A stretch of 64,000 bases of DNA, from NCBI RefSeq assembly GCF_009727055.1, contig NC_052353.1:45411954-45475953 (forward strand). The letters run 5' to 3'. The translations under genes and the position numbers were made by a program. The notes under the pieces are model-generated. The model was not told the origin of the DNA and searched no databases. It was given only the letters and a program-made list of their open reading frames with translations. Source of the DNA: Benincasa hispida (Eukaryota; Streptophyta; Magnoliopsida; Cucurbitales; Cucurbitaceae). Shown in pieces: positions 1 to 64,000 of the stretch (positions are counted from its first letter, which is position 1; each line of letters starts with the position of its first letter).

Positions 1-1185
1 TCAAGTGAGTGGCCTAAATGTTGTTTTGAACTAAACAAAATTTATGCTTAAATTGTTGATTACAATACGTGTATAGAAAGCATGTTTTCAAGATTTCTCA
101 TGCCTACTAGTTTTTGAAGTGATTTAAGCAAAGTGTTGAATTATCGTTTGAACGCATGCATAGTGTGAGAAATTGTTGAAAAATATGTATATGTGTTGAT
201 TGATTAGCCATGCTTTAACATCATTTTAAAGCCATGTTTATATGGTTACTACCTTATACTCTTAAACAGAAAAGTATTTATGACTAGTTTTACTAAAATG
301 CGATACCGAAGGGACATTGAAGGCTATTTCACCCAACTAGATACTGAAGAACATTTGAAGAAGGTATCTATTGGTACTGAGGATGTTTGAGAAGGTACCA
401 AGCCAACCGGATACTGAAGGAGTTTGAGAAGGTATCCTAGTAGCTCAATACTTATACTGAAGGACATTGAGAAGGTATCTGAGCAGAAGTACCTAATGTG
501 TGAGGGTACTTAGTGTGGCCACAGGTGAATAGAGTCAGAGATTGAGCAAAAGGGTTCTCTTTGAACTAGTAGTTGGTGTTGGGATTGTTTTACCCACAGT
601 AGAGTACGTTGGATTGAGAAATGGTTTTACTGTTTTATGATTAAAACAACTTTATATGTTTTACACTTGGAAAATTTTTATGCTGCAGTACAAGTACTGT
701 AAAAATTATGTTTCAGTTAAAAACTCATTACTGAAATCATGCATGAGAATTTACTATGTTTTCTCAGTCACTCACTGGGCGTAAGCCCACCCCGTTTTCA
801 AATATTTTGTTCCCCCCCACAGGTAGCGGTCAAATCCTCTGAAGATAGCTTTGCGTCTACTCTGCCACTAAAGGACCAAAAGTCTTGTAACTGTTTGCTA
901 GGTGGTTACTGTTAATATTGTACATATGTTACTATTGTTCATATAGGGACTAGGGTTTGTGGGTTTTGGGACTTGTAAATCTAGTGTTATAATGGCTCCA
1001 AACATATTATGTTTCTAAGTTAATAAATTATGGGCCTAAAGACGTCCCGTTTCATATGAATTATAATTGGTATCAGAGTTATTCCACAAGAGTTATTAGG
1101 CAATAAGTATTAGCCCAAGGGTTGGTAACTACTGCAGTCACACCTTTCTCTAGGCTAAGAAGGTGATCTGGGGCAGGGTGTGACA
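1..1185 (+). mobile_element. Ty3/Gypsy (chromovirus-type) LTR, right-hand part
   Basis: This stretch matches 38112-39300 along its length: same order of hairpin units, same C-rich tract before CAGGTAGCG, same TTGGTATCAGAGTT stretch, same TGTGACA terminus. It is therefore the right-hand two-fifths of the same long LTR. It ends at 1185 but is not followed by a primer-binding site, so it is either a 3' LTR or a solo LTR cut by the window edge. The window starts almost exactly at the conserved splice-donor-like GTGAGT (5-10). No coding capacity is expected or seen. Confidence 0.85.
302..510 (+). repeat. Hairpin-unit array in Gypsy LTR (copy 1)
   Basis: Five to six units of about 35 bp with a conserved core (TGAAGGACATTTGAGAAG-like) between short complementary arms such as GATAC/GTATC and GGTAC/GTACC, ending with AGTACC/GGTACT. 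The first unit is degraded here (CTATT in place of GGTAT). The same array in better condition lies at 38407-38609. Confidence 0.8.
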
Positions 1186-2912
1186 ACAACGATCAACCAA
1201 GTAGGAGATGAGGTTGTCTATCGCATAGACAAGAAGCTTGATCGTTTAGGTGAAGTATACGATCGTGTATGAGGTCGTCTATTGCATAAACAAGATGCTT
1301 GATTGTATAAGTGAAGTATACGATCGTGTAGGAAAAAGTAAGCGATCGTCTAAACAATCGTGTTGGAAAAACTAAGCGATCGTTTATACGATCGTTTAGT
1401 AAATATCGGGAGCTAAACAATCGCTTAGGAAAAGGTAAACGATCGTTTAGTTATTAGCGCGTGAAGGTGTAATCGGTAATCGATTGCTTAGCAATATTGT
1501 ATATGTAGCGATCGTGCAGGCACTATCGTATAGGCATTGATTTTCTAAGCGATGGCACTCTCTTTAACACAATGTTCGCGCCTCCATGCTCATCACACCG
1601 TTAGCTATTTATGCATCTCAAAGTGATCTTTCAATACACTCATCTGTTATTTAGAACATAGGAGACGCCTTCAAGTCATATATTAATTATAATATTTTTC
1701 TCTAATTTTCTCCAAATTAATGTATCTCATACATAAAGTTAATTATATCATATTTAGTTAACTCGTTCAATTATATATATGATATAATCGAACTCCCTCT
1801 TGTCAATTTGAACATTTCAAACTGACCCAAGAGTTGACTCTCAACTTGTATCCAAGCTACCAAGGGGACCTTATGGACCTATGGCTCGAAGCTCCAACGG
1901 TACGTGAATAGCTGACTAAACTCTTTAGTCATGATATACACCATCCGTTAACTGTCAGGCATTCCACTAAAGACCGACAGTTGAACTCTTTTTGCCATTG
2001 ATATATTTCTATGTCCATTGGATATAACCAATCATCAGTACGATGATAAGATGCTCGTAATTACAGTAGGCCAATTTACCGTTTTGCCCCTGTAATTACA
2101 TCTTCCTTCTTAAGTACCACTGATCCCTCTAATGAACAATACAACATAGTCCTACTATGTGTAAACACCTCTTGGGCCATGAGAAGGTGTGTGGCGCCAC
2201 ATCGTTCAAGCCCTAGGATCAGCCCTTAAGAGAGCAATCTATCTACTCACCCCTACTTTGGGAAAGAAGTGAACTTCATCTTATGAAGTTGAGTTCCCAG
2301 CTCCCAAATCAGACAAATCCCCAAAATGGTAGGTTTGAGTCGACGCTCTGGCCATTCGCACCCATGCAAATCAAAGGACTACCCTCAACGGCAAGAGTTT
2401 CCAATTCACTCAGGATTGAGGTCATGTTACCTATGGTCATCCTAGTGAAGTGAAGTCTTAGTCATGAACGGAGTTATATGACAAGACATTAACACTTCGA
2501 GGTCAGGTCTTATACAAACTCTTTGTATAGGATGCCCCCGCTCGCATGTCCACTACATGAATGATTAGGACTAGACCATCTGTGACAAGTCACAACATTT
2601 GTAACAATTCCACAAAGTGGGTCGCGTCCATAGTATTACCAGGATAAGGTTTCCGTCCTATATCCATATACTACAGACTATTTTGGTTGTCACTTAAGAC
2701 ATGATCCACTTGTATATCACTACATGCATGCTTAAGTTACATAAAGACAACCAGGGATATTAAGTTTATTGATTTGTGGTAAAATAAAAAAACATCTAAA
2801 TATGCAAAGTCAAGAAGTGAAGTAAATATCATATATATTATACATCACGAGTGTTCGTACAAAGTTGTTTACAAACTACAGGACACGAGACTTTAGGGCA
2901 CAAACCCCAACA
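1186..2912 (-). mobile_element. Copia LTR, inverted copy
   Basis: Read on the minus strand this begins TGTTGGGGTTTGTGCCC at 2912, matching the LTR start at 3653 (TGTTGGGGTTGATGCCC). It carries the same internal blocks in the same order, for example the stretch around CCAAAATGGTAGG and TTAACTGTCAGGCATT. Its end at 2912 falls exactly against Copia reverse-transcriptase codons (CTRPDIC), as expected if an LTR terminus was inserted into an older Copia gene. The far end (about 1186) abuts the Gypsy LTR terminus. No target duplication can be tested because the other half of the interrupted gene is absent. Confidence 0.75.
1193..1560. repeat. CGATCGTTTAG-type motif cluster (Copia LTR copy)
   Basis: More than ten degenerate copies of a roughly 11-bp motif (CGATCGTTTAG, with variants such as CGATCGTGTAG and AGCGATCGTCTAA) at irregular spacing in both orientations. 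A minus-strand peptide of 75 residues across it is low-complexity and is not a gene. The matching right-arm LTR has a similar cluster at about 5150-5350. Confidence 0.7.
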
Positions 2913-3551
2913 CTGTACTCGTCCAGATATCTGCTACACTATGGGCATAGTCAGTAGGTATCAGTCTAACCCAGGCCAGGGTCACTGGACCACAGTGAAG
3001 AACATCCTCAAGTATCTTCGGAGAACGAGGGACTACATCCTCGTGTATGGATCTAGGGATTTGATCTTTACTGGATACATGAATTCTAACTTTCAGACTA
3101 AAATGACTCTCGCAAGTCCACATCAAGGTCAGTCTTTACTCTTAACGAAGGAGTTGTAGTGTGGCGAAGCACTAAGCAGGGGTGCATCGCCAACTCCACT
3201 ATGGAGGCAGAGTACGTAGCAACTTACGAAGCTGCTAAGGAGGTCGTCTGGCTTAGGAAGTTCTTGATAGAACTGGAAGTTGTTCCAGATATATCTAGGC
3301 CCATTACCCCCTATTGTGATAATAGTGGGGCAGTGGCGAACTCCAAGGAGCCTAGGAGTCATAGGCCCGACAAACACATAGAGCGAAAATATCATCTGAT
3401 CCGCGAGATAGTGCATCGAAGGGACGTGATCGTCATGAAGATCACTTCAGAGCACAATGTTGCTGACCCGTTTACGAAGGCTCTCATGGCTACAGTGTTT
3501 AAGGGTCACCTTCAGAGCATGGGTCTACAGAATCGCCCGCAACAGAACTAG
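2913..3551 (+). pseudogene. Copia reverse transcriptase C-terminus and RNase H fragment
   Basis: The translation opens inside the C-terminal end of a Copia RT (CTRPDICYTMGIVSRYQSN, then a LKYLRRTRDYILVYG motif). After a frameshift near 3110-3160 it continues as Copia RNase H: STKQGCIANSTMEAEYVA, YCDNSGA, a KHIERKYHLIRE block and a VADPFTKAL C-terminus, stopping at 3551. Gag, protease, integrase and most of RT are missing because an inverted LTR sits immediately upstream. A polypurine tract (CAAGTGGGAGGT, 3641-3652) precedes the 3' LTR. The family resembles Angela/Tork-type Copia, which is a guess from motif wording only. Confidence 0.9.
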
Positions 3552-3652
3552 GGCAAGTGGGAGATTTTCTTGTATTGGGCTTTTATGCTCTAGTTTATTG
3601 TTTTGTACTAGTTTTATGTACACCCCACTTCGCTTTAGGACAAGTGGGAGGT

Positions 3653-5640
3653 TGTTGGGGTTGATGCCCTAAATCTCGTTTCCTGTAGTATGTAAACAAT
3701 TTGTATGAATGCTTGTGTTGTATACTATATGATATTTACTTCACATCTTGAATTTGCTTAGTTATTTATTTTATTTGATTTACGATAAACCAATAAACAT
3801 AAAGTCTCTGGTTATCTATATGTAACTTAAGCATATATGTGGTGACATACAAGTGGATCATGTCTTGAGTGATAACCAAAATGGTCTGTAGTATATGGAT
3901 ATAGGAGGGAAACTTTATCCTGGTAACGCTACGGATGCGGCCCGCTTTGTGGAATGGTCACGAGTGTTGTGATTTGTCACAGATGGTCTGATCCTGATCA
4001 TTCATGTCCACATGCAAGCGGGGGCGTCCTATATAAAGAGTTTGTATAAGGCCTGACCATGAAGTGTTAAGGTCTTGTTATATAACACCGTTCATGATAG
4101 AGACTTCACTTCACTAGAATGTCCATAGGTAACATGACCTCAATCCTGAGTGAGTTGGGAACTCCTGCCATTAAGGGCGGTCCTTTGATTTGTATGGGTG
4201 TGAGTGGCCAGGTCACCGATTCAAACCTACCATTTTAGGGATTCATCTGATTTGGGAGCTGGGAACTCAGCTACATAAGATGAAATTCACTCCTTCCTCG
4301 AAGTAGAGGCAAGTAGATAGATAACTCTCTTAAGGGCTGATTTCAGGGCTTGAACGATGTGGCGTCACATACCTTCTCTTGGCTCGAGAGGTGTTCACAC
4401 ATAGTTGGACTATGTTGTATTGTTCATTAGAGGAATCAGTGGTACTTAAGGAGTGAGATGTAACTACAGGGGAAAAACGGTAAGTTGGCCTAGTTGTACT
4501 TACGAGCATCTGTGAAGAGTTATCGTACTCATGATTGGTTATATACGATGGACACAAAAATATATCTGTGGTAAGAAAAGTTCAACTGTTGGTCTTTAGT
4601 AGAATGCCTGACAGTTAACGGATGGTGGATCTCGTGGCTAAAGAGTTTAGTCAGCTATTCACGTACCGTTGGAGCTTCGAGCCACAGGTTCATAAGGTCC
4701 CCTAGGTAGCTTGGATAAAGTTGAGAATCAGATTTTGGGTCAATTTGAAATGTTCAAATTGACAATAGGTGGTTAATTATATATGATATAATTGACTAAA
4801 TGTATGATATACATTATTTTGGAGGAAATGAAATATAAATATGTTTTATATCAAGTGGAGGAGAAATTACTATAGTAGATATATGATATCAAACTATAGG
4901 GTAAGAATATAATATGATTATATTCATTCATTAATAAATTGGTTAATTATGAGATAATTGGCCGAAATATTCTCCTCAATCGTGCGCTAGTGGGAAAATC
5001 TCACTCGATTATTGTAACTGAAGAATAAAATGAAAATTTGTTTCATTTTGCAAAAAGTTCGAAAAAATTTGCAAAAGGTGTGAAAAAGTTTTGATCACTT
5101 AGCTGAGAGTCAATACGATAGAGCTTCATCTTAAATAATTGCACACCCGCCTATAAACGATCGCACGCTTTTCTCTAAACGATCTCTTAGCTTTTCTATA
5201 TGATCGCTTAGTATGCCGAGTTTTCTAAACGACCATTTACCAATTACTAGACGATCACTTAGTAAAAGCTACATGATCGTGTAGCTTTCTCTAAACAATA
5301 AGCATCTGTTATACGATAGCTTTCTCCATTTGTTTATCATTCTACACGATCAGCCCGCTCCTCCTACATCTACCAAATTCAACAAAGACCACGCTTTGGA
5401 TTCTCACTCCGAGAATACTAAGGGCTCTAAGTGGTGGTGTCGTCCCCGCTCCTGCTTGCTTGTGCTTGTTCGTGTTGCTGCCGTTGGTGTAGACAATCGT
5501 GTTGCCGTAGCCGACTGTTTTGTTGGGCGATAAAGAATGTAGAGGTTGCTTCTGTTGCGTTGAGTTCGAAGTGAAGAAAGTCTTCAACTGGTAAGTGAAC
5601 TCAATCCCTTGTATTTTATTTATCAAAGCATGTCGTTAAT
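3653..5640 (+). mobile_element. Copia 3' LTR
   Basis: It begins TGTTGGGG at 3653 immediately after a polypurine tract, which fixes the left edge. It is the direct-orientation partner of the inverted LTR at 1186-2912. It contains a second cluster of GATCG..TTAG motifs at about 5150-5350. The right edge is approximate: similarity to other copies fades after about 5600 and no clear CA terminus or target duplication is recognisable. Short reading frames inside (for example 5330-5533) look like chance. Confidence 0.7.
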
Positions 5641-5984
5641 TAGTATGAATTGCATAACTGTTTGTTAGAATGTGTGTGTGGCAATTTCGGTCACAATAAA
5701 ATAGGAGATCTGAACGCGCTCATGGATACTCTTCGTTAAGAGTTCCTTCAAGGACAACATAATATTGTTATATGTTTTATGATGAAAACAATATAATTAC
5801 ACCTTATTTAATCTGTCAGATTAGCACATTCCTGTAATAAAACCAATGTTCTGTTGAATGATATATTTATCAAACCTCTAATATAATATAATAACATTGT
5901 AATTTTATAACACAAGTGTTTATTATGGGTCTTTTTTAGGAAGCATTGTATTTAATGCCAAAATCAAAGCGGGATGAATCCGTA

Positions 5985-6760
5985 CGGATAAACCTACTAG
6001 GAAAATCATAGGTAATTGAAGTACTCAAGGAGAGACTTGTAGGACCCTTTCTAGAAAAGTTTAAGGAAACTCCATTTGGTCACTTCCTTAACTTCTCCAT
6101 AACAAATCAGTCTTCCCAACTGTTGATGCACTTGATTCAGAAACAATGCAAGCCTAGGTCTTCCTCACAATTAAACTTCTTAATAGAAGGTAGGGTGTTA
6201 AAATTTGGCCTTAGAGAATTTGCTCTAATTACAGGCCTAAATTGTGGACCTTTGCCTAACATAGATAGGGAGAAGATTAAAGGGGATAGTCATATTAGAG
6301 ACTTATATTTTGAGGGAGAAAATACGGGTATGAGAAGGTTTGTCAATCTAAGCTTTAAGGTTAGCAAGGGTGGTTCCGATAGTGACCAACTAAAAATGGC
6401 CCAACTATATATCCTAGAGTCTCCCAAAATAGGATACTGTATATGTAGACATCAACCATATCTTGATGGTGGATGATGGGGAGCTTTTTAGAAATTATTC
6501 TTGGGGTAGGTTGGCCTTCGACCTTCTGGTTGATGTGATGCATCATGTCATATTTGCTAAGTAAGCTACAGGATTAACAATAGGAGGGTTTGTATTCCCA
6601 ATCCTAGCATGGGCATACGAAGTCATACCTACCCTTAGTACTGCACAAAATTGCTTTGCAAGGAGAGTTAATATGAATCTGCCAAGAATAATAAATTAGG
6701 CTACTAATAGCCAACCAAAATGGAAGGACTTGAAGAAGAAGGTTTTTGATTCACCTGAGA
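5985..6760 (+). pseudogene. DUF1985-domain protein fragment (MULE-associated)
   Basis: The reading frame starting near 5985 gives an FGHFLNFSI motif and then, from 6123, VLKFGLREFALITGLNCGP. These are hallmark motifs of the plant DUF1985 domain, often found with Ulp1-like protease genes carried by Mutator-like elements. After a frameshift near 6425 the homologous frame continues (MVDDGELFRNYSWGRLAFD, then an ILAWAYEVIP block to about 6700). A stop after FAK and the frame change make it non-functional as it stands. It faces the MULE transposase on the opposite strand tail to tail, consistent with a gene carried inside a MULE. No Ulp1 catalytic domain was recognised downstream. Confidence 0.7.
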
Positions 6761-6882
6761 TAACATTGAATTATATACATATTGCATAACAATCTAAGTA
6801 ATAAAATGTTTATTAACAGTTTTTGTCTCTTCATTATGTTTTGTAGCTTGAAATTTGTCCACTCTTAGCCACTCTAGAAGAA

Positions 6883-7131
6883 ATGAAAATTCCATGGTTT
6901 GAGACATTCCTTGAAGAAGAGAACAAAGAAATTCAAGAAGTTGAATTGGAAATTCAAAAGCAAAAACCAAAAACGCATGTAGTGGACCTCACAATTAATA
7001 GAAGCCTACAAAAATCAATAAACACCAAACTTATTACAGAGCAATTAGAGAGGATGGAGAAACATCAAGAGATAATGAATAAAAAAATCAATGAAAATCA
7101 ACAGGTTCTGATGAAGAACCAAGACTCCTGA
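6883..7131 (+). pseudogene. Coiled-coil fragment downstream of DUF1985 remnant
   Basis: An 82-residue frame rich in E, K and Q (KEIQEVELEIQKQKPK, then EQLERMEKHQEIMNKKINEN) with heptad-like spacing, preceded by an AG that could be a splice acceptor (tttgtag at about 6845). It is probably a later exon of the DUF1985-type gene, since such proteins often have a charged coiled-coil segment after the domain. I do not recognise a specific family, and no start of its own is credible. Confidence 0.4.
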
Positions 7132-7139
7132 GGCAACAA

Positions 7140-8413
7140 ATTGTTGAATTGATGGATAAAATGAACATGATATTGGAACAAACAAAAAGAACGGAGAAGC
7201 ATGCATATACTCAAAATACCAATGAAGTCTTTATGGTACATTCTATAATTACAATGTAGTTATTTAATCCATAAAAAAAGTTGAATAATGCTTACATACA
7301 AACAGGCAGCATTTGAATTCACAAAGATACTAAATACTATAGAAGATAATAAAGGAGATAATTAAGACAATCCAAATCTTGATGCGGCTTGCGGCATTGA
7401 AAAATTAAAGCCAAAGAGAGATGATGAACATGAAGGAGTTGGAGGAACAGGGAATAGAGAACGACAAAGCATACTGTCTAATATGGTAACCCAACAACCG
7501 CAAGAATCTAAATTGAAAGAACTAGAAGAGTAAAAAACAAAAGGGGGAGGAAACACATGCTATAAGGTAATAAAATGCCAATGAACTGAATTTTATAGTT
7601 TAAATCCTAACAGTATCTTGTGTACTATTTATGACATATAATAGCCTGTTGAAGATCCAGATGATATAATCGACAATGTCATAGGTCAATAAATGAGCTG
7701 GAGGTATATGAAAGGTTGTCGAAACACCAGATTGGAAACTCTGTTATGAGGGGATAAAAATATTTTATTTTTAAACTGTATGGTTAAACATGTTACTAAA
7801 TGTAAAATTAATAAAAAAAGTTTAATTTACCTACCGATAGGATGAAATTGTTAGACCATCAACCTGTGCAACCAGTAGATTTCGTTTGTCGATTGGAGTG
7901 CAAGCCTTGATAGCCCCCAAAAATAAACAGGTAAAGTATAATGGAGCACTGTATTAAACTTGTAGACTTTGTACCCTACTAACATATAATTTCTATTTGT
8001 TGAAAATCAAAGGTCAAAAGAAGATTGGATATGATTGACTCAAACTTGAAGTCAACACAAATCATCTTACGACATGTAAGCTTTTATAATTAAAGTGTAA
8101 TGGTATATAAATGCTACTCTAGAAATAAATAACAATATTATATTGACTAAATTAATTATTTATTGTTGAAAGTTGGGGATGACTATAGAAGAATTAGAGA
8201 AGAGAGGAAATGGGTCGACGTATAGCTACAAAATCAACCCCATTGAAGGATGCTACAAATGCACCAATTACTGGTATATGGATTGATGTAGTGAAGGGAA
8301 AAATACCAAAAAAATCTAAAGAATATATTGACGAGAATAACCCATCGTTTGACCTTCACTTGGGTCAAGTGCAAAAGAGTGTGATCATTGATGAATGTAC
8401 TATTTTGGATTAA
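7140..8413 (+). other. Possible decayed exons of the DUF1985-type gene
   Basis: This interval carries charged short frames separated by AT-rich intron-like DNA. Examples are a Glu/Lys-rich stretch at about 7380-7530 and a 67-residue frame at 8210-8413 (MGRRIATKSTPLKDATNAPI). Order and strand fit an extension of the gene starting at 5985, but no domain is recognisable and splice junctions cannot be fixed. Confidence 0.3.
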
Positions 8414-9239
8414 AGTTTCCTAGAATTGGAACTTCTGAACTTATGTTTTTTTGTTTAGACCAACCTCTTAATTTATGTTTGAAATGACTTTTTAATTACA
8501 GTTAATGTATTTTATGGTCCTATTATTTTGCTTCCTTTTAATTATCCTACAAATGAAGTGAACTAAAGTTTGTAATTCTATTTACATATCTAGTCATTCC
8601 TAAATATTGATAAAAAGTTTATTTGAATTTGATAAATAACAGTTAGTCAAAACTGATTATTAAATTAAACAATCTAATTTGACAAATAACTATATATAAT
8701 TATAGTTTACAATGGTGGCCAATATTTTATAACATTGCACGTCGTTCAAAATTATATACAAATACATTCGACAAATGCATATCATGATTGAATGAATGAG
8801 CAAAAACATAAAACATTGAGGAAAAAAATATGTATTCATAGATTCCTCGAGTGAAAACCAAAAACAAGAAAAGTGTTATTATTTAAGTCTTCCCTAAGAT
8901 AGAAACACAAAGATCATGACAGAAATGAAAGATTTAATGTAGTGATAATTACAATGTCATACACATTTAGAAAGCAATACTTTATACACAGTTATATATG
9001 ATTATGTTGTAACAATGGGATGTGAAAACATTAAATAGTGATAATTACAGTGTAACTAAATATTGCAAAAGTACGAGGAACAACATATAAAATATAGTAA
9101 TAATAGATGGAAAAATTAACATGACTTAAAAAAAATAACAAATTTTATAAGTACGTTAAACAAATAAAACTATTCATAAATGTTTAGAATGAAAAATATG
9201 AGGTAAAAGAAAGAAAACAACTAAAAACCCAAACTCAAC
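8414..9239. other. AT-rich non-coding DNA inside the MULE region
   Basis: No credible reading frame. It lies between the + strand DUF1985 fragment and the - strand transposase C-terminus. It contains copies of the AATTACAATGT-like motif (8944, 9042) that recur through this MULE region. Confidence 0.5.
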
Positions 9240-10068
9240 AAGGTATTGGATTTTTACATGACCTACAATTATGACCTATACTACCACAACGAGTACAACT
9301 TTCTCTTTTTCCTAGGTCTTCAAGCCGGGCATTTGACTTAAGGAGGACAAATGGTGTCATCATTCAAATTGCAATGACTTAAAAATTGTTGCACATTACC
9401 AATCGGCCATGTTTCCTTGCTATATAATGAAATTAAATTTGAAACATGATAAAAGTCATGAATGTATGACTCTAATCCAAGGTTTTTAAAGACAAGGCAA
9501 TGCAAGCATGGGGACATGGTGTCTAGATCCTAACGATGACACGAACAACTGCGGTTGAGGATGTTCACGTGGAATTGTTTGGTTTTGTCATGGACTTCAA
9601 ACTCATGTTGGTTAATAGGATATATCTGTAATAGAAAATATTAAACTAATTAAAATAAGTACATATACATATGATATTTTAATTAACAATCACATAAAAT
9701 GGAAATGACTCACATCCATCGATCTACTATCCCTTAATGATGTTCGAAGTATATCTTCTACATATGAAGTTAGTTCTGAAAGTTGAAAACTAGAATTACT
9801 GTGACATTCATAGAACCATTGTTGAATCAAACTCCGAATAAATTCAAGAAGGCCAAGAATAGGTAATTCATGCGCTTCCTTAAGGTATGAATTGATACTT
9901 TCAGATATATTTGTGGTCATCAAGGTATATCTTTTTCTTACACAAAATGCCCTGCACCATTTATGTTTGCCTAAATCTTCTAATTCAAACCTAATTGAAG
10001 GGGATATATCATCCAACTGCCTCATGTAATATTCATAGTCAAAAGTTGTATAGGCCTTGTTCGAAGGA
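9240..10068 (-). pseudogene. MULE (MuDR-type) transposase, C-terminal part
   Basis: Minus-strand translation gives, in order, an AYTTFDYEYYMRQLDDI segment at about 10060-10010, KWCRAFCVRKRYTLMTTNIS, ESINSYLKEAHELPILGLLE, and LIQQWFYECHS. These are the usual C-terminal landmarks of plant MULE transposases. Beyond 9690 there is a degraded SWIM-type segment (MPCLHCLVFKNLG near 9500) and a CCHC zinc knuckle (CTRCGSIGHNCRSC near 9280). The upstream part of the same gene resumes at 11693 after an insertion. Confidence 0.85.
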
Positions 10069-11692
10069 AAAGGGAGAGAAAAAATGCACTCGTTTTTTTA
10101 TATGCATTAATCTTTATGCGTCGATGCTCATACGTTGGACTGACGAATATGCAATATGCGTTAAGCGCGTACACGATGACCATGCATTCCTATCACAAGT
10201 TTTCTTGCTTTCTCACCAAGTATAACGAGAACGCAAGTTTCTCGGGATGATCCAAGGTCGACACAGGGACTTGTAACTAAATAATATTTGTGAAGTAATG
10301 CGTTTGAGGCAATTAATAAAAGTAAAAAGATAAAAGTTAATGGATTAAGCGCTACTCCTACTCCTAACTAAAAAGATTGAGCAATGGAAGTTTGACTTTG
10401 AGAATTGGTAGAGATGCAACAACTATTAATGCGTAATAAGGTGAATGAAGGAACAGAATTATGGAGGGAATAAATTCGCCACTTCATTTCGCTCGATCAC
10501 AAGAGTAATCCCAGCTCGCCACACTAATGCATCGCAAACTTCTCGGTGGTTTGCTATATGCTTATATCTCTATAACGTATGGTTGCATCAAACATGAGAT
10601 CGTTCCTATCTTTAGGAACAGTACTTACTTTACTTTAGTGTGTTCCACTACTTACCCTCTCGGGCAGTTGGTTATAGCTAATCAGCTCATAGACAAACAT
10701 TGTGATAGCCTCACACCAAGCAAGGAGGATTAACTCACTATACTCGTGCAACGCACACCTCTCGGTGGTTTGTTACATGCGTTCTATCTCTAGGCCGCAC
10801 GACTGAGTATGCGACTTGTCTTTGACACTTAAATAAACGATGAAATGTAAACAATGATAAAGAAGAAGATGATGATGGAGATGATGCTGAAGGAACTAAG
10901 AGATGCATTGATTACAAAATGTATTAATGTCTTAAGCCAAATGTAATACAATATAGAGATAAGATGAGAGGTGGACAGCTAGATGTAAGAAATCGCTTGC
11001 TTTTCATCCGAAATGAATCAAGGCTGCTAGTGGTGTCATGGATGGATGGTGGAGAAGTCTCTCTCGAGCCTTATCTCCGGCGAAACTCCGGTCGTCACTC
11101 GGAAGGGGGTTGTGGAGGTGAAGAACTCTCAAAGAATGTCTTACTCATGCTCTCATCTGTGATCACAAGAATCTGCCTAAGGCAAAAACTTGAATGGTTT
11201 GAAGTTAAGATCCAAGGCTCTATTTATAGAGCTCAAACGCCGACAACATTGATGATTGCATTTTGACTCACTGCTACTTCTGTCGCAATATGGAAAATGT
11301 TAGTATCACCTTATCTTGTTAATACTCTCAAGGTATGGTTTCTCCTGAAGTGTCAACGCATTCCACCCATTTGGCGATCAATCTTCCATCATGATTATCA
11401 CTCTATGGACGCAACATTCCATGCGGCGAACTAGTCTTTATGAAACTCAATGCATGCAATTACTCTTGCGGTGGTCTAAGATCGACGTATGTGATCGATT
11501 CCTACAATAGTTATAAAAAAATAGACACTTTGATGCATAATAATGCATGATATAGAGTTAGTGAGGATTTCTGGTGCTAGTCGACGCAAGCTCACTTTTC
11601 CATATGAATTCTTGGTATTATTAACGCATATTCTGCTTATTAGCCCTCATAATTCTAAGTAAAAGGCTAGAATAGCTTGTATTTTTAGAAGC
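10069..11692 (-). mobile_element. LTR-like insertion splitting the MULE transposase
   Basis: Transposase similarity stops near 10068 and resumes near 11693, so about 1.62 kb has been inserted. On the minus strand the insert starts TGATAGC and ends near AACA, the TG...CA form of an LTR. It has a TATA box in that orientation (TATAAATA, complement of 11221-11228). There is no gag or pol. It is most likely a solo LTR or a large non-autonomous LTR element; the only candidate target duplication is a weak AGG match. Small reading frames inside (10527-10733, 10964-11266) have no recognisable domain. Confidence 0.6.
11221..11228 (-). promoter_or_regulatory. TATA box in LTR-like insertion
   Basis: The minus strand reads CTATAAATAGAGCC, a strong plant TATA context, about 450 bp from the insert's minus-strand start. 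This supports reading the insert as an LTR transcribed on the minus strand. Confidence 0.5.
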
Positions 11693-13023
11693 TATCACCC
11701 TAGCAAACATATGGAATAGTTGTTCAATTGGAGTTGACTTGTAAGTTTTTTTTTAAGATTCCTAAATAGATGAAAAGCACACAATCCATGTTTGGCTGAA
11801 TTGTAAACAACACTTATACCTTTTGGGATGCTCTTATGATCATCAGATATAATCACAAGATCATTACGTTCACCAAAAACATCTTTTAAATTTTAAAAAA
11901 ACCAACACCATAAATCATCATTCTCAAAATCAACAATAGAAAATGCAAGGGGGATGATTTGTGAGTTACCATTCAATGTACACGCAGATAGTAGAGTACC
12001 AAAAAATTTGTTCTTCAAAGTTGCACCATCAACTGATATGATCAGAATGAATGCTCCCATGCATGGATTGAAGTAGTAAGAGCCATAAAATAGTACTTGA
12101 ATACACCATCATCATTTACTTCTTGTGTTGTATAAGTTCCTAGTAAAAAGAATTATTGGCAAGAGTAAGCATAGATCATAATTGCATTTTACATTATATA
12201 AGTACAATCTATGATTAAATTTAATTACACTGTAACTATTATTCAAACCCACTTGGATTCTTTTGAATCAAAGCATTAGAGAATGCAGGTAGCATATCAT
12301 ATGATGACTCCGGAGTACCCTGAATTGAATTTAATGCAAGCTCACGGCCTCTCCATGCTTTATCACAACTCACATTAACCCTATGTTACCTTTTCATGAA
12401 ACTTATGACATCACATGGACGACATGGAGTCATAGAATTCATATTTAAACAAGATTTCATACACTCATATACTATCCACAAAGTCGCTTGACTATGAGCA
12501 TCCTTAACAATGTCAATAGAACATTTATGAACATCGTTAAACATACGAACAATCCATAACCCACTTTTTTTTTTTTTTTTTTTTTTTTTATAAAAGGCGA
12601 CCTAAGATACCAACTACAAAAAGGGTCTTTACAACAAAGTTCAAGAGACGTTTGATTCGAGTGAGCAGTCCTAAGTTCAAAACTATGTTTAATAGCAAGC
12701 AAGTATATAACTTTCTTTAATGAAACATTGTTGTTAAAAATAGAACCTTCCTTAATGGTAATGTCTACAGCACATGAATCCAAATCTACTAGGTCAATGA
12801 TATGAGAGGTGTTATTGGAGGTTTTGGACAAGGAATCTCTTTCATTGTTGCTGGACCCAGTATAAAATGTAATTGTAGAATCCGATTGACAAGATAGAAC
12901 ATGGTCAACTACAACACAAACATCATTGTAGGAGGAATCTGAAACAAAAGATAACAACCATAACACATCTTTGTCGTCCACGATTCTAATCACAATAGGA
13001 TTTCTCCAGCCATCCCGATACAT
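11693..13023 (-). pseudogene. MULE (MuDR-type) transposase, N-terminal and catalytic part
   Basis: The minus-strand frame from 13023 (WRNPIVIRIVDDKDVLWLL) leads into the MuDR DNA-binding region (SLKKVIYLLAIKHSFELRT, then ELCCKDPFCSWYLR), typical of plant MULEs. A 25-base T run (12565-12589) reads as a poly-lysine run and shifts the frame. Downstream frames give VDGATLKNKFFGTLLSACT (first catalytic Asp of the DDE core, about 12040-11960) and LVIISDDHKSIPKGI (second acidic motif, about 11850). The gene is broken by frameshifts and by the insertion at 10069-11692. The usual first exon is not seen. Confidence 0.85.
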
Positions 13024-13840
13024 TGTTTATTGAGAAATAGTACATTCAGAAGTTGGAAAAATTTTAGATTAGAGGAAAATTTTTAGATTGGATTAGGTCG
13101 ACAAGATGTTTAAAAGATGTGTTTAAAGCAATAGGAACATCAATAAATCAAAAGTCATAATAGAAGTTATTTTCATCTCACTTACCATTAAACAAAACTC
13201 TTTTAACAGTCACAAGAAGAAAACATGAAGAGGATGAAGAAAATTAGGGCTACGTGTTGTATTATAATATTTTATGTTTGAAACAAAAGAATAATAGATA
13301 TATTGTTCAAACGTATTTTAAAATTGTGAATCTTGATTAAGTTTAGTAGAAATACAATAAAAATAATAATTTTTAGTTGGGATAATTAATATACTATGAT
13401 AATTTAAATTTCAAATCTTAATTTTAAAATTAATTATTGTAGAAGATATGAAAATTCAAGATAAGTATTAAATTTGATACATAAATTCGTCACAACTATT
13501 AAAATAACAGATTTAAGGAGGACGATCCATTTGAAATAATCAAGTTAGTTGGCGTTGAAAGTTTGGCGAAATATATAATTGAGGAATTAATTACAGTATC
13601 ATTAATACATATGTCGAAATAATTACAATATCATTAATATATATGTCGAATTAATTATACTGCAATTAAATGAGACGATAAGGACATTTTAGGATTTCCA
13701 AAAGTTTGACTCACGTAATCTTCAGGCGTTTTGCTATAATTTAAAACTACTCTGTCTTTGCTATTTTTCCAAATGATAATGCAATTATTGCTACTCACCG
13801 GATTATTCCAAAATGGTACCCAGCGCAATTATCTGTATAG
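13024..13840. other. MULE flank / intergenic DNA upstream of the RBM28-like gene
   Basis: AT-rich, no genes. Contains three closely spaced TTAATTACAGTATCATT-like units (13575-13670). There is also a TTTTGCTATAATTT...TTTGCTATTTTTCC stretch (about 13725-13770) that resembles the ends of some plant MULEs. A matching left end was not found near 5.6-6 kb, so the element boundary is not established. Confidence 0.4.
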
Positions 13841-13847
13841 GACCTAA

Positions 13848-13924
13848 TTGGGCTATATTTTCCCTTAGCCCAAAAGATTACGAGGCTCTATTAATGCCCT
13901 AAGGCCCATTAAAGTCGGCCCAAT
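13848..13924 (+). promoter_or_regulatory. Site II-like GGCCCA motifs upstream of the RBM28-like gene
   Basis: Within 180 bp of the ATG there are two GGCCCA cores (GGCCCATTA at 13903 and GGCCCAATC at 13917) and two related TTGGGCT/AGCCCAA sequences (about 13849 and 13867). GGCCCAWWW/TGGGCY motifs are enriched in promoters of plant ribosomal-protein and ribosome-biogenesis genes and bind TCP factors, which fits the gene's inferred role. No TATA box is evident. Confidence 0.55.
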
Positions 13925-14023
13925 CCAATTTTAGGCGTCCAAATTCCAAAATCCTCCGCTTCAGCTGGAACAAGTTCGAGAATTCGGCAGTTTTGCAGTC
14001 TGCAGAAAGCTTTCAGCAGCCAT

Positions 14024-17000
14024 ATGGGGAAGAACAAGAGGCTTAAGGACGGCGGCGAGAAGGGAGCCGCCGCCGGCGACCACTGCCCTTCCAAGGTCTT
14101 TGTGAAGAACTTACCCTACTCGTTCACCAACTCACAGGTTCGCACTTCCTCTACTGCCTGCTTGTTTTCTGAGGAAAAAAACTGAGCCGAATAGTATGAA
14201 CACAGGAATTTCTTTTTGTACTTTTATTCTTAAACTGGACTTATTGAAGCACGCAATCGAATATTATTTTGATTATGCAAGCAGTTCAGACAATGTTTTG
14301 ATTTGATTTCTTTCGGATTGTTTTACTGTTCAATGCAATGTTAGTGAGCTTTTCTTGTGTTTTCTATGTGAATTAGCTTGAAGAAACATTCAGTGATGTT
14401 GGACCGGTCCGGCGGTGCTTCATGGTTACCCAAAAGGGTAAGTACGTCTGTGCATGATTATCTCGGATTGGCTTGCTTGTTTATTTTTTTTTATGTATTT
14501 ATTTTGCATTTAGTGTACTTTCTTGAGATGACCGAAGATTTGATGATTTGAACACTATGGAAGAGCATTTAGTCGAATACATGAGGTGTTGTTATGAGAG
14601 AACTGAATCGTGGATAGAGTTATTGTTATTATTATATTTTCATTGAAACATCCAGCTTCCTGTGGATGTTGGAGAATGATGGCTTCTTTTGAGTTAAGTG
14701 TCTCGCTCCCAATCTTGTTGTGAAGGAAGCTTCCTTGCTGTGTTCTTTGTAAAATAAGTGAGGATTCTTGATGCATCTCTTCTTTTTTTTTGCCCCTTTC
14801 CTACGGATTGTTGGGGTAGGTTGTTTAGCTTGTTCAACTTGCAATGGTGTTGGCCTAGCAAAGCCTCTGATGGTCTTCTCCAGCTTATTGGGGGCCCCAA
14901 GTTTCATGCTCAGTCGAAAATCCTTTGGTCCAATGGGGTCTTTGCCCTTCTCTGGAAGCTTTGGTTTGAATGATATTCGAGGATCCTTCGTGGCCATGAA
15001 CTAAATAGGGACGTTTTTTGGGATCTTGTCACTCTTTTTGCTTCTACTTGGCCTTCTACCTCCTTTTTCTTTTTTTTCTTTTTTTTCTTTTATTTATTTT
15101 TTTTTTTTTATTTTTTTTTTTTTTTTAGCCTAACTCGTATTTACACCAGTTGGGCTTCTTTTTTGTAACATGTTGGTTCTCCCCTCTTTTGTATTCTTCT
15201 TTTGGTAATGAGAGTTATGTCTCTTATCAAAAAAAAAAAAAAAAAAATCATTTGCCGTGAACTTCATTCTGGATTTTTGTGTTGTACTTTTGTGAATCTT
15301 CAGATGATATTTTGAGATATTTTCACTTAGAATTGTTTTGAACTAATCTTATTTATGTCATCAGGTTCAACCGAGCATCGTGGTTTTGGATTCGTGCAGT
15401 TGTAAGTCAGATTACTATCTACTCTATTCTTTTTGTTATTGCCCTTGCAGTTTTTCTCTACTTCCTCGTCCAAACGTCTTGGTTCTATTCAATCCAATGA
15501 TATCTGTCTGACTATAGTTAGTTATCCATGTAGGTGCTTGAGTTTGATAAGTGATATCCAATGGATGAGCTACTATCGTTAGCTGTAACAATGTTATCTT
15601 TTACTTAGAAGCTAGAGCTTCTGTCAGAATGGAAAAGGCTTCTGTTTCCTCTATATAGATATGCTGGATGCTTATATATTTCTGCTTTCTCTGGATACTA
15701 AATCAGATTTAATTTTTTCTTGTTTTTATTGTTCCATTTTCTATTCAATTGATGGTGCTTTCAGTTTTGATTGTTTTAATTGCTTGCTTGTCTATTAGTG
15801 CGAAGTCTGTTCAAAGCATCTGTACTTTTATTGAAGCTACTTCTTTTTCTTGTTTTATCGTGGAGTAAACTATCTTCTCCATTTTTTAATTACAGCTTAT
15901 CTACCCTCAATCAACACTGTAGGTGTTTTTGTAATTATTCACTGATAGGATATCCTTTGGTAACTTACTTCATTGTCTATGATCAATCTTGTGATAATCA
16001 ACATTGCTTGATGTTTGCCACAATGCACACTAATTTCTTATTCATTTTAAAGTCTTCTTGTTAAACTGCTATTACCCACGGCTATTCTATGAAGGCTTTT
16101 ATTTTTTAACATCGCTGGATTCTTTGAATATGATTGCAGTGCTGTAGCTGAAGATGCAAATCGAGCAATTGAGCTGAAGAATGAGCTGTTCGTTGAAGGA
16201 CGCAAAATTACTGTTAAACATGCTATGCATCGAGCTCCCCTTGAGCAGCGGCGGTCCAAAGAAAATCAAGGTTGATATGGTGCATGGGATTTTGGAAGTG
16301 TTAATATCCACATGTTGCAGGACTGCTAGAACTTTATTAATGTCCTCCTTTCTTTCTTGCTTTTCCAAGTTTCGGTAGTGTGGGGGATCTTCAGGGTTGG
16401 ATTGTAAAAATTTCTTCAATTATGTTTTTTAACACAGTCACTGCATCTATGTCAACAACTAATGAGGAAGGAGATACTCCTAAAAGGGAAGAACAAGATA
16501 CTTCTAAAAGAGAAGAACAAACAACTAACAAGGATAGAGATACTTCTAAAAGGGCAGAACAAACAACTTCAAATTCCGAGGGGAAAGGTTACTGATTTAT
16601 CTTAAATTTTTACTACTTTTTTCCCAATATATCTGGCAATCTGGTTTTTCAATGTTTTCTAATGATGTAACAGAGAGACATTTGAATGCTCGGAAATTAG
16701 CTTCACTTTCTAGTTATCTAGAGGATAAAGAGGGTCATTCAGAAAAGCAAAGGTAATGAACTTCTTTTTCATGCTCTCTCTATTTTGTTCTTCTTTTTTC
16801 ATGGATTTTGAATACAAGCTTTGAAATAATGGCTTGGATAATGAAGTAGTTGAGTTTTCTTGACCTCTTGTTTTGTTATTTGAAGAATAGGCATTCCGTT
16901 ACCTTTCCTTCCACTTTTCTTTTCTTCTCCGTAAACATTTGTGCATGCTACCTTCCCTTGATTTCCCTTATTTTGGTTGTTAAGGATTGCAAGGACTGTT

Positions 17001-20000
17001 GTGTTTGGTGGTCTTCTTAATGCTGACATGGCTGAAGATGTTCACCGCCAAGCAAGAGATGTTGGTGGCGTATGCTCTATTGTTTATCCTCTTCCCAAAA
17101 AAGAAGTTGAACAACATGGTATATGAAAATCGTGTCTTTTGTTTTTATGCACATGGGTAGTAGTTATTATTTATTATTAGTTTTGTGAATATAGTTCATG
17201 ACTTCAGTTGCATTTTAAGGTGTCACTACGATTAAGGTTGAATGAATTATACCCTGAGCAGTGTTTGCCCAAATTTTCAGTTGCCTCTTGTACTTGATAG
17301 GTTGACTCTGCAGTAAGTTTAGTTAATTTGTTTTTAGTCTAAAGTTGTTCCAGAATGCAATTTTCTCAATGATCAAATTGATTATATCATTTTTCTCGAG
17401 ACTCTCATTACAGAAGACAAATTTTCTTCTCTTATTATACCAATGTATCTTGTGTGTCTATCTAATTTGGGAAGTTCATTATGGTGGTGGCTTTATTATC
17501 TTGATAGTCAATGGAGTTGCAAGTAAAAGTGATTCCTCTTAAGGTCTTAATTAGTTTCAAATGAACTTCAGGTCTTTTACGAGATGGATGCAAAATGGAT
17601 GTTTCAGCTGTACTTTTTGCTAGTGTGAAGTCTGCACGTGCTGCTGTTACCATATTACACCAGAAAGAGAGGAAAGGAGGTGTTGTTTGGGCCCGTCAAC
17701 TGGGTGGGGAGGTGAATCATACATTAAACTTTACTAAATATGAACATATTTTTGTATCTTTATTAAGTATTTACATCTTTTTAAATGGACTACACTAGCT
17801 CTGTATGCCCTTGAAATAATACAAGACCATGATCAACCCATTTGGTTGTGCTCTCTTTTGTCTTCATTTTATTTTATTTTTATTTTTTTTGGAAACCACT
17901 CTTTATTTGCGTCTTGTTTTCCTCATATCAATATTTTGTTGAATATTTGTAGATCTTGTGATCAAAGGTAATGTCCTCAAGAGCCCTTTCTTCTCCTCGA
18001 AATATTATGGGACTGTTACAAATGACTCAAATAATATCTCTATCGATCCATAACACCTTAGCCTTGTCCATAAATTTTGTGTCCGTTAGCTTTTGGAAAA
18101 TATATCATCGTTTGTTTAGTGACACCCTGGAAACTGAAGATAATGGAGTACTCCAAAATTTTTAAGAAAAGAGAGTATGGGATGAATCAATTTCAAGAAT
18201 TTGTTTTCATCATTAACTAATAACTTCTATATAGGGAGCACCACCTTGGTAAGAGAGAAGGATGTCTCGTTTGAATTTATTGTACATCGTTCCCATCAAA
18301 ATAAAACGTACATGAACATTTTGATTTTTTGGACTTTTATCCAAATCAGCTTTTAAGTATTGGAAGAAGTGACCACCTGAATGGCTATAATATTGTGGAC
18401 AGATCTGCAGTTGAAAAGTCTGGAAGATCCTAGTCTTTTGCTGTCCCTTATGGAACTCAGTCCAGAGGTCTATTATAAGCTCTCTAACCATCCATCACTT
18501 TCTATATCATTTTTAAATCTGAAACCAGTAGACCGATAATTCTTCCTAGTACTTAAGCAGTTAAAAATATGATTATCCTTTCCAGTTAATGGTTAGATCC
18601 TTGGAATAGGGCAGCCAATAAAGAGGGCCTATTCTCCACTAAATGTCCTACGGAAATCTGATTGAGGTAGCATCTCTCACAATAGAAGTCAGTTTCTTAC
18701 GTTAGATTCTTGCACAAGTGTCCTTCAGTGCTCTTTTAATAGATTTAAATTTTTAGAGATCTTAGATATGAGTGTCTTAGAAAAAAAATTGAGTATTTTT
18801 TTTTAACATTCATATATTTGAGTTATTGCAAGATCTCATTCTTTGACGTAAGAAATTCTATTCTGAATGATTTTTAGAAAGGGTTTCTTATGTATCTAAA
18901 ATCCTTAAACATCAACTCCTAATCTTTTGAATCTTAGGTTTAAATTGCTTGCTAAGTTTAATGCGTTTGTTTGCCATAGCTAAGGACTTTTACAAATTAC
19001 AATTATCCCCTATGGTCCAGTCTATTTTGTCAGACCCTTTATATTATGAAAATATCAAATGTTGCATTCCAATTACTGATAATCTGATCACATAGTTTCT
19101 TGTTTATTTTTAGTTACCTTGGATAAATCTAAAATTTTATGCATTTGTTTTCTTTGCAGGGGTCCAAAACTCAGAAATGGAAAGTTATCGTTAGAAATCT
19201 TCCATTTAAGGTTTCATGTTACACAATAAGTTATTGTCATATTTTCTTACAAGGACAGGTCGACTGAGCAAGCTTATTACACATTGATGCAGGCCAAGGA
19301 GCAAGAAATAAAGGATACCTTTTCATCCGCAGGATTTGTGTGGGATGTCATGATGCCACATAGTTCAGACACAGGGTAGTTCCCTTACTTGAATATGCAG
19401 TANCTTGTAACAGCCACCTGTTTTATTTTGTAGATTATCGAAGGGGTTTGCCTTTGTCAAATTTACATGCAAGCAGGATGCTGAGAGTGTATGTTTTTTT
19501 TTATTGTTTTGAGTTGCCCCATTTAAAGAGTTTTGAAAATTGGTACCTTCAAGTTATTTGTACATGCTTCCCTTTTTTAGGCTATTAAAACGTTCAATGG
19601 TAAAAAATTTGGTCAAAGGACGATAGCTGTGGACTGGGCTGTTCCAAAGAAGATATATAGTTCTGGTGCTAATGCTGCAGTTGATTCAGATGACGGTTAG
19701 TCATTGTATATTTAACCTAATACTGTTTCTTATACTTCCTTTACAAATTTGTTAAACCTCTTTGGTTGTACTGTCTTATCTTTGGTGTCTATACCTTCTT
19801 AGATATTTGTCATTTGCTGCTCTCTGGTTTTAAATTTACTATTAGGTTACGGATATCTCTTTAATATATGAATGGCAAATAGAGAATAAAGATTGGGTTA
19901 CGAAATGCATTGTGGTTGTCTATAAGTTAGTTTTTTTGTTGGTTTTTTTCTAAAGCTTTATACACAGAGGTCCAAAAAGAAGTGTGCATCTAGCAAGGGA

Positions 20001-23000
20001 CCACACGGTCCACACCCCTCCCAAGGCCTTCCAGTCCATTTAAAAATTATATTAGTTCTTAATTGTTAGGTCAGGTCATTAATTAATGTAAGAATGAAAG
20101 GATGGGGATGTATAATCCTCTGCCAGTTGGATTTGTGTGACAATATTTCATGTTATTTGAATTATAGGTTAGAAGTAATGTGGCTTTTTGGGCATTGTCT
20201 AGCCACTGGGAAACTCCTGATGGAAGGGCAAAGCTAGTTTTCCTTGGGTGAGCATTTCACAAATGGTATTTCTGTAGAAGAATTTAATAATGGCATACCA
20301 TAACCTTAGCGGACTGATCCTAGTTTTGTTATGACTACCTATTTGGCATTTTGGCTTTCTGAAAATTTCCCATTAGCCACTCTCGCTTTGTGCCTTTCTC
20401 TTGTTTTCCATTATCTGCTTCTCTTTCCATTGTCGTCTCTATTTGTAGGAGGAACATATAATTTGGAGAAAATATTTTTGCCGTGGGTAGGTGTCTTAGA
20501 TGCTTTTGAAGTATTCTCAACACTGTTCTCAAATTATTTGAATTCTTATGGTCCTGTAAAAGATTTGTTCTTGTAGTGCTGGCTGTGGGGTGTGACACAT
20601 GAACTTTTCTACATAGAGAAAAAGATTCTGTGGTTATGTGCTGAATTCGTTCAGTTGGAAGATAGTTTTTTTTATTACTCATGCTATAGAATAATGTCTC
20701 CACCCTTCATAAAAAACACAACCTTGTTTTCAGGGGAACAGACTGAAAGAGACAGAGAAGGTAGCATTAGCAGTGATGATTTTGAAGCTGAAGATATTGC
20801 TGTTCATGACAAATCTCCGCACTCGAACAAAGATGAAAGATTTTCAGAGGATTCGGAGGAAGAAGATATTTCCTCAGAGGTTGATTTCGAAGGAGAAGCA
20901 GAAATTGCAAGAAAAGTTCTTGAAAATCTAATTTCATCTTCGGCTAAAGAGGCTCTTCCTTCTCGTGTTGATGGTAAGCCACCGTCGAAAGTGAACAAGG
21001 AGCCAGATTTTGTTTCATCCAAGAAGTCATCTGATATGTCTGATAAAGTTTCAAATGAATCTGAAAAGTTAAGTGAAAGCAAAACATCTATGCTTAAGCA
21101 AACAGATGAAGATGATCTGAAGAGAACGGTTTATATAGGCAACCTTCCTTTTGATATTGATAATGAAGAAGTGAAACAGCGGTTTTCTGGATTTGGTGAA
21201 GTGCTATCCTTTGTGCCAGTCCTTCATCAAGTTACAAAGTATGATTTATGTTTCCGTCTATTTGTTTATTGACATGATTCACTGTAGTCTGCTTTTTGTT
21301 GATTCTTTCCTTGGGGCCAGGCGACCTAAAGGCACTGGTTTTCTCAAGTTTAAAACGGTTGATGCTGCTACTGCTGCTGTTTCTTCTGCAAATGTTGCAT
21401 CTGGTGTGGGAATATTTCTGAAAGGCAGGCAACTGAAAGTATTTAATGCCCTGGATAGAAAATCAGCTCATGACAAGGAATTGGAAAAGTCAAAAAATGA
21501 CAATCATGACCACCGGAATCTTTACCTTGCACAGGTCTTTCACTGCTTAAATGTTGTCCTCTACTTTCCCTAAAACCAAGGATTTCTAGTTTTTGTTTTT
21601 GTTTTTTGTTTATTATTATTTTATTTTTATTATGGTTGGATCTTCTTTCTATTCAATACCATGGACCCAAAACATCTTGCAGGAAGGTATAATTCTCGAG
21701 GGAACTCCAGCTGCTGAGGGAGTTTCTGCTAGCGACATGGAGAAACGTCAAAGGTACATATCTTCGGGTATATTGATTACTATTGTTCTTTCTGTATTAG
21801 TTTCTGTGTTGACAAACAGTTGGTCTCTATTTTCTTTTTCAATGAGTAGCCAAACTTTCATTGAGAGAAAAAAAATAATAATAAATAAATAAAGAACACA
21901 AGGTACAAATATAGAGCTACAAAGAAAGGAGGTAAACAGCAAACTAATGAAAATGTCCCAAATCAAGTAAAACGTGGCTTTGGGTAATTAAAAGGACTTC
22001 ACCATCGATGCCCCTAGAGAGTATCTAATAAGGACCCAAACATCATCCAAAGTCCTCCCAAGCCCTCTAGAATAGAACAGACCCCAAGTTGCTACAAAAA
22101 TCTTTCCTTCTCACAGACAGGTGGGTAGAGAAGGAACTCCTCAAGCATCTCCTTGCAATACCCATGTCCTCAAGGAATAACTTCAAACATCATGAGAAAA
22201 ATGATCGATCCCAAAGTATGTTAGACTAAGAAGCATAGACATGGATACGGATAGATTGGGGATATATATTAGGATATAGGTAAATTTAACATAAATATCC
22301 TTAAATATAATCCACCAAAAAGCATAAAATGTCAACAAAGGAAGTCCCTCAGCAATTATTTTTCAGGGTTTCTGGAAGTGCCTTTAACCACCCCTCCCCC
22401 GTGCAAGCCATTCAAAAGGGAGCGGTCCATATTATCACCTTATGTCATAAGGAATTAGACTCATGATGGAAATGCCATAAGGATTGTTAGCATTACCTGG
22501 ACTTATAACATGGTTATTTAGATAAGTTTTGGAGTTTTTAATGTGAAATACATTATATTTAATTTTATTTCACAGATTATTTTTAGCAATATAATTTTTT
22601 GTTCCTTTTCCCTTACAAAGCCTAAAATCCAAACGTTTTTATTCCATGGCTAACCAAATTACACTTCTTCCACCCATCATATGTGCAGGCTGGAAAAGAA
22701 AAGAACGACCAAGCTTCAATCTCCAAATTTTCATGTTTCAAGAACTAGACTTGTTATACACAATTTACCAAAATCAATGAAAGAAAAAGAACTTCAAAAA
22801 CTTTGCATTGAAGCTGTTACCTCGCGAGCTACAAAGCAAAAACCTGTGATTCGCCAGGTTTGGCCTTTCCAGAAATGAAGGAAATCTATTAATGTTACTA
22901 ATATTACCCTTCCTAACCACGATTTAAATCTTATTTTGCAGATTAAGTTCTTAAAGGATGTGAAGAAAGGAAAGATACTGACAAAGAATCACTCCTGTGG

Positions 23001-23902
23001 AGTTGCTTTTGTTGAGTTTTCTGAGCATGAGCATGCCCTTGTAGCCCTGCGAGTTCTCAACAACAATCCAGGTAGTAAATTTTCTCATTTGATAAACCTT
23101 AATTCTCGACTCCTCTAAAATTAATGTGAATGAGGCAGCCCTTAAAAGAAAATAATGGTTCTTTGAACATTGGTACAACCTTGTAGTTTTAATTGTTGCA
23201 GAAACAGTTTGTCCCTTATCCTATTCTAAAATGAATCTCTGGTTTCTTGTAGAAACTTTTGGCCCTAAAAATCGCCCAATCGTAGAGTTTGCCATTGACA
23301 ATATTCAAACGTTGAAGCTCCGAAAAGCAAAGTTACAAGCTTGGTCGCAGGACAATACCGCCAATGTTCCCAAAGCCCAGCAGTGGAATGTTAATACTGA
23401 TACAAATGCTGGGGATATCCATTCAAACCAGAAAAATTCCAGAAAAAGGAAAGCTATAGGCGATAATCGTCCAGTGAAAGCGCAAAATCATAATAAAGAT
23501 GATAATGACAATCATGTATCCAATGATGTGATGGTAGAAAGTAGAGCTAGAAAAAAGAGGAAAACACGTCCAGAAATTGGGAACACAAATGAGTCACTGA
23601 AACAAAAACCAGGACAAAAATTGATGCCTGAAAAATCGAGCAAGAGACCGGCATCCATGGATCCTGGAAAAATAAAAGCTTCTCAGGAATCTGATGTTCA
23701 ACACATAAAGAAGGTAAAACATGAAGTAAAGCAGCAAAGAAAGAGGCCAAAGAAAAATAAGGAACCAATAGGACGGGATGTTGTCGATAAACTTGATGTG
23801 CTTATCGAACAATATCAGTCCAAGTTCTCGCAGCAGAGATCAGACCGAACAGATGGTGAAAAGAAAGGCTCTAAACAGGTTAGAAGATGGTTCCAATCAT
23901 AA
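14024..23902 (+). CDS. RBM28/Nop4-like nucleolar protein with five RRMs (18 exons)
   Basis: Splice model read by eye. Exons: 14024-14137, 14377-14437, 15365-15401, 16140-16270, 16438-16587, 16674-16752, 16985-17118, 17572-17711, 19160-19210, 19293-19375, 19434-19488, 19581-19695, 20734-21238, 21321-21534, 21683-21753, 22689-22857, 22942-23071, 23253-23902. All introns are GT-AG and the sum is 2889 nt, an open frame of 962 codons plus TAA. It starts MGKNKRLK, as plant homologues do. RRM1 about residues 24-99 ([17 protein letters not shown]); RRM2-like 191-282 (VVFGGLL); RRM3 288-374 ([16 protein letters not shown]); a Ser/Glu-rich acidic linker 384-510; RRM4 512-605 ([16 protein letters not shown]); RRM5 about 667-763 ([16 protein letters not shown]); then a Lys/Arg-rich tail ending RRWFQS. 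Family knowledge: yeast Nop4 and human RBM28 act in the nucleolus in pre-rRNA processing for 60S subunits. From memory the Arabidopsis counterpart is At2g21440, about 1000 aa. It appears intact; the role in this species is inferred. Confidence 0.93.
14640..15247 (+). mobile_element. 5'-truncated LINE (L1-type) in intron 2 of the RBM28-like gene
   Basis: The + strand encodes a broken C-terminal end of a plant LINE ORF2: a zf-RVT-like region ([22 protein letters not shown], about 14790-14850) followed by [12 protein letters not shown] and [17 protein letters not shown]. After that come a T-rich 3' UTR and a terminal poly(A) run (about 15229-15247). Everything upstream of the C-terminus is missing, typical of 5'-truncated insertions. 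A target-site duplication could not be fixed. It lies wholly within the intron in sense orientation. Confidence 0.6.
19403..19403. other. Ambiguous base (N)
   Basis: The only N in the window, inside intron 10 of the RBM28-like gene (tancttg). It does not affect the coding model. Confidence 0.99.
21838..22260. repeat. Probable dispersed repeat in intron 15
   Basis: This stretch (starting near caatgagtagccaaactttc and followed by an A-rich run and short GC-richer blocks) differs in texture from the surrounding intron. It resembles a repeat I associate with cucurbit introns. No terminal repeats, target duplication or coding motif was found, so the identity is unproven. Confidence 0.25.
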
Positions 23903-24204
23903 ATTAAAATTTTGCAGCCTAGGATTGTTCCTTTGACCATTGGTATCACATTTGTTTGTTTTCTTTTGTTCTGAAATCTGTACGCACAAGATGGATAAAG
24001 GTTAAACTGCATAGGAAGTGTAACATATAGTATTTGGGTTCCATATTTGTATTGAAATATTTAACTGTTTTTTCAAAGGTTGAAAATATATTTTAGGTCG
24101 GAAGTAACAATTTAGTCTTTGTAGTTTCAATTTTATAACAATTTAGTCTATAGATTTTAGTATATATAATAATTTAGGTCTCTACCTATAAACACTCATT
24201 TTAC
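23903..24204. other. 3' flank of the RBM28-like gene
   Basis: Presumed 3' UTR and intergenic start. No canonical AATAAA signal is evident close to the stop; TTGTATTGAAATAT near 24048 is the nearest AT-rich candidate. Nothing else is recognisable. Confidence 0.3.
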
Positions 24205-24387
24205 CTTTAAATTTTTTTTTTTTTACCAATGTTCTAAAAAATAGCCAAATTCTAAGAACTAAAAGAAGTTCTAAACAACTTGCCTAAGAATTCAATCCTT
24301 GTATTTGAGAGGTACAAATTATTGTAGGAAATTGATAGGAAATAGACTTCATTTTCAAAAACCAAAAACAAAAAAAAAAAATGAAGG
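24205..24387 (+). mobile_element. Partial copy of a foldback MITE
   Basis: Matches the second half of the element at 24388-24690 (ACCAATG, then CCAAATTCTAAGAACT, AAGAATTCAAT, TACAAATTATTGTAGGAAATTG, TTTTCAAAAACCAAAAAC) and ends in an A run. The left half is missing. It sits head to tail with the fuller copy. Confidence 0.55.
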
Positions 24388-24690
24388 TTCCATTTGTTGA
24401 TGATTTGGTTTTTAAGTTTTTATTTTTGAAAATTAAGTTTATAGTTATACTTTCACTTGAATTTTTTTACTTGTTATCTATTTTTTTACCAATGGTTAAA
24501 CAAATCTAGTCAAATTTTGAAAACTAAAAAAAGTAGCTTTTGGAAACTTGTTTTTGTTTTTGGAATTTGGTTAAGAATTCAATTATTGTACTCAAAAAAA
24601 TATACAAATTATTGTAAGAAATTGAGAGGAAATGAGTTCAATTTTCAAAAATAAAAAACCAAAAATAAAATAATTACCAAATAGACATTT
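24388..24690 (+). mobile_element. Foldback MITE (about 300 bp)
   Basis: The left end (ATTTGGTTTTT...TTTTTGAAAATTAAG) and the reverse complement of the right end (TTTGGTAATTATTTT...TTTTTGAAAATTGAA) form imperfect terminal inverted repeats of roughly 45 bp. CATTTG occurs on both sides (24391 and about 24685) and may be part of a target duplication. No coding capacity. The superfamily is uncertain, possibly hAT-like. Confidence 0.55.
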
Positions 24691-25195
24691 GACACTCAGT
24701 TGCTTTATGATGGTTATTTCATATCCTCCTTTTTTTTTTCATATTACCTTTATTTCCATGTCTTTCCACTACCTTATCGTCTACTTTGATTTCATATTTA
24801 TGTGAAATATATACACAAATCATTTCTGGATTATAACTCGAAGCCTTTTTTTTTAATCCATCTCACATCAATAACTCGACTCCTATTGTCAATAGGTAGT
24901 TTTAGACAGGTTTCTTGATTATTGTACTTTAAAATTTGTAACTAATTTAGTCATTGTAAAAGTTAGTGCAAAATTTAGTGAGATTTATTGCCGTAGTAGA
25001 TTGATGAACTAATCGGGATCTAATATGTTCATAAGCAATTAATTGATATAATTTTGATTTTTTTGTTTGTTTTTTCTGTTTTGTTTTTTTTTTTTTTTAA
25101 TGATATGGATCAAATTGGTACAAATTACAAGATTTCTAAATTGTTTTGAATTTAAGTTCGAGAATTAAATGATGTAGTCTAAGAATGATGAAGAA
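24691..25195. other. AT-rich intergenic DNA
   Basis: Homopolymer T/A runs and short low-complexity stretches. No coding, RNA or repeat boundary recognised. Confidence 0.5.
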
Positions 25196-25205
25196 GAGAA
25201 TTCTC

Positions 25206-25320
25206 GCCAACAAAAACATAGCTCAACTGGTATAATGTTCATACTATCAACCTCGTGATTTAAGGTTCGATTTCTCCACCCCACTCTTTAATTACAATAC
25301 CTCTTCAAAAAAAAAAAAAA
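25206..25320 (+). mobile_element. tRNA-derived SINE
   Basis: Contains an A-box-like TAGCTCAACTGG (25219-25230) and a B-box-like GGTTCGATTTC (25264-25274) at about the spacing of a Pol III internal promoter, and ends with a poly(A) run (25307-25320). Flanks GAGAATTCTC (25196-25205) and GAGAACTCTC (25321-25330) form a 10-bp target duplication with one mismatch. The body (about 115 bp) is short. It is not a functional tRNA because the acceptor stem and anticodon arm do not form. Confidence 0.75.
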
Positions 25321-25330
25321 GAGAACTCTC

Positions 25331-25480
25331 CAAAAAAAAAAATCAAATAACAAAAACTAAGTCCATCAAAATGTAAAGACCACATGAGAGAGCCCCTATT
25401 TATAGAGAATAGAATCCTAAAAAGAAACTAAAAAGAGTTAAAATCTAAATAAGAAACTAAAAAAGATTAACCATTATATA
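25331..25480 (-). mobile_element. LTR-like remnant with TATA box (minus strand)
   Basis: The minus strand reads repeated TTTAGTTTCTTTTTAG-type blocks followed by CTATAAATAGGGGCTCTCTC (25389-25408), a typical plant LTR promoter layout. The SINE at 25206 is inserted in its downstream part. No ends or coding sequence were identified. Confidence 0.35.
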
Positions 25481-26172
25481 TAAAATCAAATTTAACCACG
25501 AATTTTTTTTTTTGCTTTTTCTGTTTTTTTTGGGCAATTTTCCTTCTGCTCAATACAAGTCGCAAGCTAAGTTTTGTTTTTCAATGGATTAAAAAAGTCT
25601 GGGAATAAAAGGACATACTATTGAGATATGTTATTTAACCATAGTAATTGATTGAATATTTGCAATTTTGGTTCTCAACAAAATTTCCACTTTTAGTTCC
25701 ATCCACTTGTGTTATATGTTGAGAATTACTAACATAGAAAAAAAAAAAAAAAAACTTTTTTAAAATTAATTTCAAAACGATTTTTTGGTTTTAGAAACTG
25801 ATCTTACCTTGCCTTTAAATAGCTCTTAGTTTTGGAAGAAAGATATAGAGGAATTTTTGTTTTTCCTATTCACATGTTTTTCCTTTAGGTCTATTGTTTT
25901 CTAAGCATAATTTTCATTGATCCAATCCATTTTTTGGTGAGTGCATACTTGAGATTGGAAGTTGTGTTGACCTTAGGGAACAATTGACACAACGATTAAC
26001 ACCCAGGTCGAGTTGTAATTGCTTTCTAGACAGTGGTTCTTCCACGGTGCAACAACTTTTTGACATCTATATCTAACAATTTGAAAGCAATTAGGGAGAT
26101 CTATTTTATTATATGAGATGTCGATCAAGAACGTGGAGAGATCTGGGTGGATCTAGACGAAGATTCGATGGA
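25481..26172. other. Intergenic DNA without recognised features
   Basis: AT-rich with poly(A)/poly(T) runs. No gene or element recognised. Confidence 0.5.
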
Positions 26173-26180
26173 TCTGAAGG

Positions 26181-26378
26181 TAGGGTTGGCAAAATTTTCA
26201 GCAGGGCCGGGTAGGGAATCCTCAATTTGACCGAGATCCCGTCCCAATTAGATCTTTAATATCCTCGCCCCCGTCCCTACCTTCAAATGGTGGGGACGGG
26301 ACGGGGTTGGGGGTAAATTCCCCATCGAGAATGGGGACGGGAACCCTTTCCCGTGTCTCGGCCCTATTGCCAACCCTA
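26181..26378. mobile_element. hAT-type MITE, 198 bp
   Basis: Begins TAGGGTTGGCAA and ends TTGCCAACCCTA, perfect 12-bp terminal inverted repeats. It is flanked by TCTGAAGG (26173-26180) and TCTAAAGG (26379-26386), an 8-bp target duplication with one mismatch, the hallmark length for hAT elements. The interior is unusually G+C rich (GGGGACGGGACGGGG-type blocks) against AT-rich surroundings. It has no coding capacity. Confidence 0.85.
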
Positions 26379-26386
26379 TCTAAAGG

Positions 26387-28207
26387 TGTTGAACAAACAT
26401 AATGTGGATCTAAAGGCATTTGATGAATCTGTACTTTAGCGGACATTTGAGCTAGCTGCGATTGAGATACAAAGTTTTGAAAGATGGGAGATCTAGGTTG
26501 GTACCCACGAAGAGGGGAGCTGATGTACTATTCACAAAGATCTTAAAGACAGTGCCAGGTTTGGATTGCGTGAGTTTGTACAAGGTTAGAGCGGATTTAA
26601 CTTGCTTAACATGAAGAAAGCAGCATGGGATTTGATTGAAGATGGATAAAGCACATACAAGGATATGAATCAATTGGTGGCATTTGAGACAGAGGGAAGC
26701 GATGCTTACTGATGACGAAGTTGAGAATCGAATGGTGGCGATTGGACGTGGCCGAATTTGCTGCCACGAGGACAGATCTGAGACAAATCACCAACCAGCG
26801 GCATGAGCAATCTAGAACATCAATGAGGCGTAAGCAAACGGTGGTCTCTTCCGCCCTATTCATGCGCACAAGAATTGAAGGTTGTGAAGAGATGATTTTT
26901 CTTCTATTACTTTTTAGTAGCTATGGCTAAGGTACAAACAACGTATTTTTTTTTTTTAGAAAAATCATACCGACTTTATTGAGCTCTAGCCATATAAATT
27001 ATTCATTTGCGTGTTACTAAACTTGATTGGAATTGGTTGCTTGTTTTGTTCTAGATGAATGAATGATATGTTGGGAAGAAATTTGAGAATTATGTTTTAA
27101 TTCTCATTTTAGATCACTAAAATATGATCAAAATTAGGAAAAATTCTCATTACAAGTTGAGAAGAAAAATTAAGAAAATAAGGAAAGTAAAGATGTTGGG
27201 TAGAATAAATTAAGGAAATAATTACATAACTAAATTATCATTGGCGCTTGTGATGAGATCTTCTTGATTTGTTTCAAATATATTGAAAATAATTTGATTG
27301 GTTGTTTGTTCCACCAAGTTCAAATTTTCAAATGGTATTTTTTTTTTTTTTTTTTTTTTTTTTGTGAATACATTTATGCAGTTGATTAATTGAAGATTTC
27401 TCCACTCATAATCTCTATATTTCATTATTGTCTTTAATTTAGCTTGAACATGATTAATGAGTGTACTTTATTTATATTTCGTACCTTAAGTTTTAGAATG
27501 AATCATTTAGATTTAGAGTGTGATCATAATTTTATTGATCCTTATAAATGGATTTCGTTATATACTTCTATTTGAAATGGTGTGTTGACTAAGTCATCCA
27601 ACTGAAGGCATGGTTTGAGAATTTTGGAGAGAGTCCAACATATTGAATTTCCACTTTGTGACGAGTAAATAAGTGGAATGATTTATGGTGATTGTCATAT
27701 GTGTATGTGATAGATAGTTTGTGTGGTGGATCTTGTGGTTGTTATTCATCAATCAAATATAATGATTTTTAAGTGAAGATATTTTGATGGTTTGTTCCAA
27801 AAATTCCTCCAACTTTTAAATTTCAAACGACATTGATGACAAAGATTTTCTCAATGTGATTCAAATCTTGATAGAAATAAAGATGCAATTTCAAATCTTT
27901 TGAAGATATTTAAATATTTTATAAGTAGCAAATTGTCTCATGACAAATGCAATAAGAAAATATTATTATTATTGTTATTGTATTGTTTTCATATCTTAAA
28001 TGAGATGCTATTGGAATCTACTTGAGCATGTATATTAGAATGTTAGCATGAATGGAAATAATATTCCATGAGGAGTTAGCCTAGATAAAAGTTAGACGGA
28101 TGAATGACTATGAGAGAAGAGACTCGGTGGTCCTTTGTTCAATGGGAGGAATGTTTAGAACGAGACTAAAGTCCCACATTGGTTAGATAAGGAGATGATA
28201 ATGGATA
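26387..28207. other. Intergenic DNA without recognised features
   Basis: Several short frames exist but none has a domain, codon bias or splice context that convinces. Includes a T run (27339-27363). Nothing else is supported. Confidence 0.5.
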
Positions 28208-28211
28208 TACA

Positions 28212-28388
28212 GGTGTAAGAAAAATTTTCACAGATAGAAAAAATGTCAAACTATTTACAAAAATAGCAAAAAAAACATTAATAGACACTGATAGAGTTTC
28301 ATCAGCCTCTATAAAAAAAGATTAAAATATTGCTACTTTGTGTAAATAGTTTCCCTTATTTTTCTGTTTTTGAAAATTTTCCTATATG
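28212..28388. mobile_element. MULE-type MITE with long inverted repeats
   Basis: The left end (GAAAAATTTTCACAGATAG, then AAACTATTTACAAAAATAGC) matches the reverse complement of the right end (GGAAAATTTTCAAAAACAG, then AAACTATTTACACAAAGTAGC) over about 50 bp. That leaves only a short centre. No coding. The long AT-rich inverted ends are typical of Mutator-like MITEs, but the expected 9-bp target duplication was not clear. Confidence 0.65.
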
Positions 28389-28469
28389 ATATCAATTGAT
28401 TGAAAGTATAAACTCTTTGTTTTATGGAGCCTATCTAGGATATTGAAAAGAGAAAATGAAAATTGAACT

Positions 28470-29390
28470 TCATGGATTTAGTAGAATTTATTAAAGGAAA
28501 TAAACCAATTAGGTTTAAATGGATCTTCAAATATTTTTATGCATATTCTTATATAACCAAAATATTTGAAATTACTCAAATTTATTTGAACTAATTGTGT
28601 GATCATTTGTTTGTATGTTGATGATATTTCTGATCATTGGTACAAACATAGATGTAAGATATGATACTAAGTTATGTCCTCAGAATTTGAAATGAAAGAT
28701 TTAGGTGAGGCTAATGTGACACTTGGTGTTATTGATAATGGATTTTCTTTATGTCAATCACACATTGAAAACTATTAAAGAGTTTTGATAGTTTTAATGA
28801 AGTTTCTATAAGAGCATCTTATGATGCTAGTATGAGTCTTAAGAAAAGTAAGGGTGATAGTGTTTCTCAATTTGAATATGCAAAGATTATAGGAAGTGTA
28901 ATGTTTCTGATGAACTACATCAGATCAGATATTGCATATGTTGTGAGCAGATTGAGTAGATATACACATAATCCTGATAAAAATTATTGGATTGCTCTTC
29001 GTCGTTTATTGAGGCATCTTAAGGGTGCAATAGAATATTGTTTACATTTTGATAAATTTCCTACTGTATTAGAAGGTTATTATAATGCTAATTGGGTAAC
29101 AAATAATGACGAAGTAACCTCCACTAGTGTATATGTGTTCTTACTATGCAAGGGAGCTATTTCATGGAAGTTTGCAAAGTAGACTTGCATAGCTAGGTCT
29201 ACCATGGAATGTGAATTTATTGCTTTTTAATTAGCAAGAAAAAGACTAACATGGCTTAGAAGCTTACATAGAGATGTATTATTGTGGAGGGCATTAGTAC
29301 CAGTCTCTTTGCACTGTAATTCAGGGATTGCCATAGGAATAGCCAAGAACAATGTGTATAATGGCAAAGTGCCTCAGACATGGAGTTGCA
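28470..29390 (+). pseudogene. Copia reverse transcriptase / RNase H remnant
   Basis: Scattered Copia motifs occur in order: KPIRFKWIFK near 28515, FEMKDLGEANVTLGV near 28690, a frame of 116 residues (28832-29182; IGSVMFLMNYIRSDIAYVVS, then LRHLKGAIEYCLHF), and RNase H (a CIARSTMECEFIA block after a stop at 29182). Multiple stops and frameshifts. It differs in wording from the other Copia family here, so it is an older or separate lineage. It is cut at about 29390 by the Gypsy LTR fragment. Confidence 0.8.
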
Positions 29391-29524
29391 AAACAATTGT
29401 TATCTCCTTGACTAAAAGTTTACTGAGTGTAGTAAAGAGATTCAGATGGGTAGTAGGTATCACAAAAGGGTGGTATCTGCAGTCCCTCATGCCTCACCTC
29501 GGGCTCAGGAGGCGGGGGGTGACA
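29391..29524 (+). mobile_element. 5'-truncated Gypsy 5' LTR end
   Basis: About 134 bp nearly identical to 33129-33265, the right end of the 3' LTR (TTTACTGAGTGTAGTAAAG, GGTATCTGCAGTCCCTCA), ending GGTGACA directly before the primer-binding site. The other 95% of this LTR is missing, replaced on the left by the Copia remnant. Confidence 0.8.
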
Positions 29525-29527
29525 ACT

Positions 29528-29539
29528 TGGTATCAGAGC
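29528..29539 (+). other. Primer-binding site (initiator tRNA-Met type)
   Basis: TGGTATCAGAGC three bases after the LTR end, complementary to the 3' end of plant initiator tRNA-Met. Degenerate copies follow at about 29586 (TGGTATCAGAGCATAAG) and 29695 (AGTATCAAAGCATAA). Confidence 0.85.
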
Positions 29540-30169
29540 AAGGGTATACGTAAAACCTGAGGAAGTTGAAGAATTAGTTGATACCAACCTGGTATCAGAG
29601 CATAAGTTTCTGGGAAAGTTGAAGAGTTGGCCTAATATCAAAGCAAAGGTTTACGTAAAACCTGGGAAAGTTTAAGATTAAGTTGATACTAGTCTAGTAT
29701 CAAAGCATAAATTCTTGGAAACCAGAAGGTTGAGTTAGAAAACCTAAGGTTTGATTTCAGTAGAACCAAAGGGAAGTGTGGTAGAGTATAGGTTTAAAGA
29801 GAAACCTAAGAATTAGTCAAAGTGAGACTAAGAGAAATAGTGGAAGTGGCATGACCTAGCAGGCAATCGGAGCTGGAACTCACAACGCTACCTGAAGATC
29901 TACTAAGGAAGGTAAGTATGAATTTAAGTTATTCTCATTTAGAGTTTGAGATTGAAAAGTTATTTTAGATAGTTTGGTTCAACAACTAGCTAAGAGATGG
30001 CTAGAGGAGGTATCGTTGACAAAACTAAGAAGTTAATATCATAGTGGCGCAGTGGAAGCGTGGTAATAAATAGGTTATAAAAGATTACAACAGAGGTTGT
30101 TGTGAAACCTTAAACCGGAGTTAGTTCGAGTAAATTTCGAGGACGAAATTTTCTTAAGAGGGAAGTAAA
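29540..30169 (+). mobile_element. Gypsy interior reduced to leader and polypurine tract
   Basis: Between the primer-binding site and the 3' LTR only about 640 bp remain, with no gag or pol. The last part (ATTTCGAGGACGAAATTTTC, 30134-30153) is the usual end of chromovirus pol, followed by AAGAGGGAAG polypurine sequence. The element is therefore a large internal-deletion derivative, either non-autonomous or decayed. Confidence 0.75.
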
Positions 30170-30604
30170 TGTGAAACCCAGATTTCAATTTCCCTACTTA
30201 AGTAGAAAATTAAGGGAATTAATTAAGTATAAGTTAAATCCTATGCTAAAGGGAAGGAAATTCTAAGTGTTTAAATAGATTTATTAAGTAGCTTTGAGAT
30301 AAGCCTTAACTAGTGAAAATCTGGTTTAAGTATGAGGCCAAAAAGAAACCATGCGTTGGAAGCTAAGAAAGAAATGGCAAAGTATTTGACAATGCATTGG
30401 TCTTGTGCTAAGCGTTGGTGTTGTGCCATGCGTTGGCCATGAACATTTGAGAGGCTATTTGGGCATTGAAGGAAGCTAAGGTATGGCCAAGAGAAACGCT
30501 ATGCGGGGACAAGCATGCGGCAACCAATGTCTTGAGAGGTTAGTAAAGCATGCGGCAGCCTCAAATGTACGCGAGCATGGGCGATAGGCGTTGGAAGTGT
30601 GCGC

Positions 30605-31110
30605 GCTGGACGATCGTTTAGCAAATAAACAGAGTTACATGATGAGGTAGGCGATCGTCTAGCAAATATGTGGAGTTAAGCGATGCGATAGGCGATCATG
30701 CAGCACGGTGCGGCACTAGACGATGCGGAGAGTCGTGCTAAACGATAGCGCTATCCGATGGGCAATAGCGTTAAACGATGAGGCGTTGGCACTGCACGAT
30801 CGGCATCAGCGCTAGACGATGACGTTGGGCGATGATGCTACACGATGGGCGTGGGCACTAGACGATAGCTGTGCTGTGCTAGACGATGGGCATCGATGCT
30901 ACACGATAGGCACGACAACTAATCGATAGGCTATACGCGAGATCGTTTACTAAATGATTGAGCTACACGATGGGGCGTTGGAGCTAAGCGATAGAAGCAA
31001 GATCTACACGATGAGCAAGAGCTATGTGGTAGGCTGTGTGCTATGGTTAGGTGCAGGCACTATGCGATGGGCTGTGCGTTGGATGATGAGCAGCAACAAT
31101 ACTAGACGAT
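30605..31110 (+). repeat. GATCGTTTAG / GCGATGG motif block in Gypsy LTR
   Basis: Dozens of short degenerate units (CGATCGTTTAGCAAATA, then CTAGACGATG, CTACACGATGGGC, GCGTTGG) with irregular spacing. The opening part closely resembles the Copia LTR cluster at 1389-1420, including the AAATA and GGAG extension. Confidence 0.7.
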
Positions 31111-31810
31111 GAGCTAGGCGATAGCACAAGCCATAGTGGACGCATGGTGAAATGTCTTTGCGTTGCTAAGACTGGCGGTACATAAGGCTTGTGAGGTTAG
31201 TTTGCGTCGGTCTTGAGGAAGAGACTAAAGATGATGGTAAGCAACAAGGACATGCTGGTGTTAGTCATAAGGGATGCATTGGCAAGAGTCTAAGCGATGG
31301 TAAGATAAACCAAGAGGCGTTGAGTTAAGACCTAACTTGACCCAAAGGTTGTTATACGTTGAGGATGTGCTATGTGCTAAGGACATCGAGGGCATGTGAG
31401 CGCATAAGACAAGGCTTGAGCAAATAATATGCGTTGGAAGAATATTGGTCATACTCCTAGTTGAGTGCATGAGCCAAAGGTAATCCATGCAAAAGAGAAG
31501 GATATGCGGCCAAGGACTTGCAATATCTTGAGTATAGTATGGCTTAAGTGATTCATTAATGAGAAAGCCATGGGCTGATGATGGCTAACCGAGAAAAGGT
31601 TAAGCTTACGTAAGTAGGAGGTGGACAGATGAGATCTCGTATAAGTTGAGGTGGACGGCCGAGGAAGCGTGTAGGGAGGAAATTGAACGTTGGCTAAGGG
31701 AAAAGAAGACACTTCAATGTCGTTGTGGCGACGAGCTGCATTGGCAAAAGAAGAGGGGATAGACATGCAACCAAGTAAGAGGTGTCGACCTTGGAGAGAT
31801 TTTGGATGCC

Positions 31811-31819
31811 TATAAATAG
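31811..31819 (+). promoter_or_regulatory. LTR TATA box
   Basis: TATAAATAG in the context GCCTATAAATAGGGCCA, identical to the one at 37577 in the other chromovirus LTR. It most likely sets the start of the retroelement transcript about 30 bp downstream. Confidence 0.7.
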
Positions 31820-32404
31820 GGCCAAGGACTTTTCTTCGGATCATAACTCGAATTCTCTTCAAAGGAAATTAGGAAGAGTGTATGAGGACCGAGGGGGAGG
31901 ACACTATGCGTTCATGAAGGAACGCATGCGTTGGCAAGACCATGCGTTGGTCAAGAGGTTCCAAGAAGAGGAGATGCTGTCGGACAGGAAGATTTGGAAG
32001 TAGCATCAACTTGGGAGGAGAAGTTCTCCCAAACTACTCATGTGTTTAGAGTGATTTCAAAGCCACCTGAAAGCTCTAAGAGTCTAGTTGTCAGGGAAGT
32101 GCTGTAGAAGAAGAATCTCCAAGGAATCAGGTTGGAGAGTCAAAAAAAGATAGCAGGGTCGAGCTCTCGGGTAAGCTTAGGCCAGTCTTGAGAATTTGAG
32201 AATTGCAACCAAATCACGAGAAGTTCTAAGCTAATATTTTAAGGTAAGCTTCCTGAGACAATTTAGAACATGTTTACAGAAGGAAGTATCTTAAAATAAG
32301 GTCTGAAACTATGAGTAATCTAAGTGTGTAGTTGAATCTGGAATTTAGGGTTCAAAAAGGGAAACCTAAGGAACTTCAGAAAGGAAAGTTCCTAACCAAC
32401 CAAG

Positions 32405-32961
32405 GTGAGTGGTTGTTCTACTGTCAGTAGGGTTGATTTCTATTATTATAATATATATATATATATATATTATATTATATATTAATATATTATAGGTTAT
32501 ATTTGAAATACTAGCATGATTAAGAAATGTGTTTTATCTGGATATTTGATTGTTATTGTTGTCACAATACGTGTATATTTGCATTAGGAAATGGGATTCA
32601 TACCCGGGATATTGTTAGCATGCTTGGTGGGACGCTTGGCTGGGATTTTCCGTGTACCCAAACATGTCTAACAAGAAATGTCAACATGTGCACAATCGAC
32701 GAGTTATAGGATATTGAGTTGTGTCCATGTTGGTCACGCGGGTTATTCGCAAAGAATACCCGGGAAAGATACATAATCATGCAGGGTTGTCCAGCTGACA
32801 GGCTGGGGAGATTACATTTTGTTATGTGATTGTTGTTGATTGTGGAATTATTTTCCCAAAGATGAATTTCTGAAATCAAACTTATGTTTGTTTAAAGCTA
32901 TCACTCACTGAGCTTTGTAGCTCACGTTTTCCATGTTTTATGTCTTCTCCCCCCCCCCCAG
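32405..32961 (+). other. Putative leader intron within the Gypsy LTR
   Basis: AAG|GTGAGT at the left and a long C tract plus CAG|GTAGCGG at the right. Both sites are conserved at the corresponding places in the LTR at 36548-39300 (38112 and 38935), although the enclosed sequence and length differ (557 versus 824 bp). This suggests a spliced 5' leader. It is inference from sequence only. Confidence 0.45.
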
Positions 32962-33265
32962 GTAGCGGAGGTGAGAGTTTCAGGGTGCTGCTAAGGTCAG
33001 GTCTGCCACAAGCCACAGTCACACTTCCGGAGGATTTTAAGAGTGGTTGTTGTAAACTTTGTAGTTAAGTCTTGGAGTTGTATGAGCATTACATTGCTGT
33101 AATAAAATGGGCCTAATTAATCAATTGTTGTTATCTCCTTAACTAAAAGTTTACTGAGTGTAGTAAAGAGATTCAGATGGGTAGTAGGTGCCACAAAAGG
33201 GTAGTATCTGCAGTCCCTCACGCCTCACCTCCGGCTCAAGAGGCGGGCTCGGAGTGGGTGTGACA

Positions 33266-34102
33266 CTAACTGAGGAAGAGATCCTTTTAGCGAAAGCAAG
33301 ATCGACCCATTTTCCATTTTTCATTGAATATAAGTTTTAAAGTAAATAAGAACAAGATATGTATTTACTTAAATTATAGCATGCTTTAAATAAAGAAAAA
33401 CTTAGGGTTTCAAAAACCCTTACCTTTGAAGAACAATTTCTTCAAGAATCTCTCGAACAAGTCACGAACGGATCTCCTTCTCCAAAAGAGACACCACCAC
33501 TTGAGAACCCTTTGTATTCTCTTGGGAAAAAGGATTCAAACAAGAGTTGTAGGCTTTGTGTGAATCCTTGGAAGAGAGAAGAGAGATGGAGAAGAGGAGA
33601 GGGGCTTTTCAAAGAACTTTTCTCTTCTATGTGTTTCTTTTCAGAAAGAACTCTTTCTTAGTAAAAACCAAGGAGAGAGATGAATCCTATCACCATCCAT
33701 CTATAACCCCATGTACATGGCTGAGAGAAATTGGGGGCGAGAGTTGTAACCCACTATCTTTAATTAATTAATTTAATAAAATTAAATTAATAATAATTAT
33801 ACATATAATAACAACCTTACTATATGTATATAACCTATATGTTATATCCCATATAACACATAATCTATAGTTACATATTGTATCAAATACAATATAACCT
33901 ATACATGTATTTTCTCTCAACCATACATGACATTTAATATAAATCACATTTGTATTAAATTTACTTATGTGAATCTCATTCATATAATATCCAAATATTT
34001 AATTCCTCTCAACTTATTTATGGTATTTAATATAAATCATATTTATATTAAATTAATTACATGAATCCCATTCATATAGTTAGTATTTGAATCATATTCA
34101 AA
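33266..34102 (-). mobile_element. Copia LTR fragment (minus)
   Basis: Matches 47480-48000 in orientation and order: GAAGAACA, CTTGAGAACCCT, TATTCTCTTGGG, CAAGAGTTGTGGG-like, then the GAGAGA-rich and TATATA-rich blocks. It lacks its other half, being replaced at 34103 by an LTR of opposite orientation. Confidence 0.65.
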
Positions 34103-35092
34103 TGTTGGGTTGTATGTTCTAAAACTCGCAGTTTGTAATGTTAAACATATTCTACTATCAATAAAGATGTTATTCAACATTTCTTCAATAAAATTGTTAT
34201 TGAATTTATAAATTGCATTCATAAAATCTAAATCCAATAAAGTAAGATCCATGGCTATTACATGAATACTTGAACTTTATATAGAGACATAAAGATGGAT
34301 CAAACTTGAGTAAATAGCCAAAATGGTCTATATTATATAAATAAGGTTGGGTGCCTTATTCTAGTAACACTATTGGATGCGGCCTACTCTGTAATTATTA
34401 TAAGTTGTTGTAAAGGTGCTACAAACAAAGTGATCCTAACTCGTTCATGTATTGACATGAAGAGTGGGGGCATCCTACGCAATGAATTTGTATAAGATCG
34501 GACCAAGAAATAAGTCACTCTTACTTTACAACGTTGTTTACTGTTTAAGACTAACTATTTCGCTTAGATGAACTAGGTAACTCGATTTTAATTCTGAGCT
34601 AACTATGAACTCCTGTTTATTCGGGATTATCTTTAGATTTGCATAGGTGAGGGTTGGCTCAACAGCACTGACTCAATAAGCCTCCCATTTTTGGGGTAAG
34701 ACCGGGTAGATAGCTGGGGACATAGGGTGCAAGACGGAATTCATGCCTACCCGATTTAGAGATAGGAGAAAGGTTGTTCTCTTAAGTACTGAATCCAGAT
34801 CTTGAACAAGGGGGCCCACTTTCTCATTGGCCCGAGAGGGATCCGATTTAGTGATTGGATCATAAACCAATTGTTCATTAAAGGATCAGTAGGAACTTAA
34901 GGAGCAAATGTAATATGGGAGTAAAACAGCATGTTGACCCAACCTTTATTACAAACAACCTGTGAAGGGTCAACTTACTGATTATGGTTAAATCATGTGG
35001 ACACAAATATATCTACAATGAGGAGAGTACAACTATCGAGCTATAGTGGTGTGACTTGATAGTTAACGAATACTGATTAATTTGGTCTTATT
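34103..35092 (+). mobile_element. Copia LTR fragment, family B (plus)
   Basis: Begins TGTTGGGTTGTATGTTCTAA, the same start as the LTR read on minus from 52284. It continues colinear to the equivalent of 51330 (GATAGTTAACGAATACTG), where it is cut by another LTR start at 35093. No coding. Confidence 0.7.
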
Positions 35093-35310
35093 GGGATTGG
35101 TGTCCTAATTCTCTCGGAGTCTCGTAGTTTGTAAACATTATACATATTGTTATGAATAAAATAAGAGTTATTTTATTTTGTATTTACTCATATCCAATAA
35201 ACAAAGCTCCATGGTTATTGTATGAAAACTTAAGCATGTATATTAGATATACAAGTGGATCATGTCTATATGAGATAAACAAAGCTCCATGGTTATTTTG
35301 TATGAAAGCA
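35093..35310 (+). mobile_element. Copia LTR start fragment, family A
   Basis: TATTGGGATTGGTGTCCTAA matches the minus-strand start of the solo LTR at 48911. About 200 bp follow, including a direct duplication of an AACAAAGCTCCATGGTTAT block (35199 and 35278). It then runs into minus-strand Copia pol. Confidence 0.6.
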
Positions 35311-36530
35311 TCTTGTCTATATAAGATGCTTGAGATAGTGCTAGCGTTTCGTTCTTGCAATTCCGAACTATTTGGATTCCAAGAATATACTGTGCATCTT
35401 CTAAATCTCTCATTTGGAATTGTGATGCCAGTCATCTCTTGACGTTAGTAAGGAATCCTTCCTCATTCCTAATGAGCAGGATATCATCAACATATAGTAC
35501 CAGAAAAGCTACAGTTTTGTTGACTATTTTCTTGTAAACACAAGGTTTGTCAACATTCTGTCAAAAGCCATAAGATTTGATTGCAGTATCAAATCTCATA
35601 TTCCAGGACCGAGATGCTTGTTTTAACCCATAAATGAATCTTTTAAGCTTGCAAACTTTTTGCTCTTGACCCTATTCAACGAACCTTTCTGGTTGAGACA
35701 TATAAATACTTTATTCAAGATAACCATTCAAAAAGGCTATCTTGACATCCATTTGCCATATTTCATACTCATAAAAGGCAGCAATGGATAAAAGTATTCG
35801 GATAGATTTGATCATGGCAACAAGAGAGAAGGTTTCTTCATAGTCTAGGTTTCTTCATAGTCTACCCATCTCTTTGGGTAAAACCTTTTGCAACGAGTCT
35901 AGCTTTATAGGTTTGTACCTTACCAGCTTGGTCTTGTTTTCCCTTGTAGATCTGCTTACAACCAATCGGTTTTACCCCATCTGGTTGATCTACAAGTTTT
36001 CAGACTAAATTGAAGTATATAGACTCTATTTCAAGGTCCATGGCTTTTATCCATTAGTCTCTATCTACATTCTTCATTGCTTGTTTAAAGGTCAACGGAT
36101 CCTCTAAGCCACCATCAGGAATGACGACCTGAGTTTCTGTTAAAGCCATGTACCGGTCAGGCTGTTGAATAATCCTCCCACTACATCAAGGTATTCTCAA
36201 TTCTTTAGAAGGATGTGACAGACCAGTTTCATCAACAACTCTTGTTGAAGGACCAGCCTGATCAACAACTTTTGTTTGTCTATTACTTCTCTGAATATCT
36301 CTTTCAATACTAGTTTACTACGAGGCTAATGATTTCTTATGTAGTCTTCCTCTAAAAATGTGGCATTTGTCAATACAAGCACTTTATCTTCTTGAGGATC
36401 ATAAAATAAACCCCCTTTTGTTTCTTTGGGGTATCCTACAAATAGGTATACTTTAGAACTACGTTTCAATTTCTTTGGGTTTTGCACCAATACATGTGAA
36501 CCCCGAATCCTAATTTCTCTACTTGAGTAT
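35311..36530 (-). pseudogene. Copia pol fragment (integrase end to RT), minus strand
   Basis: Colinear with 53180-54330 on the minus strand. It covers the YVDD-containing RT (the complement of ATATCATCAACATATAGTAC lies at 35480), the SQPEGF/CKL motif region near 35650-35720, the DVK(A/T)-FLNGYLEE start near 35730, and the linker upstream. Duplicated short segments (TTTCTTCATAGTCTA twice near 35840), stops and frameshifts show that it is dead. Its right end is replaced by the Gypsy 5' LTR near 36548. Confidence 0.8.
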
Positions 36531-36699
36531 GTTCCCTATTGATATCAGTGTGGTGAGTAGATTGATGTGGAAACTAGTGTGTAATGGTAGAGAAAAGGAT
36601 AGAAAATTAGAAGAAAAAAGGAAATTTGGAAGCTTAACTTTTGGAAAAAAAAAAACTTGGAAAATGTGGCTAAGTATAGAATTTTATGTGTTGATGCGT

Positions 36700-37340
36700 T
36701 GGAAGGGTGGTGTTGATGCGTTGGAAGGATTGTTGGTGATGGCATGCGGCTGAAGGAAGAAAGATGGAGGTGATGCATTGGAAGGCAGCCCATGCGTCAA
36801 GCAGGCCAAGTGCTGCCAAATGCCCTGCCCAATGCATAGAACAACCTCGGCCAGATGCCCCTGCTCAATGCATCGAGCAGCCTCGGCCAGACGCCCTTGC
36901 CCAATGCGTCGAGCGGCTAACCAAGTGCCTTTGCCATGCGTCGAGCGGCCATGCCTGTGCAGCGAACACCCTATCGAATGGCCATGCCCATACGTAAAAG
37001 CGCCCTGCCAAGCATCAATGTGTCGCGAACAGCCCATGCGGCCAAGCACGCCCATGCAGCCAAACGCACAGCCCATGCAGCCGAGCGAGCGAACGATGAC
37101 CAGCCTATGCCGCACATCCACGCGTCGGTAGCCAGCACCATGTGCCCATGCCAAGCAAGCCGTGCAATGCTACCTAGTGAGCCATGCGTCGAGGATGGGC
37201 GGTCACCCTATGCGTTGGTGATGGCTAGCTCTTGCGATGGCTAAGTTGGATTTCTATGGTAGTGAATTGGCTTGCTATGCGTTGATTATAGGCTATGCAT
37301 TGAGTATGGACTATGCATTGAATATCCAAGAGTTGGACGC
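36700..37340 (+). repeat. G+C-rich ATGCGTYG repeat block in LTR
   Basis: Irregular units around ATGCGTTGG, CATGCGTCGAGCGGCC and CCATGCAGCCAA. The block stays open on both strands and yields Cys/Pro/His-rich peptides of over 100 residues with no family. It occupies the place of the GCGATGG block in the LTR at 30170-33265. Confidence 0.6.
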
Positions 37341-37576
37341 ATATAAAGGATGAGATCACCTAGGAAACGTCATCAAACCATGTGTCTTCTTGGGAGGAAG
37401 CCTTAAGCCTTAAGAATTTGAGGTGGTTGCATCAGATTGGAAGCTCATGCGTTGGCTACATAGGAGAAAGACACTTAGATTGCGCTGATAAAAAAGATGT
37501 GTTGGTAGTGTGAGGGAGAAACATTTGGACATGCAGCCAAGTAGGTGGTGTAGCCTTTGGAGAAGGTTTGGACGCC

Positions 37577-37585
37577 TATAAATAG
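37577..37585 (+). promoter_or_regulatory. LTR TATA box
   Basis: TATAAATAG in GCCTATAAATAGGGCCA, same context as at 31811. Confidence 0.7.
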
Positions 37586-38111
37586 GGCCAAAAGACTTCA
37601 TTTTTAGATCACAATTCAAAAATACAATAAAAATAGTGGGAGAGTTGAGCAAACCTTGCGTTGGTCATAGAATTTCAAAGAGGACGCATTGGACAGTGAA
37701 GTCTGGAAAGCAGCATCAACTTGGGATGAGAAGTTCTCCCAATTTACTCGTGCGTTTGGAGTGATTTCAAAGCCACCTGAAAGCAATTTTTAGGGTAGGG
37801 CTGCCGGAGAAAAATCTCGAAGGGATCGGGCTGGAAACTGAGAAGAAGACAGAAGGGTCAGGCTGTCGGATAAGCTTGGCCCAATCTTGAAGATTTTGAG
37901 ATTCCAGCCAAACCACGAGGATTTATGAGCTCAAATTTTATAATAAGCTTCCTGAGACAATTTAGAATATGTTTGTAGAAGGAAATATCTCAAAATAAGG
38001 TTTAGAACTATGATTAATCTGAGCTGAAATTTGAATCTGAATTCTAGGAGTGAAAAGGGAGCCCGAGGTAGAAAAGGAACTACTAGAGTGAAAAGTTCCT
38101 AAGCAATCGAG

Positions 38112-38935
38112 GTGAGTGACTAAAATTTTTTATTCACAATGTTTTACAGAAAGCATGTTTTAAAGAAGATTATTCTCATGCAGCTAGTTTTACAAAGTGA
38201 TTTCCAAGCAAACTGTGAGTTATATTTTAAACACATGCATGTGTGGGAAGTTTGTTGAAAAAGCTATTTATATGTGTTAAATATACCCAACATGCGTTAG
38301 TATCTTTAAAGCTATGTTTTTATATGTGTTAAGCTATGTTTTTATATGTGTTATACTTTACATGCTTTAAAGAAAGTCATTTATGACTAGTTTTACTTAA
38401 AACGCAATACCGAAGGACGTTTGAGAAGGTATCCGCCCAACTAGATACTGAAGGACATTTGAGAAGGTATCTATTGGTACTGAAGGACATTTGAGAAGGT
38501 ACCAAACCAACTGGATACTGAAGGACTTTGAGAATGTATCCTAGTAGCTCGATACTGAAGGACATTTGAGAAGGTATCTGAGCAAAAGTACCTAAGGTAT
38601 GACGGTACTTAGTATGGCCACATGCATGTAGGTAGATAGAGTCAGAGATTGAGCAAAAAGATTCTCTCTTGACTAGCAGTTGGTGTTGGGATTGTTTTTA
38701 CCCACAGTGGGGTTATTCTCAACTGAGAAACAGTTTTAATGTTTTATTATTAAAACGGCTTTATATGCTTTATGCTTGGAAAATCTTTATACTGCAGTAC
38801 AAGGTACTGTAGAAGCTTATGTTTCAGTTAAACTCTTTATTGAGATTTTTGCATGAGAATCAATTATCTTTCTTAAGTCACTCACTGGGCTAGCAAGCTC
38901 ACCCCGTTTTCAAATGTTTTCCTTTCCCCCCACAG
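38112..38935 (+). other. Putative leader intron within the Gypsy LTR
   Basis: Donor-like GAG|GTGAGT at 38112 and acceptor-like CCTTTCCCCCCACAG at 38935. It encloses the hairpin array. The counterpart in the window-start LTR runs from GTGAGT at 5 to CAG at 822. Inference only. Confidence 0.45.
38407..38609 (+). repeat. Hairpin-unit array with co-varying arms (best copy)
   Basis: Six units. Arms: ATACC 38407/GGTAT 38428; GATAC 38444/GTATC 38467; GGTAC 38476/GTACC 38499; GATAC 38514/GTATC 38536; GATAC 38551/GTATC 38574; AGTACC 38587/GGTACT 38604. The first five share a TGAAGGAC.TTTGAGAA-type loop; the sixth has a different, shorter loop. Confidence 0.85.
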
Positions 38936-39303
38936 GTAGCGATCAAATCCTCAGAAGATAAGCTCTGCATCTGCTCTGCCACTAAAGGATAAAGACATTG
39001 TAAACCGTCATTTTAGGTGGTTACTGTAAATATTGTACACATGTTACTGTTGTTCATATAAGGACTAGGATTTTTGGGCTTTGGGACTTATGAATCTAGT
39101 GTTGTAATGACTCTAAACATGTTATGTTTCTGATTAATAAATTGTTGGTCTATAGACATTCCGCTGTATATGAATTATATATTGGTATCAGAGTTATTCC
39201 GCAAGAGTTAGTAGGCAGTAAGTGTCAACCAAAGGGTTGATAACTGCTGCAGTCACGCCCTTTCCTAGGCTAAGAGGGTGGTCTGGGGCGAGGTGTGACA
39301 ACT

Positions 39304-39315
39304 TGGTATCAGAGC
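39304..39315 (+). other. Primer-binding site (initiator tRNA-Met type)
   Basis: TGGTATCAGAGC three bases after the LTR end at 39300. A decayed second copy (TTAGTATTAGAGCATAAGG) lies at about 39353. Confidence 0.9.
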
Positions 39316-39454
39316 AAAGGTATACGTAAACTTGGGAAAGTTTTGGGCTAGCTTAGTATTAGAGCATAAGGTTTTGGGTGAAAGAGAGAGTTCATGCATT
39401 AGATAAAGTCCCATAGATAAGTCCCTAACATGTGTACTTAATAATTAGGCAAAG

Positions 39455-42400
39455 ATGCTGAGGAGAAGTGGCAGGTAAAGCAAGCAGACTGAGGAAAGGA
39501 ATGTTGACCCTACCAGCGGAGGTTCTGAAGTTAGACGGGACCCAGATCCAAAGGGGAAAAAAGTTAGAGACTCAGTAGAGTAGGAAGTGACTTCTGCAAA
39601 TGATCGAGTAGCCCACGGGTAGATCTAGATCCCCAGATGGAGGATCGAGTGTTTGATAGAATCACTCAGAGATTGGCGGTAAGTGTAGGATCGATTCAAA
39701 CCGATCCAGAAAAGAAATTCGGCATCAAGAGGCTGAAAGCTTTAGGAGTCATGACGTTCGATGGAGCCACAGATCCAGTAAATGCTGAGATCTGGTTGGA
39801 CTTGATTGAGAAGTGTTTTAAGGTTATGAGGTGCCCTAAGGATCGTAAGGTTAAGTTAACGGCTTTCTTACTGCAGAATGGGGCTGAGAAGTGGTGGAAA
39901 GTGATAGAGGCCAGAAGAAATAGTTCGAAAACTATGACTTGGTCTGAGTTTAGGCAAGTATTTGAGGATAAATACTACCCTAGTGCTTTTAAAGAAGCGA
40001 AGAGGGAGGAATTCCTTAGGTTAACTTAGGGAGTGATGACGGTTGCTGAGTATAAGCAAAGATTTACTGAGTTATCTCAATATGCCCTTCCGATCATCGC
40101 GGAAGAGAAGGAGAGGTGTAGGAGATTTGAGAATGTCCTGAGAAGAAAGATACGTACACCCATTACCTCTACATTCAATTGGGTGAATTTCACTCAGTTA
40201 GTTGAGACCGCTATCCGAGTAGAGTAGAGTGTAGCGAGGGAAGATATACTCCAGCCAGGTGAAGGATAGTTTAAGATGCCTAGAGAAACGAGAAAAAAGA
40301 GATTTAGACCCCTGTTCTTTGGACAGACAGGTATGAGGAGTTTTGGAGGCAGGAGCCAACAAAGTTCAGGTCGAAAAAGGTCAAGACCTGCAGCTGGACC
40401 CAGTGGTAGATTGATATTAGGTCGTGCTAGTGAATCAGTAGCTAGTATAGGAAGGAAACCACTTTGTGTAAACTGTGGTAGGCCTCATACAGAAGTATGT
40501 TATGGCAATAAGAATGTGTGCTTTCAGTGCGGATAAGCGGGGCATTTTAAGAGAGATTGTCCTCAGCTAGGTCATGGAGCACAAAGTGAGCAAAGAGGAG
40601 TTACCCAGACTATAGACCAACCTAGAGCGACCGAAACTAGAGGTGAAGGATCCGATGTAGCTAAGCAGAAAGGGGTAGCTGGATGACCCCAACAACAACA
40701 GCAGCAGGGTAGAGTATACGTTATGACATACCAGGAAGTGAAAGAGGCTCCAGATGTCATAACTGGTACGATAACTTTATGTAATCAATCCGCTTATGCA
40801 TTATTTGATCCTGGTGATACGCACCCATTCATATATAGTATATGTGCATTACATATAGATAGAGTGCCTGAGCGTATGAATGAGGATTTGTTTATCTCTA
40901 CGCCTATAGGAGATACTCTAGTGGTACGTGAGTATTATAGGAATTGTGAAGTAATTCTTGGAAATCAGAGTTTATGGGTTGACTTGATTCCAATAGAATT
41001 ACTAGAGTTTGATGTTATCTTAGGTATGGATTTCCTAAGTAAACACTATGCCAATATGGATTGTTTTAAAAGAGAAATAGTGTTTAGAAAACCAGGTGAA
41101 AGAGAAATAACCCTGGTAGAAAGTAAAAGAATACTTCTAGGAAGTTTAATATCAACAGTGAAGGCTAGGAAATTTTTTAGTAAAGGATGCGAAGCCTATT
41201 TAGCCTATGTAGCAGTTTCACAGGATAAGAAACTGAGACCTGAGGATGTACTTGTGGTACAAGAATTCTTAGATGTGTTCCCTGAAGAGTTACCAGGCTT
41301 ACCACCTGACAGAGAAATAGAGTTCTATTGAGTTAGTTCCAGGTTTAGCACCTATATCTCAGGCACCATATAAGATGGCACCAACGGAACTGAAGGAGTT
41401 AAAAGTTCAGTTACAGGAACTTGTGGATAAGGGGTACATTAGACCCAGTGTGTCGCTTTGGGGAGCGCCAGTCTTGTTTGTAAAGAAGAAAGACGGTACT
41501 CTTAGACTATGCATAGAATATAGACAGTTGAATAAGGTGACCATTAAAAATAAGTACCCATTGCCTCGTATAGATGATCTCTTCGATCAGTTAAAGGGAG
41601 CCATGATGTTCTCTAAAATAGATTTGAGATCGGATTATCACCAGTTGAAGGTAAAAGACACAGATGTTCCAAAGACTGCATTTAGTACTAGGTATGGACA
41701 TTATGAGTTCCTAGTAATGCCATTTGGATTAACAAATGCTCCTGCAGTATTTATGGACTTGATGAATAGGATATTTCATCTTTATCTGGATCAGTTTGTG
41801 ATAATTTTCATAGACGACATATTAGTATATTCTAGTAGTGCAGAGAAGCACAAAGAACACCTGAGGATGGTGTTACAGATGCTAAAGGAAAAGAAGTTAT
41901 ATGCAAAATTTAGTAAGTGTGATTTTTGGTTAAACCAAGTCGTATTCCTTGGGCATTTAGTTTCAGCTGACGAAGTTAGCGTAGATTCCCGAAAGATAGA
42001 AGCAATAGTCAATTGGGAACGACCCCTGAATGTAACCAAAGTACGCAGTTTTCTAGGCTTAGCAGGTTATTATAGGAGATTCGTGGAGGGTTTTTCTAAG
42101 ATAGCTCTGTCGTTGAGAAACCTAACTAGAAAAGATGCGAAGTTTGACTGATCGCCAGAATGCGAGCACAGTTTTCAGGTGTTGAAATAGAAGTTAGTGT
42201 CAGCACCAGTATTAACTCTACCTATCCCAGGTAAAGAGTTTGAGGTCTATTGTGATGAATCCCGACAAGGGTTAGGATGTGTGCTGATGCAGGAGAGAAA
42301 GGTAGTAGCTTGTGCTTCTCGACAGTTAAAGAAGCATGAATATAACTACCCTACACATGATTTAGAGTTAGCAGCAGTTGTGTTAGCTCTAAAGTTGTGG

Positions 42401-43520
42401 AGACATTACCTGTTTGATAAGCGATGTCATATATTCACGGATCATAAGAGTCTGAAATATATCTTTGATCAGAAGGAACTGAATTTGAGACAGAGAAGAT
42501 GGATCGAGCTGATCAAAGATTATGACTGCACAATTGACCATCACCCAGGTAAAGCAAATGTGGTAGCTGAAGCTCTAAGTCAAAAAACTAGATCAGCTAG
42601 AGCTAGTATCAATTCAATGAAGGGTACACTGATTCATGAGTTGTATAATGCTAGGGCAGCATTATCAATAGGTTGAACAAGAGGGTTACTAGTTTCATTT
42701 CAAGTGCGTCCTACTCTCATAGAAGACATTCTATGTGAACAATTAAAGGATTCTGATCTTCAGAAGTTAGCTGGAGAAGTAGTTAAAGGATTGAGGATGG
42801 ACTACCAATTAAGAGCCGATAAAGTGCTATTAAAAGAAGGTAAGGTATGCATACCTAAGAACTTAGCACTTAAACAAGCCATTCTAGAAGAAGCACATAG
42901 TTTGGCATATGCTATGCATCCGGGCAGTATGAAGATGTACAGAACATTAAAGAGATAGTACTGGTGGCCTGGTATGAAAAGAGAAATAGCAGAGTATGTT
43001 GACAGGTGTCTAATATGTCAACAAGTTAAACCAGACAGACAAAGGCCAGTAGGATTACTTAATCCACTCCCAGTACCAGAGTGGAAATGGGAGCATATTA
43101 CGATGGATTTCCCGTTTGGATTACCTAAGACACCAGTGAGCTATGATGGTATATGGGTAATTGTGGATAGATTGACAAAAACAGCTAAGTTTTTACCTGT
43201 TAAAGTTACTTATAACCTAGACCAATTAGCTAAGTTGTATGTTGATCGAGTTGTGAGTCAGTTTGGAGCTCCAGTTTCAATTGTATCAGATCGAGACTCC
43301 AAATTTACATCAAAGTTTTGGCCTAGTTTGCAGAAAGCTATGGGAACCAAGTTATACTTTAGTACTGCTTTTCATCCATAGACGGATGGTCAGTCGGAAC
43401 GAACAATCCAGACATTAGAGGACATGCTGAGAGCATGTATATTGCAATTTAAAGGTAGTTGGGATACGCATCTGTCGTTAATCGAATTTGCGTATAACAA
43501 TAGTTACCATTCGAGGGAAT
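39455..43520 (+). pseudogene. Gypsy chromovirus gag-pol, truncated and stop-ridden
   Basis: Likely gag start ATG 39455, with the main frame from 39637. Gag: GAEKWWKVIE and FEDKYYPSAFKEAKREEFL blocks, then a CCHC knuckle (CFQCG, stop, AGHFKRDC, about 40520-40560). Protease: YALFDPGDTHPFI (about 40800), with DPG at the active site. [42 protein letters not shown] (catalytic DD, 41808-41825). RNase [25 protein letters not shown]. Integrase: an MHPGSMKMYRTLKR/RCLICQQVK zinc motif, then WVIVDRLTKTAKFLP and IVSDRDSKFTSKFW. It is broken by in-frame stops (about 40027, 40225, 40270, 40534, 40684, 42149, 42188, 42674, 42956, 43379) and a frameshift near 41327. It ends abruptly at about 43520 inside integrase, against minus-strand Copia sequence, so the chromodomain region and 3' LTR are lost. 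Lineage is probably Tekay/Del-like. Confidence 0.95.
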
Positions 43521-44390
43521 CATGTTCAAAATAAATATGGCAGTTTGTACTGCATATCCCCAAAAAAACTAAAATAACTAAGCGTAACTCATCATCGAAC
43601 AAACCATGTCTAACAAGGTTTTATTTCTTATTTCTACTACATCATTTTGTTATGGTGTACCAGGTGTAGTAAATTGGGATTGAATTCCATGTTTTATCAA
43701 ATAGTTTTGGAATTCTAAATCCATATACTCACCATCTCGATCTGATCAAAGTGTCTTAATCTTTTTACCTAATAAGTTATCAACCTTTGCCTTGTACTCT
43801 TTGAACTTTTCAAGAGTTTCGGACTTATGACACATTAGGTAAACATAACCATATTTTGAATAGCCATCGATGAAACTGATGAAATATTTAGATCCTCCTT
43901 GAGCTTTGATATTTATCGTACCACTAAGATCTGAGTGCACAAGCTCTAAAGGTTCTTTGGCTTTTAGACTTTTTCTTGTAAAAGATCTCTTAGTCATTTT
44001 ACCTCAAGACATGATTCACACGGAAATAGAGAATTGTCTTCTAACTGATTTAGAAGTCCATTTTTTACTAACCTCTCAATCTATTGATATTTATCCGTCT
44101 AAGTCTTAAGTGCTAAGGATAAGCGTTAGGAGAAATTTTTCGTTTCTTATTCAGAGTTTCAGCTGTTTTAAACATATCTATATTTAAAATAGCTTTTGCC
44201 TCAATTGGTTTTAACATATATAAGTTATTTTCAAGTTTCACAGAACATATTTGAACACCTCTTGAACTAATGAACACTTCATTTATATCAAAAGTAACTT
44301 TGTACATATGTTCTAGTAAACAGGAGATTGAAATTAAGTTTCTTTTCATATTAGGTACATGTATACATTTTCCAACAAAATGTAAGTTAT
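43521..44390 (-). pseudogene. Copia GAG-pre-integrase and integrase fragment
   Basis: Minus-strand motifs run in order: NLISISCLLEHMYKVTFD, an HLRL-H zinc region, a CESC.E.KMTKRSF block, LELVHSDLSG, YFISFIDGYSKYGYVY, and a decayed S-RDGEYMD...GIQSQFT segment to 43521. The same region at 54470-55330 is about equally decayed. Several stops. It abuts the Gypsy integrase on the left and a plus-strand Copia LTR on the right. Confidence 0.9.
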
Positions 44391-45880
44391 TGGGGTTAAT
44401 GCCCTAAATCTCGTAGGGTCATGTAGTTTGTAATTGTATTGTACAAATATTTTATTTAATTAATAAAAAATGATATGTTTTATTTGACATTTAGTAGCAT
44501 TAAACCCACAAACCAATAAACTTGCATCCAAGATTATCATCTGTAGCTTAAACATATATGTAGAGACATACAGGTGGATCATGTTTAAGTGATAACCTAA
44601 ATGGTTTGTAGTAGATGGATAAGGCTGGATACCTTATCTTGATGACACTACAAATACGACCCGCTTTATAGATGTTACAATTGTTGTAAAGTGCTACAAA
44701 TGATTTGATCCTGATCATTCATGTGGAGACATGGGAGCGAGGGTATTCTATATGAAGGAGTTTATATAAGACCAGAACACGAAATGACTAGTCTCAAGGC
44801 AGTCCTTTGATTTGTATGGGTGAGAGTGGCCAGATCTTTGACTCAATAAGCCTACCATTTTGGGGATTCATCTGATTGGGGGAGTTTGGAACACAGCTAC
44901 ATAAGATGGAATTCACTCCTTCCCCAATGTTGGGGCAAGTGGATAAATTACTCCTTTAAGGGATGATTCCAGGGCTTGAACAATGTAACTCCACACCCTA
45001 TCTTAATCCGAGAGGGTTTGCTCATAATTGGACTATGACTTATTATTCATTAGAGGGATTAGTGGTACTTAAGAAGTTAGATGTAACTATAGGGACAAAA
45101 CGGTAATTTTGGCCTAGTTGTACTTAGGAACAATTTGTGAAGATTCATCGCACTATTGACTGGTTATATCCAATGGAGACTGAAATATATATGTAGTGCA
45201 AAGAGTGCAGTTATCAATCTTTAGTGGAGTGTCCGAAAATTAATGGATGTTGAATAAAGGGATTTAATTAATTATTCAAATACTATTAGAGCTTCAAGCT
45301 ATAGGTCCATGAGGTCTCCTTTGTAGCTCAATGGGGATTTAATAAGAATCAGTTTTGGATTAATTTGAATTGTTCAAATTAAATGAGGGAATTAATTATA
45401 TGTGATATAATTAATTTACTTAATTATATATGATATAATTATTATAATATATTTGATACATTATAATATAAAGTTTATTTGAGAGGAATAAATATTTATA
45501 TATGATTCAAATATTAATTATGTGAATTGGTTTCATATAATTAAATTTAATATAAATGAAATTTATATGAAATATCATGTATTAATGATAGAAATAAAAA
45601 CTATGGGTTATATTGTATTTGATATAATATAAACTATAGGTTATATGTTATATTGGATATAACATTTAGTAAGTATATATAATATATTAAGTTAGTTAAT
45701 GTATAATCATATATATTAAATAAATTTAAATTTATTTTATTTTATTTTAAATTTTGAATTTAAAATGGAGGGAGTTATTTTATTTTAATTAGGGAAGAAG
45801 AGTGGAGTTTGAGGGAGAGGAGAGATGAGAGAAAATGAAAAGAGAAATAATAGATAAATAGTTTAAGACAAATCACTTCC
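44391..45880 (+). mobile_element. Copia LTR (plus), right edge approximate
   Basis: Starts TTATTGGGGTTAATGCCCTAA and is colinear with the LTR at 3653 and the reverse complement of 47364-48911 (GGATCATGTTTAAGTGATAA, then CCTACCATTTTGGGGATTC and AAACGGTAATTTTGGCC). Similarity to Copia LTRs fades after the A/T-rich blocks near 45880, where Gypsy LTR sequence takes over. Confidence 0.65.
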
Positions 45881-46373
45881 TTTTACATATTGACCATCTG
45901 AACAACTTAGTTAAGGTACACTTTATATAATTGGGAGTGAGAGATTCAAGCCATGTATATCTTGGTCACTAACACATACATTTATTAGTCCAAATATGCT
46001 CACTTTGATATTAAATGTGTTGAATGAGAAATTTTGGACCAATCACAAATTGCCACGTCATTTTCCTAATTGATGGCGAGATTACAAATCATCTAATTTA
46101 AGACCAATTAAAAGTTGACATGTGGCCCAAATTAAAATTGAAGACATAAATTGGCAAATTTCGTTGATGCTACTTGTCTTCATCATGAAAATTGGATTGA
46201 ATAAAAATATTTTGGTCCAATTTGATATTATAATTTGAGCTAAAATCCATTGAGCCCAAAATAGACTTAATTTGACCCAAATGTTAAATAAGGCCCAAAT
46301 CCAATTAGTTAGGCACAAGGGTCAAGTCTATGAACCAACCAAGCCCAAGTCCACGAAGCCCACCTGAGAACTC

Positions 46374-46381
46374 TATAAATA
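46374..46381 (+). promoter_or_regulatory. LTR TATA box
   Basis: TATAAATA in CTCTATAAATAGAGG, within the Tat-like LTR, about 330 bp before the 33-bp repeats. Confidence 0.6.
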
Positions 46382-46708
46382 GAGGAATTCTCTTCATTTG
46401 AGGGGGTCAGAAATTTTAGACTCCAGAGAGTCTAGAGAGAATTCTCTAGAATTAAAAGACTCTTTGACTCCTAAAGCTGATCACGCCTGAAGACTAAAAT
46501 CCTTTAGAGATACAAGCATTCTTCCAAGACTTCAACTTCAAGAACATCCACATGTTCCGCTTCCATACATCAAGCGTACGCATTCAACCGAGAGAGAATC
46601 AGAGGATTAAGTACTAGAGATCGACCACATCTGCATCAAATCTACATTAACATAAGTTCAACTCTATGAAATACATTTATCTAGAAGCCTCATGTGAACA
46701 TTGACCCT

Positions 46709-46930
46709 CCAAGAACATCATCAAGCCCAAAAGTTGATCATCCAAGAAGATCATCAAATCCAAAGGCCGATCATCCAAGAAGATCAACAAGCCCAAAAAC
46801 TGATCTTCCTAAAAGATCATCAAACCCAAAGGCAGATCATTCAAGAAGATCAACAAGCCGAAAAGTCAATCATCCAAGAAGATCAATAAGCCCAAAGGTT
46901 GATCGTCCAAGAAGATCAACCAACTTAAAC
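46709..46930 (+). repeat. 33-bp tandem repeat (about 6.5 units)
   Basis: Units of 33 bp around CCAAGAAGATCAACAAGCCC, then AAAGGCCGATCAT, with about 80-90% identity between neighbours. Because 33 is divisible by three, all frames stay open, giving an 11-residue periodic peptide (HPRRSTSPKAD-type) that is not a gene. A decayed counterpart (about 5 units) lies at 55378-55560. Confidence 0.85.
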
Positions 46931-47125
46931 ATTAAAGGTTATTTTGAAAGCATTAAAGGATTATGTATTAGAAATTGTACTCGCTATATTGAAATTAATA
47001 TAAATACAAAAGTTCAAATTCCACGAAACGAGTTTCTCCAGAATCCTTGTGCGAATAAATTGGCACACGTAGTGGGACATCTCTACTTCTCATCTCTCTC
47101 ATCATCTAAATCAACAAAGCAATAA

Positions 47126-47363
47126 ATGGCACCAAATAAAGCTACATCCAAAGCAACTGCTACAAGCAGCTCCTATACGAGACATGTCACCCGGAGTCAC
47201 TCAAAGAAGATCTTGCACGAGCAAAAACAAGGCTCTGTCATTGCAGTGAAAATCTAAAAACATCTTATGGTATATCCTAAAGGCAGGATATCAAAGAAAA
47301 TCCTTTGTTCGACAACTTTGCACCTACTTCTGATCGATCAGAGAAAGAATCACACTTTGATGT
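47126..47363 (+). pseudogene. Gypsy (Tat-like) gag, N-terminal piece
   Basis: ATG at 47126 reads MAPNKATSKATATSSSYTRH and a TRSHSKKILHEQKQGS block, matching the N-terminus of a gag that is abundant in cucurbit genomes (recognised from memory). An in-frame stop lies near 47257 and frameshifts follow near 47310. The piece is interrupted at 47363 by a solo LTR with a GATGT target duplication and resumes at 48912. Confidence 0.8.
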
Positions 47364-48911
47364 TGAAGGGAATCGATGAAAGTCCTTGTGCGGAAACGTG
47401 GGGATCGGTCCCAATTTTTGTGTTCACACAATTTTGAATTACATAACAGAAAGATAAAATTATGCTTTGACAAACTAAAATTACAGCATGCTTTTTTAGA
47501 GAAATAGGGGGAAAATGGCTTACCATTGAAGAACACCTTCTTCGCGTAATTCCCTCGATTCATGATCACCAACGCTTCGATCTGGATCTTGAATTCAAAA
47601 TCCCAACAAGGGCACGACCACTTGAAAACCCTCTATATTCTCTTGGGATTGAGAATTCAAGCAAGAGTTGTGGGTTTTGTTTGAATTCTAGAGACAGGAG
47701 AGATAAGGAAGAAAGAGAAGCATTTTCTTCTCTGTATTTTTCTTGGAAAACAAAATAGAGAGATCAAACAACTGTCCGCAACCCCATAGTCCCGTGTATT
47801 GCTTTGAGAGAGATTAGGGGAGTCCTCCCGTTAATTAAATTAAAACAAATAATTTAATTTAATTTAATTTAATTTAGTTAATAATATATATATATATATA
47901 ATTAACACATAACCTATAGTTTTATTTTCTCTCATCATTACATGACATTTAATATAAATTATATTTATACTAAATTCAGTTATATGAATCTCGTCCATAG
48001 AACCTGTCTCTTATACACATCTAGATGTGTATAAGAGACAGGTATTATACATGTATTTCTATATCCACTGCATATAACCAGTCAAACGATGACCATTCAT
48101 AAATTACTCCTAAGTATAGCTGGGCCAAAATTACCATTTTTCCCCTATAGTTTCATCTAACTTCTTAAGTACCACCGATTCCTCTAATGAACAATAAGTC
48201 ATAGTTTAATTATGACCGAGTCCCTCTCAAGCCAAGAGAGGGTATGGCCACATAGTTCAAGCCCTAGAATTAGCACTTAAGAGAGCAATTTATCTACTTA
48301 CCTCGACATCAGGGAAAGAGTGAATTCTGTCTTGTGTAGTTGTGTTCCCAGCTCCCCAATCAGACGAATCCCCAAAATGGTAGGCATATTAAGTTGGCAA
48401 TCTGCCCACTCTCATCCATATAAATCAAAGGATCGCCTTCATAGGTAGGAGTTCACAACTCACTCAAGATTCAGGTCATGGTCACTTATGGTCATCCTGG
48501 TGAAATGTAAGTCTCTACTATTAACGGTGTTATATAATGAGACTAATCATTTCGTGGTCTAATCTTATACAAACTCTTTGTATAGGATATTTCCGCTCAC
48601 ATATCTTCACATGAATGATCAGGATCAAATCATTTGTAGCACTTTACAACACTTTTAATATCTACAAAGTGGGTCATATTCGTAGTGTCACCAGGATAAG
48701 GTACCCAGCCTTATCCATCTACTATAGACCTTTTAGGTTATTATTTAAACCAGATCCACTTGTATGTCTCTACATACTTTTTTAAATAACATAAAATAAC
48801 CTAGGATCTTAGTTTATTTGATTGAGTATATGCTCATAAAATAACAATTTATTTATACAATGTTTACAAACTATGAGAATACAAGAGATTTAGGACACAC
48901 CAATCCCAATA
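47364..48911 (-). mobile_element. Solo Copia LTR with 5-bp target duplication
   Basis: Flanked by GATGT on both sides (47359-47363 and 48912-48916), and gag reads continuously across when the insert is ignored. On the minus strand it begins TATTGGGATTGG and ends CCCTTCA, so its termini are TA...CA rather than TG...CA. It is colinear with the LTRs at 3653 and 44391. Its present 1548 bp include a foreign 38-bp adapter (48004-48041). Several hundred bases present at that place in sister LTRs appear to be missing there. Confidence 0.85.
48004..48041. other. Nextera mate-pair junction adapter (assembly artefact)
   Basis: CTGTCTCTTATACACATCT directly followed by its exact reverse complement AGATGTGTATAAGAGACAG. 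This is the 19-bp Tn5 mosaic end in tail-to-tail arrangement, identical to the circularisation junction of Illumina Nextera mate-pair libraries. It is not plant sequence. The bases on its two sides were joined by library circularisation and may not be neighbours in the genome. Confidence 0.97.
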
Positions 48912-50455
48912 GATGTAGTGTCTTTCATGATGGCTAACGTAATGGTCGAGTCAGTCATGGCAGAGATGGAGAGGAAGATAAATCTCTTAATGAAAGCTGT
49001 TGAGGAGCGAGACCATGAGATCGTGGCCTCAAGAGATCAAATGCAAGCTTGAGAAACTACGGAGACGATTCAAACTCTAATTGTCAAAGCCAATGACAAA
49101 GAAAATACTATTTTACAAGAAAGTCGGCCATAACAATCCACCTCTATGCCTCCCTATCAGTTCAACAGTTGCAAAATATGATAACAAACTCCATATGCAG
49201 TACGGAGGACTGTCAAAATCTTCTTTTATGTACTCCAAGTTGTACACAAAGAGAATCAACAATCTGAGAATGTCAGTTGGGTATCAACCTTCAAACTTCC
49301 AACAATTTGATGGAAAGGGGAATCCAAAACAACATGCTGCTCATTTCATTGAACCCTACAAAAATGCATGAACCAGAGGAGACCATCTAGTCAAGCAGTT
49401 GTCCGTACCTTGAAAGAAAATGTTTTCATTTGGTATACTAATCTAGACCCAGAAATGATTGGCAACTGGGAACAGTTGGAAAGCGAGAGTTCCTTAACTG
49501 CTTTTATAGCACTAGGCGTATTGTCAACATGTTGGAGTTTACAAGCACCAAAAAGCAGAAGGGAAAGTCGATCATTGACTAGATCAACCAATGGAAAGCT
49601 CTAAGTTTGGATCACAAAGATAGACTCACTGAATTATCCACAATGGAAATGTGCACCCAGGGCATGCACTGGTAGCTTTTTTACATCATACAAGGAATAA
49701 AACCTCGTATATTTGAGGAGTTGACGGCACACGCCCATGACATGGAGCTGAGCATTGCCAACAAGAGAACAAAAGATTTCCTAGTCCCTGAAAGAAGAAA
49801 AGACAATAATGAAATCAAAGGCACTAAAAAGATTGTAAATAGTGTCATAATGGAATCTATGGTCGTCAATACGACCCCACTATATTTTTCCTCCAAAGGA
49901 AGAGAACAAGATTTGAAAGAAAGCATGATGGCGGAAAGAATCATAGCCCAACTTTTAAAGAAACATAGGAGAAGGTTTATCCATTCCTTGATTCTGATGT
50001 TACAGATATGTTGGAACACTGCTGGAGAAGCAACTTATTCAGCTGTCAGAATGCAAACAACTGGAACAAGCAGGAATAGTAGACGATCCTAATTACTGCA
50101 AGTATCATCGAGTCATTAATCACCCAGTTGAAAAGTGCTTCGTGCTGAATGAGCTTCTTCTAATGTTAGCTTGTGAAAAGAAGATGGAGCTAGATATTGA
50201 TGAATTAGCTCAAACCAATCATACCGCAGTGGCAGTAACTTCAAATTTTTTTCCATCAACACCATTTTATGATCAAAGGGAAAGTTTGATCCAGTTTGGG
50301 ACTTTCGAACCAATAGTTATTCGGTTCTAGCAAAAGATCGTGATGAAAGACTACCAAGAGAAGAAAGAACCAATAGAAGAGGAGGACGAAGGGTGGATCC
50401 TTGTGACTCGACGAAATAAAGGAAAGTTAGATTCCGCCCAAAAGAATTTTTGCTT
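48912..50455 (+). pseudogene. Gypsy (Tat-like) gag, main part
   Basis: It resumes after the solo LTR with a VMAEMERKINLLMKAVEERD-type segment. Then come INNLRMSVGYQPSNFQQFDG, GNPKQHAAHFIE, the retrotrans_gag core (LKENVFIWYTNLDPEMIGNW), an MHW-type region, RAHDMELSI and KDFLVPE motifs, a YCKYHRVINHPVEKCF zinc-like motif (about 50095-50145), and EEEDEGWILVTRRNKGK near 50390. At least six frame changes or stops break it. Protease and pol are absent: a minus-strand Copia starts at about 50490. Confidence 0.9.
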
Positions 50456-50489
50456 TCGTCAAAATTTATGGAACAAAAAGAAAGCATGC

Positions 50490-52284
50490 AATAGCGAAAA
50501 CGAAGGATCAATAGCGTTCTAATTACATAAAAAACAAGAATAAGCATGCATAAAGGGTTAGAAATTACAATCTTTGTAGAATCCACCGCAAAATTCCTCT
50601 CCCAAGCTCGATCGACAACATCAACGACAAATCCTCGCTATTCTCCGGTTGAAGAACACAGTGGTGGGATCATTTTGTTAGTGAAGACAAGGGAATTTCA
50701 CTCTAGAAAAGTGGAGAGTAAAGAGATTTTGGTGGAAGAGTCAAGTGAAAAGTCAACATTTGAAAAACCAAACTATTTAAAGACAAAATTCATGCAAAAT
50801 CCCATTTTGCATGTCTTCCACCTCAAAATCCACTAGCATGTAATCTTAGGTGTCAAGTTTGGGAAGTGCCACTTCAAAGTCCACTTAGTTAGTGGAAAAA
50901 TCCAACAATTGGATTTTTCCACTAACTAATTTAAAAAATCAAGAAATCAGTTTTTCTTATGAAAAACATTTTCATAATTTAGAAAATACTTAAAAACAAA
51001 TTTAATATCACATATTAAATTGTTTTTGACACTAACTTTGATTAATCATATTAATCAAGTTTAAAAAATACTTTCATGCTAATGTTCAAGAATACTCTAA
51101 AAAATAATTAATTAATTAATTAATTAATTATTTAATTGTAATTATATCTCATATAAAATACAATTTTCCCTTAAGCCCGAATTTGAACATTTCAAATTCT
51201 TACTTCACCTAGTTCTTCAATTTTGTCCATTGTGAGCTAGCAAGGAGACCTGATGGACCTATAGATCATGGGCTCTAATGATCCGAGACTAACCAGTCAA
51301 ACTCTTTAACCTAGTCAATCAACATTCATTAACTAACAGGATTGTCCACTATAGCTTGTAATTGCACTCCCCTCACTATAGATATATTATGTGTCCATTT
51401 GATATAACCATGATAAGTAAGTCAACCTTTCACAAGTTGTTCGTAATAACAGTTAGGTCAAAAGTTGTTTTACACCCGAGATTACATCTTGCTCCTAAGT
51501 CCCATTGATTCTCTAATGAACAATTGGTTTGTGATCCAATCATTGAATAGAGTCCCGCTCGGGCCAATAAGAGGTTAGGGTCCCTTGTTCATGACTCGGA
51601 GTCAGCACTTAAGGGAACAACCTCTCTACTATCCTTAAAAGCGAGAGTGAATTCCATCTTACACCCTATGTCCCCAGCTATCTACCCGATCTTACCCCTA
51701 AAAAGGGAGGCTTATTGAGCCGACGCTGATGAGCCAACCCTCACCCATGAAAATCTAAGAATAATCCAGAATAAACATGAGTTCATAGTTAGCTCAGGAT
51801 TAAGGTCAAGTTACATAGGTCGTCACTTTGAAATAGTCTGTCTTAAACAGTAAACAATGTTATAAAGTAAGAGTGACTTAATGTTTGGTCTGATCTTATG
51901 CAAACTCATTGCATGGGACGCTCCCGCTTCTCATGTCAATACATGAACAAATCAAGATCACTTCATTTATAGCAATTTACAATAAATAGTAACGACTATA
52001 GAGTGGGTCGCATCCGATAGTGTTACTAGAATAAAGTACCCGACCTTATTCGTATACTATAGACCATTTTGGCTATTTACTAAACTTGATCCACTCTTAT
52101 CTCCACATAAAGTTCATATATTCATATAATAGTCATGGATCTTTAGTTTATTGGATTTAGACTTTACAAGTGCAATTCACATATTCAATAACAATTTTAT
52201 TGAATAAACGTCAATAACATCTTTATTGATAATAGAATATGTTTAACATGAAAAACTGCGAGTTTTAGGACATACAACCCAACA
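50490..52284 (-). mobile_element. Copia 3' LTR, family B (minus)
   Basis: On the minus strand it starts TGTTGGGTTGTATGTCC at 52284, right after polypurine sequence AAGTGGGAGTT (52285-52295). It runs down to about 50490. It shares the start and interior with the fragment at 34103-35092. Includes a (TTAA)n run (51109-51134). The far end and target duplication are not certain. Confidence 0.75.
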
Positions 52285-55200
52285 AACTCCCACTTAGACT
52301 ATCCAGTGGATTTTACATATATATACAATGTTGAGTAATGAGAGAATAAATACAATAAACTAGGGCATCAGATACCCAGTACTTCTCCCACTTTCCCTAG
52401 TTCTACATATTTTGCAGCCCTAGTCCCACTAGGTGACCCTCGAACACTTTAGCCGAGAAGGCCTTTATAAATGGATCAGCCAAATTGTTTGTAGAGGTAA
52501 TCTATGTGACAATCACATCTCCTCGATGTATGATCTCTCTGATGAGATGGTACTTGTGCTTGATGTGTTTTCTGCGCTTATGGCTTATAGGTTCCTTTGA
52601 GTTAGCCATTGCACCATTATTATCACAATAAATAATGATAGGCAGATGCATATTTCGAACAACTTCCAAATCGGTCAAAAACTTTCTGAGCCATACCGCT
52701 ACTTTTGCTGCTTCACTGGAAACTACATACTCAGCTTCCATGGTGGAGTCAGCAATACAACTTTGCTTGATACTCCTCCACACTATAGCTCCTTCGTTCA
52801 GAGTGAATACTAACCCCGAAGTAGATTTTCTAGAATCTATATTGGTCTGAAAGTCAGAATCAGTGTATTTAGTAAGGATTAGATCCTTAGCACCATACAC
52901 GAGCATATAGATCTTATTCTCCGAAGAGATATTTTAACGGCAGTTCAATGATCATATCTAGGATTGGACTGATATTTGCTGACAATTCCAACTGCATAGC
53001 ATATGTGGAGACAAGTACACAACATAGCATACATTAAACTCCCTACTGCTGATGCATATGGAATTTGTTTCATAACCTCAACCTCTTGAGGTGTCTTAGG
53101 ACACTGTTCCTTAGACAAATGAATTCCATGCCTGAAAGGCAATATACCTTTCTTAGAATCTTGCATTTTATATCGAGACAACATCTTGTCTACATAAGAT
53201 GCCTGAGACAAGGCTATCATTCTATTCTTAGGGTTCTGAACGATTCGGATCCTAAGAACATACTGTGCTTCTCCAAAATCCTTCATTTGGAATTGCGTGG
53301 CTAGCCATATCTTAATATCAGCTAGAAATTCTACATTCCCAATGAGTAGAATATCATCAACATATAGAACCAGAAAAGCTACAGTATTATTGACAATCTT
53401 CTTGTAAACACAAGGTTCATCAGCATTCTGTTCAAAGCCATAAGATTTGATCGCAGTATCAGTTCTCATGTTCCAGGATCGAGACACTTGTTTTAGCCCA
53501 TAAATGGATCTATTAAGCTTGCAAACCTTTTGCTCTTGACACTGTGCAATAAACCCCTCTGGTTGAGACATATAGATACTCTCTTCAAGATAGCCATTCA
53601 AAAAAGTTGTCTTGACATCCATTTATTAGATTTCATAATCATAAAAAGTGGCAATAGACAAGAGTATCCTAATAGACTTGATCATGGCAACCGGAGAGAA
53701 GGTTTCCTCATAGTATACCCACTCTCTTTAAGAAAACCCTTTTGCCACGAGTCTAGCTTTATAGGTCTATATCTTACCAGCTTGGTCTCGTTTTCTCTTG
53801 TAGATCCATTTGCAACCAATGGGTTTTACCCCTTCTAGTTGATCTACAAGATTCCAAACTAAATTAAGTACAGTGACTCCATTTTGAGGTCCATGGCTTT
53901 TATCCACTGGTATTTATCCACATCACTCATTGCTTGTTTAAAAGTCAATGGATCCTCTAAGTCATCATCAGGTATGACGACCTGAGTTTCAGTTAAACCC
54001 ATGTACCGGTCAGGCTGTTGCACAACCCTCCCACTACATCGATGAATTCTCAACTCTTGAGAATGATGTGAAATATAAGTTCCATCAACAACTCTTGTTG
54101 AAGGACTGTTGTTGAAGGACCTGCTTGATCAAAAACTCTTGTTGATCTATCTGTAGTTTCTCCGGTTATCTCACTTAATACTAGCTTACTACGAGGTTGA
54201 TGATTTTTAATGTGATCTTCCTCTAGAAATGTTGCATTTGTTGACACAAATATTTTATCTTCCTAAGGATCATAAAAGTAACCACCTTTTGTTTCTTTGG
54301 GATAGCCTACAAATAGGCATACCTTTGAACAGTGTTCCAGCTTCTATGGAATTTGTACTGACATATGTGCTGGACAATCCCAATTCGTGAAGTGACGTAA
54401 ACTACCTTTACGTCCTCTCCAAAACTCATATAGTGTTTCAAAAACACTTTTCGACAGAACCATGTTCAATATATACACCGCAGTCCCTACTGCGTGGCCC
54501 CAAAAAGAACTTGGCAACTGAGCATAATTCATCATAGAAAAAACCATGTCCAACAATGTTCTATTTCTCCTTTCTGTAACACTATTTTGTTGAGATGTGT
54601 CAGGTGCTGTGAGTTGTGATTGAATTCCGTGTTCTATCAAATAGTCCTAGAATTTTAAGTCCATGTACTCACCACCTCGATCTCATCGAAGTGTTTTAAT
54701 CTTTTTACCTAATTAGTTCTCAACCTTTGCCTTATATTCCTTGAACTTTTCAAGTGTATTAGACTTATGATGTATTAGGTAAATGTAGTCATATCTTGAA
54801 TAATCATCGATGAAGCTGATGAAATATTCATACCTTCCTCTCGCTTTAACATTCATCGGACCACAAAGGTCTGAATGTACCAGTTATAAGGGTTCTTTGG
54901 CTTTAAGACTTTTTCCAGTAAAAGATCTTCTGGTCATCTTACCCTCGAGACAAGATTCACATGGCGGTAAAGAGCTCTCTTTTAACTGGTTTAGAAGTCT
55001 TCTCTTAACCAATCTCCCAATTTTATTGAGATTAATGTGACCTAGTCTTAAGTGCCAAAGATAGGTACTTGGAGAAATTTTGAGTTTCTTATTTTGAGTT
55101 TCAGCTATTTTAAACATCTCTATATTTAAAACAACTTTTACCTCAGTTGGTTTTAACACATATAAGTTATTCTCTAGATTTGCATAACATACTATATTAC

Positions 55201-55370
55201 ATTTTGAGATAATGAACATTTCATTCTATTCAAAAGAAACTTTGTAATTTTGTTTTAGCAAACATGAGATAGAAAGTAAATTCCTTTTCATAAAAGGAAT
55301 GTAATAAACATTTTCAAGTAAAATGTGTCTATCTCCAATAAATAACTTTATATCTCCCACTGTTTTAGTA
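52285..55370 (-). pseudogene. Copia pol (GAG-pre-integrase, integrase, RT, RNase H), minus strand
   Basis: On the minus strand from high to low coordinate: HLRLGHINLNKIG and CESCLEGKMTRRSF (GAG-pre-integrase, about 55060-54930); a decayed integrase core to 54344 (GIQSQLTAPDTSQQNSVTE, RTLLDMVFSMMNYAQLPSSF); a linker at 54247-53859 (YMGLTETQVVIPDDD); RT from 53622 (MDVKTTFLNGYLEESIYMSQ, SIYGLKQVSRSWN, LVLYVDDILLIGN, RIRIVQNPKNR); and RNase H from 52906 (STSGLVFTLNEGAIVWRS, ADSTMEAEYV, KHIKHKYHLIREIIHRGDV). Gag and the 5' LTR are missing; it stops at about 55370 against Tat-like LTR sequence. The core is broken by about six stops or frameshifts. YVDD is intact in RT. Confidence 0.95.
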
Positions 55371-55690
55371 GAAATATCAGGAAGATCAATAAGCCCAAAG
55401 ATTGATCATCCAAGAAGATCGCAAAGACCGGTCATCGAAGAAGATCAACATGCGCAAAGGCTGATCATTGAAGAAGTTCGACAAGCTCAAAGGCCGATCA
55501 TTGAAGAAGATCAACAAACCCAAAGGCCGATCATCCAGGAAGATCAAACCAGCTTAAGGAGTAAAGTTTATTTTGAAGGCATCAAAGAATTACGCATTAG
55601 AGATTGTATTCACTAGACTGAAATTAATATAAATAAAAAGTTCAAATTCCACAAAACAAGTTTATCTGGAAACCTCGTACGAACAAAATG
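55371..55690 (+). mobile_element. Tat/Ogre-like Gypsy LTR end (second copy)
   Basis: Resembles 46850-47055: degraded 33-bp repeats (55378-55560), a TTTATTTTGAAGGCATCAAAG block, then CAAATTCCACAAAAC and CTCGTACGAACAAAA, after which similarity stops. Probably the right end of the 3' LTR of the element whose gag is at 47126-50455. Confidence 0.65.
55378..55560 (+). repeat. 33-bp tandem repeat, decayed copy
   Basis: About five units of 26-33 bp (GAAGAAGATCAACAAACCC, then AAAGGCCGATCAT); one unit has a 7-bp deletion. Same family as 46709-46930. Confidence 0.75.
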
Positions 55691-56149
55691 ATATTGTTAA
55701 ATTGCAACAATTTGGTATTTGTAGGCAATAATTTTACAAAAAGAGAAAAATAAAAAAATAAAAAAGGAGAAAAAAATCAAACATGAAATTGTAAGATATA
55801 TATTACATTGATTAAATTATTAAAAAAAAAAGTTTCCTTGAACCTTGTACTTCTTATAAAAAATACTTGAACTTCCAAAAGTTTAAAAAATACTTTAAAC
55901 TTTAAACGATGGTCCAAAAATATTCTTACCATTAGTGTTTTATTTTAAAATTACTCTAAACATTCAATCGTCTAAAAAACAAATTTAAGAAATATGAAAA
56001 ATAATAATATTGATAATTATTTGTGTTTTGTTTCAAAAATATTTTAGGGGGTTTGTTTCTGTAATTTTTCCTTTATAAAAAATGGGCAAATTTCCAAAAA
56101 ATTCACTAGGAAAAAATTGGTAACCATACAGTAAAAAAAGATTTTTTTT
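55691..56149. other. AT-rich intergenic DNA
   Basis: No gene recognised. It may include the outermost left part of the neighbouring MULE (GGGCAAATTTCC near 56083), but no right-hand counterpart supports that. Confidence 0.4.
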
Positions 56150-56245
56150 TAAATAATTTTTTTTTAATATATAATGACAAAAATATGGTTGGAGGGAAAG
56201 TACTCCCAAAAATAGGTTTTTAAATCGTGTACCCGGTACACGATT
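56150..56245 (+). repeat. MULE left terminal inverted repeat
   Basis: Counterpart of 61262-61387 on the opposite strand; see the element entry for the shared blocks. Confidence 0.8.
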
Positions 56246-56382
56246 AGTACTAAATCGTGTACCAGGTATACGAGTTCCTGTCCATCTGGTATGCTCAGTC
56301 TGCCGTGGCAGTCATGCAGGGTTGACTAAGGTAATCGTGTACCCCAGTACACGATTACCTTAAGTCGTGTACCCGGTACACA
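56225..56382. repeat. Four palindromic CGTGTACCCGGTACACG units
   Basis: Near-perfect palindromes at 56225-56243 and 56365-56382 and degenerate ones at 56255-56273 and 56335-56353. One more decayed unit lies in the right end (about 61255-61275). Their position just inside the terminal repeat is where MULE transposases would be expected to bind; that role is inferred. Confidence 0.7.
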
Positions 56383-57289
56383 ACTTCCTCCTCCATTAAA
56401 TCCCGCCGCGACCCTTCTTCTTCCTCATTCGACCTTATGCCTTCTTCGTCTAATATCAAGCTTTTTGCCTTCTTTTTTTGCGTTTCTCCATCCAAAATTC
56501 CGAAATCTTCCTCATTTTTCTTCTGTCTTGTGCATCCAAACGCCTCCATTTGCTCGTCCGTCCAAAATTGTTCGAAATCGTCCTCTATTTGTTCGTCCGT
56601 CCAAAATCGTCCAAACGCTTCTGTGGTAAAATTCTTTCTCTAGTTGTTTTTCAATATATAATCTTCCTATATATATCATTTTATTTGCATTTGGGTTGAA
56701 CTTGATGTGTAGTTTATGGATCCATGATTTATTTGTTGGTTGAATCTAGAAATATATGTATATATTTGTCGGGTTGATTTTGTCTAATGTAGTTTATGAA
56801 CTTAGAAATTAGATTTTGTTGGGCTGATTTTGTTGGGCTATTTTTCTGGATGATTATGTTTATTTATTTGTTTGACTATTTTTTTTATGATTAATTCGTT
56901 GGATGATTATGTATTTGTTGGGTTGAATGTAGAAATATATGTATATGTTTATAAAAATACAGTTTATTTATATATATATATATATTATTTTGTTTGCATT
57001 TGGGCTGAATTAAATGTATAATTCATGAATATATTATTTTGTTTTTATTTGGGCTATTTAAATTTATAGTTTATGGATCTTAGATTTGGGTATGGATCTT
57101 AGATTTGAGCGGATTTAAACGTATAGTTTATGAATCTTAGATTTTGGCTGATTTAAATTATAATATTTAGATCTTATATGTTGAACTTAGAAATTGGATT
57201 TTGTTGGGTTGACATATTAACATTTTTTTTTTGTCAACAGTTGAAAAAATCATAATAAATAGTCGATACGTCCTGAAGATTTAGTTATT

Positions 57290-59250
57290 CTTGAACCTAG
57301 AAATGATGGAGATAGTAACATTGACGTTGAAATTGATGAATTATTTGGAAACGTAGTGGGGAACATAATCTTGAGTTGGTACCATCGGAAATGTTCACCC
57401 AAATAGTTTGGGAAATGACAAATTCAATGTGTGAACTAGGGTCTAATTTGGAAGAATCATATAGGTGTAGATAACTGTAGTTTAATACAAAAAGGAATGT
57501 TGTTTAATACGAAAATTTACAGCTTGCTGTAAAAAAAATATTGTGTGACAGAACACTACGAAATTGTTGTAGTGGAATCAAATCAAGATCTTTGGTATGT
57601 TAAATGTAAATCATGGAGTGACGATTGTGCTTGGACGTTACGGGCATGTCGACGTAAAACTCATGGAATGTTCGAAATCACCAAACTTCAAGGAGAACAC
57701 TCATGTTTGTTTTCAGAATTGACGCAGGATCATTCACAGCTTGATTCAAATTTTATGAGTATTGAAATTCAAATTTTGGTTAGAGTTGATCCTGTGACCC
57801 TACTCCAAGAAGCCATTAAAAAACAATATGGTTATAATGTTAATTATAGACAGGTGTGACAAGCGAAGAGAAAAGCATTGATTGCTATGTTTGGTGATTG
57901 GGAGAAATCATATTCGGAGCTTCCGTATTGGTTAAGTGCTCTTATTCATTACAATCCAGAAACACGAACAGATTGGTTTTTCCTTTCCTCTAATGTGCCA
58001 GGTACGACTATTTTTTAACGAGATTTTTGGTCCTTTGGTCCTGCAAGAGAAGGGTTCAACCATTGTAGGCCATTAATCCAGATCGATGGAACTCATCTCT
58101 ACGGAAATTATTGACAACCTTATCTATTAATGCAAACGGACATATATTTCCCCTTGCTTTTGCTATTGTCGAAGGTGAAAATTCGTCCAGTTGGTCATGG
58201 TTTTTATGGGCATTGCATGAATATGTTACCCAAAGAGAGGTATTTGCTTGATTTCTAATAGACATAAGGGCATTCTTGCTGCAATTAATAATGAAGAAAT
58301 TGGTTGGAGTGAACCAGAGCGTACCATCGATATTGTCTTCTCCATGTTGCCAGTAAATTCAATATGAAATACAAATCAAAGCAACTAAAAAAATTGGTGT
58401 TTAAGGCAGGAAATCAATACCAAAGGCGTAAGTTCATTCGGTGCATGAAAGAATTGAAACAATTGCACCCTGAATATCTTGAATATTTTTCAGACATTGA
58501 CTTAGAAAAATGGACTCAGTCACATGACGGTGGGTATCGCTGTGGGTGGATGACAAGCAATGCATGAACGGTGTTTTCAAAGGTGCTAGAATATTACCAA
58601 TTACTTCTTTGGTTAGGCTAACATCCTATCGCACAATACTGTATTTTGAACGCTGGAGACAAGAAATCAGCGAAGCACTCGATCTTGGGGACATATATGT
58701 AGAATATGCCCTAAAAAAACTTAAGAGGCGGGAAAAACGAGCATCTGCACATACAGTGACATCCATTGACAGGGAAAGTCAAACTTTCAAAGTATAAACT
58801 GGCATAAATATGATTTCTATTTTCTCCCTATAAATGACAGCACGCTCAAGTTTTGAGCTTGAAAGAAGGAACATGTTTTTGCAATAAGTGGCAATCATTC
58901 AAGATTCCATGCTCTCATGTAATTGCAGTTTGTAATTACATGCGTATGACATACCTACCACATATTGATGAATGCTACAAATTGTCCAATTTCAAGCGTT
59001 GTTATGAAGGTCGCTTCCATCCAATTCAACACCCAGATTATTGGCCAGAATTATCATTTACATAAGTTCGTCCAAATGCAGATTTACTAAGAGAATAAGG
59101 TTGGCCAAAAAGTACGCGCATTCATAATGAAATGGATTGAAGAGAGGCAAGCCAAAAAGTGTGATGTACAATTTGCAAGAGAGAAGGACATAACAGACGC
59201 ACTTGTTCACAACGTACACTGGATGCTTCGTCTTCGGACCATTAGGTGTA
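57290..59250 (+). pseudogene. MuDR-type MULE transposase, degraded
   Basis: In order: a MuDR N-terminal block (YEIVVVESNQDLWYVKCKSW, CAWTLRACRRKTHG, FEITKLQGEHSC, QDHSQLDS; 57545-57859), a stop where the conserved Trp codon is expected (TGA, 57857), AMFGDWEKSYSELPYW, LIQIDGTHLYGNY (DDE first Asp, about 58075), GNQYQRRKFIRCMKELKQ, LEKWTQSHDGGYRCG and a SWIM motif (CFCNKWQSFKIPCSHV, 58867-58920). It then reaches YKLSNFKRCYEG and HPDYWPEL. Many stops and frameshifts, so no active enzyme. It is followed directly by the PMD region, the usual order in PMD-carrying MULEs. Confidence 0.92.
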
Positions 59251-59454
59251 TTTTTTTTTTATTTGTATATCTTATGTACTTGTATTTTTTATGTACTTAT
59301 ATTTTTCATGTAATTGTATATTTTATATATTTGTATTCTTTATGTACGTATAATGAATTTATGTAATGAATTTATTTTATGTAATTGTATCTTTTTATGT
59401 ATCTTTTATGTCATGGATTTTATTATGTAATGTAATTTGAACTTCTTAGGTAAT

Positions 59455-60940
59455 GGAGTCTGGTTCTTCTAATCCTGTACCAAAAAAATACGCATCGTTC
59501 ACAAACAGTATGGGATAGTTCTTCCACTGTAGTGTTGAGTTGTCAAAGAAGAGAGGCGACTACATAGTATACTATCCCATTTGATCACCACATTATTCCG
59601 AACAGGCAAGTTTTCTTGGGGTTGCACAAATTGGTTTTATCCAGCTTGATTGGCCCTTATTACTACTCTAGTTAAGCATTGGAGACCAGAAACTCACACA
59701 TTTCACCTGCCTTGTGAGGAATGTACGATTACGATGCAGGATATTCATACAATTTGGGTTACGAGTGGACGGACAACCATTGACAGGTTCACTACAGTGT
59801 GATTGGAAGAACGTTTGTGAAGAGCTCTTAGGCGTTCCACTAGAGGATTTGAAAGGATCAAGATTGAGTATCCCTGGTTGGCGTCCCAGTTTCCAGAATT
59901 TCCTCCCGATGCCGATGACATAAGCGTACGTAGTTATGCACAAACATACATCCTGCAGCTTATTGGAGGATTTTTGTTTGCTGACAAGTCAAATACTCTA
60001 GTGCATCTCATGTTCCTCCCACTATTGTCTAATTTCGAGCACGCTGGTACGTACTCGTGGGGTGGTGCATGTCTTGCATGGTTGTATAAAGGACTTTGTC
60101 GGGCTTCCAATGCACAAGCGTTGGAAATAGCGGGGCCACTGATACTACTACAAATATGGGCTTATGATCAATTTCCAATTATAGCACCACAAATCCAGCT
60201 ACAGGCCCCAAATCATCGTCCACTTAGTGCTAGGTATTATTTCATTTATATATTTATTTCATTGCCATTTTATGTAAGAATATAAATTAATTGTATTTTT
60301 TATAATTTTAGATGGAGTAGTGTATTAGCTACCTCTGAACAGTCAGCAAATATGTTCTCATGTACAAAAAAAAAAATATTTGAAATGCTGATGCACAATC
60401 AGGTAGCAAATGTATATATAAATGAATATTTAAAATATTTTAGATGTATACTTATTATTTTTCTTTTTTCTTTTTTTTTTTTGTCAAATTATTTGGACGC
60501 CATACACACAACAGATTTGGTCATCCTTATCTGATTATTGTCGTGATGATCTGATTATTGTCGTGATGGTGAAGGTGGTCATCCTTATCTGATTATTGTC
60601 GTGATGGTGAAGGTTGACCGTATCATCCAGATCGTGTGTTGAGATAGTTCGGTCTACGACAAACGATACCTTCGTTCTCCCAGCACTACACCAAATCGAT
60701 TTGAGAGGTCAGCACGACCAAGACTGGCGTCAAATCCATGCGGAATATTTATCCTACTGGCATGGATGACATGATCGTTGTGCACACATTGGTCAAAGTA
60801 GAAGGTATTATTCGATAAACAAGACGACGACTCAATGTTGCTGACACTGACATCGTAGACAACAGCGACAACAAGGTGAACCTAATTTAGAGGGACACGA
60901 AGACAACCCCATGAAGGGTAAGGGCCAGAGTGGTCGTTTT
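59455..60940 (+). pseudogene. Plant mobile domain (PMD) protein, degraded
   Basis: Motifs typical of the plant mobile domain occur in order: a WRPETHTFHLPC-like segment (59670-59720, decayed to GDQKLTHFTCL), FGLRVDGQPLTG, WKNVCEELLGVPLEDLKGS, YAQTYILQLIGGFLFADKSN, HLMFLPLLSNFEHAG, YSWGGACLAWLYKGLCRASN, and EIAGPLILLQIWAYDQFP (about 60115-60180). After an intron-like AT-rich gap, VLR-FGLRQTIPSF and LRGQHDQDWRQIHAEYLSYW follow (60640-60760). Frame changes and stops separate these pieces. PMD genes occur both in MULEs and as domesticated MAIL1/MAIN genes. This copy lies inside MULE ends and is broken, so it is transposon cargo. Confidence 0.9.
60512..60615 (+). repeat. Short tandem duplications in PMD region
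   Basis: GGTCATCCTTATCTGATTAT...GTGATGGTGAAGGT occurs twice (from about 60518 and 60577), and an internal ATCTGATTATTGTCGTGATG unit is repeated within the first copy. These duplications disrupt the PMD frame. Confidence 0.75.
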
Positions 60941-61261
60941 TAAATTTTATGTAAACTTTCATTTTCAAATTATAAATTAAAGAACTAATTATAAATATTC
61001 TTTAATATCATGACTTTTTTTCAATATGAGTACAAGATGTTTTCATTGTATATTAAATATATAATTAAGTTTAATAATAAAGGAATTTGTGGATCGCTTC
61101 CTAAAATTTTAATATTGTTGTACATCTACAATTTAAAAAAAAAATAGTCAACACACTTAATAGTCAACACACTTAAAAAAGGAAAAAGATAAGCAAATAG
61201 TAGACCAAGTCCACGAGTTTACGTCTAACCGATCAACGAGTTTGCTGGATTAAACGATACT

Positions 61262-61387
61262 TGTACCCGATACACAATTTCACTACCCCAATTTTGTCAA
61301 TAGTTTCCCCAAACACCTATTCTTATAAAAAGTTCCCTCAAACCCTATTTTTGTAATTATATATTAAAAAACATTATTTAAAAAATC
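61262..61387 (-). repeat. MULE right terminal inverted repeat
   Basis: Reverse complement matches 56150-56245. It ends about 155 bp before the bTHX start codon, right next to the first TGGGCTT motif (61411). Confidence 0.8.
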
Positions 61388-61410
61388 GTAAAAAAAAAAA
61401 AAAATAGTAA

Positions 61411-61512
61411 TGGGCTTGCTTTTTGGGCTTTTAAATAACAGCCCAGCCCATGCTTTCCAAATCAATAGCAATAGTTAAGCTCCCTTTTGCCTCCTCCGTT
61501 ACAGTTGGGCTC
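61411..61512 (+). promoter_or_regulatory. Site II-like motifs upstream of the bTHX gene
   Basis: TGGGCTT at 61411 and 61424, GCCCAGCCCA at 61441-61450, and TGGGCTC at 61506: five TGGGCY cores within 100 bp upstream of the ATG and no TATA box. This is typical for plant ribosomal-protein genes (TCP-factor sites). Confidence 0.65.
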
Positions 61513-61542
61513 TGAACCAAATCCTGAAAAAAGGAGGAAAAA

Positions 61543-61809
61543 ATGGCGATGGCGCAGTTATGCGGCGCATTAGCTAGGGGAGTGATGGCGGCGGAGCGAC
61601 GGTCTCCTTCTCTAACGTCGTCCATGGCGGCCGAAGGACTGGTGCCCATCCTTTGTGGACGAGGTGACAAGAAGACGAAGAAAGGGAAAAGATTCAAAGG
61701 ATCATACGGAAACGCCAGGCCGAAGAAGGAGAAGAAGATACAGCGAATCAAGGATAAAATCGAGGTTCCTAGTTCCACTCCTTGGCCTCTTCCTTTCAAG
61801 CTCATCTGA
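61543..61809 (+). CDS. Mitochondrial-type small-subunit ribosomal protein bTHX (S31)
   Basis: An 88-residue single-exon frame. The N-terminal 38 residues (MAMAQLCGALARGVMAAERR...) are rich in Ala and Arg with almost no acidic residues, consistent with an organelle presequence, probably mitochondrial. The conserved core GRGDKKTKKGKRFKGSYGN, then ARPKKEKKI, is the signature of the bacterial-type THX/S31 protein that sits at the head of the small subunit. The tail IEVPSSTPWPLPFKLI is the ending I recall for the plant mitochondrial form, At2g21290 in Arabidopsis. The ATG in the context AAAATGGCG is the first in the frame. It is intact; five TGGGCY motifs lie upstream and a MULE end lies about 150 bp before the start. 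The alternative, a plastid PSRP4-type copy, is less likely because that protein has a longer transit peptide. Confidence 0.92.
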   Translation: MAMAQLCGALARGVMAAERRSPSLTSSMAAEGLVPILCGRGDKKTKKGKRFKGSYGNARPKKEKKIQRIKDKIEVPSSTPWPLPFKLI

Positions 61810-63357
61810 TTTGAACCGCTTTTGTTTCCTTCTGATCGTATAAAACTTTCATGATTTGTGTAATTCTGAAAAAGAATCAAGGTTTTCTCGAAGTTTAGGG
61901 TTTATGTCAAGTCAAGATGGATTTAAGCGAAATTGAAATTGATCTATACTGATTAATCGTCTTGCTGGTATGCTTGATTTCATTTTTTTTCCGGTCTGGA
62001 ATTGGAATATGGAGCTTTGTAGCCGAATTTTCCTTCGAATGATATCTGGAAAATTTTCTAGAAAGGATGCATTATTTGGAGAAAATAGTAGATTCTGTAA
62101 AATGGATCCGATTTTATCATACTGAATCTGCAATTTAGGGTTCATCAGCCTGCAACTTGGTGATTTATTTGAGAAGCTTGAAATTTCAAATGTCGTTTGA
62201 ATTTTGTTTAGATAGATTGTTAAAATCTTCTAAATTCTAACTATAAATAAAAATAAAGATGACAAATACTAATATTATTCCTTAATTGACATTCCAAAAT
62301 AAAATAACGATAATAAAAATAAAAATAAAACAAATACCTAATCATCAAACTAAACATGAGATTGGCTCAATTTCGTTTTTTTTTTACATACAGCTACACT
62401 CTGAATATTCATGGAAATAGGAGGTGGGAACGGAAATGATTCTATCACGGAATGAGAATATTTTATTCTAAGTCATTTCATATTTCTTATAACTAATCAA
62501 ATAGATAAGTTTTCTCAATTTTTAATGGTTTTTTTCTCTCATACTTTTTATCGTTTTATTTTATTGATTTTTTTTCTGGTTGATATTGGTTAATTTATTT
62601 ATTTTTATAAATATATTTAAATTAAATTTATAATTGACATATATATTTAATTTTATTAATAATAATATTAATATAATAATTTATACTATTAATATAAAAA
62701 ACCATAATCTTTTTAAAAAATATGAATAACCATAATTGTTGCTTAAATCCTTTTTTATTGGTATATATTATTTATTAAAATTATTAGTTCATCTTTAAAA
62801 AATATTAATTAATTAATTAATAATAAAATAAGTTAACTTTTTTCAATTGAACAATCTTGTATATTTGTACTTCTAGTATTAATCTATAATCATAGTTATT
62901 TTCTTTAAATTATACAAAAAAAAAAAAAAAAAAAAAAAACATTGCTTGATGATTTAAAATCAATTATTTAATATCAACTTCTTTTGTATATATATAAGAT
63001 TTATAATTGATAATTAACTCTTCAATTAACAAAACTATAGGAAAAAGAAGATATTTATATTAATTACTAATATATTTTTTTAATAAAATTGATAATATAA
63101 ATGTACAATATAAAAAATTTAATTGATAATAAATATATTAAACTAGAGGGTGAGTGAGTAAATTTAGTTAAATTTTAATGACTTAAAATTGATTTAAAAA
63201 CATAATGTAATAAAAATAAATTAAATAAAAAATAATTATTGAAATTAATTTTAATGAATTTTATGCTTTATAACAACATAAAAGCATAAAAAGTATAACA
63301 CATTCTTAGACTTTCCATTCCCATACATAATAGAAAACATTTCTAGAAGAAGAAGAG

Positions 63358-63390
<33 letters not shown>

Positions 63391-64000
63391 TCGTTGCCAA
63401 AATCATAGAATAAAAAATTGTACAATAGACCAAAGTTAGAAGTTTGTGAGATTTATGAGGTGGATAATAAAATTGACTAGAGTAGATGTAGACCAATTTT
63501 GGTCGAATTGGTGTTCTTATATCTTTTCTTTATTTGCTGCATTTGTTTTTGCTCTATTTTCTTCAACTTTATGGACTTGCAAGGGCATTGTTTATTTCTA
63601 TATCTTTGCGTTAAAATGGATTTTTTTTTTTTTTTTTTTTTTTTTTTGTTGAAATTGGACTTCCAATCAATCCACGATGGGAAGATGGAGGAAGATGAGA
63701 AAATAATTCTAAATGATTTTTTTCTTTTTATAAAAAATTTACTTTTTAATCTATTTGTTGGGTAATCAAATATAAACAATATGTCAGAACATCAACCAGA
63801 GTGTATTTTGCCAAAAAAAAAATTATAATTGAGCTTTTTATTAATTTTTAATACATATACAATAATTTATTATCACTAATATAATTTTCTACCGGACTTA
63901 TAAGGTAAAATAGTAGAATTTTGGTGCACTCAACTTCTCAAAGAAAATCTTCAATTTTATTAATGAATTCAAATTATTAAGGAAGCCTTGTTTATAGGCT
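61810..64000. other. AT-rich intergenic DNA downstream of bTHX
   Basis: No gene recognised. Contains A runs (about 62918-62939 and 63359-63387) and a T run (about 63619-63647), dense A/T repeats from 62550 to 63250, and a GGAATGAGAATATTTTATTC-like stretch (62449-62468) that may be part of an unidentified MITE. Confidence 0.5.

Follow-up and report, generated by a model that had tools for sequence, protein, structure and literature searches.

In this study, we found that the 38 bp at positions 48004-48041 of a 64-kb stretch of the wax gourd genome are almost certainly a technical artefact of a known kind and not biology. The stretch, referred to here as the window, corresponds to C5:45411954-45475953 in an assembly of 912,946,352 bases and 1,791 contigs. 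The 38 bp most probably represent an untrimmed Nextera mate-pair junction, at which two adapter-ended extensions were merged at the palindrome that they shared, with the loss of about 320 bp.

A mate-pair junction adapter inside the assembly

The 19-bp mosaic end of Tn5, CTGTCTCTTATACACATCT, is printed in PMC3046479 and described there as a hyperactive derivative of the Tn5 end made for in vitro use. It matched positions 48004-48022 with no mismatches, and positions 48023-48041 were its exact reverse complement. The resulting 38-mer was identical to its own reverse complement and was thus a perfect palindrome. With up to three mismatches allowed, these two were the only mosaic-end matches in the window, against a chance expectation of 0.02. 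A 12-mer screen of the window for other adapters gave only isolated matches of 12-13 bases, which were taken as chance. The features of the window are listed in Table 1.

Table 1. Features of the window that bear on the junction and its surroundings
Feature	Positions	Strand	Remarks
Retrotransposon gag, RVT_1 and integrase pieces	39604-43381	+	Pfam; rve match below cut-off
Inverted sister copy, adapter-free	44400..45850		317 bp between flanks (strongest match)
Left flank, AT-rich part of LTR-like repeat	47824..48003		Present in sister copies
Left tagmentation end	47995..48003	-	Outward 9-mer GTTCTATGG, 5/7 against GNTYWRANC
Tn5 mosaic end, 19-bp, adaptor half 1	48004..48022	+	Exact match; letters as in PMC3046479
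Tn5 mosaic end reverse complement, 19-bp, adaptor half 2	48023..48041	-	Exact match; 38-bp palindrome
Right tagmentation end	48042..48050	+	Outward 9-mer GTATTATAC, 5/7 against GNTYWRANC
Right flank, remainder of LTR-like repeat	48042..48897		84-87% identity to other scored copies over ~48051-48400
RVT_2	52945-53622	-	Pfam; sole such reverse transcriptase among 7 open frames scanned

As described in PMC3928519, every tagmented end receives a biotinylated adaptor of 19 bp in the Nextera mate-pair protocol, and the two adaptors are joined when the molecule is circularised. The program NextClip searches for 34 of the 38 bases of this adaptor pair, which needs to be clipped (PMC3928519). The 38 bp at 48004-48041 have the same make-up as the junction adaptor of the Nextera (Long) Mate Pair protocol, a transposon end followed by its reverse complement between two tagmentation ends. 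However, the wax gourd copy lies inside a finished assembly, and its flanks run forward with a gap rather than end to start. A mate-pair 'ring adapter' that is used for circularising DNA has the same 38 letters (PMC7357533). That adapter was ligated to DNA sheared by ultrasound, whereas the Tn5 target preference at the wax gourd adapters points to tagmented ends. The library was presumably of the Nextera type. The adapter identity given in the original prediction is upheld by the exact match, the palindrome, the agreement with the NextClip description and the number of its occurrences in the genome.

Recurrence in the wax gourd assembly and in unrelated assemblies

The exact 19-mer was found 10,766 times on the forward and 10,764 times on the reverse strand of the assembly, and the reversed-letter control was not found at all. 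The exact 38-mer occurred at 9,991 places, again with no occurrence of its reversed control. Perfect junctions accounted for 19,982 of the 21,530 exact half-adapters, and the other 1,548 were in broken junctions, so that between 9,991 and 11,539 sites carry at least one exact half. The original prediction had proposed an adapter screen of the whole assembly, and its outcome shows that the fault is genome-wide, not local. The TruSeq read 1 adapter, the sole outer adapter tested, was found at 0 places in the genome.

Bacterial genomes from unrelated groups, among them Ideonella sp. MAG2, Scytonema tolypothrichoides VB-61278, Collinsella ihumii GD8 and Enterococcus sp. 10A9_DIV0425, contained the exact 38-mer in at least 120 stretches (L057-L176), and it was also present in 7 stretches of viral contigs. 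Such recurrence, at unrelated places of one genome and in unrelated assemblies, is the behaviour of an artefact.

The assembly is very probably that of wax gourd B227, which is given as 912.95 Mb in PMC9905507. The wax gourd assembly in PMC6856369 comprised 913 Mb in 2,197 scaffolds, 397 of which were anchored to 12 groups. Its contigs were built by ALLPATHS-LG from paired-end reads, scaffolding relied on five libraries of mate pairs (2 and 8 kb) prepared by the 'Illumina standard protocol', and gaps were filled by PBJelly with PacBio subreads (PMC6856369). The main text of PMC6856369 contains neither the word 'Nextera' nor the word 'adapter'. B227 is also cited in PMC11186066 in a comparison of genome size and contiguity. 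Our literature search, whose shallow coverage makes it no proof of absence, found no report of adapters in wax gourd.

Tn5 target preference at the adapter edges

Since a tagmented fragment begins at a site cut by Tn5, the sequence next to the adapter was compared with the Tn5 target motif AGNTYWRANCT (PMC3046479), whose inner nine positions were scored as GNTYWRANC with a maximum of 7. The plant sample consisted of 40 stretches at listed 19-mer places in the first 5.6 Mb of C1, a non-random choice that left out the last two sites of the list, and together with the window it held 53 adapter occurrences, of which 45 were perfect and 8 damaged. Over the perfect sites, which provided 85 distinct ends, the mean score was 3.84 of 7. 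Random positions in the same DNA scored 2.62 (sd 0.13), the largest value in 1,000 resamplings was 3.04, and a shift of 1-9 bases lowered the score to 1.97-2.93. An earlier motif, fitted by eye to the data, had scored 4.12 and was replaced by the published one. The same preference was seen in bacteria, where the ends of 144 distinct sites with at least 60 bases on both sides scored 3.63 against a background of 2.55 (sd 0.07). The flanks thus start at sites of the kind that Tn5 targets in vitro.

A 9-bp target duplication across the adapter was found at none of the 45 perfect sites, where the best agreement was 7 of 9 and the mean 2.6 of 9. At the window site, the compared flanks CCATAGAAC and GTATTATAC differ. 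Because the ends carry the Tn5 motif and the 9-bp duplication is absent, the two flanks of each site look like independent in vitro cuts.

These data also bear on a biological or engineered insertion of Tn5 type into the plant genome. The mosaic end does derive from the end of Tn5, but an insertion of this kind is contradicted by the absence of a 9-bp target duplication and of any DNA between the two ends, by the 9,991 places in one genome, by the identical 38-mer in unrelated bacteria, and by the origin of the mosaic end as a hyperactive derivative for in vitro use (PMC3046479). Its likelihood is negligible, and a genuine insertion was rejected on the recurrence together with the lack of a target duplication.

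Retrotransposon surroundings

The window around the adapter consists of nested retrotransposons. The element with gag, RVT_1 and integrase pieces is presumably of Gypsy type, and RVT_2 is taken here to be a Copia-type reverse transcriptase. When 7 open frames were compared with Pfam, 3 had no match, and no coding part could be tied to the repeat that bears the adapter. The label of Copia solo LTR for this repeat is therefore unproven.

Several other structures were seen in the window. At 33492-34904, the repeat has a copy that is rearranged or composite, in which a directly oriented homologue of the left flank lies beside an inverted homologue of the right flank. About 2.3 kb with the inverted sister LTR (44356-46695) split an element that is contiguous in its copy at 54450-55690. 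Tandem repeats with a spacing of 33 bp are found inside open frames in both copies of this split element, at 46695-46950 and 55377-55578. A single N at position 19403 is the only ambiguous base of the window.

Sequence missing between the flanks

The region 47700-48400 was compared with the whole genome, and 40 of 12,633 first-look candidates were scored. Among these 40 places, only the window itself gave a match that spanned the adapter. Elsewhere among them, matches to the left flank ended at or before 48002 and matches to the right flank began at or after 48042. A left-flank match on the same strand was also present at 21 of the 39 other scored places. In 20 of these 21, the flank matches were separated by 285-467 bp as judged by eye, and in the remaining one an AT-rich match lay 24 bp off.

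Nine sister copies were compared in detail, namely eight of the 20 places (L049-L056) and the inverted sister at 44390-45850, all chosen for having both flanks. In all nine, the flanks had the same order and orientation, and none contained a match to the adapter. After correction for unaligned ends, the space between the flanks in L049-L056 was 319, 321, 282, 328, 325, 320, 328 and 320 bp, respectively, and in the inverted sister it was 317 bp. The strongest match gave a space of 317-328 bp in 7 of the 9 sisters. L051 and L056 were ambiguous, with the strongest match at 389 and 428 bp and a nearer, somewhat weaker one at 282 and 320 bp. The left flank holds sub-repeats, and weaker alternative spacings of 90-557 bp were set aside; these were weak AT-rich matches at 90-130 bp in L049, L052 and L053, and others at 350-557 bp. 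As judged from alignment to these sister copies, which are only about 85% identical, about 320 bp are missing at the window site. This length agrees with the few hundred bases that the original prediction took to be absent, and the collinear flanks in adapter-free sisters support its view that the two sides were joined artificially.

The same comparison addresses a loss of about 320 bp at the window copy in the course of evolution, with the adapter added later without further loss. The sister copies do vary in the missing region. However, the deletion was seen in 0 of the 9 sisters, and the 285-467 bp retained at 20 of the 21 places argue against it as well, although both sets were chosen for having both flanks. 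We regard this course of events as extremely improbable.

It was also considered whether a mate-pair circle had run from one LTR to the other of a full-length element, so that its joined ends mimic a deletion within one LTR. The repeat is abundant, with 12,633 first-look candidates, and elements with two direct LTRs could span 8 kb. However, among the 40 scored of these 12,633 candidates, the best match outside the window copy was 91% over 94 bp for the left flank, besides an AT-rich match of 94% over 33 bp, and 87% for the right flank; as far as scored, both flanks look like one locus. Within the window, partners in direct orientation reached a similarity of only 79-83% for the left flank and 67-75% for the right flank. 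Such an LTR-to-LTR circle is quite improbable.

Topology of the join at other adapters

The relation between the two flanks was examined at the other adapters of the plant sample. In 21 of the 53 sampled adapters, the right flank restarted inside the final 56-296 bp of the left flank, which gives short tandem duplications. Control points were taken from L009-L028 only, and 2 of 393 showed a restart, compared with 11 of the 25 adapters within the same stretches. The overlap criterion was chosen after the data had been seen. Three of the 21 overlap sites come from one loop in L025, and two (L012 and L032) match at only 92-93%. The loop, at L025:4652-5190, contains four adapters with an exact spacing of 167 bp, made up of a repeated 129-bp piece and the 38-bp adapter, as if the assembler had circled a small ring.

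Larger distances were seen at a few sites. In L030, L042 and L043, sequence from about 0.4-1 kb upstream was repeated at 94-100%. The left flank at L019:4694-4867 had a direct match of 95% over 175 bp, located 3.8-4.0 kb downstream of the adapter near a run of N, and L019 may be a kb-scale mate-pair junction or a repeat. L018 was the only other gap-type site measured. Its flanks were in forward order with 1,257 bp between them in the sole sister without an adapter among the 39 other places scored, a reading that is blurred by an inverted right-flank piece inside the 1,257 bp and by inverted pieces near several other copies. In the repeat at L018:4934-4971, the adapter stood at the same position in the copies C9:4926734-4927121 and C1241:709422-709802. 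Several copies of this repeat may have been served by the same junction reads, or Tn5 may have a hot spot there.

The bacterial assemblies resembled wax gourd in the exact 38-mer, in the Tn5 preference at the ends and in short overlaps, which were found at 27 of 144 sites (a raw count without control). They differed in the reach of the duplicated sequence. Direct copies of the right flank lay 0.1-4.1 kb upstream at 19 of the 144 bacterial sites, with 99.7-100% identity and 9 of them beyond 1 kb (raw counts without control), whereas in the plant such copies reached only 0.4-1 kb, at 3 of 53 adapters, 27 of the 53 having mostly about 1 kb of flank.

A fold-back through the palindrome was rejected, since no inverted match abutted the adapter at the 53 plant sites. 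The inverted matches seen elsewhere were the inverted sister LTR in the window, the adapter's own palindrome in L025, an 83% match of the L015 left flank about 3 kb downstream, and a short match each in L013 and L027 (15 and 19 bp). Among the bacterial sites, 12 of 144 had an inverted match (a raw count without control).

Probable origin of the false join

A read through a circularised molecule runs from the fragment end through the adapter to the fragment start, and the right flank of the join then lies upstream of the left flank in the genome. The original prediction had explained the window site by an untrimmed junction read. Its account of an adapter left in and of an artificial join still stands, but a single read would put the right flank upstream, and it was found about 320 bp downstream on the same strand in 9 of 9 sisters. 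It is therefore unlikely that an untrimmed junction read, derived from just one circle, was built into the contig here. The restarts in the plant sample and their scarcity at control points, the L025 loop, the L019 match and the upstream copies in bacteria show the topology that such a read would leave. At the window site, however, a search of the 4.8 kb upstream gave no direct copy of the right flank, and the direct copies located elsewhere in the window were only 67-75% alike. A kb-scale duplication at the window site was likewise sought, and none was found at high identity.

Because the right flank is downstream and not upstream of the left, two adapter-ended ends fit better than one junction read. 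In the reading that we prefer, Tn5 would have cut plant DNA in vitro, so that every fragment carried a 19-bp mosaic end at either side. On circularisation, two mosaic ends would then have been joined into the 38-bp palindrome, which would have remained untrimmed before assembly. During contig patching or gap filling, an extension of the left contig would have ended in the adapter and an extension of the right contig would have started with it, which would mean that two different reads met here. Both extensions would have been merged at the palindrome common to them, and the intervening LTR sequence of roughly 320 bp would have been dropped. By the same process, ends that overlap would give a tandem duplication, and ends that fall short of each other would give a loss of sequence. 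The step at which this happened may have been the patching by ALLPATHS-LG or a later gap filling.

Consequences for the wax gourd reference

Any structure inferred across 48004 is unsafe. The B227 assembly is a widely used crop reference, and we consider it reasonably probable that it carries from 9,991 to about 11,500 unmarked false joins, each of them either concealing a gap or creating a spurious tandem duplication, with the palindrome itself as the glue by which gaps were closed. The adapter marks these places exactly, with about one suspect join in every 79-91 kb of assembly, and a single pattern search is enough to screen for them. Suspect joins of this kind can affect contig statistics, gene models, and calls of tandem repeats and structural variants. 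If this view is true, part of the gene models and variant calls published for wax gourd would rest on false joins.
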